Assembly (NCBI GenBank): GCA_024232855.1
Contig: JAAEPH010000034.1
Span: forward strand, 1 to 52,206
Direction: 5' to 3'
Length of the DNA stretch: 52,206 nt
Source of the DNA: Gammaproteobacteria bacterium
GTDB taxonomy: Bacteria > Pseudomonadota > Gammaproteobacteria > GCA-001735895
Below the pieces are notes generated by a model. It was not told the DNA's origin and made no database searches. It saw only the letters and a list, made by a program, of their open reading frames with translations. Made by a program: the position numbers and the translations under genes. Positions 1 to 52,206 of the stretch are shown here, piece by piece; position 1 is the stretch's first letter, and every line of letters starts with the position of its first letter.

Positions 1-693
1 CAGGATGTGCCGGTCTCATTAGGCACCTGGGTTACCGAAGTAGATTGGAGTGGGGAAGGTGTCAAGGTAATCACCTCAGCGGGAACCATAAAGGCGAAGG
101 CGGCCATCCTTACCGTGTCGGTGGGTGTACTGGCAAATAACCGTATTAAATTTACGCCCGAATTACCGGTGGAAAAACAGGAAGCCATCGACGGCATTGA
201 TATGGCGGTAATGAATTATATTGGCTTGCAGTTTACCGACGACGTGTTTGGCTATGGTGCCGATGTCTATGTTGATCAGCAACAACATGATGAAAACGGG
301 GTGGGTTATATGGCCAATATGAGTGGCACTAATCTGGTTTATTCCTATGTTGGCGGCGATCAGGCCAAAGCGCTGGAAAATGAGTCGATGGATGTTTCAA
401 TTGCTTATAGCCTGGATGGTATGAAAAGCATGTTAGGGAATGATATAGAGAAGAAATTTGTTAAAGGTTATGCCACCACGACCGGTAAGATATCTTTTTG
501 GGACGGAGCCTATTCTACCGCGAGACCGGGTAAGCAACCGATGCGCGCTGTGTTGCGTCAAACGCTGGCCGAGAAATTATTTTTCTCTGGTGAAGCCTGT
601 AGCCCGTCCCGGTGGGCCAGTGTCGATGGTGGTCTTAATGCGGGTAAAAATTCTGCTACCGATGCCTCAAGGTATATTAAAAGCCTTGGTTGA
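1..693 (+). CDS. FAD-dependent amine oxidase, C-terminal part (cut by window edge)
   Basis: The frame is open from the first base, so this is the C-terminal ~230 residues of a longer protein whose N-terminal FAD dinucleotide fold lies outside the window. What remains matches the flavin monoamine oxidase family. It has a substrate-domain stretch and then the C-terminal FAD-contacting segment LFFSGEACSPSRWASVDGG, which corresponds to the usual LFFAGE...GxxHGAxxSG motif near the end of these enzymes. Family members oxidise primary or secondary amines, amino acids or polyamines with release of hydrogen peroxide; the substrate here cannot be read. It lies upstream of, and co-directional with, a phosphoesterase, a gamma-glutamyltransferase-like gene and a sulfatase. 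The ~156 bases after the stop show no gene. Family assignment is good, specificity unknown. Confidence 0.75.
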   Translation, partial: QDVPVSLGTWVTEVDWSGEGVKVITSAGTIKAKAAILTVSVGVLANNRIKFTPELPVEKQEAIDGIDMAVMNYIGLQFTDDVFGYGADVYVDQQQHDENGVGYMANMSGTNLVYSYVGGDQAKALENESMDVSIAYSLDGMKSMLGNDIEKKFVKGYATTTGKISFWDGAYSTARPGKQPMRAVLRQTLAEKLFFSGEACSPSRWASVDGGLNAGKNSATDASRYIKSLG

Positions 694-849
694 CCGTAGT
701 TACGAATTAACAGCCTGGAAGCCAGCTGGCAAATGTCCACCGCTGCTTTACCAATGTACTGAGTGAAGATACACCGATGGATTGATTCCGACGGGGATTA
801 CTGAACTGGCAGAGACCTTCGAAGTACCGTTATTTTAACAAGCAGGAAA

Positions 850-2898
850 GTGGTGGTGAAAATCGATAAAAACCGCACGCTATTTAGCTTCGCTATCGTC
901 GCAGATTCGCACCTTACCGAGGAGGAAAATCTGTCCTTCGAAGTTGGGTCTTTTGAAAGCGGGGATACTTACGGCAGCAAACTTGCAGCCACCTACGATA
1001 ATCTGATTGCGCGCGTGAATGCCATGAACCCTGCGTTCGTGGTTCATCTGGGCGATATTACCGATCCTGTACCGGTATCTCCCGAATTCACCAATTCGGC
1101 GCAGGCTTTTCACAGCGCCTCGAATATTTTCGATATGCCCTACTACCTGGTGCCGGGCAATCACGACATTGGTGAAAAACTTCACCCGGCGCTGCCGAAA
1201 ATTAATGACAAGGTTTCCATAACCAAACACGCCATCGAACAATACGAACATCACTTCGGTCAGCAACGCTACAGTTTTGAGCACGAAGATTGTTTGTTTC
1301 TGGTAATCAACTCCATGCTGCATAACTCAAATATTGAGGATGAGCATGAACAATGGGACTGGTTGCAAAAGACCCTCGAAGACAACATTGGCAAACGGGT
1401 CTTCGTCTTTGCCCACTATCCGATTTATCTGTCTGCAAGGGATGAGCCCGGTTTTTACGACAATATTGACGAGCCGGCACGCTCCCGCCTCATTGAGCTG
1501 CTTGAACAGTACAAGGTTGAAGGCTACTACGCCGGGCACGTTCACAATTTCTTCTACGACAACGTGAACGGCATGCACCATTTCGCGCTACCGTCGACAG
1601 GCATCATCCGCACCGATTACATGGAGTTATTCCGTACTTCGCCAACGCGCGAAATGGGTAGCTTCGATCCGGCCAAGCTCGGGTTCTTCTGGGTTGATGT
1701 GTACGCCGACAGGCATGTACCACACATGGTCCGAGCCAGCGATAAACTTCCTTATCGCACCCATTCGTGGAATAGCACCAGTACCTCCATCACCATGGAT
1801 TTACGCGTGCCCTGGTGCGATGAAGTGGATATCCCATGTGCCTGGGGAATAGAAATTTTTGAGCGCAAACCGGTACGCAACGACTACCCGCTTGCCGCCC
1901 TTTGGGAGATGGGGATTACAGATTTGAGAGTCCCCGTTTCTGACCTTCTCAACCCGCGAGTCTCAAACCGTTTGAAACAGCTGACGGCGCTTGGACACCG
2001 CTTCACCGTCGTCATGTTGGGCCTGCCCAATGATGAACGCCGTGCTGCACTGGCAGACCACTGCGTTGGCATCAAGGCGATTGAGGTGGTTGCACTGTTC
2101 GACCAGTGGCTGGAATTCGCCCCAGCATTGAAAGACCTGCGCCAGAGTTCAGAATTTGACGTTTACCTGCTTGCTGTGCGCCCCGAGGTCGAAGGCTGGA
2201 CCACCCATCATGGCATGCATGCGGACCTCCGCGATGAAGTCGACTGGGTACTGAGTCAGACCGGGCTGATAGATGCCGTCGATGGGTTCGTGTTCGGTAT
2301 CGGGCGCCATATGTCACCTGTTGACGGGTATGAGGTGGTGCAGCGTTGCCTTGCTGGCACGACATTTAAAGCCCTGCTGCATGTGCCATGTGTCGACATG
2401 GCCTGGGTCGCGAAGTCCAACCATGAATCCGCTCAGAAAGAAGAACTCGCCCGTGTGGCCGAGGCAACCCTGCTGGCGCGGGCAAACCCCGACCTGTCGG
2501 TCGTCATTGATAACTTTGTCGAACTGGATCGTGGGTACTGCAGCTGTGAGGGTCTGGTAGACAGGCTGTACAATCCGAAGGACGGTAGCCGGGTTGTAAC
2601 ATCCCTGAATACTTTGCTGCCCCAGCGACTTCATAATCTGACTAGCCATGAGACCAATGGCGGGCGTCTACTTTCTGCTGACTGCGATGACGGAATGGTT
2701 GTGTTGATTTCAGTAAATTATTCCCCATCGTCAAGCGAGTCAAACGACCATTTTTCCGACGAATTCGCCACCCGGCAAGGTAGGTTGATTGATCTTGTTA
2801 CCGGGGTCGAGATAGTTACGACGCTTCGCGAGGTGATTGCAAATCAGGCCCGGGAAGATGCACCACAGTCACCAGCACTACTCCTTTTTAACGATTAA
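850..2898 (+). CDS. Metallophosphoesterase with large unknown C-terminal domain
   Basis: Residues 1-270 form a calcineurin-like metallophosphoesterase. The five metal-binding blocks are present in order: DSH (D19, H21), GDITD (D69), GNHD (N104, H105), FAHYP (H189) and GHVH (H230, H232). Such enzymes use two metal ions to hydrolyse phosphomono- or diesters. No signal peptide is visible, so a cytoplasmic location is inferred. Residues ~300-680 are a second domain I do not recognise; the spacing of short hydrophobic strands (for example ITDLRVPVS, RFTVVMLGLP, FDVYLLAV) suggests an alpha/beta barrel, but that is inference. Three GTG codons lie in a row at 850, 853 and 856; an AGGAAAG ribosome site sits directly before them, so 853 or 856 may be the real start. 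It is the first complete gene of a catabolic-looking run. Confidence 0.8.
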   Translation: MVVKIDKNRTLFSFAIVADSHLTEEENLSFEVGSFESGDTYGSKLAATYDNLIARVNAMNPAFVVHLGDITDPVPVSPEFTNSAQAFHSASNIFDMPYYLVPGNHDIGEKLHPALPKINDKVSITKHAIEQYEHHFGQQRYSFEHEDCLFLVINSMLHNSNIEDEHEQWDWLQKTLEDNIGKRVFVFAHYPIYLSARDEPGFYDNIDEPARSRLIELLEQYKVEGYYAGHVHNFFYDNVNGMHHFALPSTGIIRTDYMELFRTSPTREMGSFDPAKLGFFWVDVYADRHVPHMVRASDKLPYRTHSWNSTSTSITMDLRVPWCDEVDIPCAWGIEIFERKPVRNDYPLAALWEMGITDLRVPVSDLLNPRVSNRLKQLTALGHRFTVVMLGLPNDERRAALADHCVGIKAIEVVALFDQWLEFAPALKDLRQSSEFDVYLLAVRPEVEGWTTHHGMHADLRDEVDWVLSQTGLIDAVDGFVFGIGRHMSPVDGYEVVQRCLAGTTFKALLHVPCVDMAWVAKSNHESAQKEELARVAEATLLARANPDLSVVIDNFVELDRGYCSCEGLVDRLYNPKDGSRVVTSLNTLLPQRLHNLTSHETNGGRLLSADCDDGMVVLISVNYSPSSSESNDHFSDEFATRQGRLIDLVTGVEIVTTLREVIANQAREDAPQSPALLLFND

Positions 2899-2986
2899 TG
2901 GTGTCAGGGAATGGTTCAAACCCTGAATAACAAGAACAGCTTAGTTCGATTTACTTCACGTTGACAAGCCAGGCGGAGGACCTGAT

Positions 2987-4675
2987 ATGCGCCCAACACT
3001 CTACGGTAGCCGCCATGCTGTTTCCGCCGGTCACTATCTTGCCGCCGCGGCGGGAAATGAAATCCTGGAGGCGGGGGGTAACGCTATCGATGCCGGCTGC
3101 GCCGCAGGCATGGCGCTCGCCGTGCTGCACGCCGATGAAGTCTGTTTTTCCGGTGTCGCACCCATCATCATTCGTATGGCGAGCGGCGAGATTGTTACTA
3201 TCGCCGGGCTTGGACATTGGCCCATGTCCTTGCCAGCCGATATTTTTATGCGTGAGTATGATGGCGAAATTCCCATCGGGGTGTTAAGGACTGTTGTACC
3301 CGCCGCACCGGATGCCTGGATTACGGCACTTCGCGACTATGGATCGATGTCATTTGGCGATGTGTCGGCAGCGGCGATAGAGTATGCCCGCGACGGATTT
3401 TCCGTGTTTCATTATCTTGCATCGGCGCTTGAAAACAATGCGGCGGAGGAGAGTCACTGGCCCGCCAACGCCGCGATTTTCATGCCGGATGGCAGGCCGC
3501 CACGCCTCGGCGAGCGCTTTGTTCAGACCGACCTGGCCGCAACCATCCAGTATATGGCTGACGAGGAAAAAGCAGCGGCGCATGGCGGACGAAAAGCCGG
3601 ACTGGAAGCGGCGCGAGCTGCGTTCTATGTAGGCGATATCGCTGAACGCATTGTTGCACATATGCAAAGCGAAGGCGGTTACCTTTCGCGTGATGACCTC
3701 GCCAATTTTCGGAGCCAGGTGGGACCGCCCATACAGGGGCGTTGGCGCAATTTTCAGCTTTCCACCTGTGGGCCATGGTGTCAGGGACCAACCTTGATAC
3801 AGTCCCTGCTGATGATCGAAAAAGCCGGTCTGGGCGGGTTGCAACAAAACAGTGCGGACTATCTTCATTTGCTGATCGAAGTGATCAAATGTACCTTTGC
3901 AGACCGCGAATACTATTATGGCGATCCGGACTTCATCGATGTTCCCCTGGAACGCTTGCATGGTGATGCCAATATAGACGCATGGCTTGAACGTATTGAT
4001 CCGGGGCAAGCCGTAACACACATACCGTTACCAAACGGTGTGAACGAGCCATTCGATTTTCCGGCATCCGAAGGACCGCCCGGGCGCGACCCCGATACGT
4101 CCTATCTGTGTGCCGTCGACAGGTGGGGCAACGCATTTTCCGCTACGCCGTCCGATGGCATGTGGAGCACACCGGTTGTTCCCGGCACAGGTCTTATCCT
4201 GTCGGCCCGCGGTTGCCAGTCACGGCCGGACCCGGCCCATCCCAGTGGCGTTGGCCCGGGCAAAAGGCCCCGGCTGACCCCCAACCCGGCAATAGCCCTG
4301 CGCGATGATGGCACCGTCGTGCCAATTGGCGCACCCGGCGGAGATGCCCAGGTACAATCCATGCTCCAGGTATTTCTCAACATTTTTCACTTTGGTATGG
4401 ACGTTCAGGTTGCGATCGACGCGCCACGTGTTACCTCACACAATTTCCCATCGTCTTTTTCACCGTACAATTACTTTCCGGGATATGTCAGTCTGGAGAG
4501 CCGCATTCCTGAAAATGTGCGACAGGAACTGGAAGGTCGAGGCCACCGCCTGGACTTAAATCCTGCCTACACCAGGAATGCCGCCGCGGTTGAAGTGATC
4601 GTCGCTGAACCCAGGCCGGGTTTCCTGCGCGCCGGGGCGGACCCGCGCCAGCCAGCCTATGCGATCGTACGTTAG
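2987..4675 (+). CDS. Gamma-glutamyltransferase-like Ntn hydrolase
   Basis: A 562-residue member of the gamma-glutamyltransferase family. These proteins are made as a precursor that cleaves itself before a threonine, which becomes the nucleophile that hydrolyses or transfers gamma-glutamyl groups. The N-terminal AGxxILxxGGNAIDA-type block is at residues 21-36. The self-cleavage site is DPDTSYLCAVD, making T371 the expected nucleophile, followed by GNAFSATPSDG in place of the usual GNAVSxT. A GAPGGDAQVQ block near the C-terminus corresponds to the oxyanion/glycine-rich region. No signal peptide is visible, unlike E. coli Ggt, so it may act in the cytoplasm. A GGAGG ribosome site lies 10 bases before the ATG. 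The sulfatase start follows 13 bases after its stop, so the two are probably co-transcribed. Substrate unknown; relatives include cephalosporin acylase-like enzymes. Confidence 0.85.
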   Translation: MRPTLYGSRHAVSAGHYLAAAAGNEILEAGGNAIDAGCAAGMALAVLHADEVCFSGVAPIIIRMASGEIVTIAGLGHWPMSLPADIFMREYDGEIPIGVLRTVVPAAPDAWITALRDYGSMSFGDVSAAAIEYARDGFSVFHYLASALENNAAEESHWPANAAIFMPDGRPPRLGERFVQTDLAATIQYMADEEKAAAHGGRKAGLEAARAAFYVGDIAERIVAHMQSEGGYLSRDDLANFRSQVGPPIQGRWRNFQLSTCGPWCQGPTLIQSLLMIEKAGLGGLQQNSADYLHLLIEVIKCTFADREYYYGDPDFIDVPLERLHGDANIDAWLERIDPGQAVTHIPLPNGVNEPFDFPASEGPPGRDPDTSYLCAVDRWGNAFSATPSDGMWSTPVVPGTGLILSARGCQSRPDPAHPSGVGPGKRPRLTPNPAIALRDDGTVVPIGAPGGDAQVQSMLQVFLNIFHFGMDVQVAIDAPRVTSHNFPSSFSPYNYFPGYVSLESRIPENVRQELEGRGHRLDLNPAYTRNAAAVEVIVAEPRPGFLRAGADPRQPAYAIVR

Positions 4676-4688
4676 AGAGCCTTCGAAA

Positions 4689-6173
4689 ATGCCCAAAAAA
4701 CAACCCAATATTCTCCTGATTTTCGTCGACAACCAACCTGCCAAGATGCTGGGTTGCTCTGGAAATGAGGAAATCCATACCCCTAATCTCGATCGTTTGG
4801 CAGAAAACGGGGTTCGGTTCAGTGAGGCATATTGCCCCAATGCAATGTGCTCACCCTGTCGGGCATCTGTCTTGACCGGGCTCATGCCTTCGCAGCACGG
4901 GGTTCATACCTGGCTCAATGACAATATGATTGCAGAGTGGCCCAGGGACTGGAACATGCTGGAGGAATTCCCCACCTTACCGGAGCTTCTGGCTGATGCC
5001 GGTTATGACACGGCTTTGATGGGGAAGTATCATCTTGGTATCGCGGATAAACCCCAGAATGGTTTTAAAGAATGGGTCACGCTGCAGGTCGGCCATGTTC
5101 AGTCATTCTATGATAACCAGATGATCGTCAACGGTGATCGCATAACGCATCCGGGACATTCCGTTGACTTTTTCACCGAGCAGGCCGTTGATTATATAAC
5201 CCGGAGAGATGGGAATTCAGAAAATCCCTTCTTTATGTTCCTGACCTATCCCGCCCCTTATGGTCATTGGCCGTCGATCAAGGGAGAGCCAACCAATGAA
5301 TTTGCCAGTTTCTACAACGAAACACCATTTCAGTCCGTACCCAGGGAGGGAATCAGCAAGGAATTGATCGACTGGTTGCTGGTCCGGCAAAAGAAAATGC
5401 CGGACTACCCGGATCCAGGGGAACTTAATTGTCTTCCACAACTTCCCAACGACCTTCCGACCTTGCGTAATTACTACTCTCAAATGAGTGTTGTCGATGA
5501 CGGTGTCGGCAGGGTAATGGCCGCGCTGGATGATCGGGAAATGGCGGACAATACCCTGGTGATCTATACCTCGGATCACGGAATGTCACTAGGGCAGCAT
5601 GGCTTCTGGGGGCATGGCGAAGACACATGGCCCTCCAACATGCACAGAGAAGCCAACAACATACCGTTGATCATCCGTCCGCCCGGCAAACGACAGCAGG
5701 GAAAGGTCCGGCAATCACTTGTCGGGACGACGGACATTTTTGCGACAATCCTGGACTACGCCGGCCTGCCGTTACCCTCGTTCGAACCGATGCACGGTCG
5801 AAGCATGCGGCCGCTTGTTGAATCAGAGCAATTTCAATGGGGCGATGCTGTTTTCATGGAACAGGAGGAAACACGCGCAATTCGCACCGATAAATGGTTG
5901 CTGATGCGACGCTTCGGCCCCACACCCTACGATTTCACAGATGAATTATACGATCTTCACGACGATCCCGGTGAAAGGCAGAACGTCATAGACAGGGCTG
6001 AGCACAGGGATGAACTGGAATCCCTCATAGCTCGCCTGGATGTTTTTTTTGAAACACACTCAAACCCTAGATGGAATCTGTGGAAGGGAGGGACCGTGAA
6101 GAGCAATTCAACGAGGCCCTTCCTGTGGCAGGAAATTTGGGGTGAGGATTGGAAACCCACGTATTCGACTTAA
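4689..6173 (+). CDS. Type I sulfatase (formylglycine-dependent)
   Basis: A 494-residue arylsulfatase-family hydrolase. The formylglycine signature CSPCR is at residues 54-58; C54 would be converted to formylglycine by a maturase encoded elsewhere. Near the N-terminus NILLIFVDNQ supplies the first metal-binding acid, with the usual second Asp replaced by Asn (D15-N16). HTPNLDRLAENG follows at 30-41, and YTSDHGMSLGQHG carries the second metal and substrate residues. There is no signal peptide, which points to a cytoplasmic enzyme acting on an imported sulfate ester. I chose ATG 4689 because the family begins just before the first beta strand; an upstream in-frame start at 4659 would overlap the previous gene. 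Substrate is not evident. It could in principle be a phosphonate monoester hydrolase-like member of the same superfamily. Confidence 0.88.
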   Translation: MPKKQPNILLIFVDNQPAKMLGCSGNEEIHTPNLDRLAENGVRFSEAYCPNAMCSPCRASVLTGLMPSQHGVHTWLNDNMIAEWPRDWNMLEEFPTLPELLADAGYDTALMGKYHLGIADKPQNGFKEWVTLQVGHVQSFYDNQMIVNGDRITHPGHSVDFFTEQAVDYITRRDGNSENPFFMFLTYPAPYGHWPSIKGEPTNEFASFYNETPFQSVPREGISKELIDWLLVRQKKMPDYPDPGELNCLPQLPNDLPTLRNYYSQMSVVDDGVGRVMAALDDREMADNTLVIYTSDHGMSLGQHGFWGHGEDTWPSNMHREANNIPLIIRPPGKRQQGKVRQSLVGTTDIFATILDYAGLPLPSFEPMHGRSMRPLVESEQFQWGDAVFMEQEETRAIRTDKWLLMRRFGPTPYDFTDELYDLHDDPGERQNVIDRAEHRDELESLIARLDVFFETHSNPRWNLWKGGTVKSNSTRPFLWQEIWGEDWKPTYST

Positions 6174-6599
6174 GGCCGACGCAATTCCGCAGGAGTATCT
6201 CGGGCCGGCACCCAATAACAACCCACGAATTTTTCTGACGAGGCGGATTTAATAGCTGTCAAATAGTATTTACTCGCTTGCTTCTATAGCGGAACTTGCA
6301 GGTAAAAGTAGTGCTGTACCCAGTCAGCCCGAGTTGGGCGGAATGGCCTGATTGCCCGGGAGACGGGTTGGGATTAAAGCGGACATAGTCCTTTTGTGCG
6401 GAGTAATTGCCCTTAGATAGCGGTTTGCGCCAGGAAAGTATTGCCGATGAATCGGGTCAGAAATTGTTCTTCGCTAAGGATGGTCACTCCGGCTGGAACA
6501 GTATAATCTACCGAGGATGCGGCGGGCGCTGCGAGAAACCTTTTAGAGGGCAGAGCGTCCCATGTGTGCGTCAACCAACCGGGAGTTGCCGAACCAAAC
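6174..6599 (+). other. Intergenic stretch, no gene seen
   Basis: About 426 bases separate the sulfatase from the kinase start. No convincing coding frame is present. A short GC hairpin (GCCC-GAGTT-GGGC, 6327-6339) without a T tract is the only local structure I noticed. The kinase promoter must lie here but I cannot place it with confidence. Confidence 0.5.
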
Positions 6600-7952
6600 A
6601 TGGATAGATTCACCAAACAATACATATTCGCACTGTTAATCATCGCGCTGCTTGCGCTTTTCAGTGAGATGAGCTTGATTAGCGTTATTCGTTCGCAAGA
6701 GAGCAGTGCGGCGCTCATTGACATCAGTGGTCGCCAGCGAATGCTATCGCAACGTATTGCTCTGTTGATATCACAGCTAGGTAGTAAACAAACTATTGAT
6801 GACCGTCGCGAAACAGTCATGCAGGAGCTCACTTCGACAATCCAGTTAGCAGAGCAATCTCATCAGAACCTGATCGATCCTGGCAGCTATCTCTATCGAG
6901 ATTCAAAGCTGTCTGACGCCGTTCACGACATCTATTTCACCGAGCCCCATAACCTGAACAAGCTTATTCTTGAATACCTGGCAGCCGGTAAACGTATCGT
7001 CTCTTCCAGAGTCGATGCTAAAGCCGAAGAACTGGACTATTTCCATCCGGATGTGCAATTGGTACTTGAATATGCGAAGGGCAAACTGATATCCGAGATG
7101 GACTATATCGTTAAGCAATACGTTAACGAAAGCAAAAACAGTGTCGCTTTTCTGAAACGTCTCGCAACCCTTATTCTGCTCGTTACCTGGTGTACGCTTG
7201 TCCTTATCGCCTTTGTGATTTTCAAACCAATGGTCAGCGCCATCAGGTTATCCCGGACCGAGCTCGAACGCGATATCGACGAACGCAAGCAGGTGGAGCA
7301 ACACTTACTGCATGTGTTAGAGCAGGAGCGTGCACGCATAAGCCGAGAATTACACGATAGCGTTAGCCAGCAAGTCGCCGGCCTGGCCATGATTACAAAA
7401 TCCCTGTCCAACAAGTTTAAGGATAGCAACAGATTGGAAACCGAATCTCTCAACCATATCGGTAGCAACCTGCAGGCTCTCGGCGATGAGCTTCGTCAGA
7501 TCATTCACGATCTGGCCCCATTGGAGATCGAAAACGATTCGCTGCTGGAGGCCTTAACCAAACTTGTCGACAGCGCCAACAGGCAGGCAGCGACTGATTA
7601 CAGATTGCAACACTCCACGCCGGAGCCGGCGCGGATGCTCAATTCTGAAACCAAGATACAATTGCTACGCATCGTTCAGGAGGCGATTCACAATACAAAA
7701 AAGCATGCTCACGCAGAACAGGTCACTATCGAACTAAAGCACGAAAACGATTCGTTATTCCTGGGCATCAATGACGATGGAGCTGGTTTTAAGGTCGACG
7801 CGAAAAATGGGGAGTGCTTCGGTTTGGGCATTATGAAGTACCGGGCCAGCGTCATCGGAGCCAGCCTGGAAATCCACAGCCAGGCAGGCCGGGGAACAAA
7901 CATTATTTGCAGCTTACCCTACAAACCCGAAAGCACTATCGAGCGGAGTTGA
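6600..7952 (+). CDS. NarX-type sensor histidine kinase with PilJ-like sensor domain
   Basis: A 450-residue membrane sensor kinase. TM1 is at ~8-28, the periplasmic part carries the SGRQRMLSQRIALL motif (44-57) typical of the PilJ/NarX N-terminal domain, and TM2 is at ~188-210. After a short linker comes a HisKA_3 dimerisation and phosphorylation motif, ERARISRELHDSVSQQ, with H252 as phosphoacceptor. The HATPase domain has an N-box-like EAIHNTKKHA, a DDGAGF box and GLGIMKYRA. This architecture belongs to the NarX/NarQ/DegS class, whose partners are LuxR/NarL-type response regulators. No response regulator is adjacent, so it is an orphan here. The track's upstream start at 6564 adds 12 residues with no family support; neither start has a strong ribosome site, so the N-terminus is uncertain. 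The ligand is unknown. Confidence 0.85.
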   Translation: MDRFTKQYIFALLIIALLALFSEMSLISVIRSQESSAALIDISGRQRMLSQRIALLISQLGSKQTIDDRRETVMQELTSTIQLAEQSHQNLIDPGSYLYRDSKLSDAVHDIYFTEPHNLNKLILEYLAAGKRIVSSRVDAKAEELDYFHPDVQLVLEYAKGKLISEMDYIVKQYVNESKNSVAFLKRLATLILLVTWCTLVLIAFVIFKPMVSAIRLSRTELERDIDERKQVEQHLLHVLEQERARISRELHDSVSQQVAGLAMITKSLSNKFKDSNRLETESLNHIGSNLQALGDELRQIIHDLAPLEIENDSLLEALTKLVDSANRQAATDYRLQHSTPEPARMLNSETKIQLLRIVQEAIHNTKKHAHAEQVTIELKHENDSLFLGINDDGAGFKVDAKNGECFGLGIMKYRASVIGASLEIHSQAGRGTNIICSLPYKPESTIERS

Positions 7953-8084
7953 ACTCGTTGGAGCAGATCGAGAGTAAAAGGGTCTCTGAGCTTACCAAAT
8001 GACGCCCCGGGAATACCTGCTCGAAAACGGGAGGCTGGTGATTACCGGCGATGCCGTTTGACATGGCGGCCTTGCGCTAGTGAA

Positions 8085-8462
8085 TTACTTGCCAGCGGCC
8101 TGGACCGCCGCCGGCGCCGACCACACCGCAAACTCGTTGCCGCTCGGCTCGCAGAAGTGAAAGCGGCGGCCGCCGGGAAATTCGAAGATCGGTTTTTCGA
8201 TACGCCCGCCAGCCTGTTCGATCCTGGTTTGCGTGGCTTCGAGATCGTCACTGTAAAACACCATCAGGGCCGAACCATTTTGCGTGCTCGAGTAAAGTTC
8301 CGAACGATAAAAACCACCGTCGAGACCCTGCCCCGCGAAGGCGCAATAGTCCGGGCCGAATTCCTCGAACCGCCAGCCGAAAACCTCGCCAAAAAAGTTG
8401 CGGGTGGCGGACAAATCGCGCGCCGGCAGCTCGACATAGTTCAGTTTTTCGTGTTCATTCAT
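8085..8462 (-). CDS. Glyoxalase/VOC-fold protein
   Basis: A 125-residue single vicinal-oxygen-chelate domain protein. The pattern LNYVELPARDLSATRNFFGE (residues 6-25) is the usual first beta-alpha element, followed by VFGWRFEEFG and, in the second half, DDLEATQTRIEQAGG and FHFCEPSGNEFAVW. Members include dioxygenases, lyases and resistance proteins; many single-domain forms have no known role. ATG 8462 is preferred over a start ten residues upstream because a G-rich ribosome site lies just before it and homologues begin near MNEHEK. It stands alone, divergent from the downstream transsulfuration genes. Confidence 0.8.
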   Translation of the reverse strand: MNEHEKLNYVELPARDLSATRNFFGEVFGWRFEEFGPDYCAFAGQGLDGGFYRSELYSSTQNGSALMVFYSDDLEATQTRIEQAGGRIEKPIFEFPGGRRFHFCEPSGNEFAVWSAPAAVQAAGK

Positions 8463-8681
8463 GCGGCGCCCCCCGGGAGTGATTGATGCCATCGAGTCTG
8501 ACTTAATGCGGCCAGGATAAGTAACAGCTGACCCGTTCGACGGAGTCTGCCGGTACTTTCAGCGCCCGTCGCGCGACGGATGGCTGACCGCTCATTTTGC
8601 AAGATTGACGGACGCAGCGCCAGTTTCACGAAAACAGCCACGGGCTATGGCGTATTTGCTTCTTTATATTTGTCTTACTGA

Positions 8682-8690
8682 TGCTAGAAT
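8682..8690 (+). promoter_or_regulatory. Possible extended -10 promoter for the cystathionine lyase gene
   Basis: The sequence TGCTAGAAT matches an extended -10 element (TGn plus TAGAAT, five of six to TATAAT). It sits 37 bases before the ATG at 8727, with a GGGGAG ribosome site in between. No good -35 box is at the normal distance, as expected for an extended -10 promoter. This is a pattern match only. Confidence 0.4.
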
Positions 8691-8726
8691 TGCGCTCCTT
8701 TCAATTTCAAACAACCGGGGAGCCTG

Positions 8727-9896
8727 ATGAGCGGCAACGACGACCAACATTTCAAAACACGTGAAGTACGCGCCGGTGTAAAACCCGACCCGGTCACCGG
8801 CGCGATCCTGACGCCGATTTATCAGACAACTACCTACGTGCAGGAATCGGTCGACAAGTACCTGGAGAAAGGCTATTCCTACAGCCGTTCCGGGAACCCC
8901 ACCGTGAGCGCGCTGGAAGCGAAGATTACAGCGCTCGAGGGCGGTGTCGGCAGCCTCTGCTTCGCCACCGGCATGGCCGCCACCAGTTGCACCATCATGG
9001 GTCTGGTCGGCAGCGGCGATCACGCCATTCTGTCGGACGTGGTCTACGGCGGAACCCACCGCGTATCGACCAAGGTTTTGAACCGCTGGGGCCTCGAGTG
9101 CAGCTTTGTCGATACCTCTGACGCGGACAACATCAAGCGGGCGATCCAGGAAAACACCAAACTGATTTTCACCGAATCCCCGGCCAACCCGACGCTTAAG
9201 CTGACCGATATCGAAGCAGTCTCGGATGTTTCACGGGCCGCCGGGATTCCTCACGTGGTCGACAACACCTTCCTGACGCCGTTTTACCAGCGCCCGCTCG
9301 AACTCGGCGCCGATATCAGTCTGCACAGCACCACCAAGTTCATGGAAGGACACAACGTCAGCGTCGGCGGCTCGATCACCGCCGCCAACCCGGATCACCT
9401 CGAGCAAATCATGTTCGTACGCAACTGCCTCGGCAGCAACATGACGCCGATGGTCGCGTTTTACACGCTGCAGGGTGTCAAGACCATGAGCACGCGCCTC
9501 GAAGCCCAGTCGGCCAATGCGCTCGAGGTCGCCCGGTTCCTGGAAACGCATCCCAACGTCGATCGCGTCTGCTACCCGGGCCTGGATTCATTTCCGCAGA
9601 AGGAACTCGCCGACCGGCAGGCCAGCGGTCACGGTTCGATGCTCTGGTTCGAAGTACATGGCGGGGTTGAATCGGGTAAGAAACTGATGGATACATTGCA
9701 GTTGTGGAGCCTCGCCGAAAACCTCGGCTCGGTCGAATCGCTGGTTACGCATTCGGTCACCATGACGCATGCCGACATGCCGCGCGAAGAACGCATGGCG
9801 GCCGGCATTACCGATGGCCTGGTGCGCCTTTCCGCCGGTCTCGAGTCCGCCGAGGACCTGATCGCCGATCTCAGGCAGGCACTGGATGCTCTCTAG
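8727..9896 (+). CDS. Cystathionine gamma-lyase/synthase family PLP enzyme
   Basis: A 389-residue Cys/Met-metabolism PLP enzyme of standard length. YSRSGNPT (52-59) binds the cofactor phosphate of the neighbouring subunit, VVDNTF contains the pyridine-binding D179, and LHSTTKFMEGH holds the Schiff-base lysine K204. The family includes cystathionine gamma-synthase, gamma-lyase, beta-lyase, O-acetylhomoserine sulfhydrylase and methionine gamma-lyase, which are hard to separate by eye. A cystathionine beta-synthase gene lies 1.1 kb downstream on the same strand, so gamma-lyase (cystathionine to cysteine, the second step of reverse transsulfuration) is the most likely role. It is probably transcribed with the next gene, which begins 11 bases after the stop. 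Confidence 0.88.
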   Translation: MSGNDDQHFKTREVRAGVKPDPVTGAILTPIYQTTTYVQESVDKYLEKGYSYSRSGNPTVSALEAKITALEGGVGSLCFATGMAATSCTIMGLVGSGDHAILSDVVYGGTHRVSTKVLNRWGLECSFVDTSDADNIKRAIQENTKLIFTESPANPTLKLTDIEAVSDVSRAAGIPHVVDNTFLTPFYQRPLELGADISLHSTTKFMEGHNVSVGGSITAANPDHLEQIMFVRNCLGSNMTPMVAFYTLQGVKTMSTRLEAQSANALEVARFLETHPNVDRVCYPGLDSFPQKELADRQASGHGSMLWFEVHGGVESGKKLMDTLQLWSLAENLGSVESLVTHSVTMTHADMPREERMAAGITDGLVRLSAGLESAEDLIADLRQALDAL

Positions 9897-9907
9897 ACCG
9901 CGACTGC

Positions 9908-11017
9908 ATGATTATTAGCAGTATCGAGACCTTCGCCAGCGAATACGTAACGCTGGTGAGGGTACGCACCGACGACGGTGACGAGGGCTGGGGCCAGGTT
10001 TCGCCCTACAATGCCGACATCACCGCCGAGATCGTCCACCGCCAGGTCGCAGCCCATGTAATCGGCATGGATGCGAACGACATCGGCGCGGTCACCCAGA
10101 TCGTGCTCGACCGCGAACACAAGTTCCAGGGAACTTACCTGTACCGTGCGTTGTGCGGTGTCGATACCGCGTTGTGGGATATTCGCGGCAAGCGCGCCGG
10201 TAAAAGCGTGCACCGGTTGCTGGGCGGCGAGGGCAGCGAGTTCCCGGTCTACGCCTCCAGCATGAAGCGCGAGATCACGCCACAACAGGAGGCCGAGCGC
10301 ATGCTTGCCCTGCGCGAGGCGTTCGGCTATCGCGCATTCAAGTTCCGCATCGCGCGCGAGTGCGGTCACGACGTCGATCAATGGCCGGGGCGCAGCGAGG
10401 AAATCGTCAAAACCATGCGCGAAACCCTCGGCGACGAAGTCAGCCTGCTGGTCGACGCCAATAGCGGTTACACGCCGAAGAAAGCCATCGAAATCGGGCA
10501 CATGCTCGCCGACTACGGCGTCAGCCATTTCGAGGAACCCTGCCCCTACTGGGAGCTGGACTGGACCCGTGAGGTAACCGAAGCGCTCGATATCGACGTG
10601 ACCGGCGGCGAGCAGGACAACAACATGATCGTCTGGAAACAGATGATCGACAGCCATGCGGTCGATATCGTACAACCCGACATCTGCTACATGGGCGGCA
10701 TCACGCGTACCCTGCAGGTCGCGGAATACGCCGGACAGGCGGGCATCCCCTGCACCCTGCACTCGGCCAACCTGAGCCTGGTGACGCTGTTTTCAGCGCA
10801 TTTCATGGCGGCGATCGAAAACGCGGGTAAATACGTCGAGTACTCGATCGAGGGCAGTGACTACTACCCCTGGCAGGAGATGATTTTCAGCCCGGCGCTG
10901 GAAATCCGTAACGGCAACGTGCTGATTCCCGACAAACCCGGCTGGGGCATCGAAATTGAACCCGAGTGGATTGCAGTCAGCGACTATCGCATCAGTTATA
11001 ATGGCTCCCGATTCTAA
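9908..11017 (+). CDS. Enolase-superfamily enzyme (mandelate racemase/dehydratase-like)
   Basis: A 369-residue protein with the N-terminal capping domain and C-terminal TIM barrel of the mandelate racemase/muconate lactonising group. The metal ligands are D183 (LVDANSGY), E209 or E210 (FEEPCPYW) and E235 (TGGEQDNN). A His-Asp dyad is suggested by D258 (QPDICYMGG) and H285 (LHSANLS). At the second-strand position, normally KxK, the sequence is K145-F-R147, so the usual second catalytic lysine is replaced by arginine. Acid-sugar dehydratases and racemases are typical functions. I chose ATG 9908, where the superfamily N-terminus begins; the frame stays open upstream inside the lyase gene, but that is out-of-frame shadow. 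Its position between two transsulfuration genes is unexpected. The substrate is unknown. Confidence 0.85.
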   Translation: MIISSIETFASEYVTLVRVRTDDGDEGWGQVSPYNADITAEIVHRQVAAHVIGMDANDIGAVTQIVLDREHKFQGTYLYRALCGVDTALWDIRGKRAGKSVHRLLGGEGSEFPVYASSMKREITPQQEAERMLALREAFGYRAFKFRIARECGHDVDQWPGRSEEIVKTMRETLGDEVSLLVDANSGYTPKKAIEIGHMLADYGVSHFEEPCPYWELDWTREVTEALDIDVTGGEQDNNMIVWKQMIDSHAVDIVQPDICYMGGITRTLQVAEYAGQAGIPCTLHSANLSLVTLFSAHFMAAIENAGKYVEYSIEGSDYYPWQEMIFSPALEIRNGNVLIPDKPGWGIEIEPEWIAVSDYRISYNGSRF

Positions 11018-11038
11018 CCCTGATCAAGGAGACTGGTA

Positions 11039-12406
11039 ATGGCTATCGCTAATTCCGTACTCGACCTGATCGGCAACACGCCGATTCTCAAACTCAGCAA
11101 GTTCGACACCGGTCCCTGTGACCTCTTCATCAAGCTGGAATCGGAAAACCCGGGCGGGTCGATCAAGGACAGGATCGCGGTGTGCATGATCGAGGCCGCC
11201 GAAGCGGATGGCAAGATCGAGCCGGGCGGCACCATTATCGAGGCGACCGCGGGTAATACCGGCCTCGGGCTCGGCCTGGTCGCCGCGCAGAAGGGCTACA
11301 AGCTGATCCTGGTGATTCCGGACAAGATGAGCCCGGACAAGATTCGCCACATCCGCGCGATGGGCGTGGATGTGCGCCTGACCCGTTCCGACGTGCAAAA
11401 AGGCCACCCCGAGTACTACCAGGATTACGCCAAGCGGCTCGCGTCCGAAATCCCGAATTCGTTTTTCATCGACCAGTTTTCGAACCCGAACAACCCGAAG
11501 ACGCACCGCATCGACACCGGGCCCGAAATTCTGCGGCAAATGGACGGCAAACTCGACGCCATGGTCGTCGGCGTCGGTTCGAGCGGCACGGTCACCGGCC
11601 TCGGCCAGTTTTTCCACGAAAACCTGCCGGATTGTGAAATGATCGTCGCCGATCCGGAAGGCTCGATATTGGCCGACACCATCAACACCGGCAACACGCC
11701 GCAGGCCGGCTCATGGCTTGTGGAAGGCATCGGCGAGGATTTTCTGCCGCCGATCTGCGACATCAGCCTGGTAAAGAGGGCTTATGCCATCAGCGATCGT
11801 GAAGCTTTTCAGACCCAGCGCGCCCTGCTCCGCAAGGAAGGCATTATCGCCGGTTCCTCGACCGGAACCCTGCTGTCCGCAGCGCTGCGCTACTGTCGCG
11901 AGCAAACAACCCCTAAACGGGTGCTGACGCTGGCGGCCGATACCGGCAACAAGTACCTGAACAAATCTTTCAACGATTCCTGGCTCGCCGATCAGGGCCT
12001 GCTGGAACGCACGAGCCATGGCGACCTGCGCGACCTGATCGCGAGGCCGATGGACAGCGGTGATGTCGTTACCGTGACCTCCGAGGACAACCTGATCACG
12101 ACCTACAAGCGCATGCGCATGTTCGACGTGTCGCAACTGCCGGTGGTAGACGATGGGCACATCGTCGGCTTGATCGACGAATCCGATATCCTGCTGGGTC
12201 TGTACGAAGACGAGGATAGTTTCCAGATGAAAGTTGCCGAGGTCATGGTCACCAACCTGGAAACGGTGCCACCGACGGCCGGCATCGACAAGATCGTCGA
12301 ATTGTTCAAGGAAGACAAGGTCGCAATCATCGCCGATGGCGACACTTTTCATGGCTTGATTACCCAGATCGACCTGATCAACCATCTGCGCCAGACCACG
12401 ACCTGA
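11039..12406 (+). CDS. Cystathionine beta-synthase with C-terminal CBS pair
   Basis: A 455-residue PLP enzyme that condenses serine and homocysteine to cystathionine. The catalytic domain carries NPGGSIKDR with the Schiff-base lysine K43, ATAGNTG for substrate carboxylate binding, and GVGSSGTVTGLG for cofactor phosphate binding. Residues ~330-455 form two CBS motifs (DVVTVTSEDNLITTYKRM..., then METVPPTAGIDKIVELFK-like), a regulatory adenosyl-ligand module. Cysteine synthases lack this tail, which supports beta-synthase over CysK/CysM. No N-terminal heme-binding extension is present. AAGGAG lies about nine bases before the ATG, and it follows the enolase-family gene by 21 bases, so the three genes look like one operon. 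Confidence 0.92.
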   Translation: MAIANSVLDLIGNTPILKLSKFDTGPCDLFIKLESENPGGSIKDRIAVCMIEAAEADGKIEPGGTIIEATAGNTGLGLGLVAAQKGYKLILVIPDKMSPDKIRHIRAMGVDVRLTRSDVQKGHPEYYQDYAKRLASEIPNSFFIDQFSNPNNPKTHRIDTGPEILRQMDGKLDAMVVGVGSSGTVTGLGQFFHENLPDCEMIVADPEGSILADTINTGNTPQAGSWLVEGIGEDFLPPICDISLVKRAYAISDREAFQTQRALLRKEGIIAGSSTGTLLSAALRYCREQTTPKRVLTLAADTGNKYLNKSFNDSWLADQGLLERTSHGDLRDLIARPMDSGDVVTVTSEDNLITTYKRMRMFDVSQLPVVDDGHIVGLIDESDILLGLYEDEDSFQMKVAEVMVTNLETVPPTAGIDKIVELFKEDKVAIIADGDTFHGLITQIDLINHLRQTTT

Positions 12407-12526
12407 ACCGGACCGGGAGGGGCAAATCGCGATCGCCAGCAGCAGCTTGTTGAAACGGCTACCCGGGATGACCCGCAGGCACCGCCACCGCGGCAACCGG
12501 TTTCACCCGTGACCGTCAACGGCATT

Positions 12527-12555
12527 TTGACTTCCGGCGGAAAACATTATTAAAT
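12527..12555 (+). promoter_or_regulatory. Putative sigma-70 promoter for the channel/coiled-coil pair
   Basis: TTGACT (12527-12532, five of six to consensus) is followed after exactly 17 bases by TTAAAT (12550-12555, four of six). The predicted transcript would start near 12562, about 50 bases before the ATG at 12612. It suggests that the two-gene module has its own promoter, separate from the transsulfuration genes. Pattern match only. Confidence 0.5.
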
Positions 12556-12611
12556 GCCGGATCGACTACGCTCGATGATTGCGTTTTCCAATTAAACCTG
12601 AGACCCACGCG

Positions 12612-13559
12612 ATGGATATTCAGCGCCTGCTTACCAGCCTTAGCACCAGGATACTGCTCCAGTTTGGCGTGGTTATCGTGGCCGCCATCGTTCTGGTCGC
12701 GGTCAATTTCGACTTTATCTATCCGTTTTACGCCGAGAATCAGCTCACCAGTACCGGCATTGTCATCAACAGCGCTATCCTTGCGCTGTTCCTGCTCGGC
12801 ATCGGCAACATCGTATATCATCTGCTGCGCTACCGGCGTGAAGAGGCGGCCATCGCCGCATTCATCAACAACGTCGAAGCCCTCAGGTCGGATTACATAG
12901 AGGGACTTCGCGCCGACTCGATCATCGCACGACGCCACGGCACCATGCGCACCATTCAGAAATCAAACGGTGAAATCAATCACAGCGCCCTGGCGGCGAT
13001 GCTCAACGCCGACGAATCCACGCGCTTTGGACTGATTCGTTTTATCAACAACATCCTGATTCTCACCGGTGTCTTCGGAACCATCGTATCGCTTTCGATC
13101 GCCCTGCTCGGGGCTTCCGACCTGATCGACTCGGCCGACGCCAGTCTCGGCGGCATGGGGCTGGTCATTCACGGCATGTCGACCGCCCTGTCGACGACCA
13201 TCACCGCGATTGTCTCCTATACCATTTTCGGCTATTTCTACACTCGCCTCGGCGACGTGCAGACGCACTGCCTGGGTGGCGTCGAACACCTGACCTCGGT
13301 CTACCTGTTACCGCATTACGTCAAGAGCAGCGACGACATCGTGCACAAGATGACCGACCTGATAAAGTCGGTGGTGCTCGCCGCGGACAAGCTCAACCAG
13401 ACTCAACAGATCTACCACGATGCGGCAATCACCCTGCAACAGACGATTGCCGCCGAACAGGAGCAGGCGAGCCGGTTTGAGCTCGAGCTGGAAGGTATCA
13501 AGCAGATCCTGCGTGAAGGTTTCCGCTTGCCGGCTGAGCGACACGACGACAAACTGTGA
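12612..13559 (+). CDS. MotA/TolQ/ExbB-like proton-channel family membrane protein
   Basis: A 315-residue protein with four predicted membrane helices: ~13-32, ~46-70, ~142-166 and ~184-210, with cytoplasmic loops and a soluble C-terminal tail rich in helix (~240-305). Helices 3 and 4 resemble the pore-forming core of the TolQ/ExbB/MotA/ZorA family. Helix 3 has LTGVFGTIVSLSIALL and helix 4 has STALSTTITAIVSYTIFGYF, with conserved-looking small residues and threonines. These proteins form pentamers that let protons or sodium ions through and rotate or push a dimeric partner. The partner is the next gene, whose GTG start overlaps this stop by four bases (GTGA), showing tight coupling. ATG 12612 is preferred to the upstream TTG at 12579. 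It is neither a standard MotA nor TolQ by length or sequence; function unknown. Confidence 0.8.
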   Translation: MDIQRLLTSLSTRILLQFGVVIVAAIVLVAVNFDFIYPFYAENQLTSTGIVINSAILALFLLGIGNIVYHLLRYRREEAAIAAFINNVEALRSDYIEGLRADSIIARRHGTMRTIQKSNGEINHSALAAMLNADESTRFGLIRFINNILILTGVFGTIVSLSIALLGASDLIDSADASLGGMGLVIHGMSTALSTTITAIVSYTIFGYFYTRLGDVQTHCLGGVEHLTSVYLLPHYVKSSDDIVHKMTDLIKSVVLAADKLNQTQQIYHDAAITLQQTIAAEQEQASRFELELEGIKQILREGFRLPAERHDDKL

Positions 13560-14557
13560 ATAACGGCTTCGTCCAGATCGGCACCCACCACCACGCCGGC
13601 ATCGGAGGCGAAAACAGTTTCTGGCCGTCTTTCACCGATGTCATGATGGTGATTACGCTGATCTTCCTGATGGCCACCAGTATCCTGGTGGTGCGCAACT
13701 GGCAACTGGTCGCCGAATTGCAGGAAAGCGTTGCCGCCGAACGCATGGCGGCGCAGTTGATCGAATCCACCTCGATGGAAAACGCAACCCTGGAGGAGCG
13801 TCTCGCCAACGCCGAGCAGAGCAATTCGATCCTGCGGCTGCGCCTGTTGAAAAAGGCCGAGGAACTGGCCAATGCGCAGATCGCGATACGCGACCAGGAT
13901 TCGAGCCTTGCATCGCTGCAACAGCAGAATCGCGAGCTGCAATCATCGCTCGAGCAAACCCGCGCCGAGCTGGATGCCGTCAATCTCGAGATCAATGCGG
14001 CAACCTCACAGTTCAATGAAATGGCGCAACAGATCGCATTGTTGAATCAGAAACTGGCGCAACAACAGGCGCAAGGTGATCAGGCGCGCTCCGAGCTCGA
14101 AAGCGCACGCGTCGAGATCGCCGAACTATCCGCGTCAAGCAGCCAGCAACAACAGAACATCAGTCAGCTGACGCAGGAAAAAAAATTACTCGCGCATGAG
14201 ATCAGCGCCTACAACCAGCAATTGCTGACCCTGAAAGGCGACTACGAGACGATCAAATCGAAGTATGAGGAATTGATAAAGCCGGCGCGCAGCGCCAAAG
14301 GCAAGCACATCGCCCAGGTCTATTACGTCAAGGACGATTCCGGCACCGTGATTCGTTATCGTCAACCCGGCGACACGGAATTCAGCCGGCTCAGCCTGGT
14401 CGAGGTCGAGGAACGCCTGACAAAGTTGAAGCGCGAATACGGCAAGGATCTTTACATCAAGATCATCATTCCCGAAAACAGCGGCCTGACCTACAACGAA
14501 GCCTGGGAATTTATGCGCCATCTACTGGTCAAATACGACTACTACTACCAGGATTGA
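13556..14557 (+). CDS. ExbD/MotB-like stator partner with long coiled-coil stalk
   Basis: A 333-residue protein with three parts. Residues 1-21 are a short cytoplasmic leader. Residues 22-46 are one membrane helix, FWPSFTDVMMVITLIFLMAT, with an aspartate (D28) just inside it, at the position of the ion-carrying Asp of ExbD, TolR, MotB and ZorB. Residues ~50-243 are an almost uninterrupted coiled coil rich in Gln, Glu, Ala and Leu. Residues 244-333 form a small globular domain whose VEVEERLTKLKREYGKDLYIKIII pattern (positions ~280-305) is like the periplasmic fold of ExbD/TolR. It has no OmpA-like peptidoglycan-binding motif. The coiled coil would be roughly 25-30 nm long if continuous, enough to cross the periplasm. 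GTG start overlaps the channel gene by four bases. Function unknown. Confidence 0.78.
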   Translation: MNNGFVQIGTHHHAGIGGENSFWPSFTDVMMVITLIFLMATSILVVRNWQLVAELQESVAAERMAAQLIESTSMENATLEERLANAEQSNSILRLRLLKKAEELANAQIAIRDQDSSLASLQQQNRELQSSLEQTRAELDAVNLEINAATSQFNEMAQQIALLNQKLAQQQAQGDQARSELESARVEIAELSASSSQQQQNISQLTQEKKLLAHEISAYNQQLLTLKGDYETIKSKYEELIKPARSAKGKHIAQVYYVKDDSGTVIRYRQPGDTEFSRLSLVEVEERLTKLKREYGKDLYIKIIIPENSGLTYNEAWEFMRHLLVKYDYYYQD

Positions 14558-14570
14558 TTCATGGCTATTA

Positions 14571-14590
14571 CCGAAAACCTGCGTTTTCGG
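14571..14590. terminator. Hairpin between convergent genes, possible terminator
   Basis: A perfect eight-base stem, CCGAAAAC-CTGC-GTTTTCGG, lies 13 bases after the coiled-coil gene and about 40 bases past the stop of the convergent flavoenzyme gene. There is no clear T tract on either side, so Rho-independent termination is only a possibility. Confidence 0.4.
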
Positions 14591-14631
14591 GCTGAGCCAC
14601 AAATTCGGGTAGCCGACACAGCGAGGCCGTA

Positions 14632-16041
14632 TCACAAGGTGATCGGAAATCCCATCTTCTGCACCATCTTCACCCACAATATGCGCCAGCCTCCTTTTTC
14701 GTCGAGCGTATCCAGCGCGTACATGGTGATTTTTGCGCCGATCCAGCGAAACGGTTCCGGCGGGATGTAATTGGGCAGGGTTTGGGCAAAGGTCATCTGC
14801 GTTTCCGGCAGGTCCACGCCATCCAGAATAGCGAGGCCCACGCGAGCACCGAAACGTGAAGCGGTGACGCCAAAACCCGAGTAACCGCCGGCAAACACCA
14901 TCTTACCGCCGTGATATTTCTGGTAATGGACAGCCATGCGGGTGGTCAGGCCGATCGGCCCGCTCCAGGCGTGTGAAAACCTGATTTCGTCCCGCAACTG
15001 CGGGAAGGTGCGGTAAAAGGATTTTGCCAGCCTGACGTAAGGCGCCGCGGTTTTGTCGATCACCGGATCGGTGTCGTTACCGAAAAAATAATCCAGCCGG
15101 CCGCCAAACAGAATACGGTTATCCGCGGTTAGCCGCATGTAGTTGAGCTGCGTGCGCGTGTCGTAAATGCCCTGACGGTGCGCCCAGCCGACCTTCTCCA
15201 TCTGCTCCGGCGTCAGCGGCTCGGTGACCAGGATCCGATCGCGGATCGCGGCCACACGGTTGCTGATTTTACGATGCCCCACGGCCCAGGCGTTAGTCGC
15301 CAGAAGGACCCTGTCAGCCTCGATCGACGCATTCGGGGTGTTTACCACGACCTTGTCTCCGAGCAGGCGGTTGCTGACATGCGGCGTGTTCTCATAAATC
15401 CGCACCCCCAGTTCCAACGCCGCCTTTTTCAGACCACGCACGAGCTTGCCCGGATGCATGGTGCCGCTGCGTTTCTTCGACCAAACCGCGGCGTGGAAAA
15501 TCGGCGACCTGATTTCGGCCTGCACCTGTTCCTGGTCGAGCTTTTCGGCATCGTGACCGTATTTGCAATAGAGCTGGTAGTCTTCCTCGATGGTCTCCAG
15601 GCCCTGGTCACCGATCGAAACCTTCATTTCCCCACCCCATTCGATATCGCAGTCAATGCCGTAACGCTCGACCGCGGCGCGAAAGCCGTCCATGTTTTCC
15701 CGCCCTAGCTTTTCGAGTTCGGACACTTCCTGTGGAAACATGCGTTCCGTATTATCGATGCCGTGCATGACCGAGGTGGACATGATGGCCGCCGGGCGGC
15801 CGCTCGCGCCGTTGGCAATGGAACGGGCCTCGATCAATACAACGTTTCGCTGCGGGTGCTGCTCCTTGGCCTGAATCGCGCCCCAGAGGCCACAGAAACC
15901 ACCGCCGACGACGAGCAGGTCGCATTCTATATCCAGCTCCAGCGCCGCCTGGCTTTCCTCGCTTTCCAGGCTATCCAGCCAGTAGGTATCAAAAGTTATT
16001 TTGGACAGTGCCTGCAGGGCCACTGCTTCGATGTCAGACAT
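14632..16041 (-). CDS. FAD-dependent amino-acid/amine oxidoreductase, gamma-glutamylputrescine oxidase-like
   Basis: A 469-residue DAO-family flavoenzyme. The dinucleotide-binding motif VVGGGFCGLWGA is at 44-55, followed by an acidic end of strand two (VVLIEA) and ANGASGRPAAI, which matches the SGRNGG-type flavin-contacting loop of PuuB and related oxidases. Near the C-terminus, MVFAGGYSGFGVTAS is the second FAD-contacting block. Family members oxidise secondary or primary amines such as gamma-glutamylputrescine or sarcosine. GGAGGAG lies about seven bases before ATG 16041, which decides this start over the ORF beginning at 16098. The gene is monocistronic as far as visible; the GNAT gene lies upstream in the same direction, 87 bases away. 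No other putrescine-pathway genes are seen, so the exact substrate is open. Confidence 0.85.
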   Translation of the reverse strand: MSDIEAVALQALSKITFDTYWLDSLESEESQAALELDIECDLLVVGGGFCGLWGAIQAKEQHPQRNVVLIEARSIANGASGRPAAIMSTSVMHGIDNTERMFPQEVSELEKLGRENMDGFRAAVERYGIDCDIEWGGEMKVSIGDQGLETIEEDYQLYCKYGHDAEKLDQEQVQAEIRSPIFHAAVWSKKRSGTMHPGKLVRGLKKAALELGVRIYENTPHVSNRLLGDKVVVNTPNASIEADRVLLATNAWAVGHRKISNRVAAIRDRILVTEPLTPEQMEKVGWAHRQGIYDTRTQLNYMRLTADNRILFGGRLDYFFGNDTDPVIDKTAAPYVRLAKSFYRTFPQLRDEIRFSHAWSGPIGLTTRMAVHYQKYHGGKMVFAGGYSGFGVTASRFGARVGLAILDGVDLPETQMTFAQTLPNYIPPEPFRWIGAKITMYALDTLDEKGGWRILWVKMVQKMGFPITL

Positions 16042-16128
16042 AGCTCTTCTCCTCCAGTTATCGATCCCGCCATTGATACAGCCCGGGACTGAGTTCAATG
16101 CGGCCTTTAATTAAACAAAGGATACGCA

Positions 16129-16713
16129 TCATCCTGACTCGTGTGAAGCGCCGCCAGTGTTCCACTCGCGTCTGAGCAATCCCAGTACCGCGGTATCGGA
16201 AGGTTTTTCATCCCGGTAGATCCAGTTTTCGCGAATCAGACCTTCCTGCCTGAAGCCATGGTTGAGCAGGACCTTCAGCGACGCAATGTTGCGGGGATCG
16301 GCCTCGGCGTGGATACGATTCAGGCCGAGGCTGTCAAATCCAAACGCAAGCAGTGGCGGCAGTAGTTCCACGGCATAGCCCTGCTCCCATCGATCGGGAT
16401 GAAATGCATACCCGATTTCCGCGGTCCTGTGTTCCGCGGAGTAATCAAACAGGTCGCAGGTGCCGATGACTTCACCCGATTCTCTCAGCGTTATGCACCA
16501 GGCGAACACTTCGTAGGCCACGAACCCATCGAGTACCGACTTGATCAGGTCATCGGCCTGCGACATTTGCCTCCACACGGGATGGTCCCAGTAGCGAACC
16601 ACGGCCTCGCGTGAGTAAATATCGTAGAGCGCCCCGGCATCGCCGCTGTTCGCTTCGCGAAGCAGTAAACGTCGGGTCTCTATCTGTGGAATTTTTTCTA
16701 GTCGTGGGGGCAT
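16129..16713 (-). CDS. GNAT-family N-acetyltransferase (RimJ/RimL type)
   Basis: A 194-residue acetyltransferase of the RimJ/RimL branch. The opening IETRRLLLREANSGDAGALY (residues ~10-29) is the characteristic first strand and helix. GTCDLFDYSAEHRTAEIGYA and LNRIHAEADPRNIASLKVL (residues ~90 and ~140) match the acetyl-CoA-binding and C-terminal blocks. Such enzymes acetylate protein N-termini, antibiotics or small amines. ATG 16713 is preferred because the family starts shortly before this point; no strong ribosome site is seen, and an upstream in-frame start at 16764 remains possible. Confidence 0.85.
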   Translation of the reverse strand: MPPRLEKIPQIETRRLLLREANSGDAGALYDIYSREAVVRYWDHPVWRQMSQADDLIKSVLDGFVAYEVFAWCITLRESGEVIGTCDLFDYSAEHRTAEIGYAFHPDRWEQGYAVELLPPLLAFGFDSLGLNRIHAEADPRNIASLKVLLNHGFRQEGLIRENWIYRDEKPSDTAVLGLLRREWNTGGASHESG

Positions 16714-16929
16714 GGTTGAAAAGGAATTGTACCTGAAAAAAGACGCGCAGTTTGTCGGATTCACCAGTAACGCTCAACTCGAGGCTGACACCGGGTATTC
16801 GTCTAGCAGTTGGGTCCATGACCCGATATGGTCTCGCATGGAGGCTCATTAAATAGGCGTTGAAAGCGGTTTTATGCGACGGCTTGAATTGTTAATCTGT
16901 GCGTTTCATAAATACCACTTGATACGTCT

Positions 16930-18501
16930 ATGCCAAAACACGATTTAATTGAATGGGTCGACAGCAAGATCGACGATCTTTCCGACTGGCACCAGGTGAT
17001 CTTTGACCTTGGCGAGACCGCCTGGCGCGAATACCGCTCCTGTGACTGGTACGTGGACCTGCTGCGGGCGCAGGGATTCGATGTCGAACAGGGTAGCGCA
17101 GGCATGCCGACCGCCTTTTGCGCCGAGTGGCGCAACGGCGATGGACCCACCATCGCCGGTTACGCCGAATACGACGCGGTACCGGGAAACTGCCAGGCGG
17201 CGGATACCCGGCAACGCCCGCGCGATGGCCTCAGCGTTCACGCGGGCGGTCATACCGACCCGCATTCGGCGCTTGGCATTTCCGCGCTTGGTGGCTTTCT
17301 CGCCGCTAAAGCGATGATGCAGCGGCACGATATAAAGGGGCGCCTCAAGTTCTTTGGCGAACCCGCGGAAAAAGTACGCGGTTCTAAACCCGTCCATGCG
17401 GCCAGGGGCTATTACGACGATCTGGATGCGGCAATCAGCTTTCATCCTTTTTACATGCTGCCGCTGTGTAACACCACGCGATGGGACACGCATTGCGGGG
17501 TTGCCTACGCGATGATTTACAGCTTCGAATGCGACGCGCCGCAAACCTGGCTCGGCCAGGCCAGCGAAAACGATAGCCCGATCGCCGCCGCGCATGCGTC
17601 GGCACGCGCCCCCGGCGCCAACGATGCGCTGCTGCAAATGTACCAGACATCGAAGTCGCTCAAGGAACACATGGTGGCGGCCGGCTGCGGCTGGTCGATG
17701 AACGAATGTATTCTCACCGCGGGCCAGGCAACGGCGGATAACCTGCCGGCGCAACTCGCGCAGATCCAGTATGTTATGCGCGTCCCGACCATCGAGATGG
17801 CCGAGCGCATTACCGGCGTTCTTGATCAGAATGCCACCGCCGCCGCATCGATCAGCCATTGCGGTTGGCGCCGTGACTGGGTCAGCAAGTCGCGCCACGG
17901 CCTCGCCAATCATGCACTGGCACAAGCTACCTACGATAATTTAGGCCTGGTGGGGGCACCGAAATTCAACCACGGCGGCGCACTCGAAAAGGCCCGCGAA
18001 ATCCAGCGTAATCTAGGCCTGGAACCCATGGATGAACCCTATCTCGCCGAAACCGAAAAATTGATCAGCCCGCAGCAAGCCGAAATCGAGCTGCGCCGGG
18101 AACTGCCCGAGTGGCAGCAACACTTTACCTCGGACGACTATACCGAGTACTGCTGGCACGCACCCACGGTCAGGCTATACGTCGCGCGCCCTACGCTGGC
18201 ATCGCCGCAGGCGGGCTACAAGTACCCGGCGTGGGCGATGAATGCGCTCGGCGGTATCCGTGAAACTATCGAACCGATGATTGGTTGCGCGGCCAAAACC
18301 GTCGGCTGCACGATTTTAGACCTGCTGACAAGCCCGGAATTGTTACAGACGGCTATCGATGAGTTCGAGGAGCGTACCGGCGGGGGCATCGGCGGCGGCA
18401 ACTGGCAGCCCCCGCTATGTGACTACGAGCCGCCGATTCATTTCCGCTGGCCGGAGTACGTGACCACCGAGCGCGGACATGACTGGTGGATTCCGAAGTA
18501 A
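16930..18501 (+). CDS. M20-family amidohydrolase, AbgB-like
   Basis: A 523-residue zinc-dependent amidohydrolase of the M20 peptidase group, closest by pattern to the aminobenzoyl-glutamate utilisation subunit AbgB. The motifs GYAEYDAVPG (78-87), HAGGHTDPHSALG (104-116), FFGEPAEKVRGSK (141-153) and AISFHP (168-173) give candidate metal ligands D82, H108, E147 and H172. The family removes acyl or aryl groups from amino acids. AbgB normally works with AbgA and the transporter AbgT, none of which are seen here. The C-terminal half is longer than in simple aminoacylases, as in AbgB. It is separated by a hairpin from the convergent small gene downstream. Confidence 0.85.
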   Translation: MPKHDLIEWVDSKIDDLSDWHQVIFDLGETAWREYRSCDWYVDLLRAQGFDVEQGSAGMPTAFCAEWRNGDGPTIAGYAEYDAVPGNCQAADTRQRPRDGLSVHAGGHTDPHSALGISALGGFLAAKAMMQRHDIKGRLKFFGEPAEKVRGSKPVHAARGYYDDLDAAISFHPFYMLPLCNTTRWDTHCGVAYAMIYSFECDAPQTWLGQASENDSPIAAAHASARAPGANDALLQMYQTSKSLKEHMVAAGCGWSMNECILTAGQATADNLPAQLAQIQYVMRVPTIEMAERITGVLDQNATAAASISHCGWRRDWVSKSRHGLANHALAQATYDNLGLVGAPKFNHGGALEKAREIQRNLGLEPMDEPYLAETEKLISPQQAEIELRRELPEWQQHFTSDDYTEYCWHAPTVRLYVARPTLASPQAGYKYPAWAMNALGGIRETIEPMIGCAAKTVGCTILDLLTSPELLQTAIDEFEERTGGGIGGGNWQPPLCDYEPPIHFRWPEYVTTERGHDWWIPK

Positions 18502-18507
18502 TACGCC

Positions 18508-18535
18508 ATCAAAAAGGATCAGTGCCCCTTTTGAT
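18508..18535. terminator. Bidirectional hairpin between convergent genes
   Basis: ATCAAAAAGG and CCCCTTTTGAT form a stem with one bulge around a short loop, directly after the amidohydrolase stop and ending at the stop of the opposing gene. A-rich and T-rich stem sides could serve both directions. Likely terminator, not proven. Confidence 0.55.
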
Positions 18536-18966
18536 CACCTGAAGATTTCTCCGGTGACGGCATTGACGTAGATACGATCGTTATTGCTGCCGCCACCGCA
18601 GTAGGTATAGTAAACAGGGCTGGGTTTGTGGGCGGCCGACCTCCACCACCCTCCTATATCCCTGAAGCCACTGAGTTTACAGGTACCGGAATCGACCAGT
18701 TTTGCGGAAACCCACGCGAAAGTGTTTCGATACTTTGGCAGATCGTCCGATGATTTCATTGCCTCGAGAATTCGGGAACTGACGGCTATGTTTTCTCCGG
18801 CGGGCGGTTTGGCAGGCAGCCCTTCGGCGACCCGCGTCGACGGCAGGGTATCGAATTCCAGGTCGACCAAGAAATAGCGCTGCAGGGCACTGGGTGGGGA
18901 TTCCGATGGATTGACGACGACACTGCCACCACCATCCTCCGAGAGCACCGGATTAATCGGACTCAC
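18535..18966 (-). CDS. Hypothetical protein, possibly missing its signal peptide
   Basis: A 143-residue protein I do not recognise. It ends in YVNAVTGEIFR, with GSNNDRIYVNAVTGE resembling the C-terminus of small secreted proteins that contact processed peptides, but no family can be named. It has several Cys (CKLSG, YCGGG) and no membrane helix. The only start is GTG 18966. The frame is open 16 codons further upstream (HPACGVSFAVSP...) without ATG, GTG or TTG, and this resembles a signal-peptide or lipoprotein cleavage region whose beginning has been lost or shifted. The residue composition looks protein-like, so I keep it as a gene of uncertain integrity. Confidence 0.45.
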   Translation of the reverse strand: MSPINPVLSEDGGGSVVVNPSESPPSALQRYFLVDLEFDTLPSTRVAEGLPAKPPAGENIAVSSRILEAMKSSDDLPKYRNTFAWVSAKLVDSGTCKLSGFRDIGGWWRSAAHKPSPVYYTYCGGGSNNDRIYVNAVTGEIFR

Positions 18967-19149
18967 GGCGAAGGAAACCCCGCATGCTGGATGGCTCGAA
19001 TTACGGGGGTGCGGTCAATGTAACTGTACTTGTGCCGATTCATGATATAAATACGGGTTCTGATGAGGCAGGAGGTCCTGTCACGGTAGCGGCAATCTAA
19101 TTTCAATACCTCACTGTCAACTTTCAGCGACCTTTTTTTGGGTAGCATT

Positions 19150-20514
19150 ATGAACAACCATTTAATTCAGAAATACAACATACCGGGCCCGCGTTATACA
19201 AGCTACCCGACGGTTCCGTACTGGGATGCGGGGTCAATTACTGTAGACAGGTGGAAAGATACGGCTGTTCGGGCGTTCGAAGAAAGTAATTTAACTGAGG
19301 GTATCAGCTTATATATTCACCTGCCGTTTTGCGAAAGCCTGTGCACATTCTGTGGTTGTCACAAACGTATTACCAAAAGGCACAGCGTGGAATCTCCATA
19401 CATCGATGCCGTCTTGAGTGAATGGAAGACATACCGCAATTTATTCGACGAAACTCCGAGGATTAAGGAGTTACACCTTGGGGGAGGTACCCCAACATTC
19501 TTTAGCCCTGATCATCTGAAAATGTTGATTGATGGAATTATGGAACATTCACCGATAACAGAAGAACATGAGTTCGGTTTTGAGGCGCACCCTAACAGTA
19601 CAACTCGGGAACACCTCAAAACATTATATGAATCAGGGTTCAGAAGGTGCAGTTTTGGAGTTCAGGACTACAACCCCTTGGTGCAAAAAACAATAAACCG
19701 AATTCAAAGTTACGAAAAGGTCAGGCAGGTAACCGAATGGGCTAGAGAGACAGGTTATACCTCGGTAAGTCATGATTTGATCTTTGGATTGCCGCATCAA
19801 ACACTGGAAAATGTAGCTGATACAATTTGTAAAACAAATGAAATTGCCCCGGATAGATTGGCATTTTACAGCTACGCGCATGTTCCCTGGATAAAAGGTA
19901 CCGGCCAACGTGGATTTAGCGAGGAGGACCTGCCCAGGAATGAAACTAAAAGAGCGCTGTACGAAACGGGTAAGAAACTGTTTTCAGAATTTGGTTATGA
20001 GGAAATTGGCATGGACCATTTCGCGTTGCAGTCTGATTCCTTGTATCAATCATTACTAAGCAAGAAATTACATCGTAATTTTATGGGATATACCGCGAGT
20101 AAAACCCAACTGATGATCGGATTGGGCATGTCGGCGATTAGCGATTCCTGGTACGCTTTTGCACAAAATGAAAAAACAGTTCCTGAATATGAAGCACGCG
20201 CTAATAGCGGCGAGCTTCCGGTATTTCGAGGTCACTTACTAACCAATGAGGATCGTATTGTACGGCAACATATTTTAAATATTATGTGTCATTTTGAGAC
20301 GACGTGGGAACGGCCGGATAACCAGTTTCCAGAGTTGGAAGACTGCCTTCAAAGGTTGACGGAAATGGAGGCCGATGGGTTGGTGGGACTGAGTGAAAAT
20401 AAGTTGGTTGTTCCGGAACACGCCAGGCCCTTTGTTAGAAATTTATGCATGGCATTTGATTTGCGATTGTTGCGCGATGCACCGGATGCCAGGATTTTTT
20501 CGATGACAATATAG
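19150..20514 (+). CDS. hemN: Oxygen-independent coproporphyrinogen III oxidase
   Basis: A 454-residue radical-SAM enzyme that converts coproporphyrinogen III to protoporphyrinogen IX without oxygen, in heme synthesis. The N-terminus KYNIPGPRYTSYPT is characteristic of HemN proper rather than HemW. The cluster motif CESLCTFCGC gives C61, C65 and C68 for the 4Fe-4S cluster plus C70, as in E. coli HemN. LHLGGGTPTF is the SAM-binding GGGTP block, and the C-terminal domain contains IGMDHFAL and HRNFMGYT. ATG 19150 matches the family N-terminus. The gene is noticeably richer in A+T than its neighbours, and its GPRYTSYPTVPYWD opening resembles the form I associate with Bacteroidota HemN; acquisition by transfer is inferred. 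It is followed by a palindromic repeat and tRNA-Arg. Confidence 0.93.
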   Translation: MNNHLIQKYNIPGPRYTSYPTVPYWDAGSITVDRWKDTAVRAFEESNLTEGISLYIHLPFCESLCTFCGCHKRITKRHSVESPYIDAVLSEWKTYRNLFDETPRIKELHLGGGTPTFFSPDHLKMLIDGIMEHSPITEEHEFGFEAHPNSTTREHLKTLYESGFRRCSFGVQDYNPLVQKTINRIQSYEKVRQVTEWARETGYTSVSHDLIFGLPHQTLENVADTICKTNEIAPDRLAFYSYAHVPWIKGTGQRGFSEEDLPRNETKRALYETGKKLFSEFGYEEIGMDHFALQSDSLYQSLLSKKLHRNFMGYTASKTQLMIGLGMSAISDSWYAFAQNEKTVPEYEARANSGELPVFRGHLLTNEDRIVRQHILNIMCHFETTWERPDNQFPELEDCLQRLTEMEADGLVGLSENKLVVPEHARPFVRNLCMAFDLRLLRDAPDARIFSMTI

Positions 20515-20530
20515 GCGCGCCGGAGATATC

Positions 20531-20593
20531 TAACCCGAAAATTTCATAAATATGCGCGAAGATCGCGCACGGTTTATGAAATTTTCAGGTTAA
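20531..20593. repeat. Long imperfect palindrome (repeat copy A)
   Basis: A hairpin of about 60 bases: a perfect 14-base arm, GAAAATTTCATAAA, pairs with TTTATGAAATTTTC, and an inner TGCGCG pairs with CGCGCA around the loop AAGAT. Its first 40 bases (20534-20573) match 52066-52105 at 36 of 40 positions, so this is a dispersed repeat rather than a local accident. It lies just after hemN, but has no T tract, so terminator function is uncertain. Confidence 0.85.
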
Positions 20594-20739
20594 TATTTTT
20601 TTGATGCAATTACCGGAAATATGGCACTCCTGCCCTCTTCTCTATAAAATCCCCGTTTCAGGTTATTTTGTCGAAAATTCCGTATAAATTTCCATACGAG
20701 CGACACCTGAATTACCTGAGTTATTGATTTACAAACGAT

Positions 20740-20816
20740 GTCCCCGTGGCACAACTGGATAGCGCGACGCCCTCCTAAGGCGTAGGTTGCAGGTTCGATT
20801 CCTGCCGGGGACGCCA
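20740..20816 (+). tRNA. tRNA-Arg (anticodon CCT)
   Basis: The acceptor stem GTCCCCG pairs with CGGGGAC, followed by discriminator G and an encoded CCA. The anticodon loop CTCCTAA gives anticodon CCT, reading AGG. The T arm has the standard GGTTCGATTCC. Total length 77 bases. tRNA-Arg genes are frequent integration sites, and the surrounding 18.5-23.7 kb is irregular, but I see no integrase or repeated tRNA 3' end. Confidence 0.96.
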
Positions 20817-20863
20817 TCAACTTCACAGATATCGTAAGCCGATTTCCACCGATTAAGCTGACT

Positions 20864-22211
20864 ATGGATCCTTTTCGACAATATCTCGACAAGAAAGAGA
20901 AGCTGATTTCCGAATATGCCAGCGGTAAGGTTGCATTCCGTCTCCATAAAACCACGATGACAAATCTGTTTCGTTACGGCGGAAATGATGCACGTGATCG
21001 TTCCGGTCTACGGGTAGACGAATTTAACCAGGTGATAGGAATTGACCCCGAGACGGCCACCATTGACGTCGAAGGCATGACTACCATCGAAACCGTGCTA
21101 CAGGCAACACTGCGTCACAACCTGTTGCCGAAAATTTCACCCGAGCTTAAACATATCACTATAGGCGGTGCAATTGTCGGTATCGGTATTGAATCTAGTT
21201 GCTTTCTGCATGGTTTTTTACACGACAGCCTGATACAGGCAGAAGTATTATTACCCGGCGGAGAGACGGTCATATGTACCGCCGACAACGAATATGCGGA
21301 CCTTTTCCACGCATTACCCAACTCCTTTGGCACTCTCGGATATGTGTTGCGAGCGACCCTGAGCCTGATGCATGCGACACAGTATGTGCGCCTTACCAAT
21401 AGCAACCATGAAAACGTCTCACATTATCTCGAAAGTTTTGAGGCACACATGGATCAGCCTGAAGGAGTTTTTCTGGAAGGCCTGTTTTACAACCGGAAAG
21501 AACTTTACCTTACCTCGGGAAAGTTTATTGAGAATGCGAGGAATCCCGTCAATATTTACCGGGGCGACCCTTTTTACTTAAAGTCCCGCACCGCCACGCA
21601 ACTCGATATGAACACCGACGACTATATCTTTCGTTTCGATCCCGATTGGTTCTGGAATGTCCCCGATCATGGTGTTTACAATATTTTTCGCCAACTCAGC
21701 CCCAGGCGCTTTAGAAATTCCAGCTTCTATACCCATTACACGCGCCTCAAACGAGGTTTATGCGATTTGCTTGGCATTCGCAATCCGACCGAGGAGGAAT
21801 TGATTCAGGATTGGGTCATTCCGTGGCATCGCGCCGAAGAATTTATCGATTTCATCCTCGACAACATTGATATTCAGGGTCAACCCTGGGTTGCCCTGCC
21901 GATCGTGCCTAAAACCCGGGCTACTCTCTACCCTCTCCTACCCTCTCGAAGTGGGTCAGCGATACATGAATATCGGCTGTTATTGTTTTGTCGACAAACC
22001 CGATCAGCAACGGGACTACCACTACACCCGGATTCTGGACCAACTGTGTTTTGAAATGGGTGGTGTAAAGATGCTGTATTCCTCGACATTTTTATCGCAG
22101 GAGCAGTTCGACAAAATTTACGCGGGAAACGAGTACAAGGCGCTGAAACAGAAATATGACCCTGATTCGGCTGCCTTAACGCTATACCAGAAATGCGCCT
22201 ACAGGCAGTAA
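20864..22211 (+). pseudogene. FAD-binding oxidoreductase, TmsA/BfaA-like, frameshifted
   Basis: An FAD_binding_4 (VAO-type) oxidoreductase related to DHCR24, UfaA1 and the TmsA/BfaA reductase of 10-methyl fatty acid synthesis. Motifs are DVEGMTTIETVLQATL, then ELKHITIGGAIVGIGIESS and LFHALPNSFGTLGYVLRA. The reading frame is intact to about residue 360 (ALPIVPKTRATLYPL), then continues in another frame as LEVGQRYMNIGCYCFVD to a normal C-terminus at 22211. The cause is a perfect 10-base tandem duplication; removing one copy restores a single frame of about 445 residues. In the present sequence the first frame ends at 22054. It lies tail to tail with a Cfa-type methyltransferase gene that would be its partner (TmsB). 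Either a recent inactivation or an assembly error. Confidence 0.85.
21928..21947. repeat. 10-base tandem duplication causing the frameshift
   Basis: CTACCCTCTC occurs twice in immediate succession. Deleting one copy joins ATLYPL to EVGQRYMNIG in one frame, so the duplication explains the break exactly. The unit length of 10 is not a multiple of three, hence the shift. Confidence 0.9.
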
Positions 22212-22298
22212 CCAATATTCCGCGCCAGGGCTGGCGACCGAGCAATCGACCGCTTTCGTCACAGGATTACCGAGGAATCAGGTTCGAGCGTGGATCGA

Positions 22299-23677
22299 TC
22301 AGGCACCGGCCAGTTCGCGCTCTTCCTGGTGCTTCAATTTTTGTGCCCGCTTGTGATAAAGGTGCTTGCGTGACCAGGGTACCTGGTTGTTATTGGCACC
22401 AGAAAACACTACCTGGAACAACTGCAACTCACCGACGTTAAAAGCCGCGATCGAGCCGGCCAGGTAAAGACGCCAGGTTTTGACGAAGGATTCATCCATC
22501 AACGCCAGCACTTCTTCGCTGTGCGCCTCGTAGCGCTCGAGCCAGTGTTGCAGCGTCAGCGAATAATGCAGGCGCAGGTTTTCGACATCGAGCACCGAAA
22601 GGTGGTTGGGTTCGAAAACCTGCATCATTTCCATCAGGCTCGGCGGATAGGCGCCGGGAAACACGCGCCGCTCGACCCAGGCGTTCATCGGCGCCGGACG
22701 GTTGCGGCCGATACTGTGAATCATCCCGCGTCCCTCGGGCCTGAGGCACCGATCGACGACGCGGCCCAGCGTAAGGAAATCCATCTTGCCGACGTGTTCG
22801 AGCATGCCCACCGATACAAAGGCATCGTACTCACCGCTGATATTGCGATAATCGTCCAGCACGTACTCGACCCGCGCGGATAATCCCTCGCGCTGCGCAC
22901 GCTCACGCGCATAAGCCACCTGCTCGCGGGAAATGTTGTAGGCGGTTACCCTGACGGCGTAATGTTTCCCCATGAACAGCGCCAGCCCGCCCCAGCCGCA
23001 GCCCGCTTCGACAACCCGATCGCCCGCCTTGAGTTCGAGCTTGCGGCAAACGTGGTGCAGCTTGGCGACCTGCGCCTGCTCCAGCGTCATTGCCTCATCG
23101 GGAAAATAGGCGCAGGTGTATTGCATCTCCGCCCGGTCGAGCCAGAGGCGGTAAAAGTCGTTACCGATGTCGTAGTGATGGTAAATATTGTCCCTGGCCT
23201 TGTCGCGGGAATTGGCGATACGGCGGTGCCCCAGCCACAACACCAGCTTGCGCAGCAAGCCCTGTTCGACCTCGTGTTCGAGGTTCGAATAAATAATTTC
23301 CATGAACTTGACCAGGTCGCCGGCAATCGAGACCTGCCCGCTGGCGTAGAGATCACCAAAATAGAGTCGGGGTTCATGATCGTTTTGAACATGGCGCCGC
23401 GGCTGTGATACTGCAGCCTGACGACCGGCTGTGACCGTGGCGAGGTTACCTCGACCCCATCCCACAGTTTCAGCACGATCGGGGGATTACCGACGACCGC
23501 CATCATTTTTTTAGCAATCCAGCGATCCAGCGGCGTCACTAACTGATCGGAATTGGCGATATTTGCCGACATGTCCGGCAAATCCATAGCGGGTACTTCC
23601 GAGTCGATGCCGCGCCTTGTCACATCGTTTGACCGGTGTGCGGCGATTTCCTTATCAAGGTTTATATTCGCACTCAT
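22299..23677 (-). pseudogene. Cyclopropane-fatty-acid-synthase-like methyltransferase (TmsB-like), frameshifted
   Basis: A SAM-dependent fatty-acyl-phospholipid methyltransferase of the Cfa family. The N-terminal part (MSANINLDKEIAAH..., from 23677) runs to MFKTIMNPD, then the protein continues in another frame as LYFGDLYASGQVSIAGDLV. The methyltransferase core has DNIYHHYDIGNDFYRLWLD, then VVEAGCGWGGLALFMG (SAM binding), and SVGMLEHVGKMDF. One base (a C) inserted near 23365, giving NPD-LYFGD, would make a single 459-residue frame, which is divisible by three. The 388-residue frame from 23465 lacks the proper N-terminus. Beside a TmsA-like flavoprotein, it is better read as a 10-methyl or related branched fatty acid enzyme than as plain Cfa. 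Both genes being broken argues for decay of the pathway, or for sequence error. Confidence 0.85.
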
Positions 23678-23735
23678 AGCATTTACCTACTTCAAGTGTT
23701 CACACAGCGCCTAGATTAATAAAATTTCCTGCAAT

Positions 23736-24074
23736 TTACAAAGCCGAGGAGCCCGATTCACCGGTTCGGATCCTGACCACGTTTTCCAGGCTGGTGACAA
23801 ATATTTTTCCGTCGCCGATCTTGCCGGTTCGCGCCGACTCGATAATCGTATCGATGACCTGGTCCAGCAGGTCGTCATCGATGGCAATCTCTATCTTTAC
23901 CTTGGGGATGTAATCAACCACGTACTCGGCGCCCCGGTACAGTTCGGTATGGCCCTTCTGGCGACCGAAACCCTTGACTTCATAAACCGTCAGGCCGTTG
24001 ATTCCGATATCCGATAAAGCGCTGCGAACGTCGTCCAGCCGGAAAGGCTTGATCACTGCACTGACTATTTTCAC
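23736..24074 (-). CDS. glnB: Nitrogen regulatory P-II protein
   Basis: A 112-residue P-II signal protein. The T-loop contains GAEYVVDYIPKVK with the tyrosine that is uridylylated in response to glutamine, and the B and C loops TGKIGDGKIFV and IRTGE bind ATP/ADP and 2-oxoglutarate. P-II controls glutamine synthetase adenylylation through GlnE (encoded at 47.7 kb in this window) and often the ammonium channel. GlnB and GlnK cannot be separated by sequence alone; no amtB is adjacent, which favours GlnB slightly. The GTG start overlaps the rlmD stop by four bases, so the two are translationally coupled, an unusual pairing. Confidence 0.9.
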   Translation of the reverse strand: MKIVSAVIKPFRLDDVRSALSDIGINGLTVYEVKGFGRQKGHTELYRGAEYVVDYIPKVKIEIAIDDDLLDQVIDTIIESARTGKIGDGKIFVTSLENVVRIRTGESGSSAL

Positions 24075-25411
24075 GTAGACCCCCGTGATTGATTCTCAAA
24101 TACCGCCATCGCCTCGACGTGGGCGGTTTGCGGGAACATATCCATGATACCGAGTTGCGACATGCGGTATCCCCGGGCGCAAATAATAGCAGCATCGCGC
24201 ACCAGACTGGAAGGCTGACAGGAGACGTAAAGGATGCGCGCCGCGCCAAAGGCGCCGATCAACTGCGCCATTTCGAGTGCACCCGAGCGCGGCGGATCGA
24301 GCAAGATGCGGTCATAGCGCTGCCGCATCCAGTCGTCCCCGGGGCCGGGCTGGTCCAGGTCGGCGCAGAAATAATCGGTATTGTCGATGTTGTTGGCGAG
24401 CGCGGAGGCGCGAGCGCGCGTCAGCATCGGCTGGTCTACCTCGACACCGGTCACCCGCTGACAGCGTTGCGCCATCGGCAGCGTGAAGTTACCGAGCCCG
24501 CAGAACAGATCGAGCACGCGGTCCCCGGATTGCAGGTCCAGTAGCTCGAGTGCCTGCGCCACCATCTGCTGATTGATTTGACTGTTTACCTGCACGAAAT
24601 CGAGCGCATTGAAGGCGATACGGATATCGTCGCCACCGGCGGGTTGCAGGTAGAGCTCGGGCGGCCCCGGGGAAAGCGCCTGTACGCTATCGGGCCCGCC
24701 CGACTGCAACATGATATGAAAGTTATGGGCCTCGGCAAATTCGAGCAACAAGGCCCGGTCATGCTCGCTCAATGGTTGCAAATGGCGAAACACCAGCTGC
24801 ACCTGTTTAGCATCGGCGGCCACCTCGATCTGCGGTATCTGCGCACGCGCCTCGAGCCGGCCGATCAGGTCGGAGAGCGCTTCGAGTTCATGCCCGACTT
24901 CCGGCAACAACACCTCGCAGCAGCGCATGTCGGCGATAAACGGCGTGTTACGCTCGCGGAAACCAACCAGCACGCGACCCTTCTTGTCGACATATTTGAC
25001 TCCGAGTCGAGCCTTGCGGCGATATCCCCAGGCGTCAGCACGTAACGGCGGCAATATTTGTTCCGGCACGAGTCCGGCATGGGACATCATCTCCAGTAAT
25101 GTCTGCTGCTTCATCGCCACCTGGTCGTCGTTGTCGAGATGCTGCAGGCTGCAACCCCCGCAGACCTGGAACGCCTCGCAGCGCGGGCTGACGCGTTGCG
25201 GTGACGGCTCAATCACCTCGATGGTGGTGGCCTGGTCAAAATTGCGATTACTTTTCAGTACCTGGATACGAACGGTCTCGCCCTGCAATGCGCCAAACAC
25301 GAAAACCGTCTTGCCGTTGACGTGCGCGATGCCGCGTCCCTCGTGCGACATCGACTCGATGGTAACCTGCCGTGGTTCGGGCAGCTTGCGGCGGCGTCGA
25401 TGTTTAGACAT
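24071..25411 (-). CDS. rlmD: 23S rRNA (uracil-1939-C5)-methyltransferase
   Basis: A 446-residue enzyme of the RumA/TrmA family that methylates U1939 of 23S rRNA. An N-terminal TRAM domain (RQVTIESMSHEGRGIAHVNG) is followed by the 4Fe-4S cluster cysteines CEAFQVCGGC and a later MRCCEV. The methyltransferase half has LDLFCGLGNFTLPMA (SAM binding), ILLDPPRSGA, and the catalytic VSCQPSSLVRD with its cysteine. Length and domain order are normal. It overlaps both neighbours: four bases with glnB and eight with the exonuclease. The gene order barA-cysM-rlmD is conserved in gammaproteobacteria; relA, often next, is missing. Confidence 0.93.
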   Translation of the reverse strand: MSKHRRRRKLPEPRQVTIESMSHEGRGIAHVNGKTVFVFGALQGETVRIQVLKSNRNFDQATTIEVIEPSPQRVSPRCEAFQVCGGCSLQHLDNDDQVAMKQQTLLEMMSHAGLVPEQILPPLRADAWGYRRKARLGVKYVDKKGRVLVGFRERNTPFIADMRCCEVLLPEVGHELEALSDLIGRLEARAQIPQIEVAADAKQVQLVFRHLQPLSEHDRALLLEFAEAHNFHIMLQSGGPDSVQALSPGPPELYLQPAGGDDIRIAFNALDFVQVNSQINQQMVAQALELLDLQSGDRVLDLFCGLGNFTLPMAQRCQRVTGVEVDQPMLTRARASALANNIDNTDYFCADLDQPGPGDDWMRQRYDRILLDPPRSGALEMAQLIGAFGAARILYVSCQPSSLVRDAAIICARGYRMSQLGIMDMFPQTAHVEAMAVFENQSRGST

Positions 25412-26177
25412 CGACCCAGGCCGCCTCGAATTCGCGCAGATGAGGCATCTCCGAGTCCTTCAGGTTTTCGCGCACGAGGTCACATTCGGCGCGATACCCG
25501 GTCTGGTCGAGATTGCCGCGGCTGCGTTCGAAATTGAGGTACACCAGGTAGGTGTTCAAGACGTCGGTTTCACAGTAATCGCGGATTTCGCTGATCTGCC
25601 CCTGCTGGTAGGCATCCCATACCTTCGCCCCGCTCATGCCCATTTTCCCGGGGAAGCCGCAAAGCCCGGCAATCTGGTCCAGCGGCGCGCTGGCGCGCGG
25701 CTGGTAAGCCGCAAGTACGTCCATCAGGTCAGTGTGACGTTCGTGGAATCGACTCAGGTAATTGTTGTAACGAAAGCTGTTGTCGTTCTGACCGCTTTCC
25801 CAGTAATGCGCGGCATTGATCGGATACAGCAGGCTGCGGTAATGAATAACCGGCAAATCGAAGCCGCTGCCGTTCCACGACACCAGGCGCGGGGTATAGC
25901 GTTCGATGCCGCTGAAAAAACGCTGCAGCAATTCCCGCTCGTCGGAGTCGACGTCGCCCAGCGACCATACCTTGAACTGATCGCGAGTGCGCAGCACCGC
26001 CGAAATCGCGACGATGCGATGTAAGTGATGGCGCAGAAAATCGGTGCCCGACTGTTGCCGCCGCAGCTGAAAAACGGCGCGCGCGACGTCGTCGTCGGAG
26101 AGGCCGTGTAAATCATGGAGGCGGCGGCAACCGTCGATGTCGGGTATGGTTTCTATATCGAAGACGAAAACGTTCAT
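25404..26177 (-). CDS. PolB-like 3'-5' exonuclease (DEDD family)
   Basis: A 257-residue predicted 3'-5' exonuclease like the proofreading domain of family B polymerases, without a polymerase domain. The acidic metal-binding motifs are FDIETIPD (ExoI, D6 and E8), WNGSGFDLPVI (ExoII) and DYCETDVLNTYLVYL (ExoIII region). The family is widespread in proteobacteria and its cellular role is not settled; a DNA-repair or RNA-processing role is possible. It overlaps rlmD by eight bases, so they are probably co-transcribed. Confidence 0.85.
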   Translation of the reverse strand: MNVFVFDIETIPDIDGCRRLHDLHGLSDDDVARAVFQLRRQQSGTDFLRHHLHRIVAISAVLRTRDQFKVWSLGDVDSDERELLQRFFSGIERYTPRLVSWNGSGFDLPVIHYRSLLYPINAAHYWESGQNDNSFRYNNYLSRFHERHTDLMDVLAAYQPRASAPLDQIAGLCGFPGKMGMSGAKVWDAYQQGQISEIRDYCETDVLNTYLVYLNFERSRGNLDQTGYRAECDLVRENLKDSEMPHLREFEAAWVDV

Positions 26178-26190
26178 AACTGGGTCCGTA

Positions 26191-26538
26191 TCAGTTTTGC
26201 GGAAAGAATCCGGTAGTCAGGTAGCGGTCATCGCGATCACAGGTGACGGTTACGATATGGGCATCAGACAATTCCTGCGCCAGGCGTAAACTCGCGCATA
26301 TCGGCCCGCCCGAGGAGATGCCGCAAAAGATGCCTTCATGTGCGGCGAGTTCGGGGTTGTATCTTTCGGTGTCAGCGTGCGCCTCGGCGTGTTTGATCAT
26401 GCTATAGACCTGCCGGTCCTTGACCGAACCGGCAGGATTATTGCCTTCCAGTTTTACCGAAAATCTGTTGCGCACACCGGCGCCGAGACGCCGCAATGTC
26501 GCGAACGGCGTATTTCCGATATAATCCTGCGAAAACAT
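26191..26538 (-). pseudogene. cysM: cysM remnant with internal in-frame deletion
   Basis: This 115-residue frame joins the start and end of cysteine synthase B with the centre missing. The N-terminal part IGNTPFATL...EGNNPAGSVKDRQVYSMI keeps the PLP lysine. At about residue 55 it passes straight to ELAAHEGIFCGISSGGPICASL and the C-terminal CDRDDRYLTTGFF. CysM is normally ~295-300 residues, so about 180-190 residues are gone, including the ATSGNTG and GTTGT motifs needed for substrate and cofactor binding. The product should not be active. Its place between barA and rlmD is the conserved cysM position, so this is the native gene in decay. Confidence 0.85.
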
Positions 26539-26730
26539 GGCCTTAGAATCTAATCAACCAGGGATGGGAATTCAGCAAGTCATTCTACTTTAATGCTGAA
26601 ACGCAGATAAGCGATTTCTGATCCCGCGGGGAGAAATCTTTGCCATCGAGTTTCACGAACCGTTTTTTACCGCCAACTGCACCGCCGGCGCGGTCGGGTG
26701 GCGAGCCTGATATCGGGAGGATTACAGGCC

Positions 26731-27657
26731 ATGAGGTATTTGATACCACCGTTGAACTGGTTAAAAGGACTCGTAATCGGCGCCGTATTCATGTCGACGC
26801 CAGTCTTGCTTGCGGCCGCACCGCTTGCCGATGAAATCATAGTCGTCAAAAGCAGCGATAACGTCTATTTCAACAAAAGCGTCACAACCCTGATCGGCCA
26901 TGCCGACGAGTCGCTTTCCTTCAAGGTGTTGATGCCCGGGCAGTTAAACTCTGATTTCACCGATCCGGACGATCGCAGGCTTTTCATCACCTTCGGCGCG
27001 GAAGCCACCAGTGCGGTCAAACAACTCGATGCAGACGCCCACCTGATCAGCGCCTACCTGACATTCGAACAGTACCGGGAACTCGCAATCGACGATCAGC
27101 TGGCGATTTTGCTGGATCAGCCACTGCAGCGATATCTCGCCTTTTGCAAGTTACTGCTGGGCCTGGACTCGGTCGGCATCATTCTCGAGAGCGATCCCGG
27201 AAGCGACCCGCTGCTCGCCCCATCCGCGGGCGACTACGACCTCACCCTGAATCAGTATCGACTCGACACGGCCAATAAGCTGCTGCCGGTACTTCGCCAA
27301 CTGCTGCACGAAAATGACGCCCTGTTGATGTTGCCACGACAATCCATTTACAACCCGGATACCCTGAAAGCCGTGTTGTTGACCAGCTACCGCAACCACA
27401 AGCCAGCCGTCAGCTACTCGCCGGCCCATGTCAGGGCGGGCGCACTGGCGTCGATTTACTCGTCACCGGTGGATATCGGCAGGCACCTGGCGCAAATCGT
27501 CAACCAGCGCCTCGAGCACCCATCCGCGGCCACCGTCGGCTTCGAATATGCCCGGTTCTACACGATTGCAACCAATCCCAGCGTCGCGCTGGCACTGGCG
27601 ATCAACCTGCTCGACGAACGCGAACTGAGATCCAGCCTGGACCGGGTAAGGCCGTGA
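26731..27657 (+). CDS. Periplasmic binding-protein-like component coupled to a BarA-like kinase
   Basis: A 308-residue exported protein. Residues 1-34 look like a signal peptide (WLKGLVIGAVFMSTPVLLAAAP). The mature part has the character of the ABC_sub_bind fold: short strands with FITFGAEATSAVKQL and VLLTSYRNHKPAVSYS, then LASIYSSPVDIGRHLAQIV, a stretch typical of that family's second lobe. GGAGG lies about ten bases before ATG 26731. The next gene, a hybrid kinase, starts with GTG overlapping this stop by four bases. No permease or ATPase is adjacent, so a role as ligand receptor for the kinase is inferred rather than transport. Confidence 0.65.
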   Translation: MRYLIPPLNWLKGLVIGAVFMSTPVLLAAAPLADEIIVVKSSDNVYFNKSVTTLIGHADESLSFKVLMPGQLNSDFTDPDDRRLFITFGAEATSAVKQLDADAHLISAYLTFEQYRELAIDDQLAILLDQPLQRYLAFCKLLLGLDSVGIILESDPGSDPLLAPSAGDYDLTLNQYRLDTANKLLPVLRQLLHENDALLMLPRQSIYNPDTLKAVLLTSYRNHKPAVSYSPAHVRAGALASIYSSPVDIGRHLAQIVNQRLEHPSAATVGFEYARFYTIATNPSVALALAINLLDERELRSSLDRVRP

Positions 27658-30407
27658 GAAACCTCGGCATCAAGTACCAGATATTGTTGGTCACCCTGAT
27701 TCCCGTGCTCCTGATCGACATTTTTTTCACCTGGTCCCATATTACCCGCAGCATCGATCAGGCTAACGAATTGCTGCGCAGCAAGGGCCTCATCATAGCT
27801 CGCCAGATAGCCGGCGCCTCCGAATTCAACCTGTTTAGCGGCAACGATAGCCAGATTCAGTACCTTCTCGAACAATCGGTCGGTTCCGATGACATCGTGC
27901 TGGCCTCGGTATACGACAAGCAGGGCAATCTGATCGCCGAGTCAGCGTCCGCGTCCTTCAGTCGATCCGACACCACCGACTACGTCTACTTTCGCCAGGC
28001 GATACTGTCGCAGGGGGTCGTGTACTCCGACGTGTTCACCCCCGATACCGGAGATGTTCAACACAGCAGCGTTCTCGGCTGGGTAAATCTTTATATATCA
28101 CGGCAGCATTTACGCCAGAAGACACTACAGATCATCAGTGAATCGATCGTGTTTTTCATCTCGATTCTGATCATGGCGGTGATCCTGACGATCGTCATCG
28201 GACGCCGAATTACGCAGCCCATTTTTCGCCTGATGGAGCACCTCAAGCTTGTCGAAACCGGTCAACTCGGCAAAGTCATCGAGCCGACCGAGTTGAATGA
28301 GATCGGTGCGCTGCAAAAGGGTTTTAATCGCATGACCCATGCTCTGCTCGCCAATCGACGACATTTAAATCGGCGCATACAGCAGGCAACCCAGCAGTTG
28401 AATGAAGCGATCACCGGCCTCGAATCGAAAAACCGCGAGCTCGGTTTTGCCCGCGATCTGGCCCAGGATGCGAATCGAACCAAGTCCGAGTTCCTCGCCA
28501 ACATGAGCCACGAAATACGCACCCCTATCAATGGCATCAAGGGATTTATCAGCCTGCTCAGCCAGTCCAGGCTCGATTCGTCACAGCAGCGTTATGTCGA
28601 CATTATCCTCAAATCGACCAACGATCTGACCAGCATCATCAACGAGATTCTCGATTTCTCGAAAATGGAATCGGGCAAACTGCATATCGTCGACGAAGAA
28701 TTCGATCTCTACGAAGTCATCGAGCAAACCAGGGACATACTGTTTATCAACGTGCTCGCAAAAAACATCGACCTCAACCTGATTATCTTCAGCGACACGC
28801 CGCGCAGGGTGACCGGCGACAAACTCAGATTGAAGCAGATATTGCTCAACCTGATTGGAAATGCGATCAAGTTTACCGACCAGGGCCGTGTCGTCGTAAG
28901 GGTTTGCCTCGAAGATCTCGACGACGAAGGCGCCAGTGTTGGCATCACCGTTGAGGATAGCGGCATCGGTATCTCCGAAGCGGACCAGCAATCCCTTTTC
29001 CAGGCGTTCAGCCAGGTAGAGAGTTCCGACACCCGTCGCTATAGCGGAACCGGACTCGGCCTCGTCATCAGCAAGAACCTGGCCAGGCTCATGGGCGGCG
29101 ATATCTCCATGCAATCCACCGAGGGTAAGGGTTCGAAATTCAGTCTGGTTCTGCCCTTCGGGCCAAGCGGGAGAAATGACAATGCGCGCGAAAACGTTGC
29201 GGCACCTGTAACCGCGCTGATTTTCGCCAGCGAGCAAAACTGTCTGATGGAGATTCGTACGCTCTTCGAACGCGCGGGAGCAGACACCGAATGTGAATTG
29301 ATCGACTCCAGTCAGGACAGCGAAGCGGTTCTACGCAGTATTCAGCGCGCGATCGCCTGGGTCGATTTTCTGGTGTTCGATTTGCGGCATCTCGAGCCGG
29401 GGCTGGAGACATTACTGAATCACGATATCACCCGTAACACCCGAGTAATCCTCATGCACTATGATCCCGATGTCGAAATACCGCTCAAACTGGACGGCAT
29501 CGAGTTTGTTTCGATCATCAATGCCGGCCGCAAGATTGCGCAGATCGTCAGCAGGCAGATTCCCGTGGATGGGCAAACCGATACCGTTGCCGAGCCGGCG
29601 GTGACGCAATCGAAAAAGGTACTGCTGGTTGACGATAACCCGATCAACCTGAAACTCGGCAGCGAGTTAATCCAGCTGTGGGGACACGAAGTTTACGAGG
29701 CCGACCACGGTGAAAAGGCCTTCGAGGTTTACCAGCGGGAATCATTCGACCTGGTTATTCTCGATATTCAGATGCCCGGTATCGATGGTGTCAGCCTGTT
29801 GCAGATGATGCGCGAGTACAAACCCGAAGACAATACACCCATGGTCGCGCTAACGGCCAACGTGTTAAACCGGGAAGCGGATCGCCTGCTCGAACTGGGA
29901 TTCGATTATTTTCTCGGCAAACCGATTGACGAGAGTAAGTTTCGCGCCCTGCTGGACGGCAAGCCTCTGCGCCGCACGGCTTCCAGTGAATCCAGTCCTG
30001 AGCCTGCAAGCCCGGAGTGCTCCGTCGACTACGCCGGATCGTTGACGCTGTGCGCCGACAACCGGTCACTGCTCAAACAGATCATGGAAATCCTTCGCCG
30101 TGATATCCCGGATCAACGCCGCCAACTCGCGGACGCCTTCGCTGAACTGGATTACGACAGGCTTGGTGCGCTTGCCCACAAGCTGCAGGGCGTGACCTGC
30201 TATGCCAGCCTGCCGCGACTCAAGCGCCTGGTGGCAGGCCTGCAGCGGCAGCTGGCGGGTAACGCCGGCACGCCGCTGGAGCCGCTCATGCGCGAACTCG
30301 ACGAGGAACTGAAAACCATCGATGCCAGTGTCGCTGAACATCTCGAAGGGCTCGCCGGGAGCCCTGCCGAAGGTCAGGATTCGAGCACCACCATCGCCAC
30401 GACATAG
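27654..30407 (+). CDS. barA: Hybrid sensor histidine kinase, BarA-like
   Basis: A 917-residue tripartite kinase. TM1 ~10-28, a periplasmic sensor ~30-155, TM2 ~163-183, HAMP ~184-240, HisKA with FLANMSHEIRTPINGIKGF (H286), and a HATPase domain with NLIGNAIKF and DSGIGIS, then YSGTGLGLVISK. A degenerate receiver-like stretch (~520-630) lacks an obvious phosphoacceptor. The true receiver starts near 654 (LLVDDNPINLKL) with LDIQMPGIDG (D704), and a C-terminal HPt domain has LAHKLQGVTC (H842). BarA phosphorylates UvrY/GacA and so controls the Csr small RNAs. That regulator is not in the window. Position beside acpS and the cysM-rlmD group supports the name. GTG start at 27654; its end overlaps convergent acpS by 34 bases. 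Confidence 0.88.
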   Translation: MRNLGIKYQILLVTLIPVLLIDIFFTWSHITRSIDQANELLRSKGLIIARQIAGASEFNLFSGNDSQIQYLLEQSVGSDDIVLASVYDKQGNLIAESASASFSRSDTTDYVYFRQAILSQGVVYSDVFTPDTGDVQHSSVLGWVNLYISRQHLRQKTLQIISESIVFFISILIMAVILTIVIGRRITQPIFRLMEHLKLVETGQLGKVIEPTELNEIGALQKGFNRMTHALLANRRHLNRRIQQATQQLNEAITGLESKNRELGFARDLAQDANRTKSEFLANMSHEIRTPINGIKGFISLLSQSRLDSSQQRYVDIILKSTNDLTSIINEILDFSKMESGKLHIVDEEFDLYEVIEQTRDILFINVLAKNIDLNLIIFSDTPRRVTGDKLRLKQILLNLIGNAIKFTDQGRVVVRVCLEDLDDEGASVGITVEDSGIGISEADQQSLFQAFSQVESSDTRRYSGTGLGLVISKNLARLMGGDISMQSTEGKGSKFSLVLPFGPSGRNDNARENVAAPVTALIFASEQNCLMEIRTLFERAGADTECELIDSSQDSEAVLRSIQRAIAWVDFLVFDLRHLEPGLETLLNHDITRNTRVILMHYDPDVEIPLKLDGIEFVSIINAGRKIAQIVSRQIPVDGQTDTVAEPAVTQSKKVLLVDDNPINLKLGSELIQLWGHEVYEADHGEKAFEVYQRESFDLVILDIQMPGIDGVSLLQMMREYKPEDNTPMVALTANVLNREADRLLELGFDYFLGKPIDESKFRALLDGKPLRRTASSESSPEPASPECSVDYAGSLTLCADNRSLLKQIMEILRRDIPDQRRQLADAFAELDYDRLGALAHKLQGVTCYASLPRLKRLVAGLQRQLAGNAGTPLEPLMRELDEELKTIDASVAEHLEGLAGSPAEGQDSSTTIATT

Positions 30408-30751
30408 TGTTTTTCATCGGACAGCGAAACCAGGGAATTGCGGATCTGTAAGCGAGCCACGAGCCCGTCGGCTGCTTCCAGGAAGCGCAACATCGGCTTG
30501 CCCTGCGCATTATTTTCAATCTGCATGGAATGAAAACCAAGCTTTGCGCCAATTCCGGTTCCGCAGGCCTTGGCGACGGCCTCCTTGGCGGCAAAGCGCA
30601 TTGCCAGGTAACTACTGCTACGCTTGCGACGTTCGAATTCGAGGAATTCGTCGCCGGTTAACACGCGCCGCGCAAAACGCTCGCCAAATTCCTGGTTGAG
30701 CTTGTCGACACGGGCAATTTCGATGATATCGACGCCAATGCCGACGATCAT
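30374..30751 (-). CDS. acpS: Holo-[acyl-carrier-protein] synthase
   Basis: A 125-residue phosphopantetheinyl transferase that attaches the 4'-phosphopantetheine arm of CoA to acyl carrier protein. [12 protein letters not shown] holds the metal ligand D8, and [18 protein letters not shown] holds E57, as in all AcpS. Normal length. Start overlaps the pdxJ stop by four bases, and the stop overlaps barA from the other side. Confidence 0.95.
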
Positions 30752-31488
30752 GAACCCTGCGCCCGCGCGGCCAGCATGATTTCCTTGATGTCACGAATTG
30801 CCCGATCCAGCCCCAGGAAAACCGCATCGGCGATAATCGCATGCCCGATATTCAACTCGCTGACCAGCGGGTTGGCGGCAATCGGCCTCACGTTATGTCG
30901 ATTGAGACCGTGTCCAGCGTTCACCTGCAGTCCCTTGTCGTGTGCGTAGGCGATGGCATCGTTGAGCCTGGCCAGCAGTTCGACCTGCTCGTCTCCGTGG
31001 GCGTCGGCATAGTGGCCGGTGTGTATCTCGATACAGGGTGCGCCGCATTGGACGACGGCGTCGATCTGCTCGCGGTTGGCATCGATGAAGGGTGAAACCC
31101 GGGTTCCGACCTGCGCCAGGCGCGCGCAGGCGGATTTCATCTGCTCGATTTGCCCGGCGACGTCGAGGCCGCCCTCGGTAGTCAACTCTTCGCGTTTTTC
31201 AGGCACCAGGCAAACGTCCTCAGGCTCGAGGTCACAGGCGAAAGCGAGCATTTCATCGGTAATCGCAATTTCCAGGTTTAACTTGGTATTGACGACCTGC
31301 TTGAGCAACAACGCATCGCGCTCCTGGATATGGCGGCGATCTTCGCGTAGATGAAAGGTGATCGAATCGGCGCCCGAGTACTCGGCGACCTGGGCCGCGT
31401 ATACCGGGTCGGGGAAGCGCGTGCCACGCGCCTGGCGCAGGGTAGCGACGTGGTCGATGTTAACCCCGAGCGTGATCGGATGTATCAT
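30748..31488 (-). CDS. pdxJ: Pyridoxine 5'-phosphate synthase
   Basis: A 246-residue TIM-barrel enzyme that joins 1-deoxyxylulose 5-phosphate and 3-amino-2-oxopropyl phosphate in vitamin B6 synthesis. [15 protein letters not shown] at the N-terminus, [13 protein letters not shown], and the C-terminal [12 protein letters not shown] and [13 protein letters not shown] motifs are diagnostic. It overlaps recO by four bases and acpS by four bases, in the conserved recO-pdxJ-acpS order. Confidence 0.96.
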
Positions 31489-32183
31489 TTGCGCCTCATC
31501 ATTTCAGAAAATACGTCACGGGATTTTAACGTTTTTCCGTGCAAGTTAAAGTCTATAGTACTGCGCAGCACCGATTTGGCGAGTCTCAGTACCGACTCCC
31601 CGGCATAATCTCCTCTGCACCAGTCGATAACGACGCGGCCGCTGACCGAATCACGGGCGCCGGCGGTACAGGCGACAAAACCACCGTTGATGACAAACTG
31701 GTAATGCAGGTTTTCATCGATCGCCTGCCCGCTAACGGCATCCGCGGACACATCCGGGAAGTAACCCAGTATGCGCATCAATTCGAGTTCGAACATACGC
31801 AGGCTGGACTCTTCGAGCTTGACCACGGCATGTTGCAACAGCCCAAGATAAGCAGCGAACACCTCGGCGTTGGCTTCCCCCGGGGGGAGCATGGCGCCAA
31901 TCAGTTCGTTCACGTAGAGCAAGGCCAGGTAGTTTTCTTCGGCAACCGGCAACACCTGGCCTTCAATGCCGGTCAGGGTCTTGAGTTCCTGGCGGCCGCT
32001 CCAGTTGATGCTGAGCATGACGAATGGCTGGTACGGGGCTTGCGACGAACTACGGCGTGCACCGCGCGCCAGCGCCCGGATACAACCGTAGTCCCGGGTA
32101 AAGATATCGAGAATCAGGCTCGAGTTGCGCCAGTCCCTGCGCCGCAGGATAAAGGAAGCCTGATCAGTGACCCGGGTTTCCAT
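31485..32183 (-). CDS. recO: DNA repair protein RecO
   Basis: A 232-residue RecFOR-pathway protein that loads RecA and anneals single-stranded DNA. The N-terminal OB fold, [20 protein letters not shown] then [15 protein letters not shown], matches the family; the alpha-helical C-terminus follows. The ATG at 32183 (METRVTDQ) fits the family start. An upstream in-frame ATG at 32219 would add 12 residues inside era. With 32183 the gene still overlaps era by 20 bases. Usual zinc-binding Cys are not obvious. Confidence 0.92.
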
Positions 32184-33066
32184 CGGAGTACCCAAATGAG
32201 GCCAGGGACTTTTCGTCATCGGCCCAGTCGACTCGCAGTTTTACCCAAAGCTGCAGGTAAACCCGGGTGCCGATGAGACGCTCGATATCGCTGCGCGCCA
32301 GCGACCCGGTCCTTTTCAGCAGGCTGCCATTCTTGCCGATGACAATCGCTTTCTGGGATTTGCGTTCGACCCAGATGGTTGCCGAGATACGCGTAATGTC
32401 GCCTTCCTCGACGTAGTGATCGATACTCACGGTGATCGAGTAAGGCAGTTCCTGCTTGAGCACACGGAACAGCTTTTCCCTGATGATTTCGGCGCTGATA
32501 AATCGCATCGATTTATCGGTGAGCTGGTCATCGGGAAATTGTGGCAGCCCCGGCGGCAAACGCGCAACAATGAGCTGCTCGAGGCGGTCGAGATTATCGC
32601 GAGTGAGCGCCGATACCGGCACCGATTCGAAATCGGGTGTTTGCCGGGCGACCTTTTGCATGATCGGCAGCGAGGCTTCGCGGCCCGACTGATCGGTCTT
32701 GTTGAGCACGACCAGCACATTTTTATAACCGCTTACGCGTTGCAGAATTTTTTCGTCGTCCTGGTTGAAGTTGGTAATATCGAGCAGCACGCAAATCAGG
32801 TCGGCATCGTCGAGCATGCTGCTCGCGGCACGATTCATGTAGCGGTGAATGGCTTTTTTCCTGCTGTCGTGGATTCCGGGCGTATCGACAAAAATACACT
32901 GGTAGTGGTCGCTGGTTTTTATGCCCAGTATCTGGTGGCGGGTGGTCTGCGGGCGATGCGCGGTGATGCTTAATTTTTCGCCGACCAGGGCATTCATCAG
33001 GGTCGACTTGCCGGTGTTCGGTTTACCGATCAAGGCCACGTAGCCGCAACGAAATTCGTCTTTCAT
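32164..33066 (-). CDS. era: GTPase Era
   Basis: A 300-residue GTPase required for 16S rRNA maturation and 30S assembly. G-domain motifs are GKPNTGKST (14-22), DTPGIHD and NKTD, and the C-terminal KH RNA-binding domain contains VIGKNGSLLKR. Normal length. The start overlaps the rnc stop by four bases, as is common for rnc-era. Confidence 0.97.
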   Translation of the reverse strand: MKDEFRCGYVALIGKPNTGKSTLMNALVGEKLSITAHRPQTTRHQILGIKTSDHYQCIFVDTPGIHDSRKKAIHRYMNRAASSMLDDADLICVLLDITNFNQDDEKILQRVSGYKNVLVVLNKTDQSGREASLPIMQKVARQTPDFESVPVSALTRDNLDRLEQLIVARLPPGLPQFPDDQLTDKSMRFISAEIIREKLFRVLKQELPYSITVSIDHYVEEGDITRISATIWVERKSQKAIVIGKNGSLLKRTGSLARSDIERLIGTRVYLQLWVKLRVDWADDEKSLASFGYSDGNPGH

Positions 33067-33734
33067 AACCCGAGTCTGTCCAGTAAATTCTGCGCCGCCT
33101 GTTGTTCCGCTTTCTTGCGGCTGGAACCTTTACCGCGACTTTGCAGCTCGAAGTCCACCAGCTCGCAACCCACGGTAAACACCTGGTCATGGGACTTGCC
33201 GCTGGTTTGTTCCACCGTGTATCGGGGTAACTCCTTTTGACGCGCCTGCAGATACTCCTGCAGCCGTGTCTTCGCATCTTTCAGGTTGCTGTCGGCATCG
33301 ACGTTTTGCAGCAGATCACGAAACAGGTGCAGTATGACGGTTTCCGCCTGTGCATAGTCACTGTCCAGGTAAATGGCGGCGATGAGCGCCTCGAGTGCAT
33401 CCGATAGTATGGAATCACGCCGAAAGCCACCGCTCTTCAACTCGCCCCCGCCCAGGCGAATATGATCACCCAGGTCGATTGCGCGGGCTACCCCGGCGAG
33501 CGGTTCCTGCTTTACCAGCGAGGCCCTGATGCGACTCAGGTCGCCCTCGCTGGCGTCGTCGAACTGCAGGTAAATATGATTGGAAATGACCAGGTTGAGA
33601 ATACTGTCGCCAAGAAACTCGAGGCGCTCGTTGTTGAGGTTGCGCGAGAAGCTGCAATGCGTCAATGCCTGTTCGAGTAACTCCTTGTGCCTGAATTGAT
33701 ATCCTGTGAATGTGCTTAAATTGTCGGGTGTCAC
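33063..33734 (-). CDS. rnc: Ribonuclease III
   Basis: A 223-residue double-strand RNA endonuclease that processes rRNA precursors. The signature NERLEFLGDS (35-44) and DALEALIAAIYLD carry the catalytic acids. The C-terminal dsRNA-binding domain ends in SRKKAEQQAAQNLLDRLGL. It overlaps the DUF4845 gene upstream by four bases. Confidence 0.97.
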   Translation of the reverse strand: MTPDNLSTFTGYQFRHKELLEQALTHCSFSRNLNNERLEFLGDSILNLVISNHIYLQFDDASEGDLSRIRASLVKQEPLAGVARAIDLGDHIRLGGGELKSGGFRRDSILSDALEALIAAIYLDSDYAQAETVILHLFRDLLQNVDADSNLKDAKTRLQEYLQARQKELPRYTVEQTSGKSHDQVFTVGCELVDFELQSRGKGSSRKKAEQQAAQNLLDRLGL

Positions 33735-34114
33735 CGATCGATCACTATCGAATCGGAGAACTTCGCACCGATGAACAGGTTGCCTACGTAGCTGTCACGA
33801 ATTTCGTAGGTGACGGTTACCGTCGTCTTGCCATCCTTGCGCTCCATCGTCACGTGCTCGCGCTCGATCGAGCGAACTTCGTTGATATACAGGCGTTTTC
33901 TCAGCGATTCCCAGATTGCGCGCTTGGACTTTGGATCGATCGCCAAATCGTTTTGCACGGCTTCCATTGCCGATTTCAGATTGAAGTTCTCGTAGTACAT
34001 CGGATAGACCTTGAAGAAGGTGACAACCAACATCGTGAAAACACCCACGATGACGAGCCAGCCGACAGAGGACAGGCCTTTTTGACGATGTCCCATGTTT
34101 GTTAATCTTTTCAT
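33731..34114 (-). CDS. DUF4845 membrane protein between lepB and rnc
   Basis: A 127-residue small protein with one N-terminal membrane helix (~16-36, LSSVGWLVIVGVFTMLVVTF) and a periplasmic remainder with the FKVYPMYYENF motif. This position and pattern match the DUF4845 family found beside lepB and rnc in gammaproteobacteria. The N-terminus has a type IV pilin-like look, but no cleavage glycine pattern is clear. Function is not known. It starts ten bases after the lepB stop and overlaps rnc by four bases. Confidence 0.85.
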   Translation of the reverse strand: MKRLTNMGHRQKGLSSVGWLVIVGVFTMLVVTFFKVYPMYYENFNLKSAMEAVQNDLAIDPKSKRAIWESLRKRLYINEVRSIEREHVTMERKDGKTTVTVTYEIRDSYVGNLFIGAKFSDSIVIDR

Positions 34115-34124
34115 TACGATTTCC

Positions 34125-34949
34125 TCATTGAGAAATTGTTCGGCCTACCCTGGATATATCCAGCCCCGTTCCCTTGTCGCGCCAGTCCCAGTGCATCCAT
34201 ATCCAGCAAGCTTTTCCGACCAGGTTCTCTTCGGGCACATATCCCCATATCCTGCTGTCGTTGCTGTTGTCCCGATTATCGCCCATGACAAAGTAGTGGC
34301 CCTCGGGGACGACAACTTCACCGTTGATGCCATAAGCCGTGCCGGGATTGGTCATGACCGTGTAATCGACATCGCCAGTCGATTCAATATACACCTGGCA
34401 CCTGGCTCCGGCGCGATCACAGCCGCTCGCGTTTTGCATCAGGTTAACATCTCCCAGTCCCTGATACACGGCATCGACCTCGATATTCAGCGGCTTGCCA
34501 TTAATCGACAAGCGACGATTATAGTAACTTACGTGATCTCCGGGCAAACCGATAACCCGCTTGATATAATCCTGCGATTCATCCTTAGGATAGCGGAAAA
34601 CGATGACATCGCCACGTTGCGGTCTGTCGCCTTCGGTAATGCGATGGTAGGTGACCGGCAAACGCAGGCCGTAGCTGAACTTGTTGACCAGGATAAAATC
34701 ACCGACCAGCAGCGACGGCATCATCGAGCCCGAGGGTATGCGGAAAGGTTCAACCAGGAAAGCACGTAATATCAGCACAGCCAGTAGCACCGGGAAAAAG
34801 GCGCGCGCGTACTCGACCAGCAGCGGCTCCTTCACCTTGCTGATCGATTCCTGCCGCCGCCGGGCAAACAGCAAAGCATCGGCCAGCCATACCAGGCCCG
34901 TAACGGCGCTCGCAATTACCAGAAGAAACTCAAAATCAAAATGGATCAT
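34125..34949 (-). CDS. lepB: Signal peptidase I
   Basis: A 274-residue inner-membrane protease that removes signal peptides from secreted proteins. Two N-terminal membrane segments (~5-28 and ~50-66) are followed by the Ser/Lys dyad: S75 in FRIPSGSMMPSL and K130 in QDYIKRVIGLPGD. The C-terminal GDNRDNSNDSRIWG box E is present. It lies 29 bases after lepA. Confidence 0.96.
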   Translation of the reverse strand: MIHFDFEFLLVIASAVTGLVWLADALLFARRRQESISKVKEPLLVEYARAFFPVLLAVLILRAFLVEPFRIPSGSMMPSLLVGDFILVNKFSYGLRLPVTYHRITEGDRPQRGDVIVFRYPKDESQDYIKRVIGLPGDHVSYYNRRLSINGKPLNIEVDAVYQGLGDVNLMQNASGCDRAGARCQVYIESTGDVDYTVMTNPGTAYGINGEVVVPEGHYFVMGDNRDNSNDSRIWGYVPEENLVGKACWIWMHWDWRDKGTGLDISRVGRTISQ

Positions 34950-34978
34950 TCAATGGCCCTGGGTTCAGCACCCCGCAG

Positions 34979-36775
34979 TTATTTATCTACCTTCAGAACC
35001 GCGAGAAAAGCATCCTGCGGAATTTCGACGCTACCGACCTGTTTCATGCGCTTTTTACCGGCTTTTTGCTTTTCAAGCAATTTTCGCTTACGCGTGACGT
35101 CACCGCCGTAACACTTGGCGGTTACGTTCTTGCGCAAGGCCTTAACGTTGGTGCGCGCGACGATGTTGGAACCTATCGCCGCCTGTATGGCAACGTCGAA
35201 CATTTGCCGCGGGATCAGCTCCTTCATTTTCGACGCCAGCTCACGGCCGCGGTAGTCGGCGTTGCTGCGGTGTACGATCAGCGACAGTGCATCGACTTTT
35301 TCTGCATTGATCAAGACGTCGAGCTTGACCAGGTTGGATTCCTCGAAACGCAGAAATTCGTAATCAAAAGAAGCGTAGCCGCGGCTGACCGATTTCAGCC
35401 GATCGAAAAAATCGAGTACGACTTCGCTGAGCGGCAACTCGAACACCAGCGAAACCTGGCTGCCGAGAAATTGCATATCCTTTTGCGCGCCGCGCTTTTC
35501 GATACATAGCGTAATGACCGCGCCGATATAGGCTTCGGGCAGCAATATGTTGGCCTGAATAATGGGTTCGCGTATGCCGTTGATCTTGTTGATCGGCGGC
35601 AGATCGGCCGGGTTGTGAATTTCGACCAGCTCGCCTGCGGTGGTCTCGACCTGGTAAACCACGGTCGGGGCGGTCGTGATCAGGTCGAGATCGTACTCGC
35701 GCTCCAGCCGCTCCTGCACGATCTCCATGTGCAACATGCCGAGAAAGCCGCAACGAAAGCCGAATCCCAGCGCCTGCGAGGTCTCCGGTTCGAACTGCAG
35801 CGCGGCGTCGTTCAGTTTCAACTTTTTGAGCGCCTCGCGGCAATCCTCGTAATCATCGGAACTGATCGGAAAGAGACCCGCGAAGACGCGCGGCTGCACC
35901 TGTTTGAAATCCGCCAGCGGTTGCGAGGCGGGACTATGCGACAGCGTGATGGTATCGCCGACACGGGCGGATTCGATATCCTTGATGCCGGCGATGATGA
36001 AGCCGACGCTACCCGCCTGCAATTGCGCGGTTTGCGTGCGCTTGGGGGTAAATATACCGACCTTTTCGACCATGAACTCGGTACCGTTGGACATCATCTT
36101 GATCTTTTGCTTCGGTTTAATCTGGCCTCCCATGACGCGCACCAGGGTGATGACGCCGACGTAGGAATCGAACCAGGAATCGATCACCAGGGCCTGGGTT
36201 CGATGGTCCTCCGAACCCGCCGGGGGTGGGATCTTTTCGATAATCTGCTCCAGCAGATCGTCGACACCGACACCGGTCTTGGCGCTCACCTCGATCGCAT
36301 CCGACGCGTCGAGCCCGATAACGTCTTCGATTTCCTGCTTCACCCGTTCGGGTTCGGCCGCGGGCAGATCGATCTTGTTCAATACGGGAATAACTTCGAG
36401 GTCGAGGTCGATCGCGGTGTAGCAATTGGCGACACTCTGCGCCTCGACGCCCTGGGAGGCATCGACGATCAGCAACGCGCCCTCGCAGGCGGCCAGCGAA
36501 CGCGAAACCTCGTAGGAAAAATCGACGTGCCCGGGGGTATCGATGATATTGAAGGTATATTCCCTGCCATCACGCGCGCGATAGTCAAGTGACACGCTTT
36601 GCGCCTTGATGGTGATACCGCGCTCGCGTTCCAGGTCCATGGAATCGAGTACCTGCGACTCCATTTCGCGCTCGCTCAGGCCGCCGCAAAGCTGGATGAA
36701 GCGATCCGCGAGCGTGGATTTTCCATGATCGATATGGGCGATAATCGAAAAATTTCGAATTAACTCCATGCGCAT
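34979..36775 (-). CDS. lepA: Elongation factor 4 (LepA)
   Basis: A 598-residue translational GTPase that acts on ribosomes during assembly or stalled translation. The G domain has [33 protein letters not shown] and NKIDLPAA. LepA-specific C-terminal sequence ends in [21 protein letters not shown]. Length is standard. ATG codons at 36775 and 36769 are both possible; the family favours starting just before [11 protein letters not shown] and neither has a strong ribosome site. Confidence 0.97.
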
Positions 36776-37124
36776 AAGTAGTAACCGTTCTGTACCGGAC
36801 CGCTGATTTACGAGATGAGTGCCAGTGCCTGCTGCCCAGTGACAACAACAAGTCCAATCCGACCTGGCGCGTGAATATAGAACCTGCGAAGTTTACGCTA
36901 AAGCCAAGGTCGCTATCAATGCCGATTCATCGAAAAAGTAGTGACAGACCCGGTTTCACCGCGGCAAAGCACCAGCACGCGTATCGCACAGGCGAATCAG
37001 GTCGATATCGGGATCGATATCGACCTCGCGCCGGCTGAGGCATGGTGATTACGCGAAAATGCCACCCGCGCAAGGATGGCATTGCTCGCGGTAATAGGGA
37101 ATTAGCCCTGCCGTCGACATCCGC
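36776..37124 (-). other. lepA-mucD gap
   Basis: About 349 bases without an intact gene. In many relatives a small glutaredoxin-like protein is encoded here. One short minus-strand fragment that could be its remnant is listed separately; the rest shows nothing I can assign. The lepA promoter must lie in this gap or further upstream. Confidence 0.5.
36956..37048 (-). pseudogene. Possible remnant of a glutaredoxin-like (DUF836) gene
   Basis: A minus-strand frame of about 30 codons, open between two stops, contains REVDIDPDIDLIRLCDTRAG. It resembles the EVDIDxDPxLVxRYxxRVP segment of small glutaredoxin-family proteins often encoded between lepA and mucD. There is no N-terminal CxxC part in frame. 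The match is short, so this is a weak call resting mainly on position. Confidence 0.25.
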
Positions 37125-38543
37125 TCAGGAATCTTCCGGGCGAATCGCCAGGAACACGGGGCCCGCTCGGCGCTGTACCAGCAGGGCTACCGATTTACCG
37201 GATTGCAACCCGTCGGTCACCGTTTCGAAATCGTCTACCGATTCGATGGCACGATTATCGATCATGACAATAACATCGCCCTTCTGGATACCTGCCTCAC
37301 CGGCTGGCCCTGATTCATCGACATCGACGACCTGTACGCCACCCTTGATCTTGAGGCGTTTGCGCGCCTCGTTGCCCAGTTCCTCGACCTTCATGCCCAG
37401 GGCCATATCCTCGATGATTTCATCACTTTCGGGCGTATAGGCCGCCTGGGTAATCGAAGTCGGCAACTCGGCGATTGTTACGCCAATCTTGCGTTCCTTC
37501 TTATCGCGAATCACCGTCACCTGCGCCTCTTCGCCGACCTTGGCGCGCCCGACCAGCGGCGGCAAGCCACTGGAGCGCATCACCAGCTTACCGTTGAACT
37601 CGACGATGACATCGCCAACCTGGAGCCCTGCCGCGTCCGCCGGGCTATCGTCGAGCACCTTGGCGACGAGCGCGCCATACGGACTCTCCATACCGAATGA
37701 TTCGGCCAGTTCACGGGTGACCTCCTGTATCAAAACCCCGAGCCAACCGCGTGAAACCGACCCGGTTTCCTTGATTTGACTGGCGACATCCACCGCCATC
37801 TCGATTGGAATCGCAAACGACAGTCCCATGAAACCGCCGGTGCGGCTGTAGATTTGCGAATTGATGCCGACGACTTCGCCGTCGAGGTTGAAGAGCGGCC
37901 CGCCCGAGTTGCCCGGGTTGATCGCGACATCGGTCTGGATAAAGGGTACGTAGTTGTCGCTGGGCAAACTGCGACCCTTGGCGCTGACGATGCCGGCGGT
38001 GACCGAGTGATCGAAACCGAACGGCGAACCGATGGCCAGCACCCATTCACCGACCTTGAGCTCGTCCGAATCGCCAAAAACCAGCACCGGCAGATCGTCG
38101 TCGGCCTCAACCTTGATCACCGCGACATCCGAGACCTCGTCCGAACCGATGATTTTGGCCACGAACTCCTTTCGATTCGACATACGCACGATGACTTCAT
38201 CGGCGCGGGCGATCACGTGATGGTTGGTGAGGATGTAGCCATCCTCGGAAATGATAAATCCGGAACCCAGGGACTGCGCTTCGCGCCCCCTGCGATCGAG
38301 TTCGTCACGATCAAAAAACTTTTCGAAGAGTTCACCAAACGGCGAACCCTCGGGTAACTCGGGGAGATGGTATTCCTTCGAGCTGCTGGGCCTGGCTTTC
38401 ATCCTGGTGCTGATGTTGACGACCGAATCCTTTGCCGAATCAACGATTTTGGTGAAATCGGGCAAGGCGGCCTGAGCCATCAACGGCAGGCTCAGCAAAA
38501 TTACAAACACAAAGTGATTAATACTTCTAGATAAATGATTCAT
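37125..38543 (-). CDS. mucD: Periplasmic serine protease, Do/DegP family
   Basis: A 472-residue exported chaperone-protease that degrades misfolded envelope proteins and dampens the sigma-E response. A signal peptide (residues 1-26, FVFVILLSLPLMAQA) precedes the trypsin-like domain with H109 (LTNHHVIA), D139 (SDVAVIKV) and S213 (NPGNSGGPL). Two PDZ domains follow (~265-365 and ~375-470). ATG 38543 is preferred because the signal peptide begins there; the longer ORF from 38588 overlaps rseC. Position in the rpoE-rse cluster is that of mucD in Pseudomonas-type genomes. Confidence 0.95.
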   Translation of the reverse strand: MNHLSRSINHFVFVILLSLPLMAQAALPDFTKIVDSAKDSVVNISTRMKARPSSSKEYHLPELPEGSPFGELFEKFFDRDELDRRGREAQSLGSGFIISEDGYILTNHHVIARADEVIVRMSNRKEFVAKIIGSDEVSDVAVIKVEADDDLPVLVFGDSDELKVGEWVLAIGSPFGFDHSVTAGIVSAKGRSLPSDNYVPFIQTDVAINPGNSGGPLFNLDGEVVGINSQIYSRTGGFMGLSFAIPIEMAVDVASQIKETGSVSRGWLGVLIQEVTRELAESFGMESPYGALVAKVLDDSPADAAGLQVGDVIVEFNGKLVMRSSGLPPLVGRAKVGEEAQVTVIRDKKERKIGVTIAELPTSITQAAYTPESDEIIEDMALGMKVEELGNEARKRLKIKGGVQVVDVDESGPAGEAGIQKGDVIVMIDNRAIESVDDFETVTDGLQSGKSVALLVQRRAGPVFLAIRPEDS

Positions 38544-38574
38544 GTGCGATTTCCATACAGTTTCCAATACATTG

Positions 38575-39027
38575 CTATGACCCCGCATCGGGCTCGGGGT
38601 TCACCTGAATGTCCACGATATATGGCGTCAACTGTCCATCTTCAAGTCTGCCTGTCAGATGGGCCGCTATCCGGTAACCGATGTAAAAGCCGGCAGCGGC
38701 GACAACGACGACCAGCCATTCCGCGGCGGCGGCAGATACGGCCAGCAGTCCCGCCACGACCATACCCAGCAACGGCAAACCGTATAGCGTCAGACTCGCC
38801 TTGACCAGCGCCGACTCGGACAGCGCCAGCAGCACCTCATCGCCCGGCTCGAGTTGCTGCTCGGTTTCGATGAAAAGCGCCTGTGAACGACGTCCCAGCA
38901 AACGACCCAGTGCGCCGGTGCCGCAACCCTGGCTCAGTTCGCAGCTACCGCAGGCCGAACCGCGCTGCAGTTCGAGTTCGACCCGCCCCCCGTCGCGACG
39001 AGTCACGATTGCCGCTTCAGTCAGCAT
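38575..39027 (-). CDS. rseC: RseC/MucC-family membrane protein
   Basis: A 150-residue inner-membrane protein of the SoxR-reducing/sigma-E regulatory RseC family. The N-terminal cysteine cluster CGSCELSQGCG (residues ~25-35) may bind a metal or cluster. Two membrane helices follow at ~85-102 and ~105-120 with a short turn. RseC modestly increases sigma-E activity in E. coli. The gap of 121 bases to rseB is larger than elsewhere in the operon and shows no gene. Confidence 0.9.
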   Translation of the reverse strand: MLTEAAIVTRRDGGRVELELQRGSACGSCELSQGCGTGALGRLLGRRSQALFIETEQQLEPGDEVLLALSESALVKASLTLYGLPLLGMVVAGLLAVSAAAAEWLVVVVAAAGFYIGYRIAAHLTGRLEDGQLTPYIVDIQVNPEPDAGS

Positions 39028-39148
39028 CTACGAATCCATGACCTGGTTTATTCATGCAGGGAGTTTGATACCAAATTATCCGGATCGCAAGCCGTGTCGC
39101 CGGATGTCCTCCCGGCGCGGTCTATGGCCCACAGGCTATAGGATTGTG

Positions 39149-40144
39149 CTACTGCCGCTGATAGGTCACCGATTCGGCGACCCTTTTCACGGTAACCGCC
39201 GGTACTTCGCCGATGGCCGTTACCGAGTGATTGTTGATAATTCGAATATAGACGTTAACCGCTCCCATCGACGATACGCCGCTCTGAGTCAGACTGGATT
39301 TTTTTTCGATAAACAACGACAGTGACGCCAGGCCATCGGTGTAAACCATCTGCTGCACGTATTGATCACTTCCGAGTATCTTGCGCCGCAACACCGATTC
39401 GCGCCAGAAACCGCCGGGCACATCGCTTAGCTGCCACGCGTCATCGGCGGCAAGGGTCTTTGAACTGTCGCCACTGTGATAACGCACCAGCGTAAAATTG
39501 TCATCGATCGGCGGCATTGTATCGATGACGAGCTTGTTATCGCCCTCATACAATTTCAGCCGGGTGAACATGACTTCTTCGATCACCTTCTTATTTTCAT
39601 CGAGCAGATTGGACTTGAGCATTAAACCGTTACTCTGGTTAATCCAGAATTTCATGCCATAGCGGTACTTGTCGCGGGGATCGATGTGCACGATCACGGC
39701 ATCCATGTTGGCGACACGGTCCTTGCCGACGAGCTTCATATCGTAGAATTTTTCCAGCCTGACGATATCGTCGGGAACAAAAATCGGCGAAAAACTGCTC
39801 TTGCGTGATACATCGACGATGACCTTACGACTGGAAGGCCAGATGCAGGTCAGGTTCTGATTATCACGGATAACTTCGCGCGCTTCGCCATTGAGAGAAA
39901 TCAGGCGTTCCTTTTCCCCCTGTTCGTCGCGGTAATGCGATATACGCATGCCTTCGAGCCGGTTTTCGTGCAGGTAGACAAAGTCGCCCTTGTAGTTAAG
40001 GTTGCGCATCGCATCCGACATCTTTTGCACCCAGTCCATCGCCGGTTCGGCGATCACGGGGGCACTCAACAGTGTCGAAAGCAGCAGCGCTGGGAAGATT
40101 TTCTGGAGAAAATTCAAGCCGGCTACCAGGCTACTGCTGCGCAT
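39149..40144 (-). CDS. rseB: Sigma-E regulator RseB/MucB
   Basis: A ~330-residue periplasmic protein that binds the outer face of RseA and protects it from DegS until lipopolysaccharide or mislocalised lipoprotein signals are sensed. A signal peptide (FPALLLSTLLSAPVIA) is followed by the LolA-like domain with MRNLNYKGDFVYLHENRLEGMRI and a C-terminal MucB domain. ATG 40144 and 40156 are both possible; either overlaps rseA, by 14 or 26 bases. Confidence 0.93.
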   Translation of the reverse strand: MRSSSLVAGLNFLQKIFPALLLSTLLSAPVIAEPAMDWVQKMSDAMRNLNYKGDFVYLHENRLEGMRISHYRDEQGEKERLISLNGEAREVIRDNQNLTCIWPSSRKVIVDVSRKSSFSPIFVPDDIVRLEKFYDMKLVGKDRVANMDAVIVHIDPRDKYRYGMKFWINQSNGLMLKSNLLDENKKVIEEVMFTRLKLYEGDNKLVIDTMPPIDDNFTLVRYHSGDSSKTLAADDAWQLSDVPGGFWRESVLRRKILGSDQYVQQMVYTDGLASLSLFIEKKSSLTQSGVSSMGAVNVYIRIINNHSVTAIGEVPAVTVKRVAESVTYQRQ

Positions 40145-40751
40145 CAAAACCTGCAACCCGGGCCTGGGGAATCAATCCCTGCATCGAGTTGGAATACTCG
40201 GTGTGATTGACCAGGTAAGCATTCAGTTTCTGCTGCAGAACTGGTGATTCATTCTTTAGCTTCCAGCGCATACCTCCGCTTTGCACCCGGCTCGAAGCCT
40301 GTACCGCGCTTCCCTGAAGCTGCTGGCCGAGTTGTTGTATCTTCTGCTGGTCAGCGTTCGCCAGCTCGCCATCCAGGGGATCCGTATCCTGTTGCAGCGG
40401 CTGCCACATTGCAATCGTTACCAGCGCCACGCTGGCGGCGACCGCAACACCGGCAAAAGGCCTGAACCAGGTTCGGGCAGTGAGCGGAGTCGGTGCAAGC
40501 GGTGCTGCCGATTCCGTCGCCGTGGTCGCGGACGATTGCGCCTGGTCTCTAATTTTAGTCATGACTTCATGATGAAAATCAGTATCGATAGCTTCGGGTA
40601 GTTCATGGCGTATGACCTCGCCAATCATCTGATAACGCCGCATCCGGTACTGCAGATTGACATCCGCGGTTACTTCATCGAGCACGGCATCGATGTCTTC
40701 ATCGGCGTAATCGTCCAGTAACAGGGATAATTTTTCGTCTAACTCTTTCAT
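40131..40751 (-). CDS. rseA: Anti-sigma-E factor RseA
   Basis: A 206-residue single-pass membrane protein. The N-terminal ~70 residues (LDEKLSLLLDDYADEDIDAV...) form the domain that holds RpoE inactive; the membrane helix is at ~98-116; the periplasmic part binds RseB and is the target of stress-triggered cleavage. The sequence is poorly conserved beyond the N-terminus, as is usual, so context with rpoE and rseB carries much of the call. Confidence 0.92.
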   Translation of the reverse strand: MKELDEKLSLLLDDYADEDIDAVLDEVTADVNLQYRMRRYQMIGEVIRHELPEAIDTDFHHEVMTKIRDQAQSSATTATESAAPLAPTPLTARTWFRPFAGVAVAASVALVTIAMWQPLQQDTDPLDGELANADQQKIQQLGQQLQGSAVQASSRVQSGGMRWKLKNESPVLQQKLNAYLVNHTEYSNSMQGLIPQARVAGFDAQQ

Positions 40752-40810
40752 TTCAAGTTCTCAGTTAAACCCGTATCTATCATACGGGGTCTTGCAAATC
40801 TGTTACTTAG

Positions 40811-41386
40811 TCACTCTAATAGCGGTCTTAGTTCCTTATCAATTACATCTCTGGCACGAAATATCCTGGATCGAACCGTTCCAATCGGGCAATTCATCAC
40901 TTGCGCTATCTCTTCATAGCTCAAACCATCGATTTCACGCAATGTGATCGCGGATTTCAGATCGTCCGGCAGTTTTTCGATGGCGCTAAAAACGGTCGCC
41001 TTTATTTCATCCGTCAACAACAGATTTTCCGGGTTAGCATACTCCTTGAGACCGGATTCGCCTTCAAAATGTTCAGCATCGTCGACATCGACCGTATAGC
41101 CGGGTGACTTACGCGCCCGCGATGCGAGGTAATTTTTCGCGGTATTAGCGGCGATCCGGTACAGCCATGTGTAAAACTGGCTATCGCCGCGAAAACTGTT
41201 GATTGCACGAAATGACTTGATGAAGGCATCCTGGGCTATATCCTGGCACTCCGATTTGTCCGATACAAATCGGCCGACCAGGTTGATCACCTTGTGCTGA
41301 TATTTTTGCACCAGTAAATCAAAAGCAGCCGTATCGCCGTTCTGTACACGCTTCACCAACTCTGCATCAAGCAGATTTGTCCCCAT
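40811..41386 (-). CDS. rpoE: RNA polymerase sigma-E factor
   Basis: A 191-residue extracytoplasmic-function sigma factor. Region 2 has FDLLVQKYQHKVINLVGRFV and DIAQDAFIKSFRAINSFRGD; region 4 has DLKSAITLREIDGLSYEEIA and MNCPIGTVRSRIFRARDVID. It is the RpoE/AlgU orthologue that drives envelope-stress genes, including its own operon. A matching sigma-E promoter lies upstream. It is separated from rseA by 59 bases. Confidence 0.97.
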   Translation of the reverse strand: MGTNLLDAELVKRVQNGDTAAFDLLVQKYQHKVINLVGRFVSDKSECQDIAQDAFIKSFRAINSFRGDSQFYTWLYRIAANTAKNYLASRARKSPGYTVDVDDAEHFEGESGLKEYANPENLLLTDEIKATVFSAIEKLPDDLKSAITLREIDGLSYEEIAQVMNCPIGTVRSRIFRARDVIDKELRPLLE

Positions 41387-41450
41387 TTATAACCCTTTGA
41401 TGTTTATAACGATCGGTGATAACTATTTCTTATCATCCGTGCTTCGGGAT

Positions 41451-41477
41451 AAAGACTGTTTATATTATAAAAAGTTC
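41451..41477 (-). promoter_or_regulatory. Sigma-E type promoter of rpoE (autoregulatory)
   Basis: Read on the minus strand, GAACTT is followed after 16 bases by TCTTT, close to the RpoE/AlgU consensus GAACTT-N16-TCTGA. Transcription would start near 41444, about 58 bases before the rpoE start. Autoregulation through such a promoter is well known for rpoE and algU. Confidence 0.7.
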
Positions 41478-41493
41478 TGTTCACGACCGGCTT

Positions 41494-41520
41494 TTGAGAT
41501 GCGAAAAATTTCATTATACT
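41494..41520 (+). promoter_or_regulatory. Possible sigma-70 promoter of nadB
   Basis: TATACT (41515-41520) is a good -10 box, with TTGAGA 15 bases upstream; that spacing is short. The transcript would begin about 20 bases before the nadB ATG. It lies just upstream of, and divergent from, the rpoE promoter. Confidence 0.4.
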
Positions 41521-41547
41521 GCCGGCAGGTAACAGCACCAGAAAATT

Positions 41548-43164
41548 ATGACCCATCAATTCAAGTTTGACGTCATCATCATCGGCAGCGGCGCCGCGGG
41601 GCTTTCCGCGGCCCTGCACCTGCCCGGCTCGCTTAAAATCGCCGTGCTTGCCAAGACGCCCGGAGAGCAGCATTCGAGTTACTGGGCGCAGGGCGGAATT
41701 TCCGCGGTACTCGAGCCCGACGACAGTGTCGACCAACACGCGCAAGACACCATCGAGGCGGGAGCCGGCCTCTGTGACGAAGCGGTGGTTCGATTCTGTG
41801 CTACCGCGGGTAGAGAGAATATCGAATGGCTGGCGCAACTGGGGATGCCGTTTTCGCGCGATCGCCAGGAGATCAGCGACAGTGGATTTCACCTGACACG
41901 CGAAGGCGGTCACAGCCGGCGCCGGGTTGTGCATGCCGCCGACGCCACCGGCAAGGCCTTGCAGCAGACCCTGCAGGCACATGTCCTGGAACGCGACAAT
42001 ATTCGTATCTTCAACCAGCATGTCGCGATCGACCTGATTCATCGCCGGAAAAAATGTGTCGGCCTCTATGCCCTCAACCGTCACGATCAGCATGTCGACC
42101 TGTTTCGCGCACACAAAATCGTTCTCGCAACCGGCGGCGCCGCCAAGGTCTACCTGTATACCAGCAATCCCGATGGCTCCACCGGCGATGGCATCGCCAT
42201 GGCCTGGCGTGCCGGTTGTCGCGTGGCCAACATGGAATTCATTCAATTTCATCCGACCTGCCTGTATCACCCCGATGCAAAATCGTTTTTGATCACCGAG
42301 GCGATTCGCGGCGAAGGCGGCCGGCTGTTGCTGCCCGACGGGCATCGCTTCATGAAGGATTTCGACAGCCGTGCGGAACTGGCGCCACGCGATATCGTCG
42401 CACGCGCGATCGATCATGAAATGAAACGGCTCGGCATCGATTGCGTCTTCCTCGACATCAGCCACAAGAGCCGGGCATTCATCAAGTCGCATTTTCCGAC
42501 TATTTACCAGCGTTGCCGGGATTTCGATATCGACATCACCCGGCAACCGATCCCGGTCGTTCCCGCCGCCCACTACACCTGTGGCGGCGTGATGGTCGAT
42601 ATCAATGGTCACACCAACCTGGAAAACCTTTACGCGGTCGGAGAAGTGGCTTACTCGGGGCTGCACGGCGCCAACCGCATGGCCAGTAATTCCTTGCTCG
42701 AGTGCCTGGTTTTCTCACAGGCGGCGGCGCGTAAAATCGCCGAGGAAATCGATACCAGCCGGAAGCTACCCGTGCTTGAGCGTTGGGACGAATCCCAGGT
42801 GACCGACTCCGACGAGGATATCGTCGTCGCACACAACTGGGACGAGTTGCGGCGCTTCATGTGGGACTACGTCGGCATCGTGCGCACCAACAAGCGCCTC
42901 GAGCGCGCCCTGCATCGAACCGAATTACTGAAATCGGAAATCAATGAGTACTACGGTAATTACAAGGTATCGGCTGACCTGCTGGAGTTGCGCAACCTGG
43001 TCGTGGTGGCTGAGTTGATCATCCGCTCGGCGCTCGCGCGCAAGGAGAGCCGCGGTCTCCACTTTACGCTCGACTACCCGGAAACCCGCGACGCTTTCAG
43101 GGTGCCGACCATCCTCGATCCCGATCAACACCAGAAAAGCCCGGCCAAACTCGCCACCATCTGA
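41548..43164 (+). CDS. nadB: L-aspartate oxidase
   Basis: A 538-residue flavoprotein that oxidises L-aspartate to iminoaspartate, the first step of NAD synthesis; NadA uses the product. FAD-binding IIGSGAAGLSAALHLP is at 11-26, and succinate-dehydrogenase-like motifs include SSYWAQGGISAV and HTCGG-type YTCGGVMVDINGHT. HGANRMASNSLLECLVF is the typical C-terminal cofactor motif. Divergent from rpoE, as in many gammaproteobacteria. Confidence 0.96.
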   Translation: MTHQFKFDVIIIGSGAAGLSAALHLPGSLKIAVLAKTPGEQHSSYWAQGGISAVLEPDDSVDQHAQDTIEAGAGLCDEAVVRFCATAGRENIEWLAQLGMPFSRDRQEISDSGFHLTREGGHSRRRVVHAADATGKALQQTLQAHVLERDNIRIFNQHVAIDLIHRRKKCVGLYALNRHDQHVDLFRAHKIVLATGGAAKVYLYTSNPDGSTGDGIAMAWRAGCRVANMEFIQFHPTCLYHPDAKSFLITEAIRGEGGRLLLPDGHRFMKDFDSRAELAPRDIVARAIDHEMKRLGIDCVFLDISHKSRAFIKSHFPTIYQRCRDFDIDITRQPIPVVPAAHYTCGGVMVDINGHTNLENLYAVGEVAYSGLHGANRMASNSLLECLVFSQAAARKIAEEIDTSRKLPVLERWDESQVTDSDEDIVVAHNWDELRRFMWDYVGIVRTNKRLERALHRTELLKSEINEYYGNYKVSADLLELRNLVVVAELIIRSALARKESRGLHFTLDYPETRDAFRVPTILDPDQHQKSPAKLATI

Positions 43165-43167
43165 AGC

Positions 43168-43605
43168 ATGGACCCTCGGGGAATGTTCGAACAACAGACC
43201 ATCACGATATCGACCCGCGGACGCGGCAGCATCGATATAACGGGCAATGTGACGGAAGTACTGCGGGAATCGGGTATCGCACGGGGGCTGTGTCACGTGT
43301 TTGTGCATCACACCAGTGCGTCCCTGATGATTACCGAGAATGCCGACAGCAACGTGCGCCGCGACCTCGAAAATTACATCGCGCGACTCGTCCAGGATGG
43401 CGACCCGGCCTATCTGCACGACCAGGAAGGTCCCGACGACATGGCGGCGCACATCCGCTCGGTTCTGACACAGACGGAAATCACCATTCCGGTGCATTCC
43501 GGCAGGCTGGCGCTCGGCACCTGGCAGAGTCTGTTCCTGTGGGAACATCGCCTGCAGGCCCATCGTCGCAACATAACGGTGACGCTGAGCGGAGTACAGG
43601 GGTAA
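43168..43605 (+). CDS. yjbQ: YjbQ-family protein (UPF0047)
   Basis: A 145-residue protein of the UPF0047 family, called secondary thiamine-phosphate synthase in databases on the basis of E. coli YjbQ. The signature FVHHTSASLMITENAD (residues ~46-61) and the C-terminal GTWQSLFLWEHR, with its conserved Glu and His, are clear. True cellular role is unsettled. It starts three bases after nadB; an internal ATG at 43183 is an alternative start. Confidence 0.9.
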   Translation: MDPRGMFEQQTITISTRGRGSIDITGNVTEVLRESGIARGLCHVFVHHTSASLMITENADSNVRRDLENYIARLVQDGDPAYLHDQEGPDDMAAHIRSVLTQTEITIPVHSGRLALGTWQSLFLWEHRLQAHRRNITVTLSGVQG

Positions 43606-43698
43606 TAGTCACTATTAATATATTGATATTGATATTGCCATTACAGTGTAAAACCGGAGAATGAAGCACAAATATCCAAAACGGTTTGAGGAAAAGAC

Positions 43699-44340
43699 AT
43701 GAAGATCATCCTGTTAGGGCCTCCCGGGGCTGGTAAAGGCACGATCGCCAAGGCGTTGATGCAACTCGATGGCTCGGTGCAGATATCGACTGGCGATATC
43801 CTGCGCGCCGCGATCGCGGCGGGAGCCGAACTTGGTAAACAGGTCGAAGCCGCGATGGCGGCGGGAGATCTGGTCACCGACGATCTCATCATGGGGATTA
43901 TGGAACAACGCCTGCAGGAAGAAGACTGCCAGCAAGGCTACCTGCTCGACGGCTTTCCGCGCACCATCCCGCAGGCAGAGGCGCTCAAGACGATGTTCGC
44001 TAAACTCGGCGAAAAACTGGACTGTGCGCTGGAACTGGATATACCGCGCGACGTCATTATCGACCGCCTGACAACCCGGCGCACCTGCACTAACTGTGGC
44101 GAGATTTACAATGTCAAGTTCAAGCCGCCGAAGGTCGAGGGTATCTGCGACGTCTGCGGTAGCGCCATCGTGCAGCGCGACGATGAAACCGAAGAGGCGA
44201 TCGAAAACCGCCTGCAGGTTTACAACCAGCAAACCGCTCCACTGGTGGAATTTTATCGTGACGAGGGTTTACTCGTAAGCGTGCCCACCTCCGAGCTGGA
44301 GACGGTAATGGCGGCGATCAAAGAGCGCTTGCAGGACTGA
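43699..44340 (+). CDS. adk: Adenylate kinase with zinc-type LID
   Basis: A 213-residue enzyme that interconverts ATP + AMP with two ADP. The P-loop is GPPGAGKGT (7-15) and the AMP-binding part includes DGFPRTIPQAE. The LID domain carries four cysteines, C130, C133, C150 and C153 (CTNC...CDVC), which bind zinc in Gram-positive enzymes; most enterobacterial Adk lack them. GAGG-like ribosome site precedes the ATG. Confidence 0.95.
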   Translation: MKIILLGPPGAGKGTIAKALMQLDGSVQISTGDILRAAIAAGAELGKQVEAAMAAGDLVTDDLIMGIMEQRLQEEDCQQGYLLDGFPRTIPQAEALKTMFAKLGEKLDCALELDIPRDVIIDRLTTRRTCTNCGEIYNVKFKPPKVEGICDVCGSAIVQRDDETEEAIENRLQVYNQQTAPLVEFYRDEGLLVSVPTSELETVMAAIKERLQD

Positions 44341-44372
44341 GACCTACCCTGCAGGCGGCGCTCTGCGCATTT

Positions 44373-44738
44373 CTATTCAGCGCGCTCTATTTCGATACGT
44401 TCGATTCCGGCAACAAATACCTGCACCCCGTCCGTGGTGGTGAAGCCATCGCTGTGTATGTCATTTTTCATGACGCGATAAGAGGTGCTGGCGCCGGATT
44501 GCGTATTGATAACTTGCACGGTAACAATCTCGCTGCGTTTATCGACCTCAAGATAAATCATGATGCCCGCGGCAAGCGCCATGACGACCATGAAGGCCAG
44601 CGCCGCGTTGCGAATCAGTTTCTTATTACGTTCAACGGCCGGGTTTGGAACCCGTTTCAGTTCGGGCTTGGCGCGCGCCGACAGCATCCACATGCAGGCC
44701 ATGATTACCGCGATGGTAACGAGAATTTTACTGATCAT
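44373..44738 (-). CDS. Hypothetical small membrane protein
   Basis: A 121-residue protein with an N-terminal hydrophobic helix (~2-20), a basic linker (KPELKRVPNPAVERNKKLIR), and a second helix (~46-66, AALAFMVVMALAAGIMIYL). The remaining ~55 residues are polar and periplasmic or cytoplasmic depending on topology. I recognise no family. It is convergent with adk and upstream of the iron ABC genes, whose direction it shares; the spacing of 23 bases suggests it may be the last gene of that transcript. Confidence 0.65.
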   Translation of the reverse strand: MISKILVTIAVIMACMWMLSARAKPELKRVPNPAVERNKKLIRNAALAFMVVMALAAGIMIYLEVDKRSEIVTVQVINTQSGASTSYRVMKNDIHSDGFTTTDGVQVFVAGIERIEIERAE

Positions 44739-44761
44739 CTGAATTCAAGGGTCGCATAGCC

Positions 44762-45808
44762 TCAGGTCCGGGAAAAGGTGACCAGGTGGTCTACATTGAG
44801 CCGGATCCCGATACGCTCGTTAATTTTATGATTGTGGTGGCTGGGCGCAAGACACATCACCTCGATCCCGCTATCCATGCGCAGAAAGTAAAGAAAATCG
44901 GCGCCTCGAAATGCCTTTTCGACAACGATGGCCGATTCCCCGGAGGCATCGTCGTGCACCACGTCATCGGGACGTATCAGGACATCCACCATCGACCCCG
45001 GTGATGCATCGATGCGGTTTTTTCCCTGAATTCGGCCGAGGTCGGTTTTAACCGTCGTCGTACTTTCCACAGTCGCCGGAATGATAACACCCTGGCCGAT
45101 AAAATCCGCGACAAATCGATTGAGCGGGCGATGATAGAGGTCGTAACCACTGCCTTGTTGCATAATGCTGCCTTCATTCATGACGCAAATCTGATCGGCC
45201 ATGGCAAAGGCTTCATTTTGATCGTGGGTCACCAGCACGGCGGTATTGTTTTCCAGCTTGAGAATACTCCTGACTTCGCGCGCCAGCTGCTCGCGCAATT
45301 CCACGTCCATGTTGGAAAAAGGCTCATCCAGCAACAGGATGGCGGGGCTCGGCGCCATTGCCCTGGCCAGCGCTACACGCTGTTGCTGTCCACCCGAAAG
45401 CTGGTGCGGGTAAGCCTGGGCATAGGCTGGCATACCAACGATGGCAAGCATTTCCTGGACCCGCGCCTGTTGTTCTTGCCGCCCCAACCGCTGCAGGCCA
45501 AAGCGCACGTTGTCCTCGACCTTGAGATGCGGAAACAACGCGAAATCCTGAAACACCATACCGATATTGCGTCGCTCCGGCGGCAGGCTGAACTCGCTGT
45601 TGCTGACTTCGCGATTGTCGATCAGGATACGTCCGCGCCAGGCCGCCTCGAAACCGGCAATGCTGCGCAGCACGGTGGTCTTACCGCAGCCGCTGGGGCC
45701 GAGCATGCAACCGATCTCCCCCGGTTGCAGTGAAAAACTGACCTGATTCAGCACCTGCTGATCATCGTAACCGGCATCCAGATTTTCTACGTCGAGTTGC
45801 GACGTCAT
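44762..45808 (-). CDS. fbpC: ABC transporter ATPase, ferric iron type (FbpC)
   Basis: A 348-residue importer ATPase. Walker A GPSGCGKTT, the signature LSGGQQQRVALARAM and Walker B ILLLDEPFSNMD are intact, followed by a switch-region H (VTHDQNEAFAMA). The C-terminal ~100 residues form an OB-like regulatory domain. FbpC powers ferric ion import with FbpA and FbpB; sequence alone cannot exclude spermidine or other POT-type substrates, but the fused permease next door favours iron. The start overlaps the permease stop by four bases. Confidence 0.85.
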   Translation of the reverse strand: MTSQLDVENLDAGYDDQQVLNQVSFSLQPGEIGCMLGPSGCGKTTVLRSIAGFEAAWRGRILIDNREVSNSEFSLPPERRNIGMVFQDFALFPHLKVEDNVRFGLQRLGRQEQQARVQEMLAIVGMPAYAQAYPHQLSGGQQQRVALARAMAPSPAILLLDEPFSNMDVELREQLAREVRSILKLENNTAVLVTHDQNEAFAMADQICVMNEGSIMQQGSGYDLYHRPLNRFVADFIGQGVIIPATVESTTTVKTDLGRIQGKNRIDASPGSMVDVLIRPDDVVHDDASGESAIVVEKAFRGADFLYFLRMDSGIEVMCLAPSHHNHKINERIGIRLNVDHLVTFSRT

Positions 45809-47460
45809 GAGCCAGCTCGAGCGGCAGAGATACCGCGGCTCAGCAACAGCACCGGCACCAGCCCGACGGCAACGATCATGAGCGCCGCGGTCGATGAATC
45901 GGCGAGACGCTCGTCGCCGGCGAGCTCAAAGGCTCGCACCGCAAGCGTATTGAAATTAAAGGGCCGCAGGATCAGCGTCGCCGGCAATTCTTTCATGACG
46001 TCGACAAACACGATGAGGAAGGCGGTCAGAACGGTGGCTTTCATTAACGGCAGGTGCACACGCAGTAAAATTTGCGACGGAGTATAAGATAATGAACGCG
46101 CCGCTTCATCCATCGACTGCCTGATTTTACCGAGGCCGGATTCAACCGATTGCACCGAGACGGCAAGAAATCGCACCATGTAGGCAAACATTAGCGCGAA
46201 CAGGCTGCCGCTCAACAGCAGGCCGGTGGAAATCCCGAAGTGATCCGACAACAGGCTATCGATGCGATTATCAAACCACGCCAGCGGGATAATGACGCCA
46301 ACCGCGACCACGGTGCCGGGAATGGCGTAACCGGTTGCCACCACGCGAACCGAGGCGGTAACCACCTTACCGCTGAACTGTCGTTTCCCATAGGCCAGGA
46401 AAAGCGCCAGCGCCACCGCCAGGGCGGCGGCGCTGGCGGCGAGCAATACGGAATTCAGGGTCAGGGCGACAAACGACGCATCGACCATGCTGTCATAGGT
46501 CTCGAGCGCCCACAGCCCCAGTTGCGCCGCTGGCAGAATGAAGCCGAACAACAGTGGAAAAAAACAGGCGCAAAATGCAAGCAGCGCGCGGTAACCGCGC
46601 AGCCGGTACTGCGGCAGCGAACCGTAGCGACTGGAGGTATGATGGTAGCGCGCACGCTTGCGCGACCAGCGCTCGATGATGACCAGCGTAAACACGAACA
46701 TCAGTAAAATCGCGGCCAGTTTAGCCGCCGCCGCGCCATCACCCAGGCCGAACCAGGTGCGAAAGATCCCGGTGGTAAAGACACCCAGCCCAAAAAACGA
46801 AACCGTACCGTAGTCGGCAAGGGTCTCCATCAGGGCCAGCGACACACCGGCGACGATGGCCGGGCGCGCCAGCGGCAGCGCGACACGGTAAAAACTCGAC
46901 CACACCGAGCAACCCAGCGTCCGGCTTACTTCCAGCACGCACACCGATTGTTCGAGGAAAGCGGCGCGCGATAGCAGGTAGACGTAGGGATACAATACCA
47001 GCGAAAACATGGTGATCGCTCCGCCCAGGGAACGGATCTCGGGGAAATAATAATCCCGGTAGCCCCAACCGGTCAGGTCTCGAATCCAGGTCTGTATCGG
47101 ACCCGCAAAATCGAACATGCCGGTATAGGTATAGGCGATGATGTAACCCGGAAACGCGAGCGGCATCAGCAGAGCCCAGGCGAACAGCTTCTTGCCCGGG
47201 AAAACACACAGGCTGGTCAACCACGCGCAGCCTACTCCGATGACCAGGGTGGCCGCGGCAACGCCAAGCATCAGCAACGCCGAATTGAGCAGGTATTCGT
47301 TGAGTACGGTTTCATGCAAATGCTGCCAGATCTCGTTGGAGGGATACAGCAGGAAGCTGGCGATCGTGAAAATGGGCAGGCTGAGCAGCGTTGCCAGCAG
47401 GATCATTGCCGGCTTCCATAAACCTGGCCGATAGGAAAAACTTTCAGGCTGGGAACTCAA
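45805..47460 (-). CDS. fbpB: ABC transporter permease, fused FbpB type
   Basis: A 551-residue permease with about 12 membrane helices arranged as two similar halves, each with an EAA-like loop (for example EVSRTLGCSVWSSFYRVALP and DEAARSLSYTPSQILLRVHLP). Two permease domains in one chain is the hallmark of FbpB/SfuB ferric transporters. No periplasmic binding protein (FbpA) is encoded nearby, so it must be elsewhere. A possible Fur site lies in the upstream gap. Confidence 0.87.
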   Translation of the reverse strand: MSSQPESFSYRPGLWKPAMILLATLLSLPIFTIASFLLYPSNEIWQHLHETVLNEYLLNSALLMLGVAAATLVIGVGCAWLTSLCVFPGKKLFAWALLMPLAFPGYIIAYTYTGMFDFAGPIQTWIRDLTGWGYRDYYFPEIRSLGGAITMFSLVLYPYVYLLSRAAFLEQSVCVLEVSRTLGCSVWSSFYRVALPLARPAIVAGVSLALMETLADYGTVSFFGLGVFTTGIFRTWFGLGDGAAAAKLAAILLMFVFTLVIIERWSRKRARYHHTSSRYGSLPQYRLRGYRALLAFCACFFPLLFGFILPAAQLGLWALETYDSMVDASFVALTLNSVLLAASAAALAVALALFLAYGKRQFSGKVVTASVRVVATGYAIPGTVVAVGVIIPLAWFDNRIDSLLSDHFGISTGLLLSGSLFALMFAYMVRFLAVSVQSVESGLGKIRQSMDEAARSLSYTPSQILLRVHLPLMKATVLTAFLIVFVDVMKELPATLILRPFNFNTLAVRAFELAGDERLADSSTAALMIVAVGLVPVLLLSRGISAARAGS

Positions 47461-47654
47461 GAGTCAGTTACTCGAAAAACGTAAGCCACGTCCAACAACA
47501 GGCCGCGGTACTTACCCGGTTAAGTTCAAATGCGCTATGCCGGTAAATTATTATGGTTTGTGAACTGGATTCAGCGCTAAACTTGTCCGGCAAGAAAATG
47601 ACACACCCCATTACGGAAACGCAGAAGATATAAATGAATTATAAACTAAACGCA

Positions 47655-47673
47655 AATAATAACAGTTCTCATT
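47655..47673 (-). promoter_or_regulatory. Possible Fur box in the fbpB-glnE gap
   Basis: On the minus strand AATGAGAACTGTTATTATT gives TGAGAAC-T-GTTATTA, five of seven matches in each half of the Fur 7-1-7 consensus TGATAAT-N-ATTATCA. It is 195 bases from the fbpB start and 18 from glnE. Iron repression of the transporter would fit, but the score is modest. Confidence 0.4.
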
Positions 47674-47690
47674 TGTGATAAAAACCACTT

Positions 47691-50525
47691 ATGAAGAACC
47701 CGGCGAATAACCCTGCCCTGCTGGCGGAAGATCGTTTTCAGTGGCAACCCGTAGCGGACTATCTGGAATCCCATCAGTTTTCGGCCTGCACCAGGGAGAA
47801 AATCGAGCGGCTCGCAATCGCGAGTCCCTATGCACTCGCTCAACTACAACGCCGACCCGAATTGATTGAACCCTTGTCGGAACTCGTGGAATTCGAACTG
47901 GATGCGCAGATTATCGATCTTGACGAGGGTAAAAAAATCGATCTTGACCAGGTCAAACGCGAGCTGCGCCTCTATCGACATCGCAAACTGGTGGAAATCA
48001 TTTATCTCGACGTGGTCGCGGCAAACCCGCTGCAATCCACATTGCTGCACCTGAGCGATCTCGCGGATCAGTTGATTCGCAGTGCACTCGACATCTGCCA
48101 GCGACAATTATCCGCCAAGCACGGGCAACCAGCCGAGGGGAACGGTGATCCCATGGAATTGAACATTATCGCCATGGGTAAACTTGGCGGGCGCGAACTC
48201 AACTTTTCCTCGGATATCGATTTGATCTGCTGCTACGACAGCGACGGCGAGTTGTCGGGCTACGGTCAGTTGACCCACCAGGAGTATTTCAGCCGCGTGG
48301 TTCGCCAGATCAACCAGCTGTTGAGCGACGCCACCGCGGATGGGTTTGTTTACCGGGTAGACCTGAGGTTACGGCCCTGGGGCGAGTCCGGACCGGTGGT
48401 ACTCAAACATAGCGCGCTCGAACACTACTACCAGTTGCACGGTCGCGAATGGGAACAGTACGCCATGGTAAAGGCGCGCATTATCACGGGCAGTGAAGCC
48501 AGCCGGCAGTCGCTGGCTATGATGCTGAGACCTTTCGTCTATCGCAAGTACCTCGATTACCGGGTGTTCGACGGGCTCGCCACGCTCAAGGCAAAAATCG
48601 ATGCCCAGGCCAGGTCCCGAAGCATGCGCGTCAACATAAAGGTGGGCCAGGGCGGGATTCGTGAAGTCGAGTTTTTTGTGCAGGCTTTCCAGATACTGCG
48701 TGGAGGGCGTAACCACCAGCTACAGTGCAGCGGTATTTTCGACAGCTTTGACGCCCTGTGCAAATACGAGATCGTCGACGGTGACAGCATCGACAAGCTG
48801 CGCGATGCCTACTGTTTTCTGCGATTGCTGGAAAATCGCATTCAGATGTACAACGACCAACAAACCCATGATTTACCCGACGACGCTGGCCAGCAGCGAC
48901 GCATCGCCGCGACCATGGACCTCGATGACTGGGATGGCGTTCTCGAGCAGTTACGGATACATCGCCAACGGGTCGGCGCATGCTTTTACGACCTGTTCAA
49001 ACGGGATGACAGCCCCAGGCCTGAAGCCGTGATCGACGACAGCTTTGCCGAGGGTATAGAAGATGGGAAGCAATGGGATTTCATCGAAAACTCCGGTATC
49101 GCAGAGACGCAGGAAATTACCCGCCTGCTCAATCGTTTTCTGCAATCGAAGGCCTGGAACTTCATGTCGGCGCGCGCCAAGCAACGCTTCAGCGTATTGC
49201 TGCCCGGCCTGCTCGAGGCGATTCGTTTCAGCGACCGCCCCGAGATCTTGTTCGAACGTCTGTTACGCCTGTTTTCGTCGATCGCCGGTCGCAGCGTCTA
49301 CTTCGAGCTTTTGTTTAAGAACCAGACCCTGCTGCAACGCCTGGCTTCGCTGTTCGATCGCAGCGAGTGGATTGCCGGCGAAGTCTCACAGTATCCAATG
49401 CTGATCGAAAACCTGATTCAAAGCGGCGATGCGCAGCGTTTCGACAAATCCGCGCTACTGCGCCGACTGCAACAGCAACTTGCAACCATCGAGGGCGACA
49501 CCGAGCTCGAACTCGACAGCCTGCGCTTGTTCAAGCGCGAGCAGACCCTGGTAATAGCCTGTGCCGAACTGGCCCGGGAGATCGATGCGACCCAGGTGAG
49601 CCGCTACCTCTGCGACCTCGCCGAAGTCGTGCTCGAGGCCGTTTATCAATTGGCGAACAAGGCCCTGCGACAGCGATACGGTCAACCCCAATGCAGCGCA
49701 GCGGGTACGCGGCGCGGCGCGGAATTCGCGATCATCGGTTACGGCAAGCTCGGCGGCTACGAAATGCACTACCAGTCCGATCTCGACCTGATCTTCCTGC
49801 ACGATTCGAGCGGTGAAGCGCAGTACACCAGCGGCGATAAATCGATCGAAAATTCACTTTTTTTTGCACGCCTGGCGCAGAAGATTATTTCCATGACCAG
49901 TGTTCTGACGGCATCGGGCAAGCTCTATGAAATCGACTCCAGGCTGAGGCCCGAGGGTTCATCGGGCCTGCTGGTGTCTTCGAGCGCGGCCTACCTGCGT
50001 TATCAACTGGAAAAGGCCTGGACCTGGGAACACCAGGCCCTGGTGCGGGCGCGCCTGGTCGCCGGTAGCGACGCGCTCAAACCCGAGTTCGACAGGATTC
50101 GAGCGCAGGTTTTGACGCTGCAGCGCGACCCGGACCAGTTGCGCAAGGACATCGTCGATATGCGTGAACGCATGTACCAGGCCAAGCGGCCCCCGGAAGG
50201 TGATCGCGTCGACCTGAAACAGTCGCGCGGGGGCATGGTCGACATCGAGTTCATGGTCCAGTACTGGGTCCTGTTGCAGGCAAATAGTATTGGCTCCGAT
50301 TGTTTATATTCTGATAACATTAGCCTTCTGAAGGCGCTATTCAGGCTAAACCTGATTACCGGTTCGCAATCGCAGCTGGTTGAAATCTACCAAGACTATC
50401 ATCGGTTGCTGCACCAGTCCGTGCTGCAAAACCAGTCCGCCGAAATGGATGCCGAATTGATTGCCGGGCAACTGGCTCATGTTAAGAACTGCTGGAACGA
50501 TTGTTTCGGCAAGCTGGAGAACTAA
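47691..50525 (+). CDS. glnE: Glutamine synthetase adenylyltransferase/deadenylyltransferase
   Basis: A 944-residue bifunctional enzyme. Two nucleotidyltransferase domains each hold a GG/GR...SDxDLI motif: GRELNFSSDIDLICCY (~166-181, deadenylylation) and GGYEMHYQSDLDLIFLH (~687-703, adenylylation). Each is followed by the family helical domain (GQGGIREVEFFVQ and SRGGMVDIEFMVQYWVL). It adds or removes AMP on glutamine synthetase under control of P-II, whose gene is at 23.7 kb. Normal length. Next to ilvE, a common gammaproteobacterial order. Confidence 0.96.
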   Translation: MKNPANNPALLAEDRFQWQPVADYLESHQFSACTREKIERLAIASPYALAQLQRRPELIEPLSELVEFELDAQIIDLDEGKKIDLDQVKRELRLYRHRKLVEIIYLDVVAANPLQSTLLHLSDLADQLIRSALDICQRQLSAKHGQPAEGNGDPMELNIIAMGKLGGRELNFSSDIDLICCYDSDGELSGYGQLTHQEYFSRVVRQINQLLSDATADGFVYRVDLRLRPWGESGPVVLKHSALEHYYQLHGREWEQYAMVKARIITGSEASRQSLAMMLRPFVYRKYLDYRVFDGLATLKAKIDAQARSRSMRVNIKVGQGGIREVEFFVQAFQILRGGRNHQLQCSGIFDSFDALCKYEIVDGDSIDKLRDAYCFLRLLENRIQMYNDQQTHDLPDDAGQQRRIAATMDLDDWDGVLEQLRIHRQRVGACFYDLFKRDDSPRPEAVIDDSFAEGIEDGKQWDFIENSGIAETQEITRLLNRFLQSKAWNFMSARAKQRFSVLLPGLLEAIRFSDRPEILFERLLRLFSSIAGRSVYFELLFKNQTLLQRLASLFDRSEWIAGEVSQYPMLIENLIQSGDAQRFDKSALLRRLQQQLATIEGDTELELDSLRLFKREQTLVIACAELAREIDATQVSRYLCDLAEVVLEAVYQLANKALRQRYGQPQCSAAGTRRGAEFAIIGYGKLGGYEMHYQSDLDLIFLHDSSGEAQYTSGDKSIENSLFFARLAQKIISMTSVLTASGKLYEIDSRLRPEGSSGLLVSSSAAYLRYQLEKAWTWEHQALVRARLVAGSDALKPEFDRIRAQVLTLQRDPDQLRKDIVDMRERMYQAKRPPEGDRVDLKQSRGGMVDIEFMVQYWVLLQANSIGSDCLYSDNISLLKALFRLNLITGSQSQLVEIYQDYHRLLHQSVLQNQSAEMDAELIAGQLAHVKNCWNDCFGKLEN

Positions 50526-50527
50526 CT

Positions 50528-51451
50528 ATGTCGATGGATGACCGCGATGGCTTCATCTGGTTTGACGGAAAAATGGTCCCCTGGCGGGAGGCCACCGTCC
50601 ACGTCCTGACTCACACCCTGCATTACGGCATGGGATGTTTCGAAGGTGTACGCGCCTATCACACCGACAAGGGCCCGGCCATTTTCGCGCTGGAGGCGCA
50701 CACCGCGCGCCTGCTCGATTCCTGCAAGGTGCTCGGCATGCCGATCCCCTGGAACAAGCCGCAACTGATGGACGCGCAGGTCGCCTCGGTGCGCGACAAC
50801 AAGCTCGATAGCGCCTACATCCGGCCGATGGTCTTTTACGGCTCCGAGGGCATGGGCCTGCGCGCCGACAACCTGCGCGTGCGCTGCATCGTCGCCGCCT
50901 GGGAGTGGGGTTCCTACCTCGGCAAGGAAGGCCTGGAAAAAGGCATCCGCATCAAGACTTCCTCCTATACGCGGCATCACCCCAATATCGCGATGACCAA
51001 GGCCAAGGCCAACGGCCAGTACATCAATTCGATGGCGGCGCTCGGCGAAGCGCTGAAGGACGGTTACGACGAAGCCCTGTTGTTAGATCCCGAGGGCTAC
51101 GTCGCCGAGGGCAGCGGCGAGAATATCTTTGTTATCAGGGACGGTGTAATCTACACGCCCGAGACGACGACGGCGTTGAATGGCATTACCCGTAAAACCA
51201 TTTTCAGGCTGGCGCAGGATCACGACTTCGAGATCATCACAAAACGCTTGACGCGCGACGAAATCTACGTCGCTGACGAGGCATTTTTTACTGGCACGGC
51301 CGCCGAAGTGACGCCCATCGCCGAACTCGACAACCGCCCCATCGGCAGCGGTTCGCGCGGACCGATCACCGAGCGCCTGCAATCAGACTATTTCGACCTG
51401 GTGCACGGGCGTAACGAGAAGTATCTCGACCTCTTAACTTTCGTGGACTAA
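50528..51451 (+). CDS. ilvE: Branched-chain amino acid aminotransferase
   Basis: A 307-residue fold-type IV PLP aminotransferase that interconverts valine, leucine and isoleucine with their 2-oxo acids. YGMGCFEGVRAY (residues ~34-45), TKAKANGQYINSM with the PLP lysine, YVAEGSGENIFV and TGTAAEVTPIAELD are diagnostic. ATG 50528 is chosen over an in-frame start at 50501 inside glnE. It starts two bases after glnE and is likely co-transcribed. Confidence 0.95.
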   Translation: MSMDDRDGFIWFDGKMVPWREATVHVLTHTLHYGMGCFEGVRAYHTDKGPAIFALEAHTARLLDSCKVLGMPIPWNKPQLMDAQVASVRDNKLDSAYIRPMVFYGSEGMGLRADNLRVRCIVAAWEWGSYLGKEGLEKGIRIKTSSYTRHHPNIAMTKAKANGQYINSMAALGEALKDGYDEALLLDPEGYVAEGSGENIFVIRDGVIYTPETTTALNGITRKTIFRLAQDHDFEIITKRLTRDEIYVADEAFFTGTAAEVTPIAELDNRPIGSGSRGPITERLQSDYFDLVHGRNEKYLDLLTFVD

Positions 51452-51458
51452 AGAACCG

Positions 51459-51671
51459 ATGGTAAATCCAAACACTGCATCCGACCAAAACGCTTATTCG
51501 ACACCGAATGCCAGATCCGCGGTCGAAGTAAAACCCGATGACTTGCCAATCCACTGCCCCATGCCGGGCACCAGCCTGTGGAATTCACACCCGAGGGTTT
51601 ACATCCCGGTGCAGGAGAACGACGGCGAAGGCAAGTGTCCCTATTGCGGGACGATGTTCAAGATAATCTGA
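51459..51671 (+). CDS. Zinc-finger CHCC-domain protein
   Basis: A 70-residue protein. Its second half, HCPMPGTSLWNSHPRVYIP... KCPYCGTMF, gives the C-H-C-C zinc ligands of the zf-CHCC family, related to the mitochondrial complex I subunit NDUFS6. It follows ilvE by seven bases, the usual place in gammaproteobacteria. Function in bacteria is not established. Confidence 0.88.
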   Translation: MVNPNTASDQNAYSTPNARSAVEVKPDDLPIHCPMPGTSLWNSHPRVYIPVQENDGEGKCPYCGTMFKII

Positions 51672-51676
51672 CTCCT

Positions 51677-51982
51677 CTAGTCCTTATACAATGCCCTCAA
51701 GGCTCGTAGTGCATGCTCTGGGTCGGCTTCCACGATTCGCAATAATGATCTAGCCGCACCAGTTGGATGCCGGCGGCCCTGTTCCCAGTTTTCCACTGTG
51801 CGTTTGCTTACACCCAGCATGATGGCGAATTTTTCCTGTGAAACACCTAAGTGACTACGAATTGCTTTCACTTCAGGATCTGGAAAATCAAAACTACGAG
51901 AAACGTTTTTCTTGCCGCTTACAATCTCGTCCATTTCCTGAATACTTTCCAGGAGTTCATTAAACATTTCTTTGTTCATCAT
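51677..51982 (-). CDS. XRE-family antitoxin (HigA/NadS-like)
   Basis: A 101-residue DNA-binding protein. The helix-turn-helix is VKAIRSHLGVSQEKFAIMLG then VSKRTVENWEQGRRHPTGAA, a pattern typical of antitoxins whose gene follows a RelE/HigB-type toxin. Start codons at 51988, 51985, 51982 and 51979 are all possible; an AGGTGG ribosome site favours 51982 or 51979. The ATG at 51982 overlaps the TGA of the toxin remnant by one base, typical of coupled toxin-antitoxin genes. The toxin partner is truncated, so the antitoxin now stands alone. Confidence 0.82.
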   Translation of the reverse strand: MMNKEMFNELLESIQEMDEIVSGKKNVSRSFDFPDPEVKAIRSHLGVSQEKFAIMLGVSKRTVENWEQGRRHPTGAARSLLRIVEADPEHALRALRALYKD

Positions 51983-52068
51983 CACCACCTTTCAACTATG
52001 GCTTTTAATTGAGTAATTTGATCTTTAGTCAAATTACCCTGCTTACCCTTCGAATAAACATATAGCCC
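51982..52068 (-). pseudogene. C-terminal stub of a RelE/HigB-type toxin
   Basis: Immediately upstream of the antitoxin, the minus strand encodes LYVYSKGKQGNLTKDQ, then ITQLKAIVERW and a stop. This is the usual tail of HigB/RelE toxins (YAKxxKxxLTxDQ...). Beyond this tail the reading frame enters the palindromic repeat (from 52066 onward), where sequence no longer resembles a toxin. So only ~27 residues survive and the gene cannot make a working toxin. Short match, but the position and the one-base overlap with the antitoxin support it. Confidence 0.65.
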
Positions 52069-52105
52069 GGAAATTTCATAAATTTGCGCGAATATCGCGC
52101 AGGGT
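52066..52105. repeat. Palindromic repeat copy B
   Basis: CCCGGAAATTTCATAAATTT, then GCGCG-AATAT-CGCGC and AGGGT, match copy A at 20534-20573 in 36 of 40 positions. The inner GC-rich hairpin is intact but the right outer arm is degenerate (ATTGTTTTC in place of TTATGAAATTTTC). It abuts the truncated toxin. Confidence 0.85.
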
Positions 52106-52113
52106 ATTGTTTT

Positions 52114-52179
52114 CACAAGGAAATTCCCGAAGAAGTCTCGTATCAGTGATTACGAGCGACTGAGGGAATATTTCTTGTG
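52114..52179. repeat. Second palindromic element at the window end
   Basis: A ~66-base imperfect palindrome. CACAAGGAAATTCCC pairs with GGGAATATTTCTTGTG at the ends, and AGTCTCGTA pairs with TACGAGCGACT around TCAGTGAT in the centre. It lies nine bases from copy B, on the side away from the toxin stub. No gene is visible from here to the end of the window. Confidence 0.75.
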
Positions 52180-52206
52180 GAATCAATAGACAAGCGAGAT
52201 CGTGCA

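Follow-up and report, generated by a model that had tools for sequence, protein, structure and literature searches.

A putative two-protein ion motor with a coiled-coil axle of periplasmic length and a TolR-like head in Gammaproteobacteria

Two overlapping genes, here called A and B, lie on the forward strand of contig JAAEPH010000034.1 from a gammaproteobacterium, within the 52,206-nucleotide stretch of DNA that was analysed as a whole (the window). Gene A (positions 12612 to 13559, + strand) starts with ATG and encodes 315 amino acids, and gene B (13556 to 14557, + strand) starts with a GTG that overlaps the stop codon of A and encodes 333 amino acids. A check of the open reading frames found both at these coordinates, joined by the GTGA overlap that the preliminary description of this DNA had reported, and the same −4 overlap is also seen in 32 related loci. 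Based on the evidence presented below, A is assigned as a four-helix ion-channel (pentamer) subunit of the ExbB/TolQ/ZorA/MotA superfamily, and B, from its reading frame, its conservation and the comparison of loci, as a single-helix axle subunit with a long coiled coil and a TolR/ExbD-like head.

A promoter-like element, TTTTGACTTCC-N5-AAAACATTATTAAATG (12525 to 12556, + strand), in which TTGACT and TTAAAT are separated by 17 bp, is located 55 bp before the start codon of A. It is nearly unchanged across the loci of the same genus, whose flanking sequences diverge, and it stays with A where the directly upstream gene differs (L042 and L052). With up to 3 mismatches allowed, the genome contains this single site, and no regulon sharing the element was thus found. 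A strict sigma-70 consensus scan reported no promoter before A, because the −10 box is TTAAAT; despite this, the conserved element supports the putative promoter that had been proposed for the pair. Since the element is conserved, linked to A and present in a single copy, the pair is probably its own transcription unit. It should be noted that the 32-bp element is near-invariant well beyond the −35 and −10 hexamers, and may also be the site of a regulator.

Protein A had been described as a MotA/TolQ/ExbB-like channel protein with four membrane helices. Its AlphaFold model is all-helical (pLDDT 85), and four membrane helices are indicated by the model together with the charge pattern: loops 1-2 and 3-4 contain no lysine or arginine, and loop 2-3 and the tail contain ten each, which fits four membrane helices with both the N terminus and the tail on the inner side. 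In the structural search for the TolQ/MotA fold, the best 41 PDB matches (Foldseek ranks 1 to 41) are all chains of ExbB, TolQ, ZorA or PomA. With VIA-align, A matches ExbB (5sv1) with Z 13.3 and rmsd 3.6 over 207 residues, TolQ with Z about 12.5, ZorA with Z about 11 and up to 245 residues aligned, and MotA with Z about 9; helical bundles can reach Z 13 by chance, but the assignment is persuasive because all of the top 24 entries belong to one superfamily. The predicted structure confirms for A the ExbB/TolQ/ZorA/MotA fold. At the level of sequence the similarity is faint: the Pfam family MotA_ExbB (PF01618) scores 16.3 bits on A, below the curated cut-off of 22.9, and is matched by 56 of 62 relatives at E ≤ 0.1 (best 8.2e-6), while the comparison of profiles of 24 to 30 sequences with TolQ and ExbB is borderline (E 2e-4, probability 20%). 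Single-sequence hhalign against the TolQ, ExbB and ExbD of the same genome was uninformative, except in the GxxGT region of ExbB.

Helix TM3 (residues 140 to 170; 13029 to 13121, + strand) contains T157 in the motif GVFGTI, and helix TM4 (residues 178 to 214; 13143 to 13253, + strand) contains T196 in HGMSTALSTT; both helices are placed by conservation, the model and alignment. The two threonines are invariant in 62 relatives, T157 in register with T144 of TolQ and T125 of ExbB from the same genome, and T196 with T177 and T158, respectively. The cytoplasmic helical tail that follows (residues 215 to 305; 13254 to 13526, + strand), delimited by conservation, the model and a coiled-coil periodicity of 3.52, ends at the invariant G303-F304-R305, and its length is near-constant, being identical in 64 of 81 sequences. 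In L025 and L041, as well as in L024, L040 and L042, the tail is longer by about 43 residues, apparently owing to an internal duplication, with the same GFR end.

The place of ZorA among these structural matches, the weak PADLOC matches of the pair, which are to ZorA and ZorB, and the similarity of the A tail to a short ZorA tail raise the question of a Zorya-like envelope sensor, possibly acting in phage defence, in which the head of B would sense a disturbance, the rod would transmit it, the channel would open and the A tail would signal inward. The ZorA2 profile, however, has no match in the genome, and both the head of B and the distribution of the pair bear on this question, as described below.

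Protein B contains one membrane helix, in which Asp28 (13637 to 13639, + strand), an aspartate invariant among 45 B sequences, lies in the motif FWPSFTD. It aligns with the aspartates of the TolR (D20, PYIDVMLVLLIIFMV) and ExbD (D21, PLIDVVFLLLIFFMV) encoded by the same genome, in agreement with the earlier placement of an aspartate at the ion-carrying position of ExbD and MotB; single-sequence hhalign of B detects similarity to TolR in the membrane helix only, and profiles of 24 to 30 sequences brought no gain for the parts of B. By fold and key residues, A and B are members of the superfamily of 5:2 motors, in which MotA, TolQ or ExbB is combined with MotB, TolR or ExbD.

The membrane helix of B is followed by the long periplasmic coiled coil that had been noticed at the outset, about 195 residues from about residue 46 to 242 (the annotated feature covers residues 48 to 242; 13697 to 14281, + strand). 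Its hydrophobic period is 3.50, with none of 2000 shuffled sequences as strong, and a period of about 3.5 recurs in all 104 B relatives, whose coils total 20,961 residues with one proline and no cysteine. To describe the length of the rod, we used the distance from Asp28 to the invariant proline opening the head in 104 distinct B proteins. This spacing takes 24 values between 173 and 439 residues, and modulo 7 it equals 5 for 17 lengths (96 proteins) or 2 for 7 lengths (8 proteins), with no other remainder. On a tree built without the coil, 41 length changes are needed. Multiples of seven make up 31 of these, and the remaining 10 equal ±4 modulo 7, which corresponds in phase to an 11-residue (hendecad or stutter) step; the other four classes are empty, and family length thus varies by heptads or by one 4/11-residue phase step only. 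As a rough, motif-based control, the linkers of 21 TolR and ExbD proteins from the same class have no phase preference. Such phase dependence of coiled-coil insertions is known from Gcn4 and Smc (PMC5344682). Because all spacings and all changes obey these remainders, the membrane helix is connected to the head by a single unbroken coiled coil, a result that concerns continuity and register and does not imply rotation.

A rise of 0.1485 nm per residue would give the rod of B a length of about 29 nm here, 23 nm in the shortest relative and 62 nm in the longest. The longest coils, of up to about 420 residues (about 62 nm in L070), are found in L070, L071 and L079 and lie far beyond an ordinary periplasm; consequently, the head need not be at the outer membrane in every species. 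These three loci also have in common a small open reading frame after B (126 to 143 amino acids, no Pfam family).

The head (residues 243 to 333; 14282 to 14554, + strand) ends with an invariant YDYY. The last 104 residues of B were predicted alone (pLDDT 83.5), and in VIA-align the top match of this model is TolR 5by4 (Z 7.9, 88 residues, rmsd 2.9), followed at ranks 2 to 4 by ExbD 8p9r, 8vgd and 8vgc with Z 5.8 to 6.1 and by unrelated proteins at no more than 5.4. A Z below 8 is not decisive in general, but the match is credible because TolR and ExbD are the partners of exactly those proteins that match A. Foldseek alone did not place TolR or ExbD in its top rows for the head, and it was the second look with VIA-align that ranked them first. 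No significant match links the head to ExbD or TolR by sequence, whether with Pfam or with single-sequence and 24- to 30-sequence profile comparisons: Pfam gives no credible family for the head, ExbD being matched in 3 of 56 members (best E 0.018). Sequence-profile searches of the PDB returned coiled-coil or chance matches only. Pfam also gives no OmpA-family match in B. The head is therewith best described, from its predicted structure, as TolR/ExbD-like and not OmpA-like; the ExbD-like end claimed for B holds in structure, with TolR and ExbD as the top four matches, and is undetectable by sequence. This also speaks against the Zorya-like sensor, since ZorB carries a peptidoglycan domain of the OmpA/Pal type.

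The neighbours of the pair in the window are genes for sulfur-amino-acid enzymes, a mandelate-racemase-type enzyme, an FAD oxidoreductase, an acetyltransferase and a radical SAM protein, and no TonB, TolA, Pal, flagellar or Zorya genes (including ZorC, ZorD and ZorE) were found nearby. Across about 70 loci, A and B are adjacent in nearly all, and neighbourhood clustering revealed no third gene that recurs across lineages. The neighbours are lineage-specific, and housekeeping genes in every lineage examined, for example, the genus has CBS and Cys/Met genes at this place, a sister group has mlaC on the upstream side, another group has thiC, and Mariprofundus has obg-proB-proA and nadD. The gene mlaC, which encodes a periplasmic protein of phospholipid transport, is directly upstream of the pair in L043, L045, L046, L047, L049 and L051, and a few genes downstream in L068 and L080, a proximity that possibly hints at a lipid-related role.

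Elsewhere the same genome encodes TolQRA-TolB (L173), ExbBD (L174) and two further MotA_ExbB genes, so A is the fifth such gene in one cell, and the pair is not a standard Mot, Tol or Exb set, as had been maintained. One of the loci of this genome, L175 (G000:C213), holds a MotA_ExbB gene that is closely followed by two ExbD-type matches and preceded by a gene for a large protein, and perhaps resembles the multi-TolR motor clusters reported previously (PMC12204202). Could the pair then be a diverged TolQR or ExbBD that depends on an unlinked transducer of the TolA or TonB type at the side of the A ring? The best structural matches are indeed ExbB/ExbD and TolQ/TolR, and the tol operon of the genome encodes a TolA-like protein. 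However, no transducer gene is recurrent near the pair, four membrane helices are predicted in A instead of three, and a head at the end of so long a rod would lie a great distance from the near-membrane site at which ExbD and TolR are bound by TonB and TolA. Therefore, this possibility appears highly improbable.

The gene for A is present in 28 of 31 genomes of the genus and in all 5 others of the family, in 55 of 369 genomes sampled across Gammaproteobacteria, and in 28 of 398 sampled across the phylum; 27 of the latter are outside the class and fall in two families, which, judging from the named loci, are most likely Zetaproteobacteria. Almost all matches have E < 1e-70, the exceptions being partial, so the A family is discrete, and the A proteins of Zetaproteobacteria are grouped together on one side of a branch. 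The pair is chromosomal and single copy, and the phage and plasmid collections contain no match to it. It is a core pair with a vertical-looking distribution, apparently inherited on the chromosome. One assembly (JASJCI01) holds two copies (L050 and L095), and the N terminus of B in L050 is Sedimenticola-like and not of the genus type.

Some members of the Mariprofundus group have A and B at separate loci, or have a head-less B beside A. Nevertheless, a B was found in each of the 16 genome entries tested from this group, of which four appear to duplicate others, and where A and B are unlinked this B has a long open frame; that is, A and B are retained together even where they are unlinked. For example, in L098 (G432), L100 (G438) and L099 (G588), A lies between proA and nadD and a long-frame B is found elsewhere, and in L097 and L098 a head-less B is kept beside A in addition to a second long-frame B in the genome.

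Two jobs had been offered for the pair, a mechanical envelope machine and a defence-related sensor lacking its effectors. The second is disfavoured, since the pair is single-copy, near-universal in the genus and family, deeply conserved, surrounded by housekeeping genes and absent from the phage and plasmid collections. With no ZorC, ZorD or ZorE nearby and the TolR-like head described above, we regard the Zorya-like sensor as very unlikely. The first is favoured, because the rod is about as long as the periplasm is wide and no transducer is associated with the pair.

The computed features, namely the fold of A, the ion-path residues, the continuity of the coil, the fold of the head and the pair's own promoter element, could be arranged into the following mechanism. 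By analogy with the superfamily, the stoichiometry would be 5:2, with a B dimer whose two membrane helices are enclosed by five A subunits. Protons or sodium ions would move between Asp28 of B and the threonine ring of A (T157 and T196), and their passage would turn A and B relative to each other. Outside the membrane, the two B chains would run in parallel as a single rigid coiled coil of about 29 nm (23 to 62 nm in the family), and its tip, a dimeric TolR-like head, would lie at the opposite side of the periplasm. There, the head may engage peptidoglycan or an outer-membrane partner, and force would reach the distal envelope without a separate TonB or TolA transducer, while the cytoplasmic pentameric tail of A would fix or regulate the A ring. 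We put the probability of such a two-protein, ion-driven 5:2 motor, whose rod-like axle ends in a TolR-like head and acts on the distal envelope, at roughly 60%; as to the process served, envelope maintenance would be our guess. A more specific version, in which the pair is a periplasm-spanning rotary drive shaft, the Asp-bearing dimer itself being the trans-envelope transducer that carries torque through the phase-locked coil as far as the outer membrane, where the TolR-like head sits, and needs no third protein of the TonB or TolA kind, for a core envelope process in Gammaproteobacteria and Zetaproteobacteria, is proposed tentatively and may well be wrong.

MotB and TolR are thought to bind peptidoglycan statically. 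Then, could the head of B be a static anchor on the peptidoglycan, the A ring rotating with a cytoplasmic output through the A tail, which would drive or gate a partner, and the coil serving as a spacer? In structure, the head comes closest to TolR, and the A tail has a conserved length with an invariant GFR end, in contrast to the widely varying length of the B rod. However, no conserved cytoplasmic partner is encoded next to the pair, and a rod of 23 to 29 nm is longer than required to reach peptidoglycan close to the inner membrane, as judged from general cell-envelope dimensions. Consequently, such an anchored stator or clamp seems rather unlikely, and we prefer the motor acting on the distal envelope.

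It is helpful to compare the pair with the known motors. The 5:2 ion motors of known output rely on an additional transducer protein (TonB, TolA), on anchoring to the cell wall (MotB) or on a shaft of several domains (GldM). With TolQ-TolR the pair shares the fold of A, both channel threonines, the aspartate of B and, as the best match of the head, the periplasmic fold of TolR; it differs in the four predicted membrane helices and coiled-coil tail of A, in the coil of about 195 residues in B, and in having no TolA, TolB or Pal beside it, TolQRA-TolB being encoded elsewhere. A finds its best structural match in ExbB (5sv1, Z 13.3) and the periplasmic domain of ExbD matches the head with Z about 6, whereas the pair has no TonB, has a long rod and shows barely detectable sequence similarity, and the ExbBD of this genome lies at another locus. 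MotA-MotB is alike in the four helices of A and the aspartate of B, but MotB ends with an OmpA-like domain, of which none was found in B, no flagellar genes are nearby, and the structural match is weaker (Z about 9). ZorA-ZorB is alike in the fold of A, its cytoplasmic tail and the weak PADLOC matches. The peptidoglycan domain of ZorB is OmpA/Pal-like and the tail of ZorA is elongated (PMC11890865), whereas the pair has no OmpA/Pal-like domain, no effectors and no sign of mobility. By defining partner genes or output domains, therefore, the pair is not TolQR, ExbBD, MotAB or ZorAB.

In its manner of working, the pair would resemble ExbBD and TolQR and, as regards the shaft, GldLM. In GldL-GldM of type 9 secretion and gliding, the dimeric axle GldM forms an 18 nm periplasmic shaft (PMC9389320); by description, this shaft consists of four domains and not of a coiled coil with a TolR head. 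In TolQ-like motors with von Willebrand factor A (vWA) axle proteins, the Asp-bearing axle itself may carry the output domain (PMC12204202), which is vWA there and TolR-like on a long coiled coil in B. Surveys have listed unstudied motors with vWA axles (PMC12204202) and diverse "generic ion transporters" (PMC12505986), and we found no description of this pair, or of a coiled-coil axle with a TolR head, in the open-access literature. Most likely, the pair is a further 5:2 motor, not found described, that acts on the distal envelope, and its existence means that trans-envelope motors have not yet been fully catalogued. It is a chromosomal core pair across genera in which an ExbB/TolQ-type ring is combined with a TolR-type head and one unbroken, periplasm-long coiled coil, and the strict heptad quantisation makes it directly testable if torque passes along such axles and with which rotational phase.
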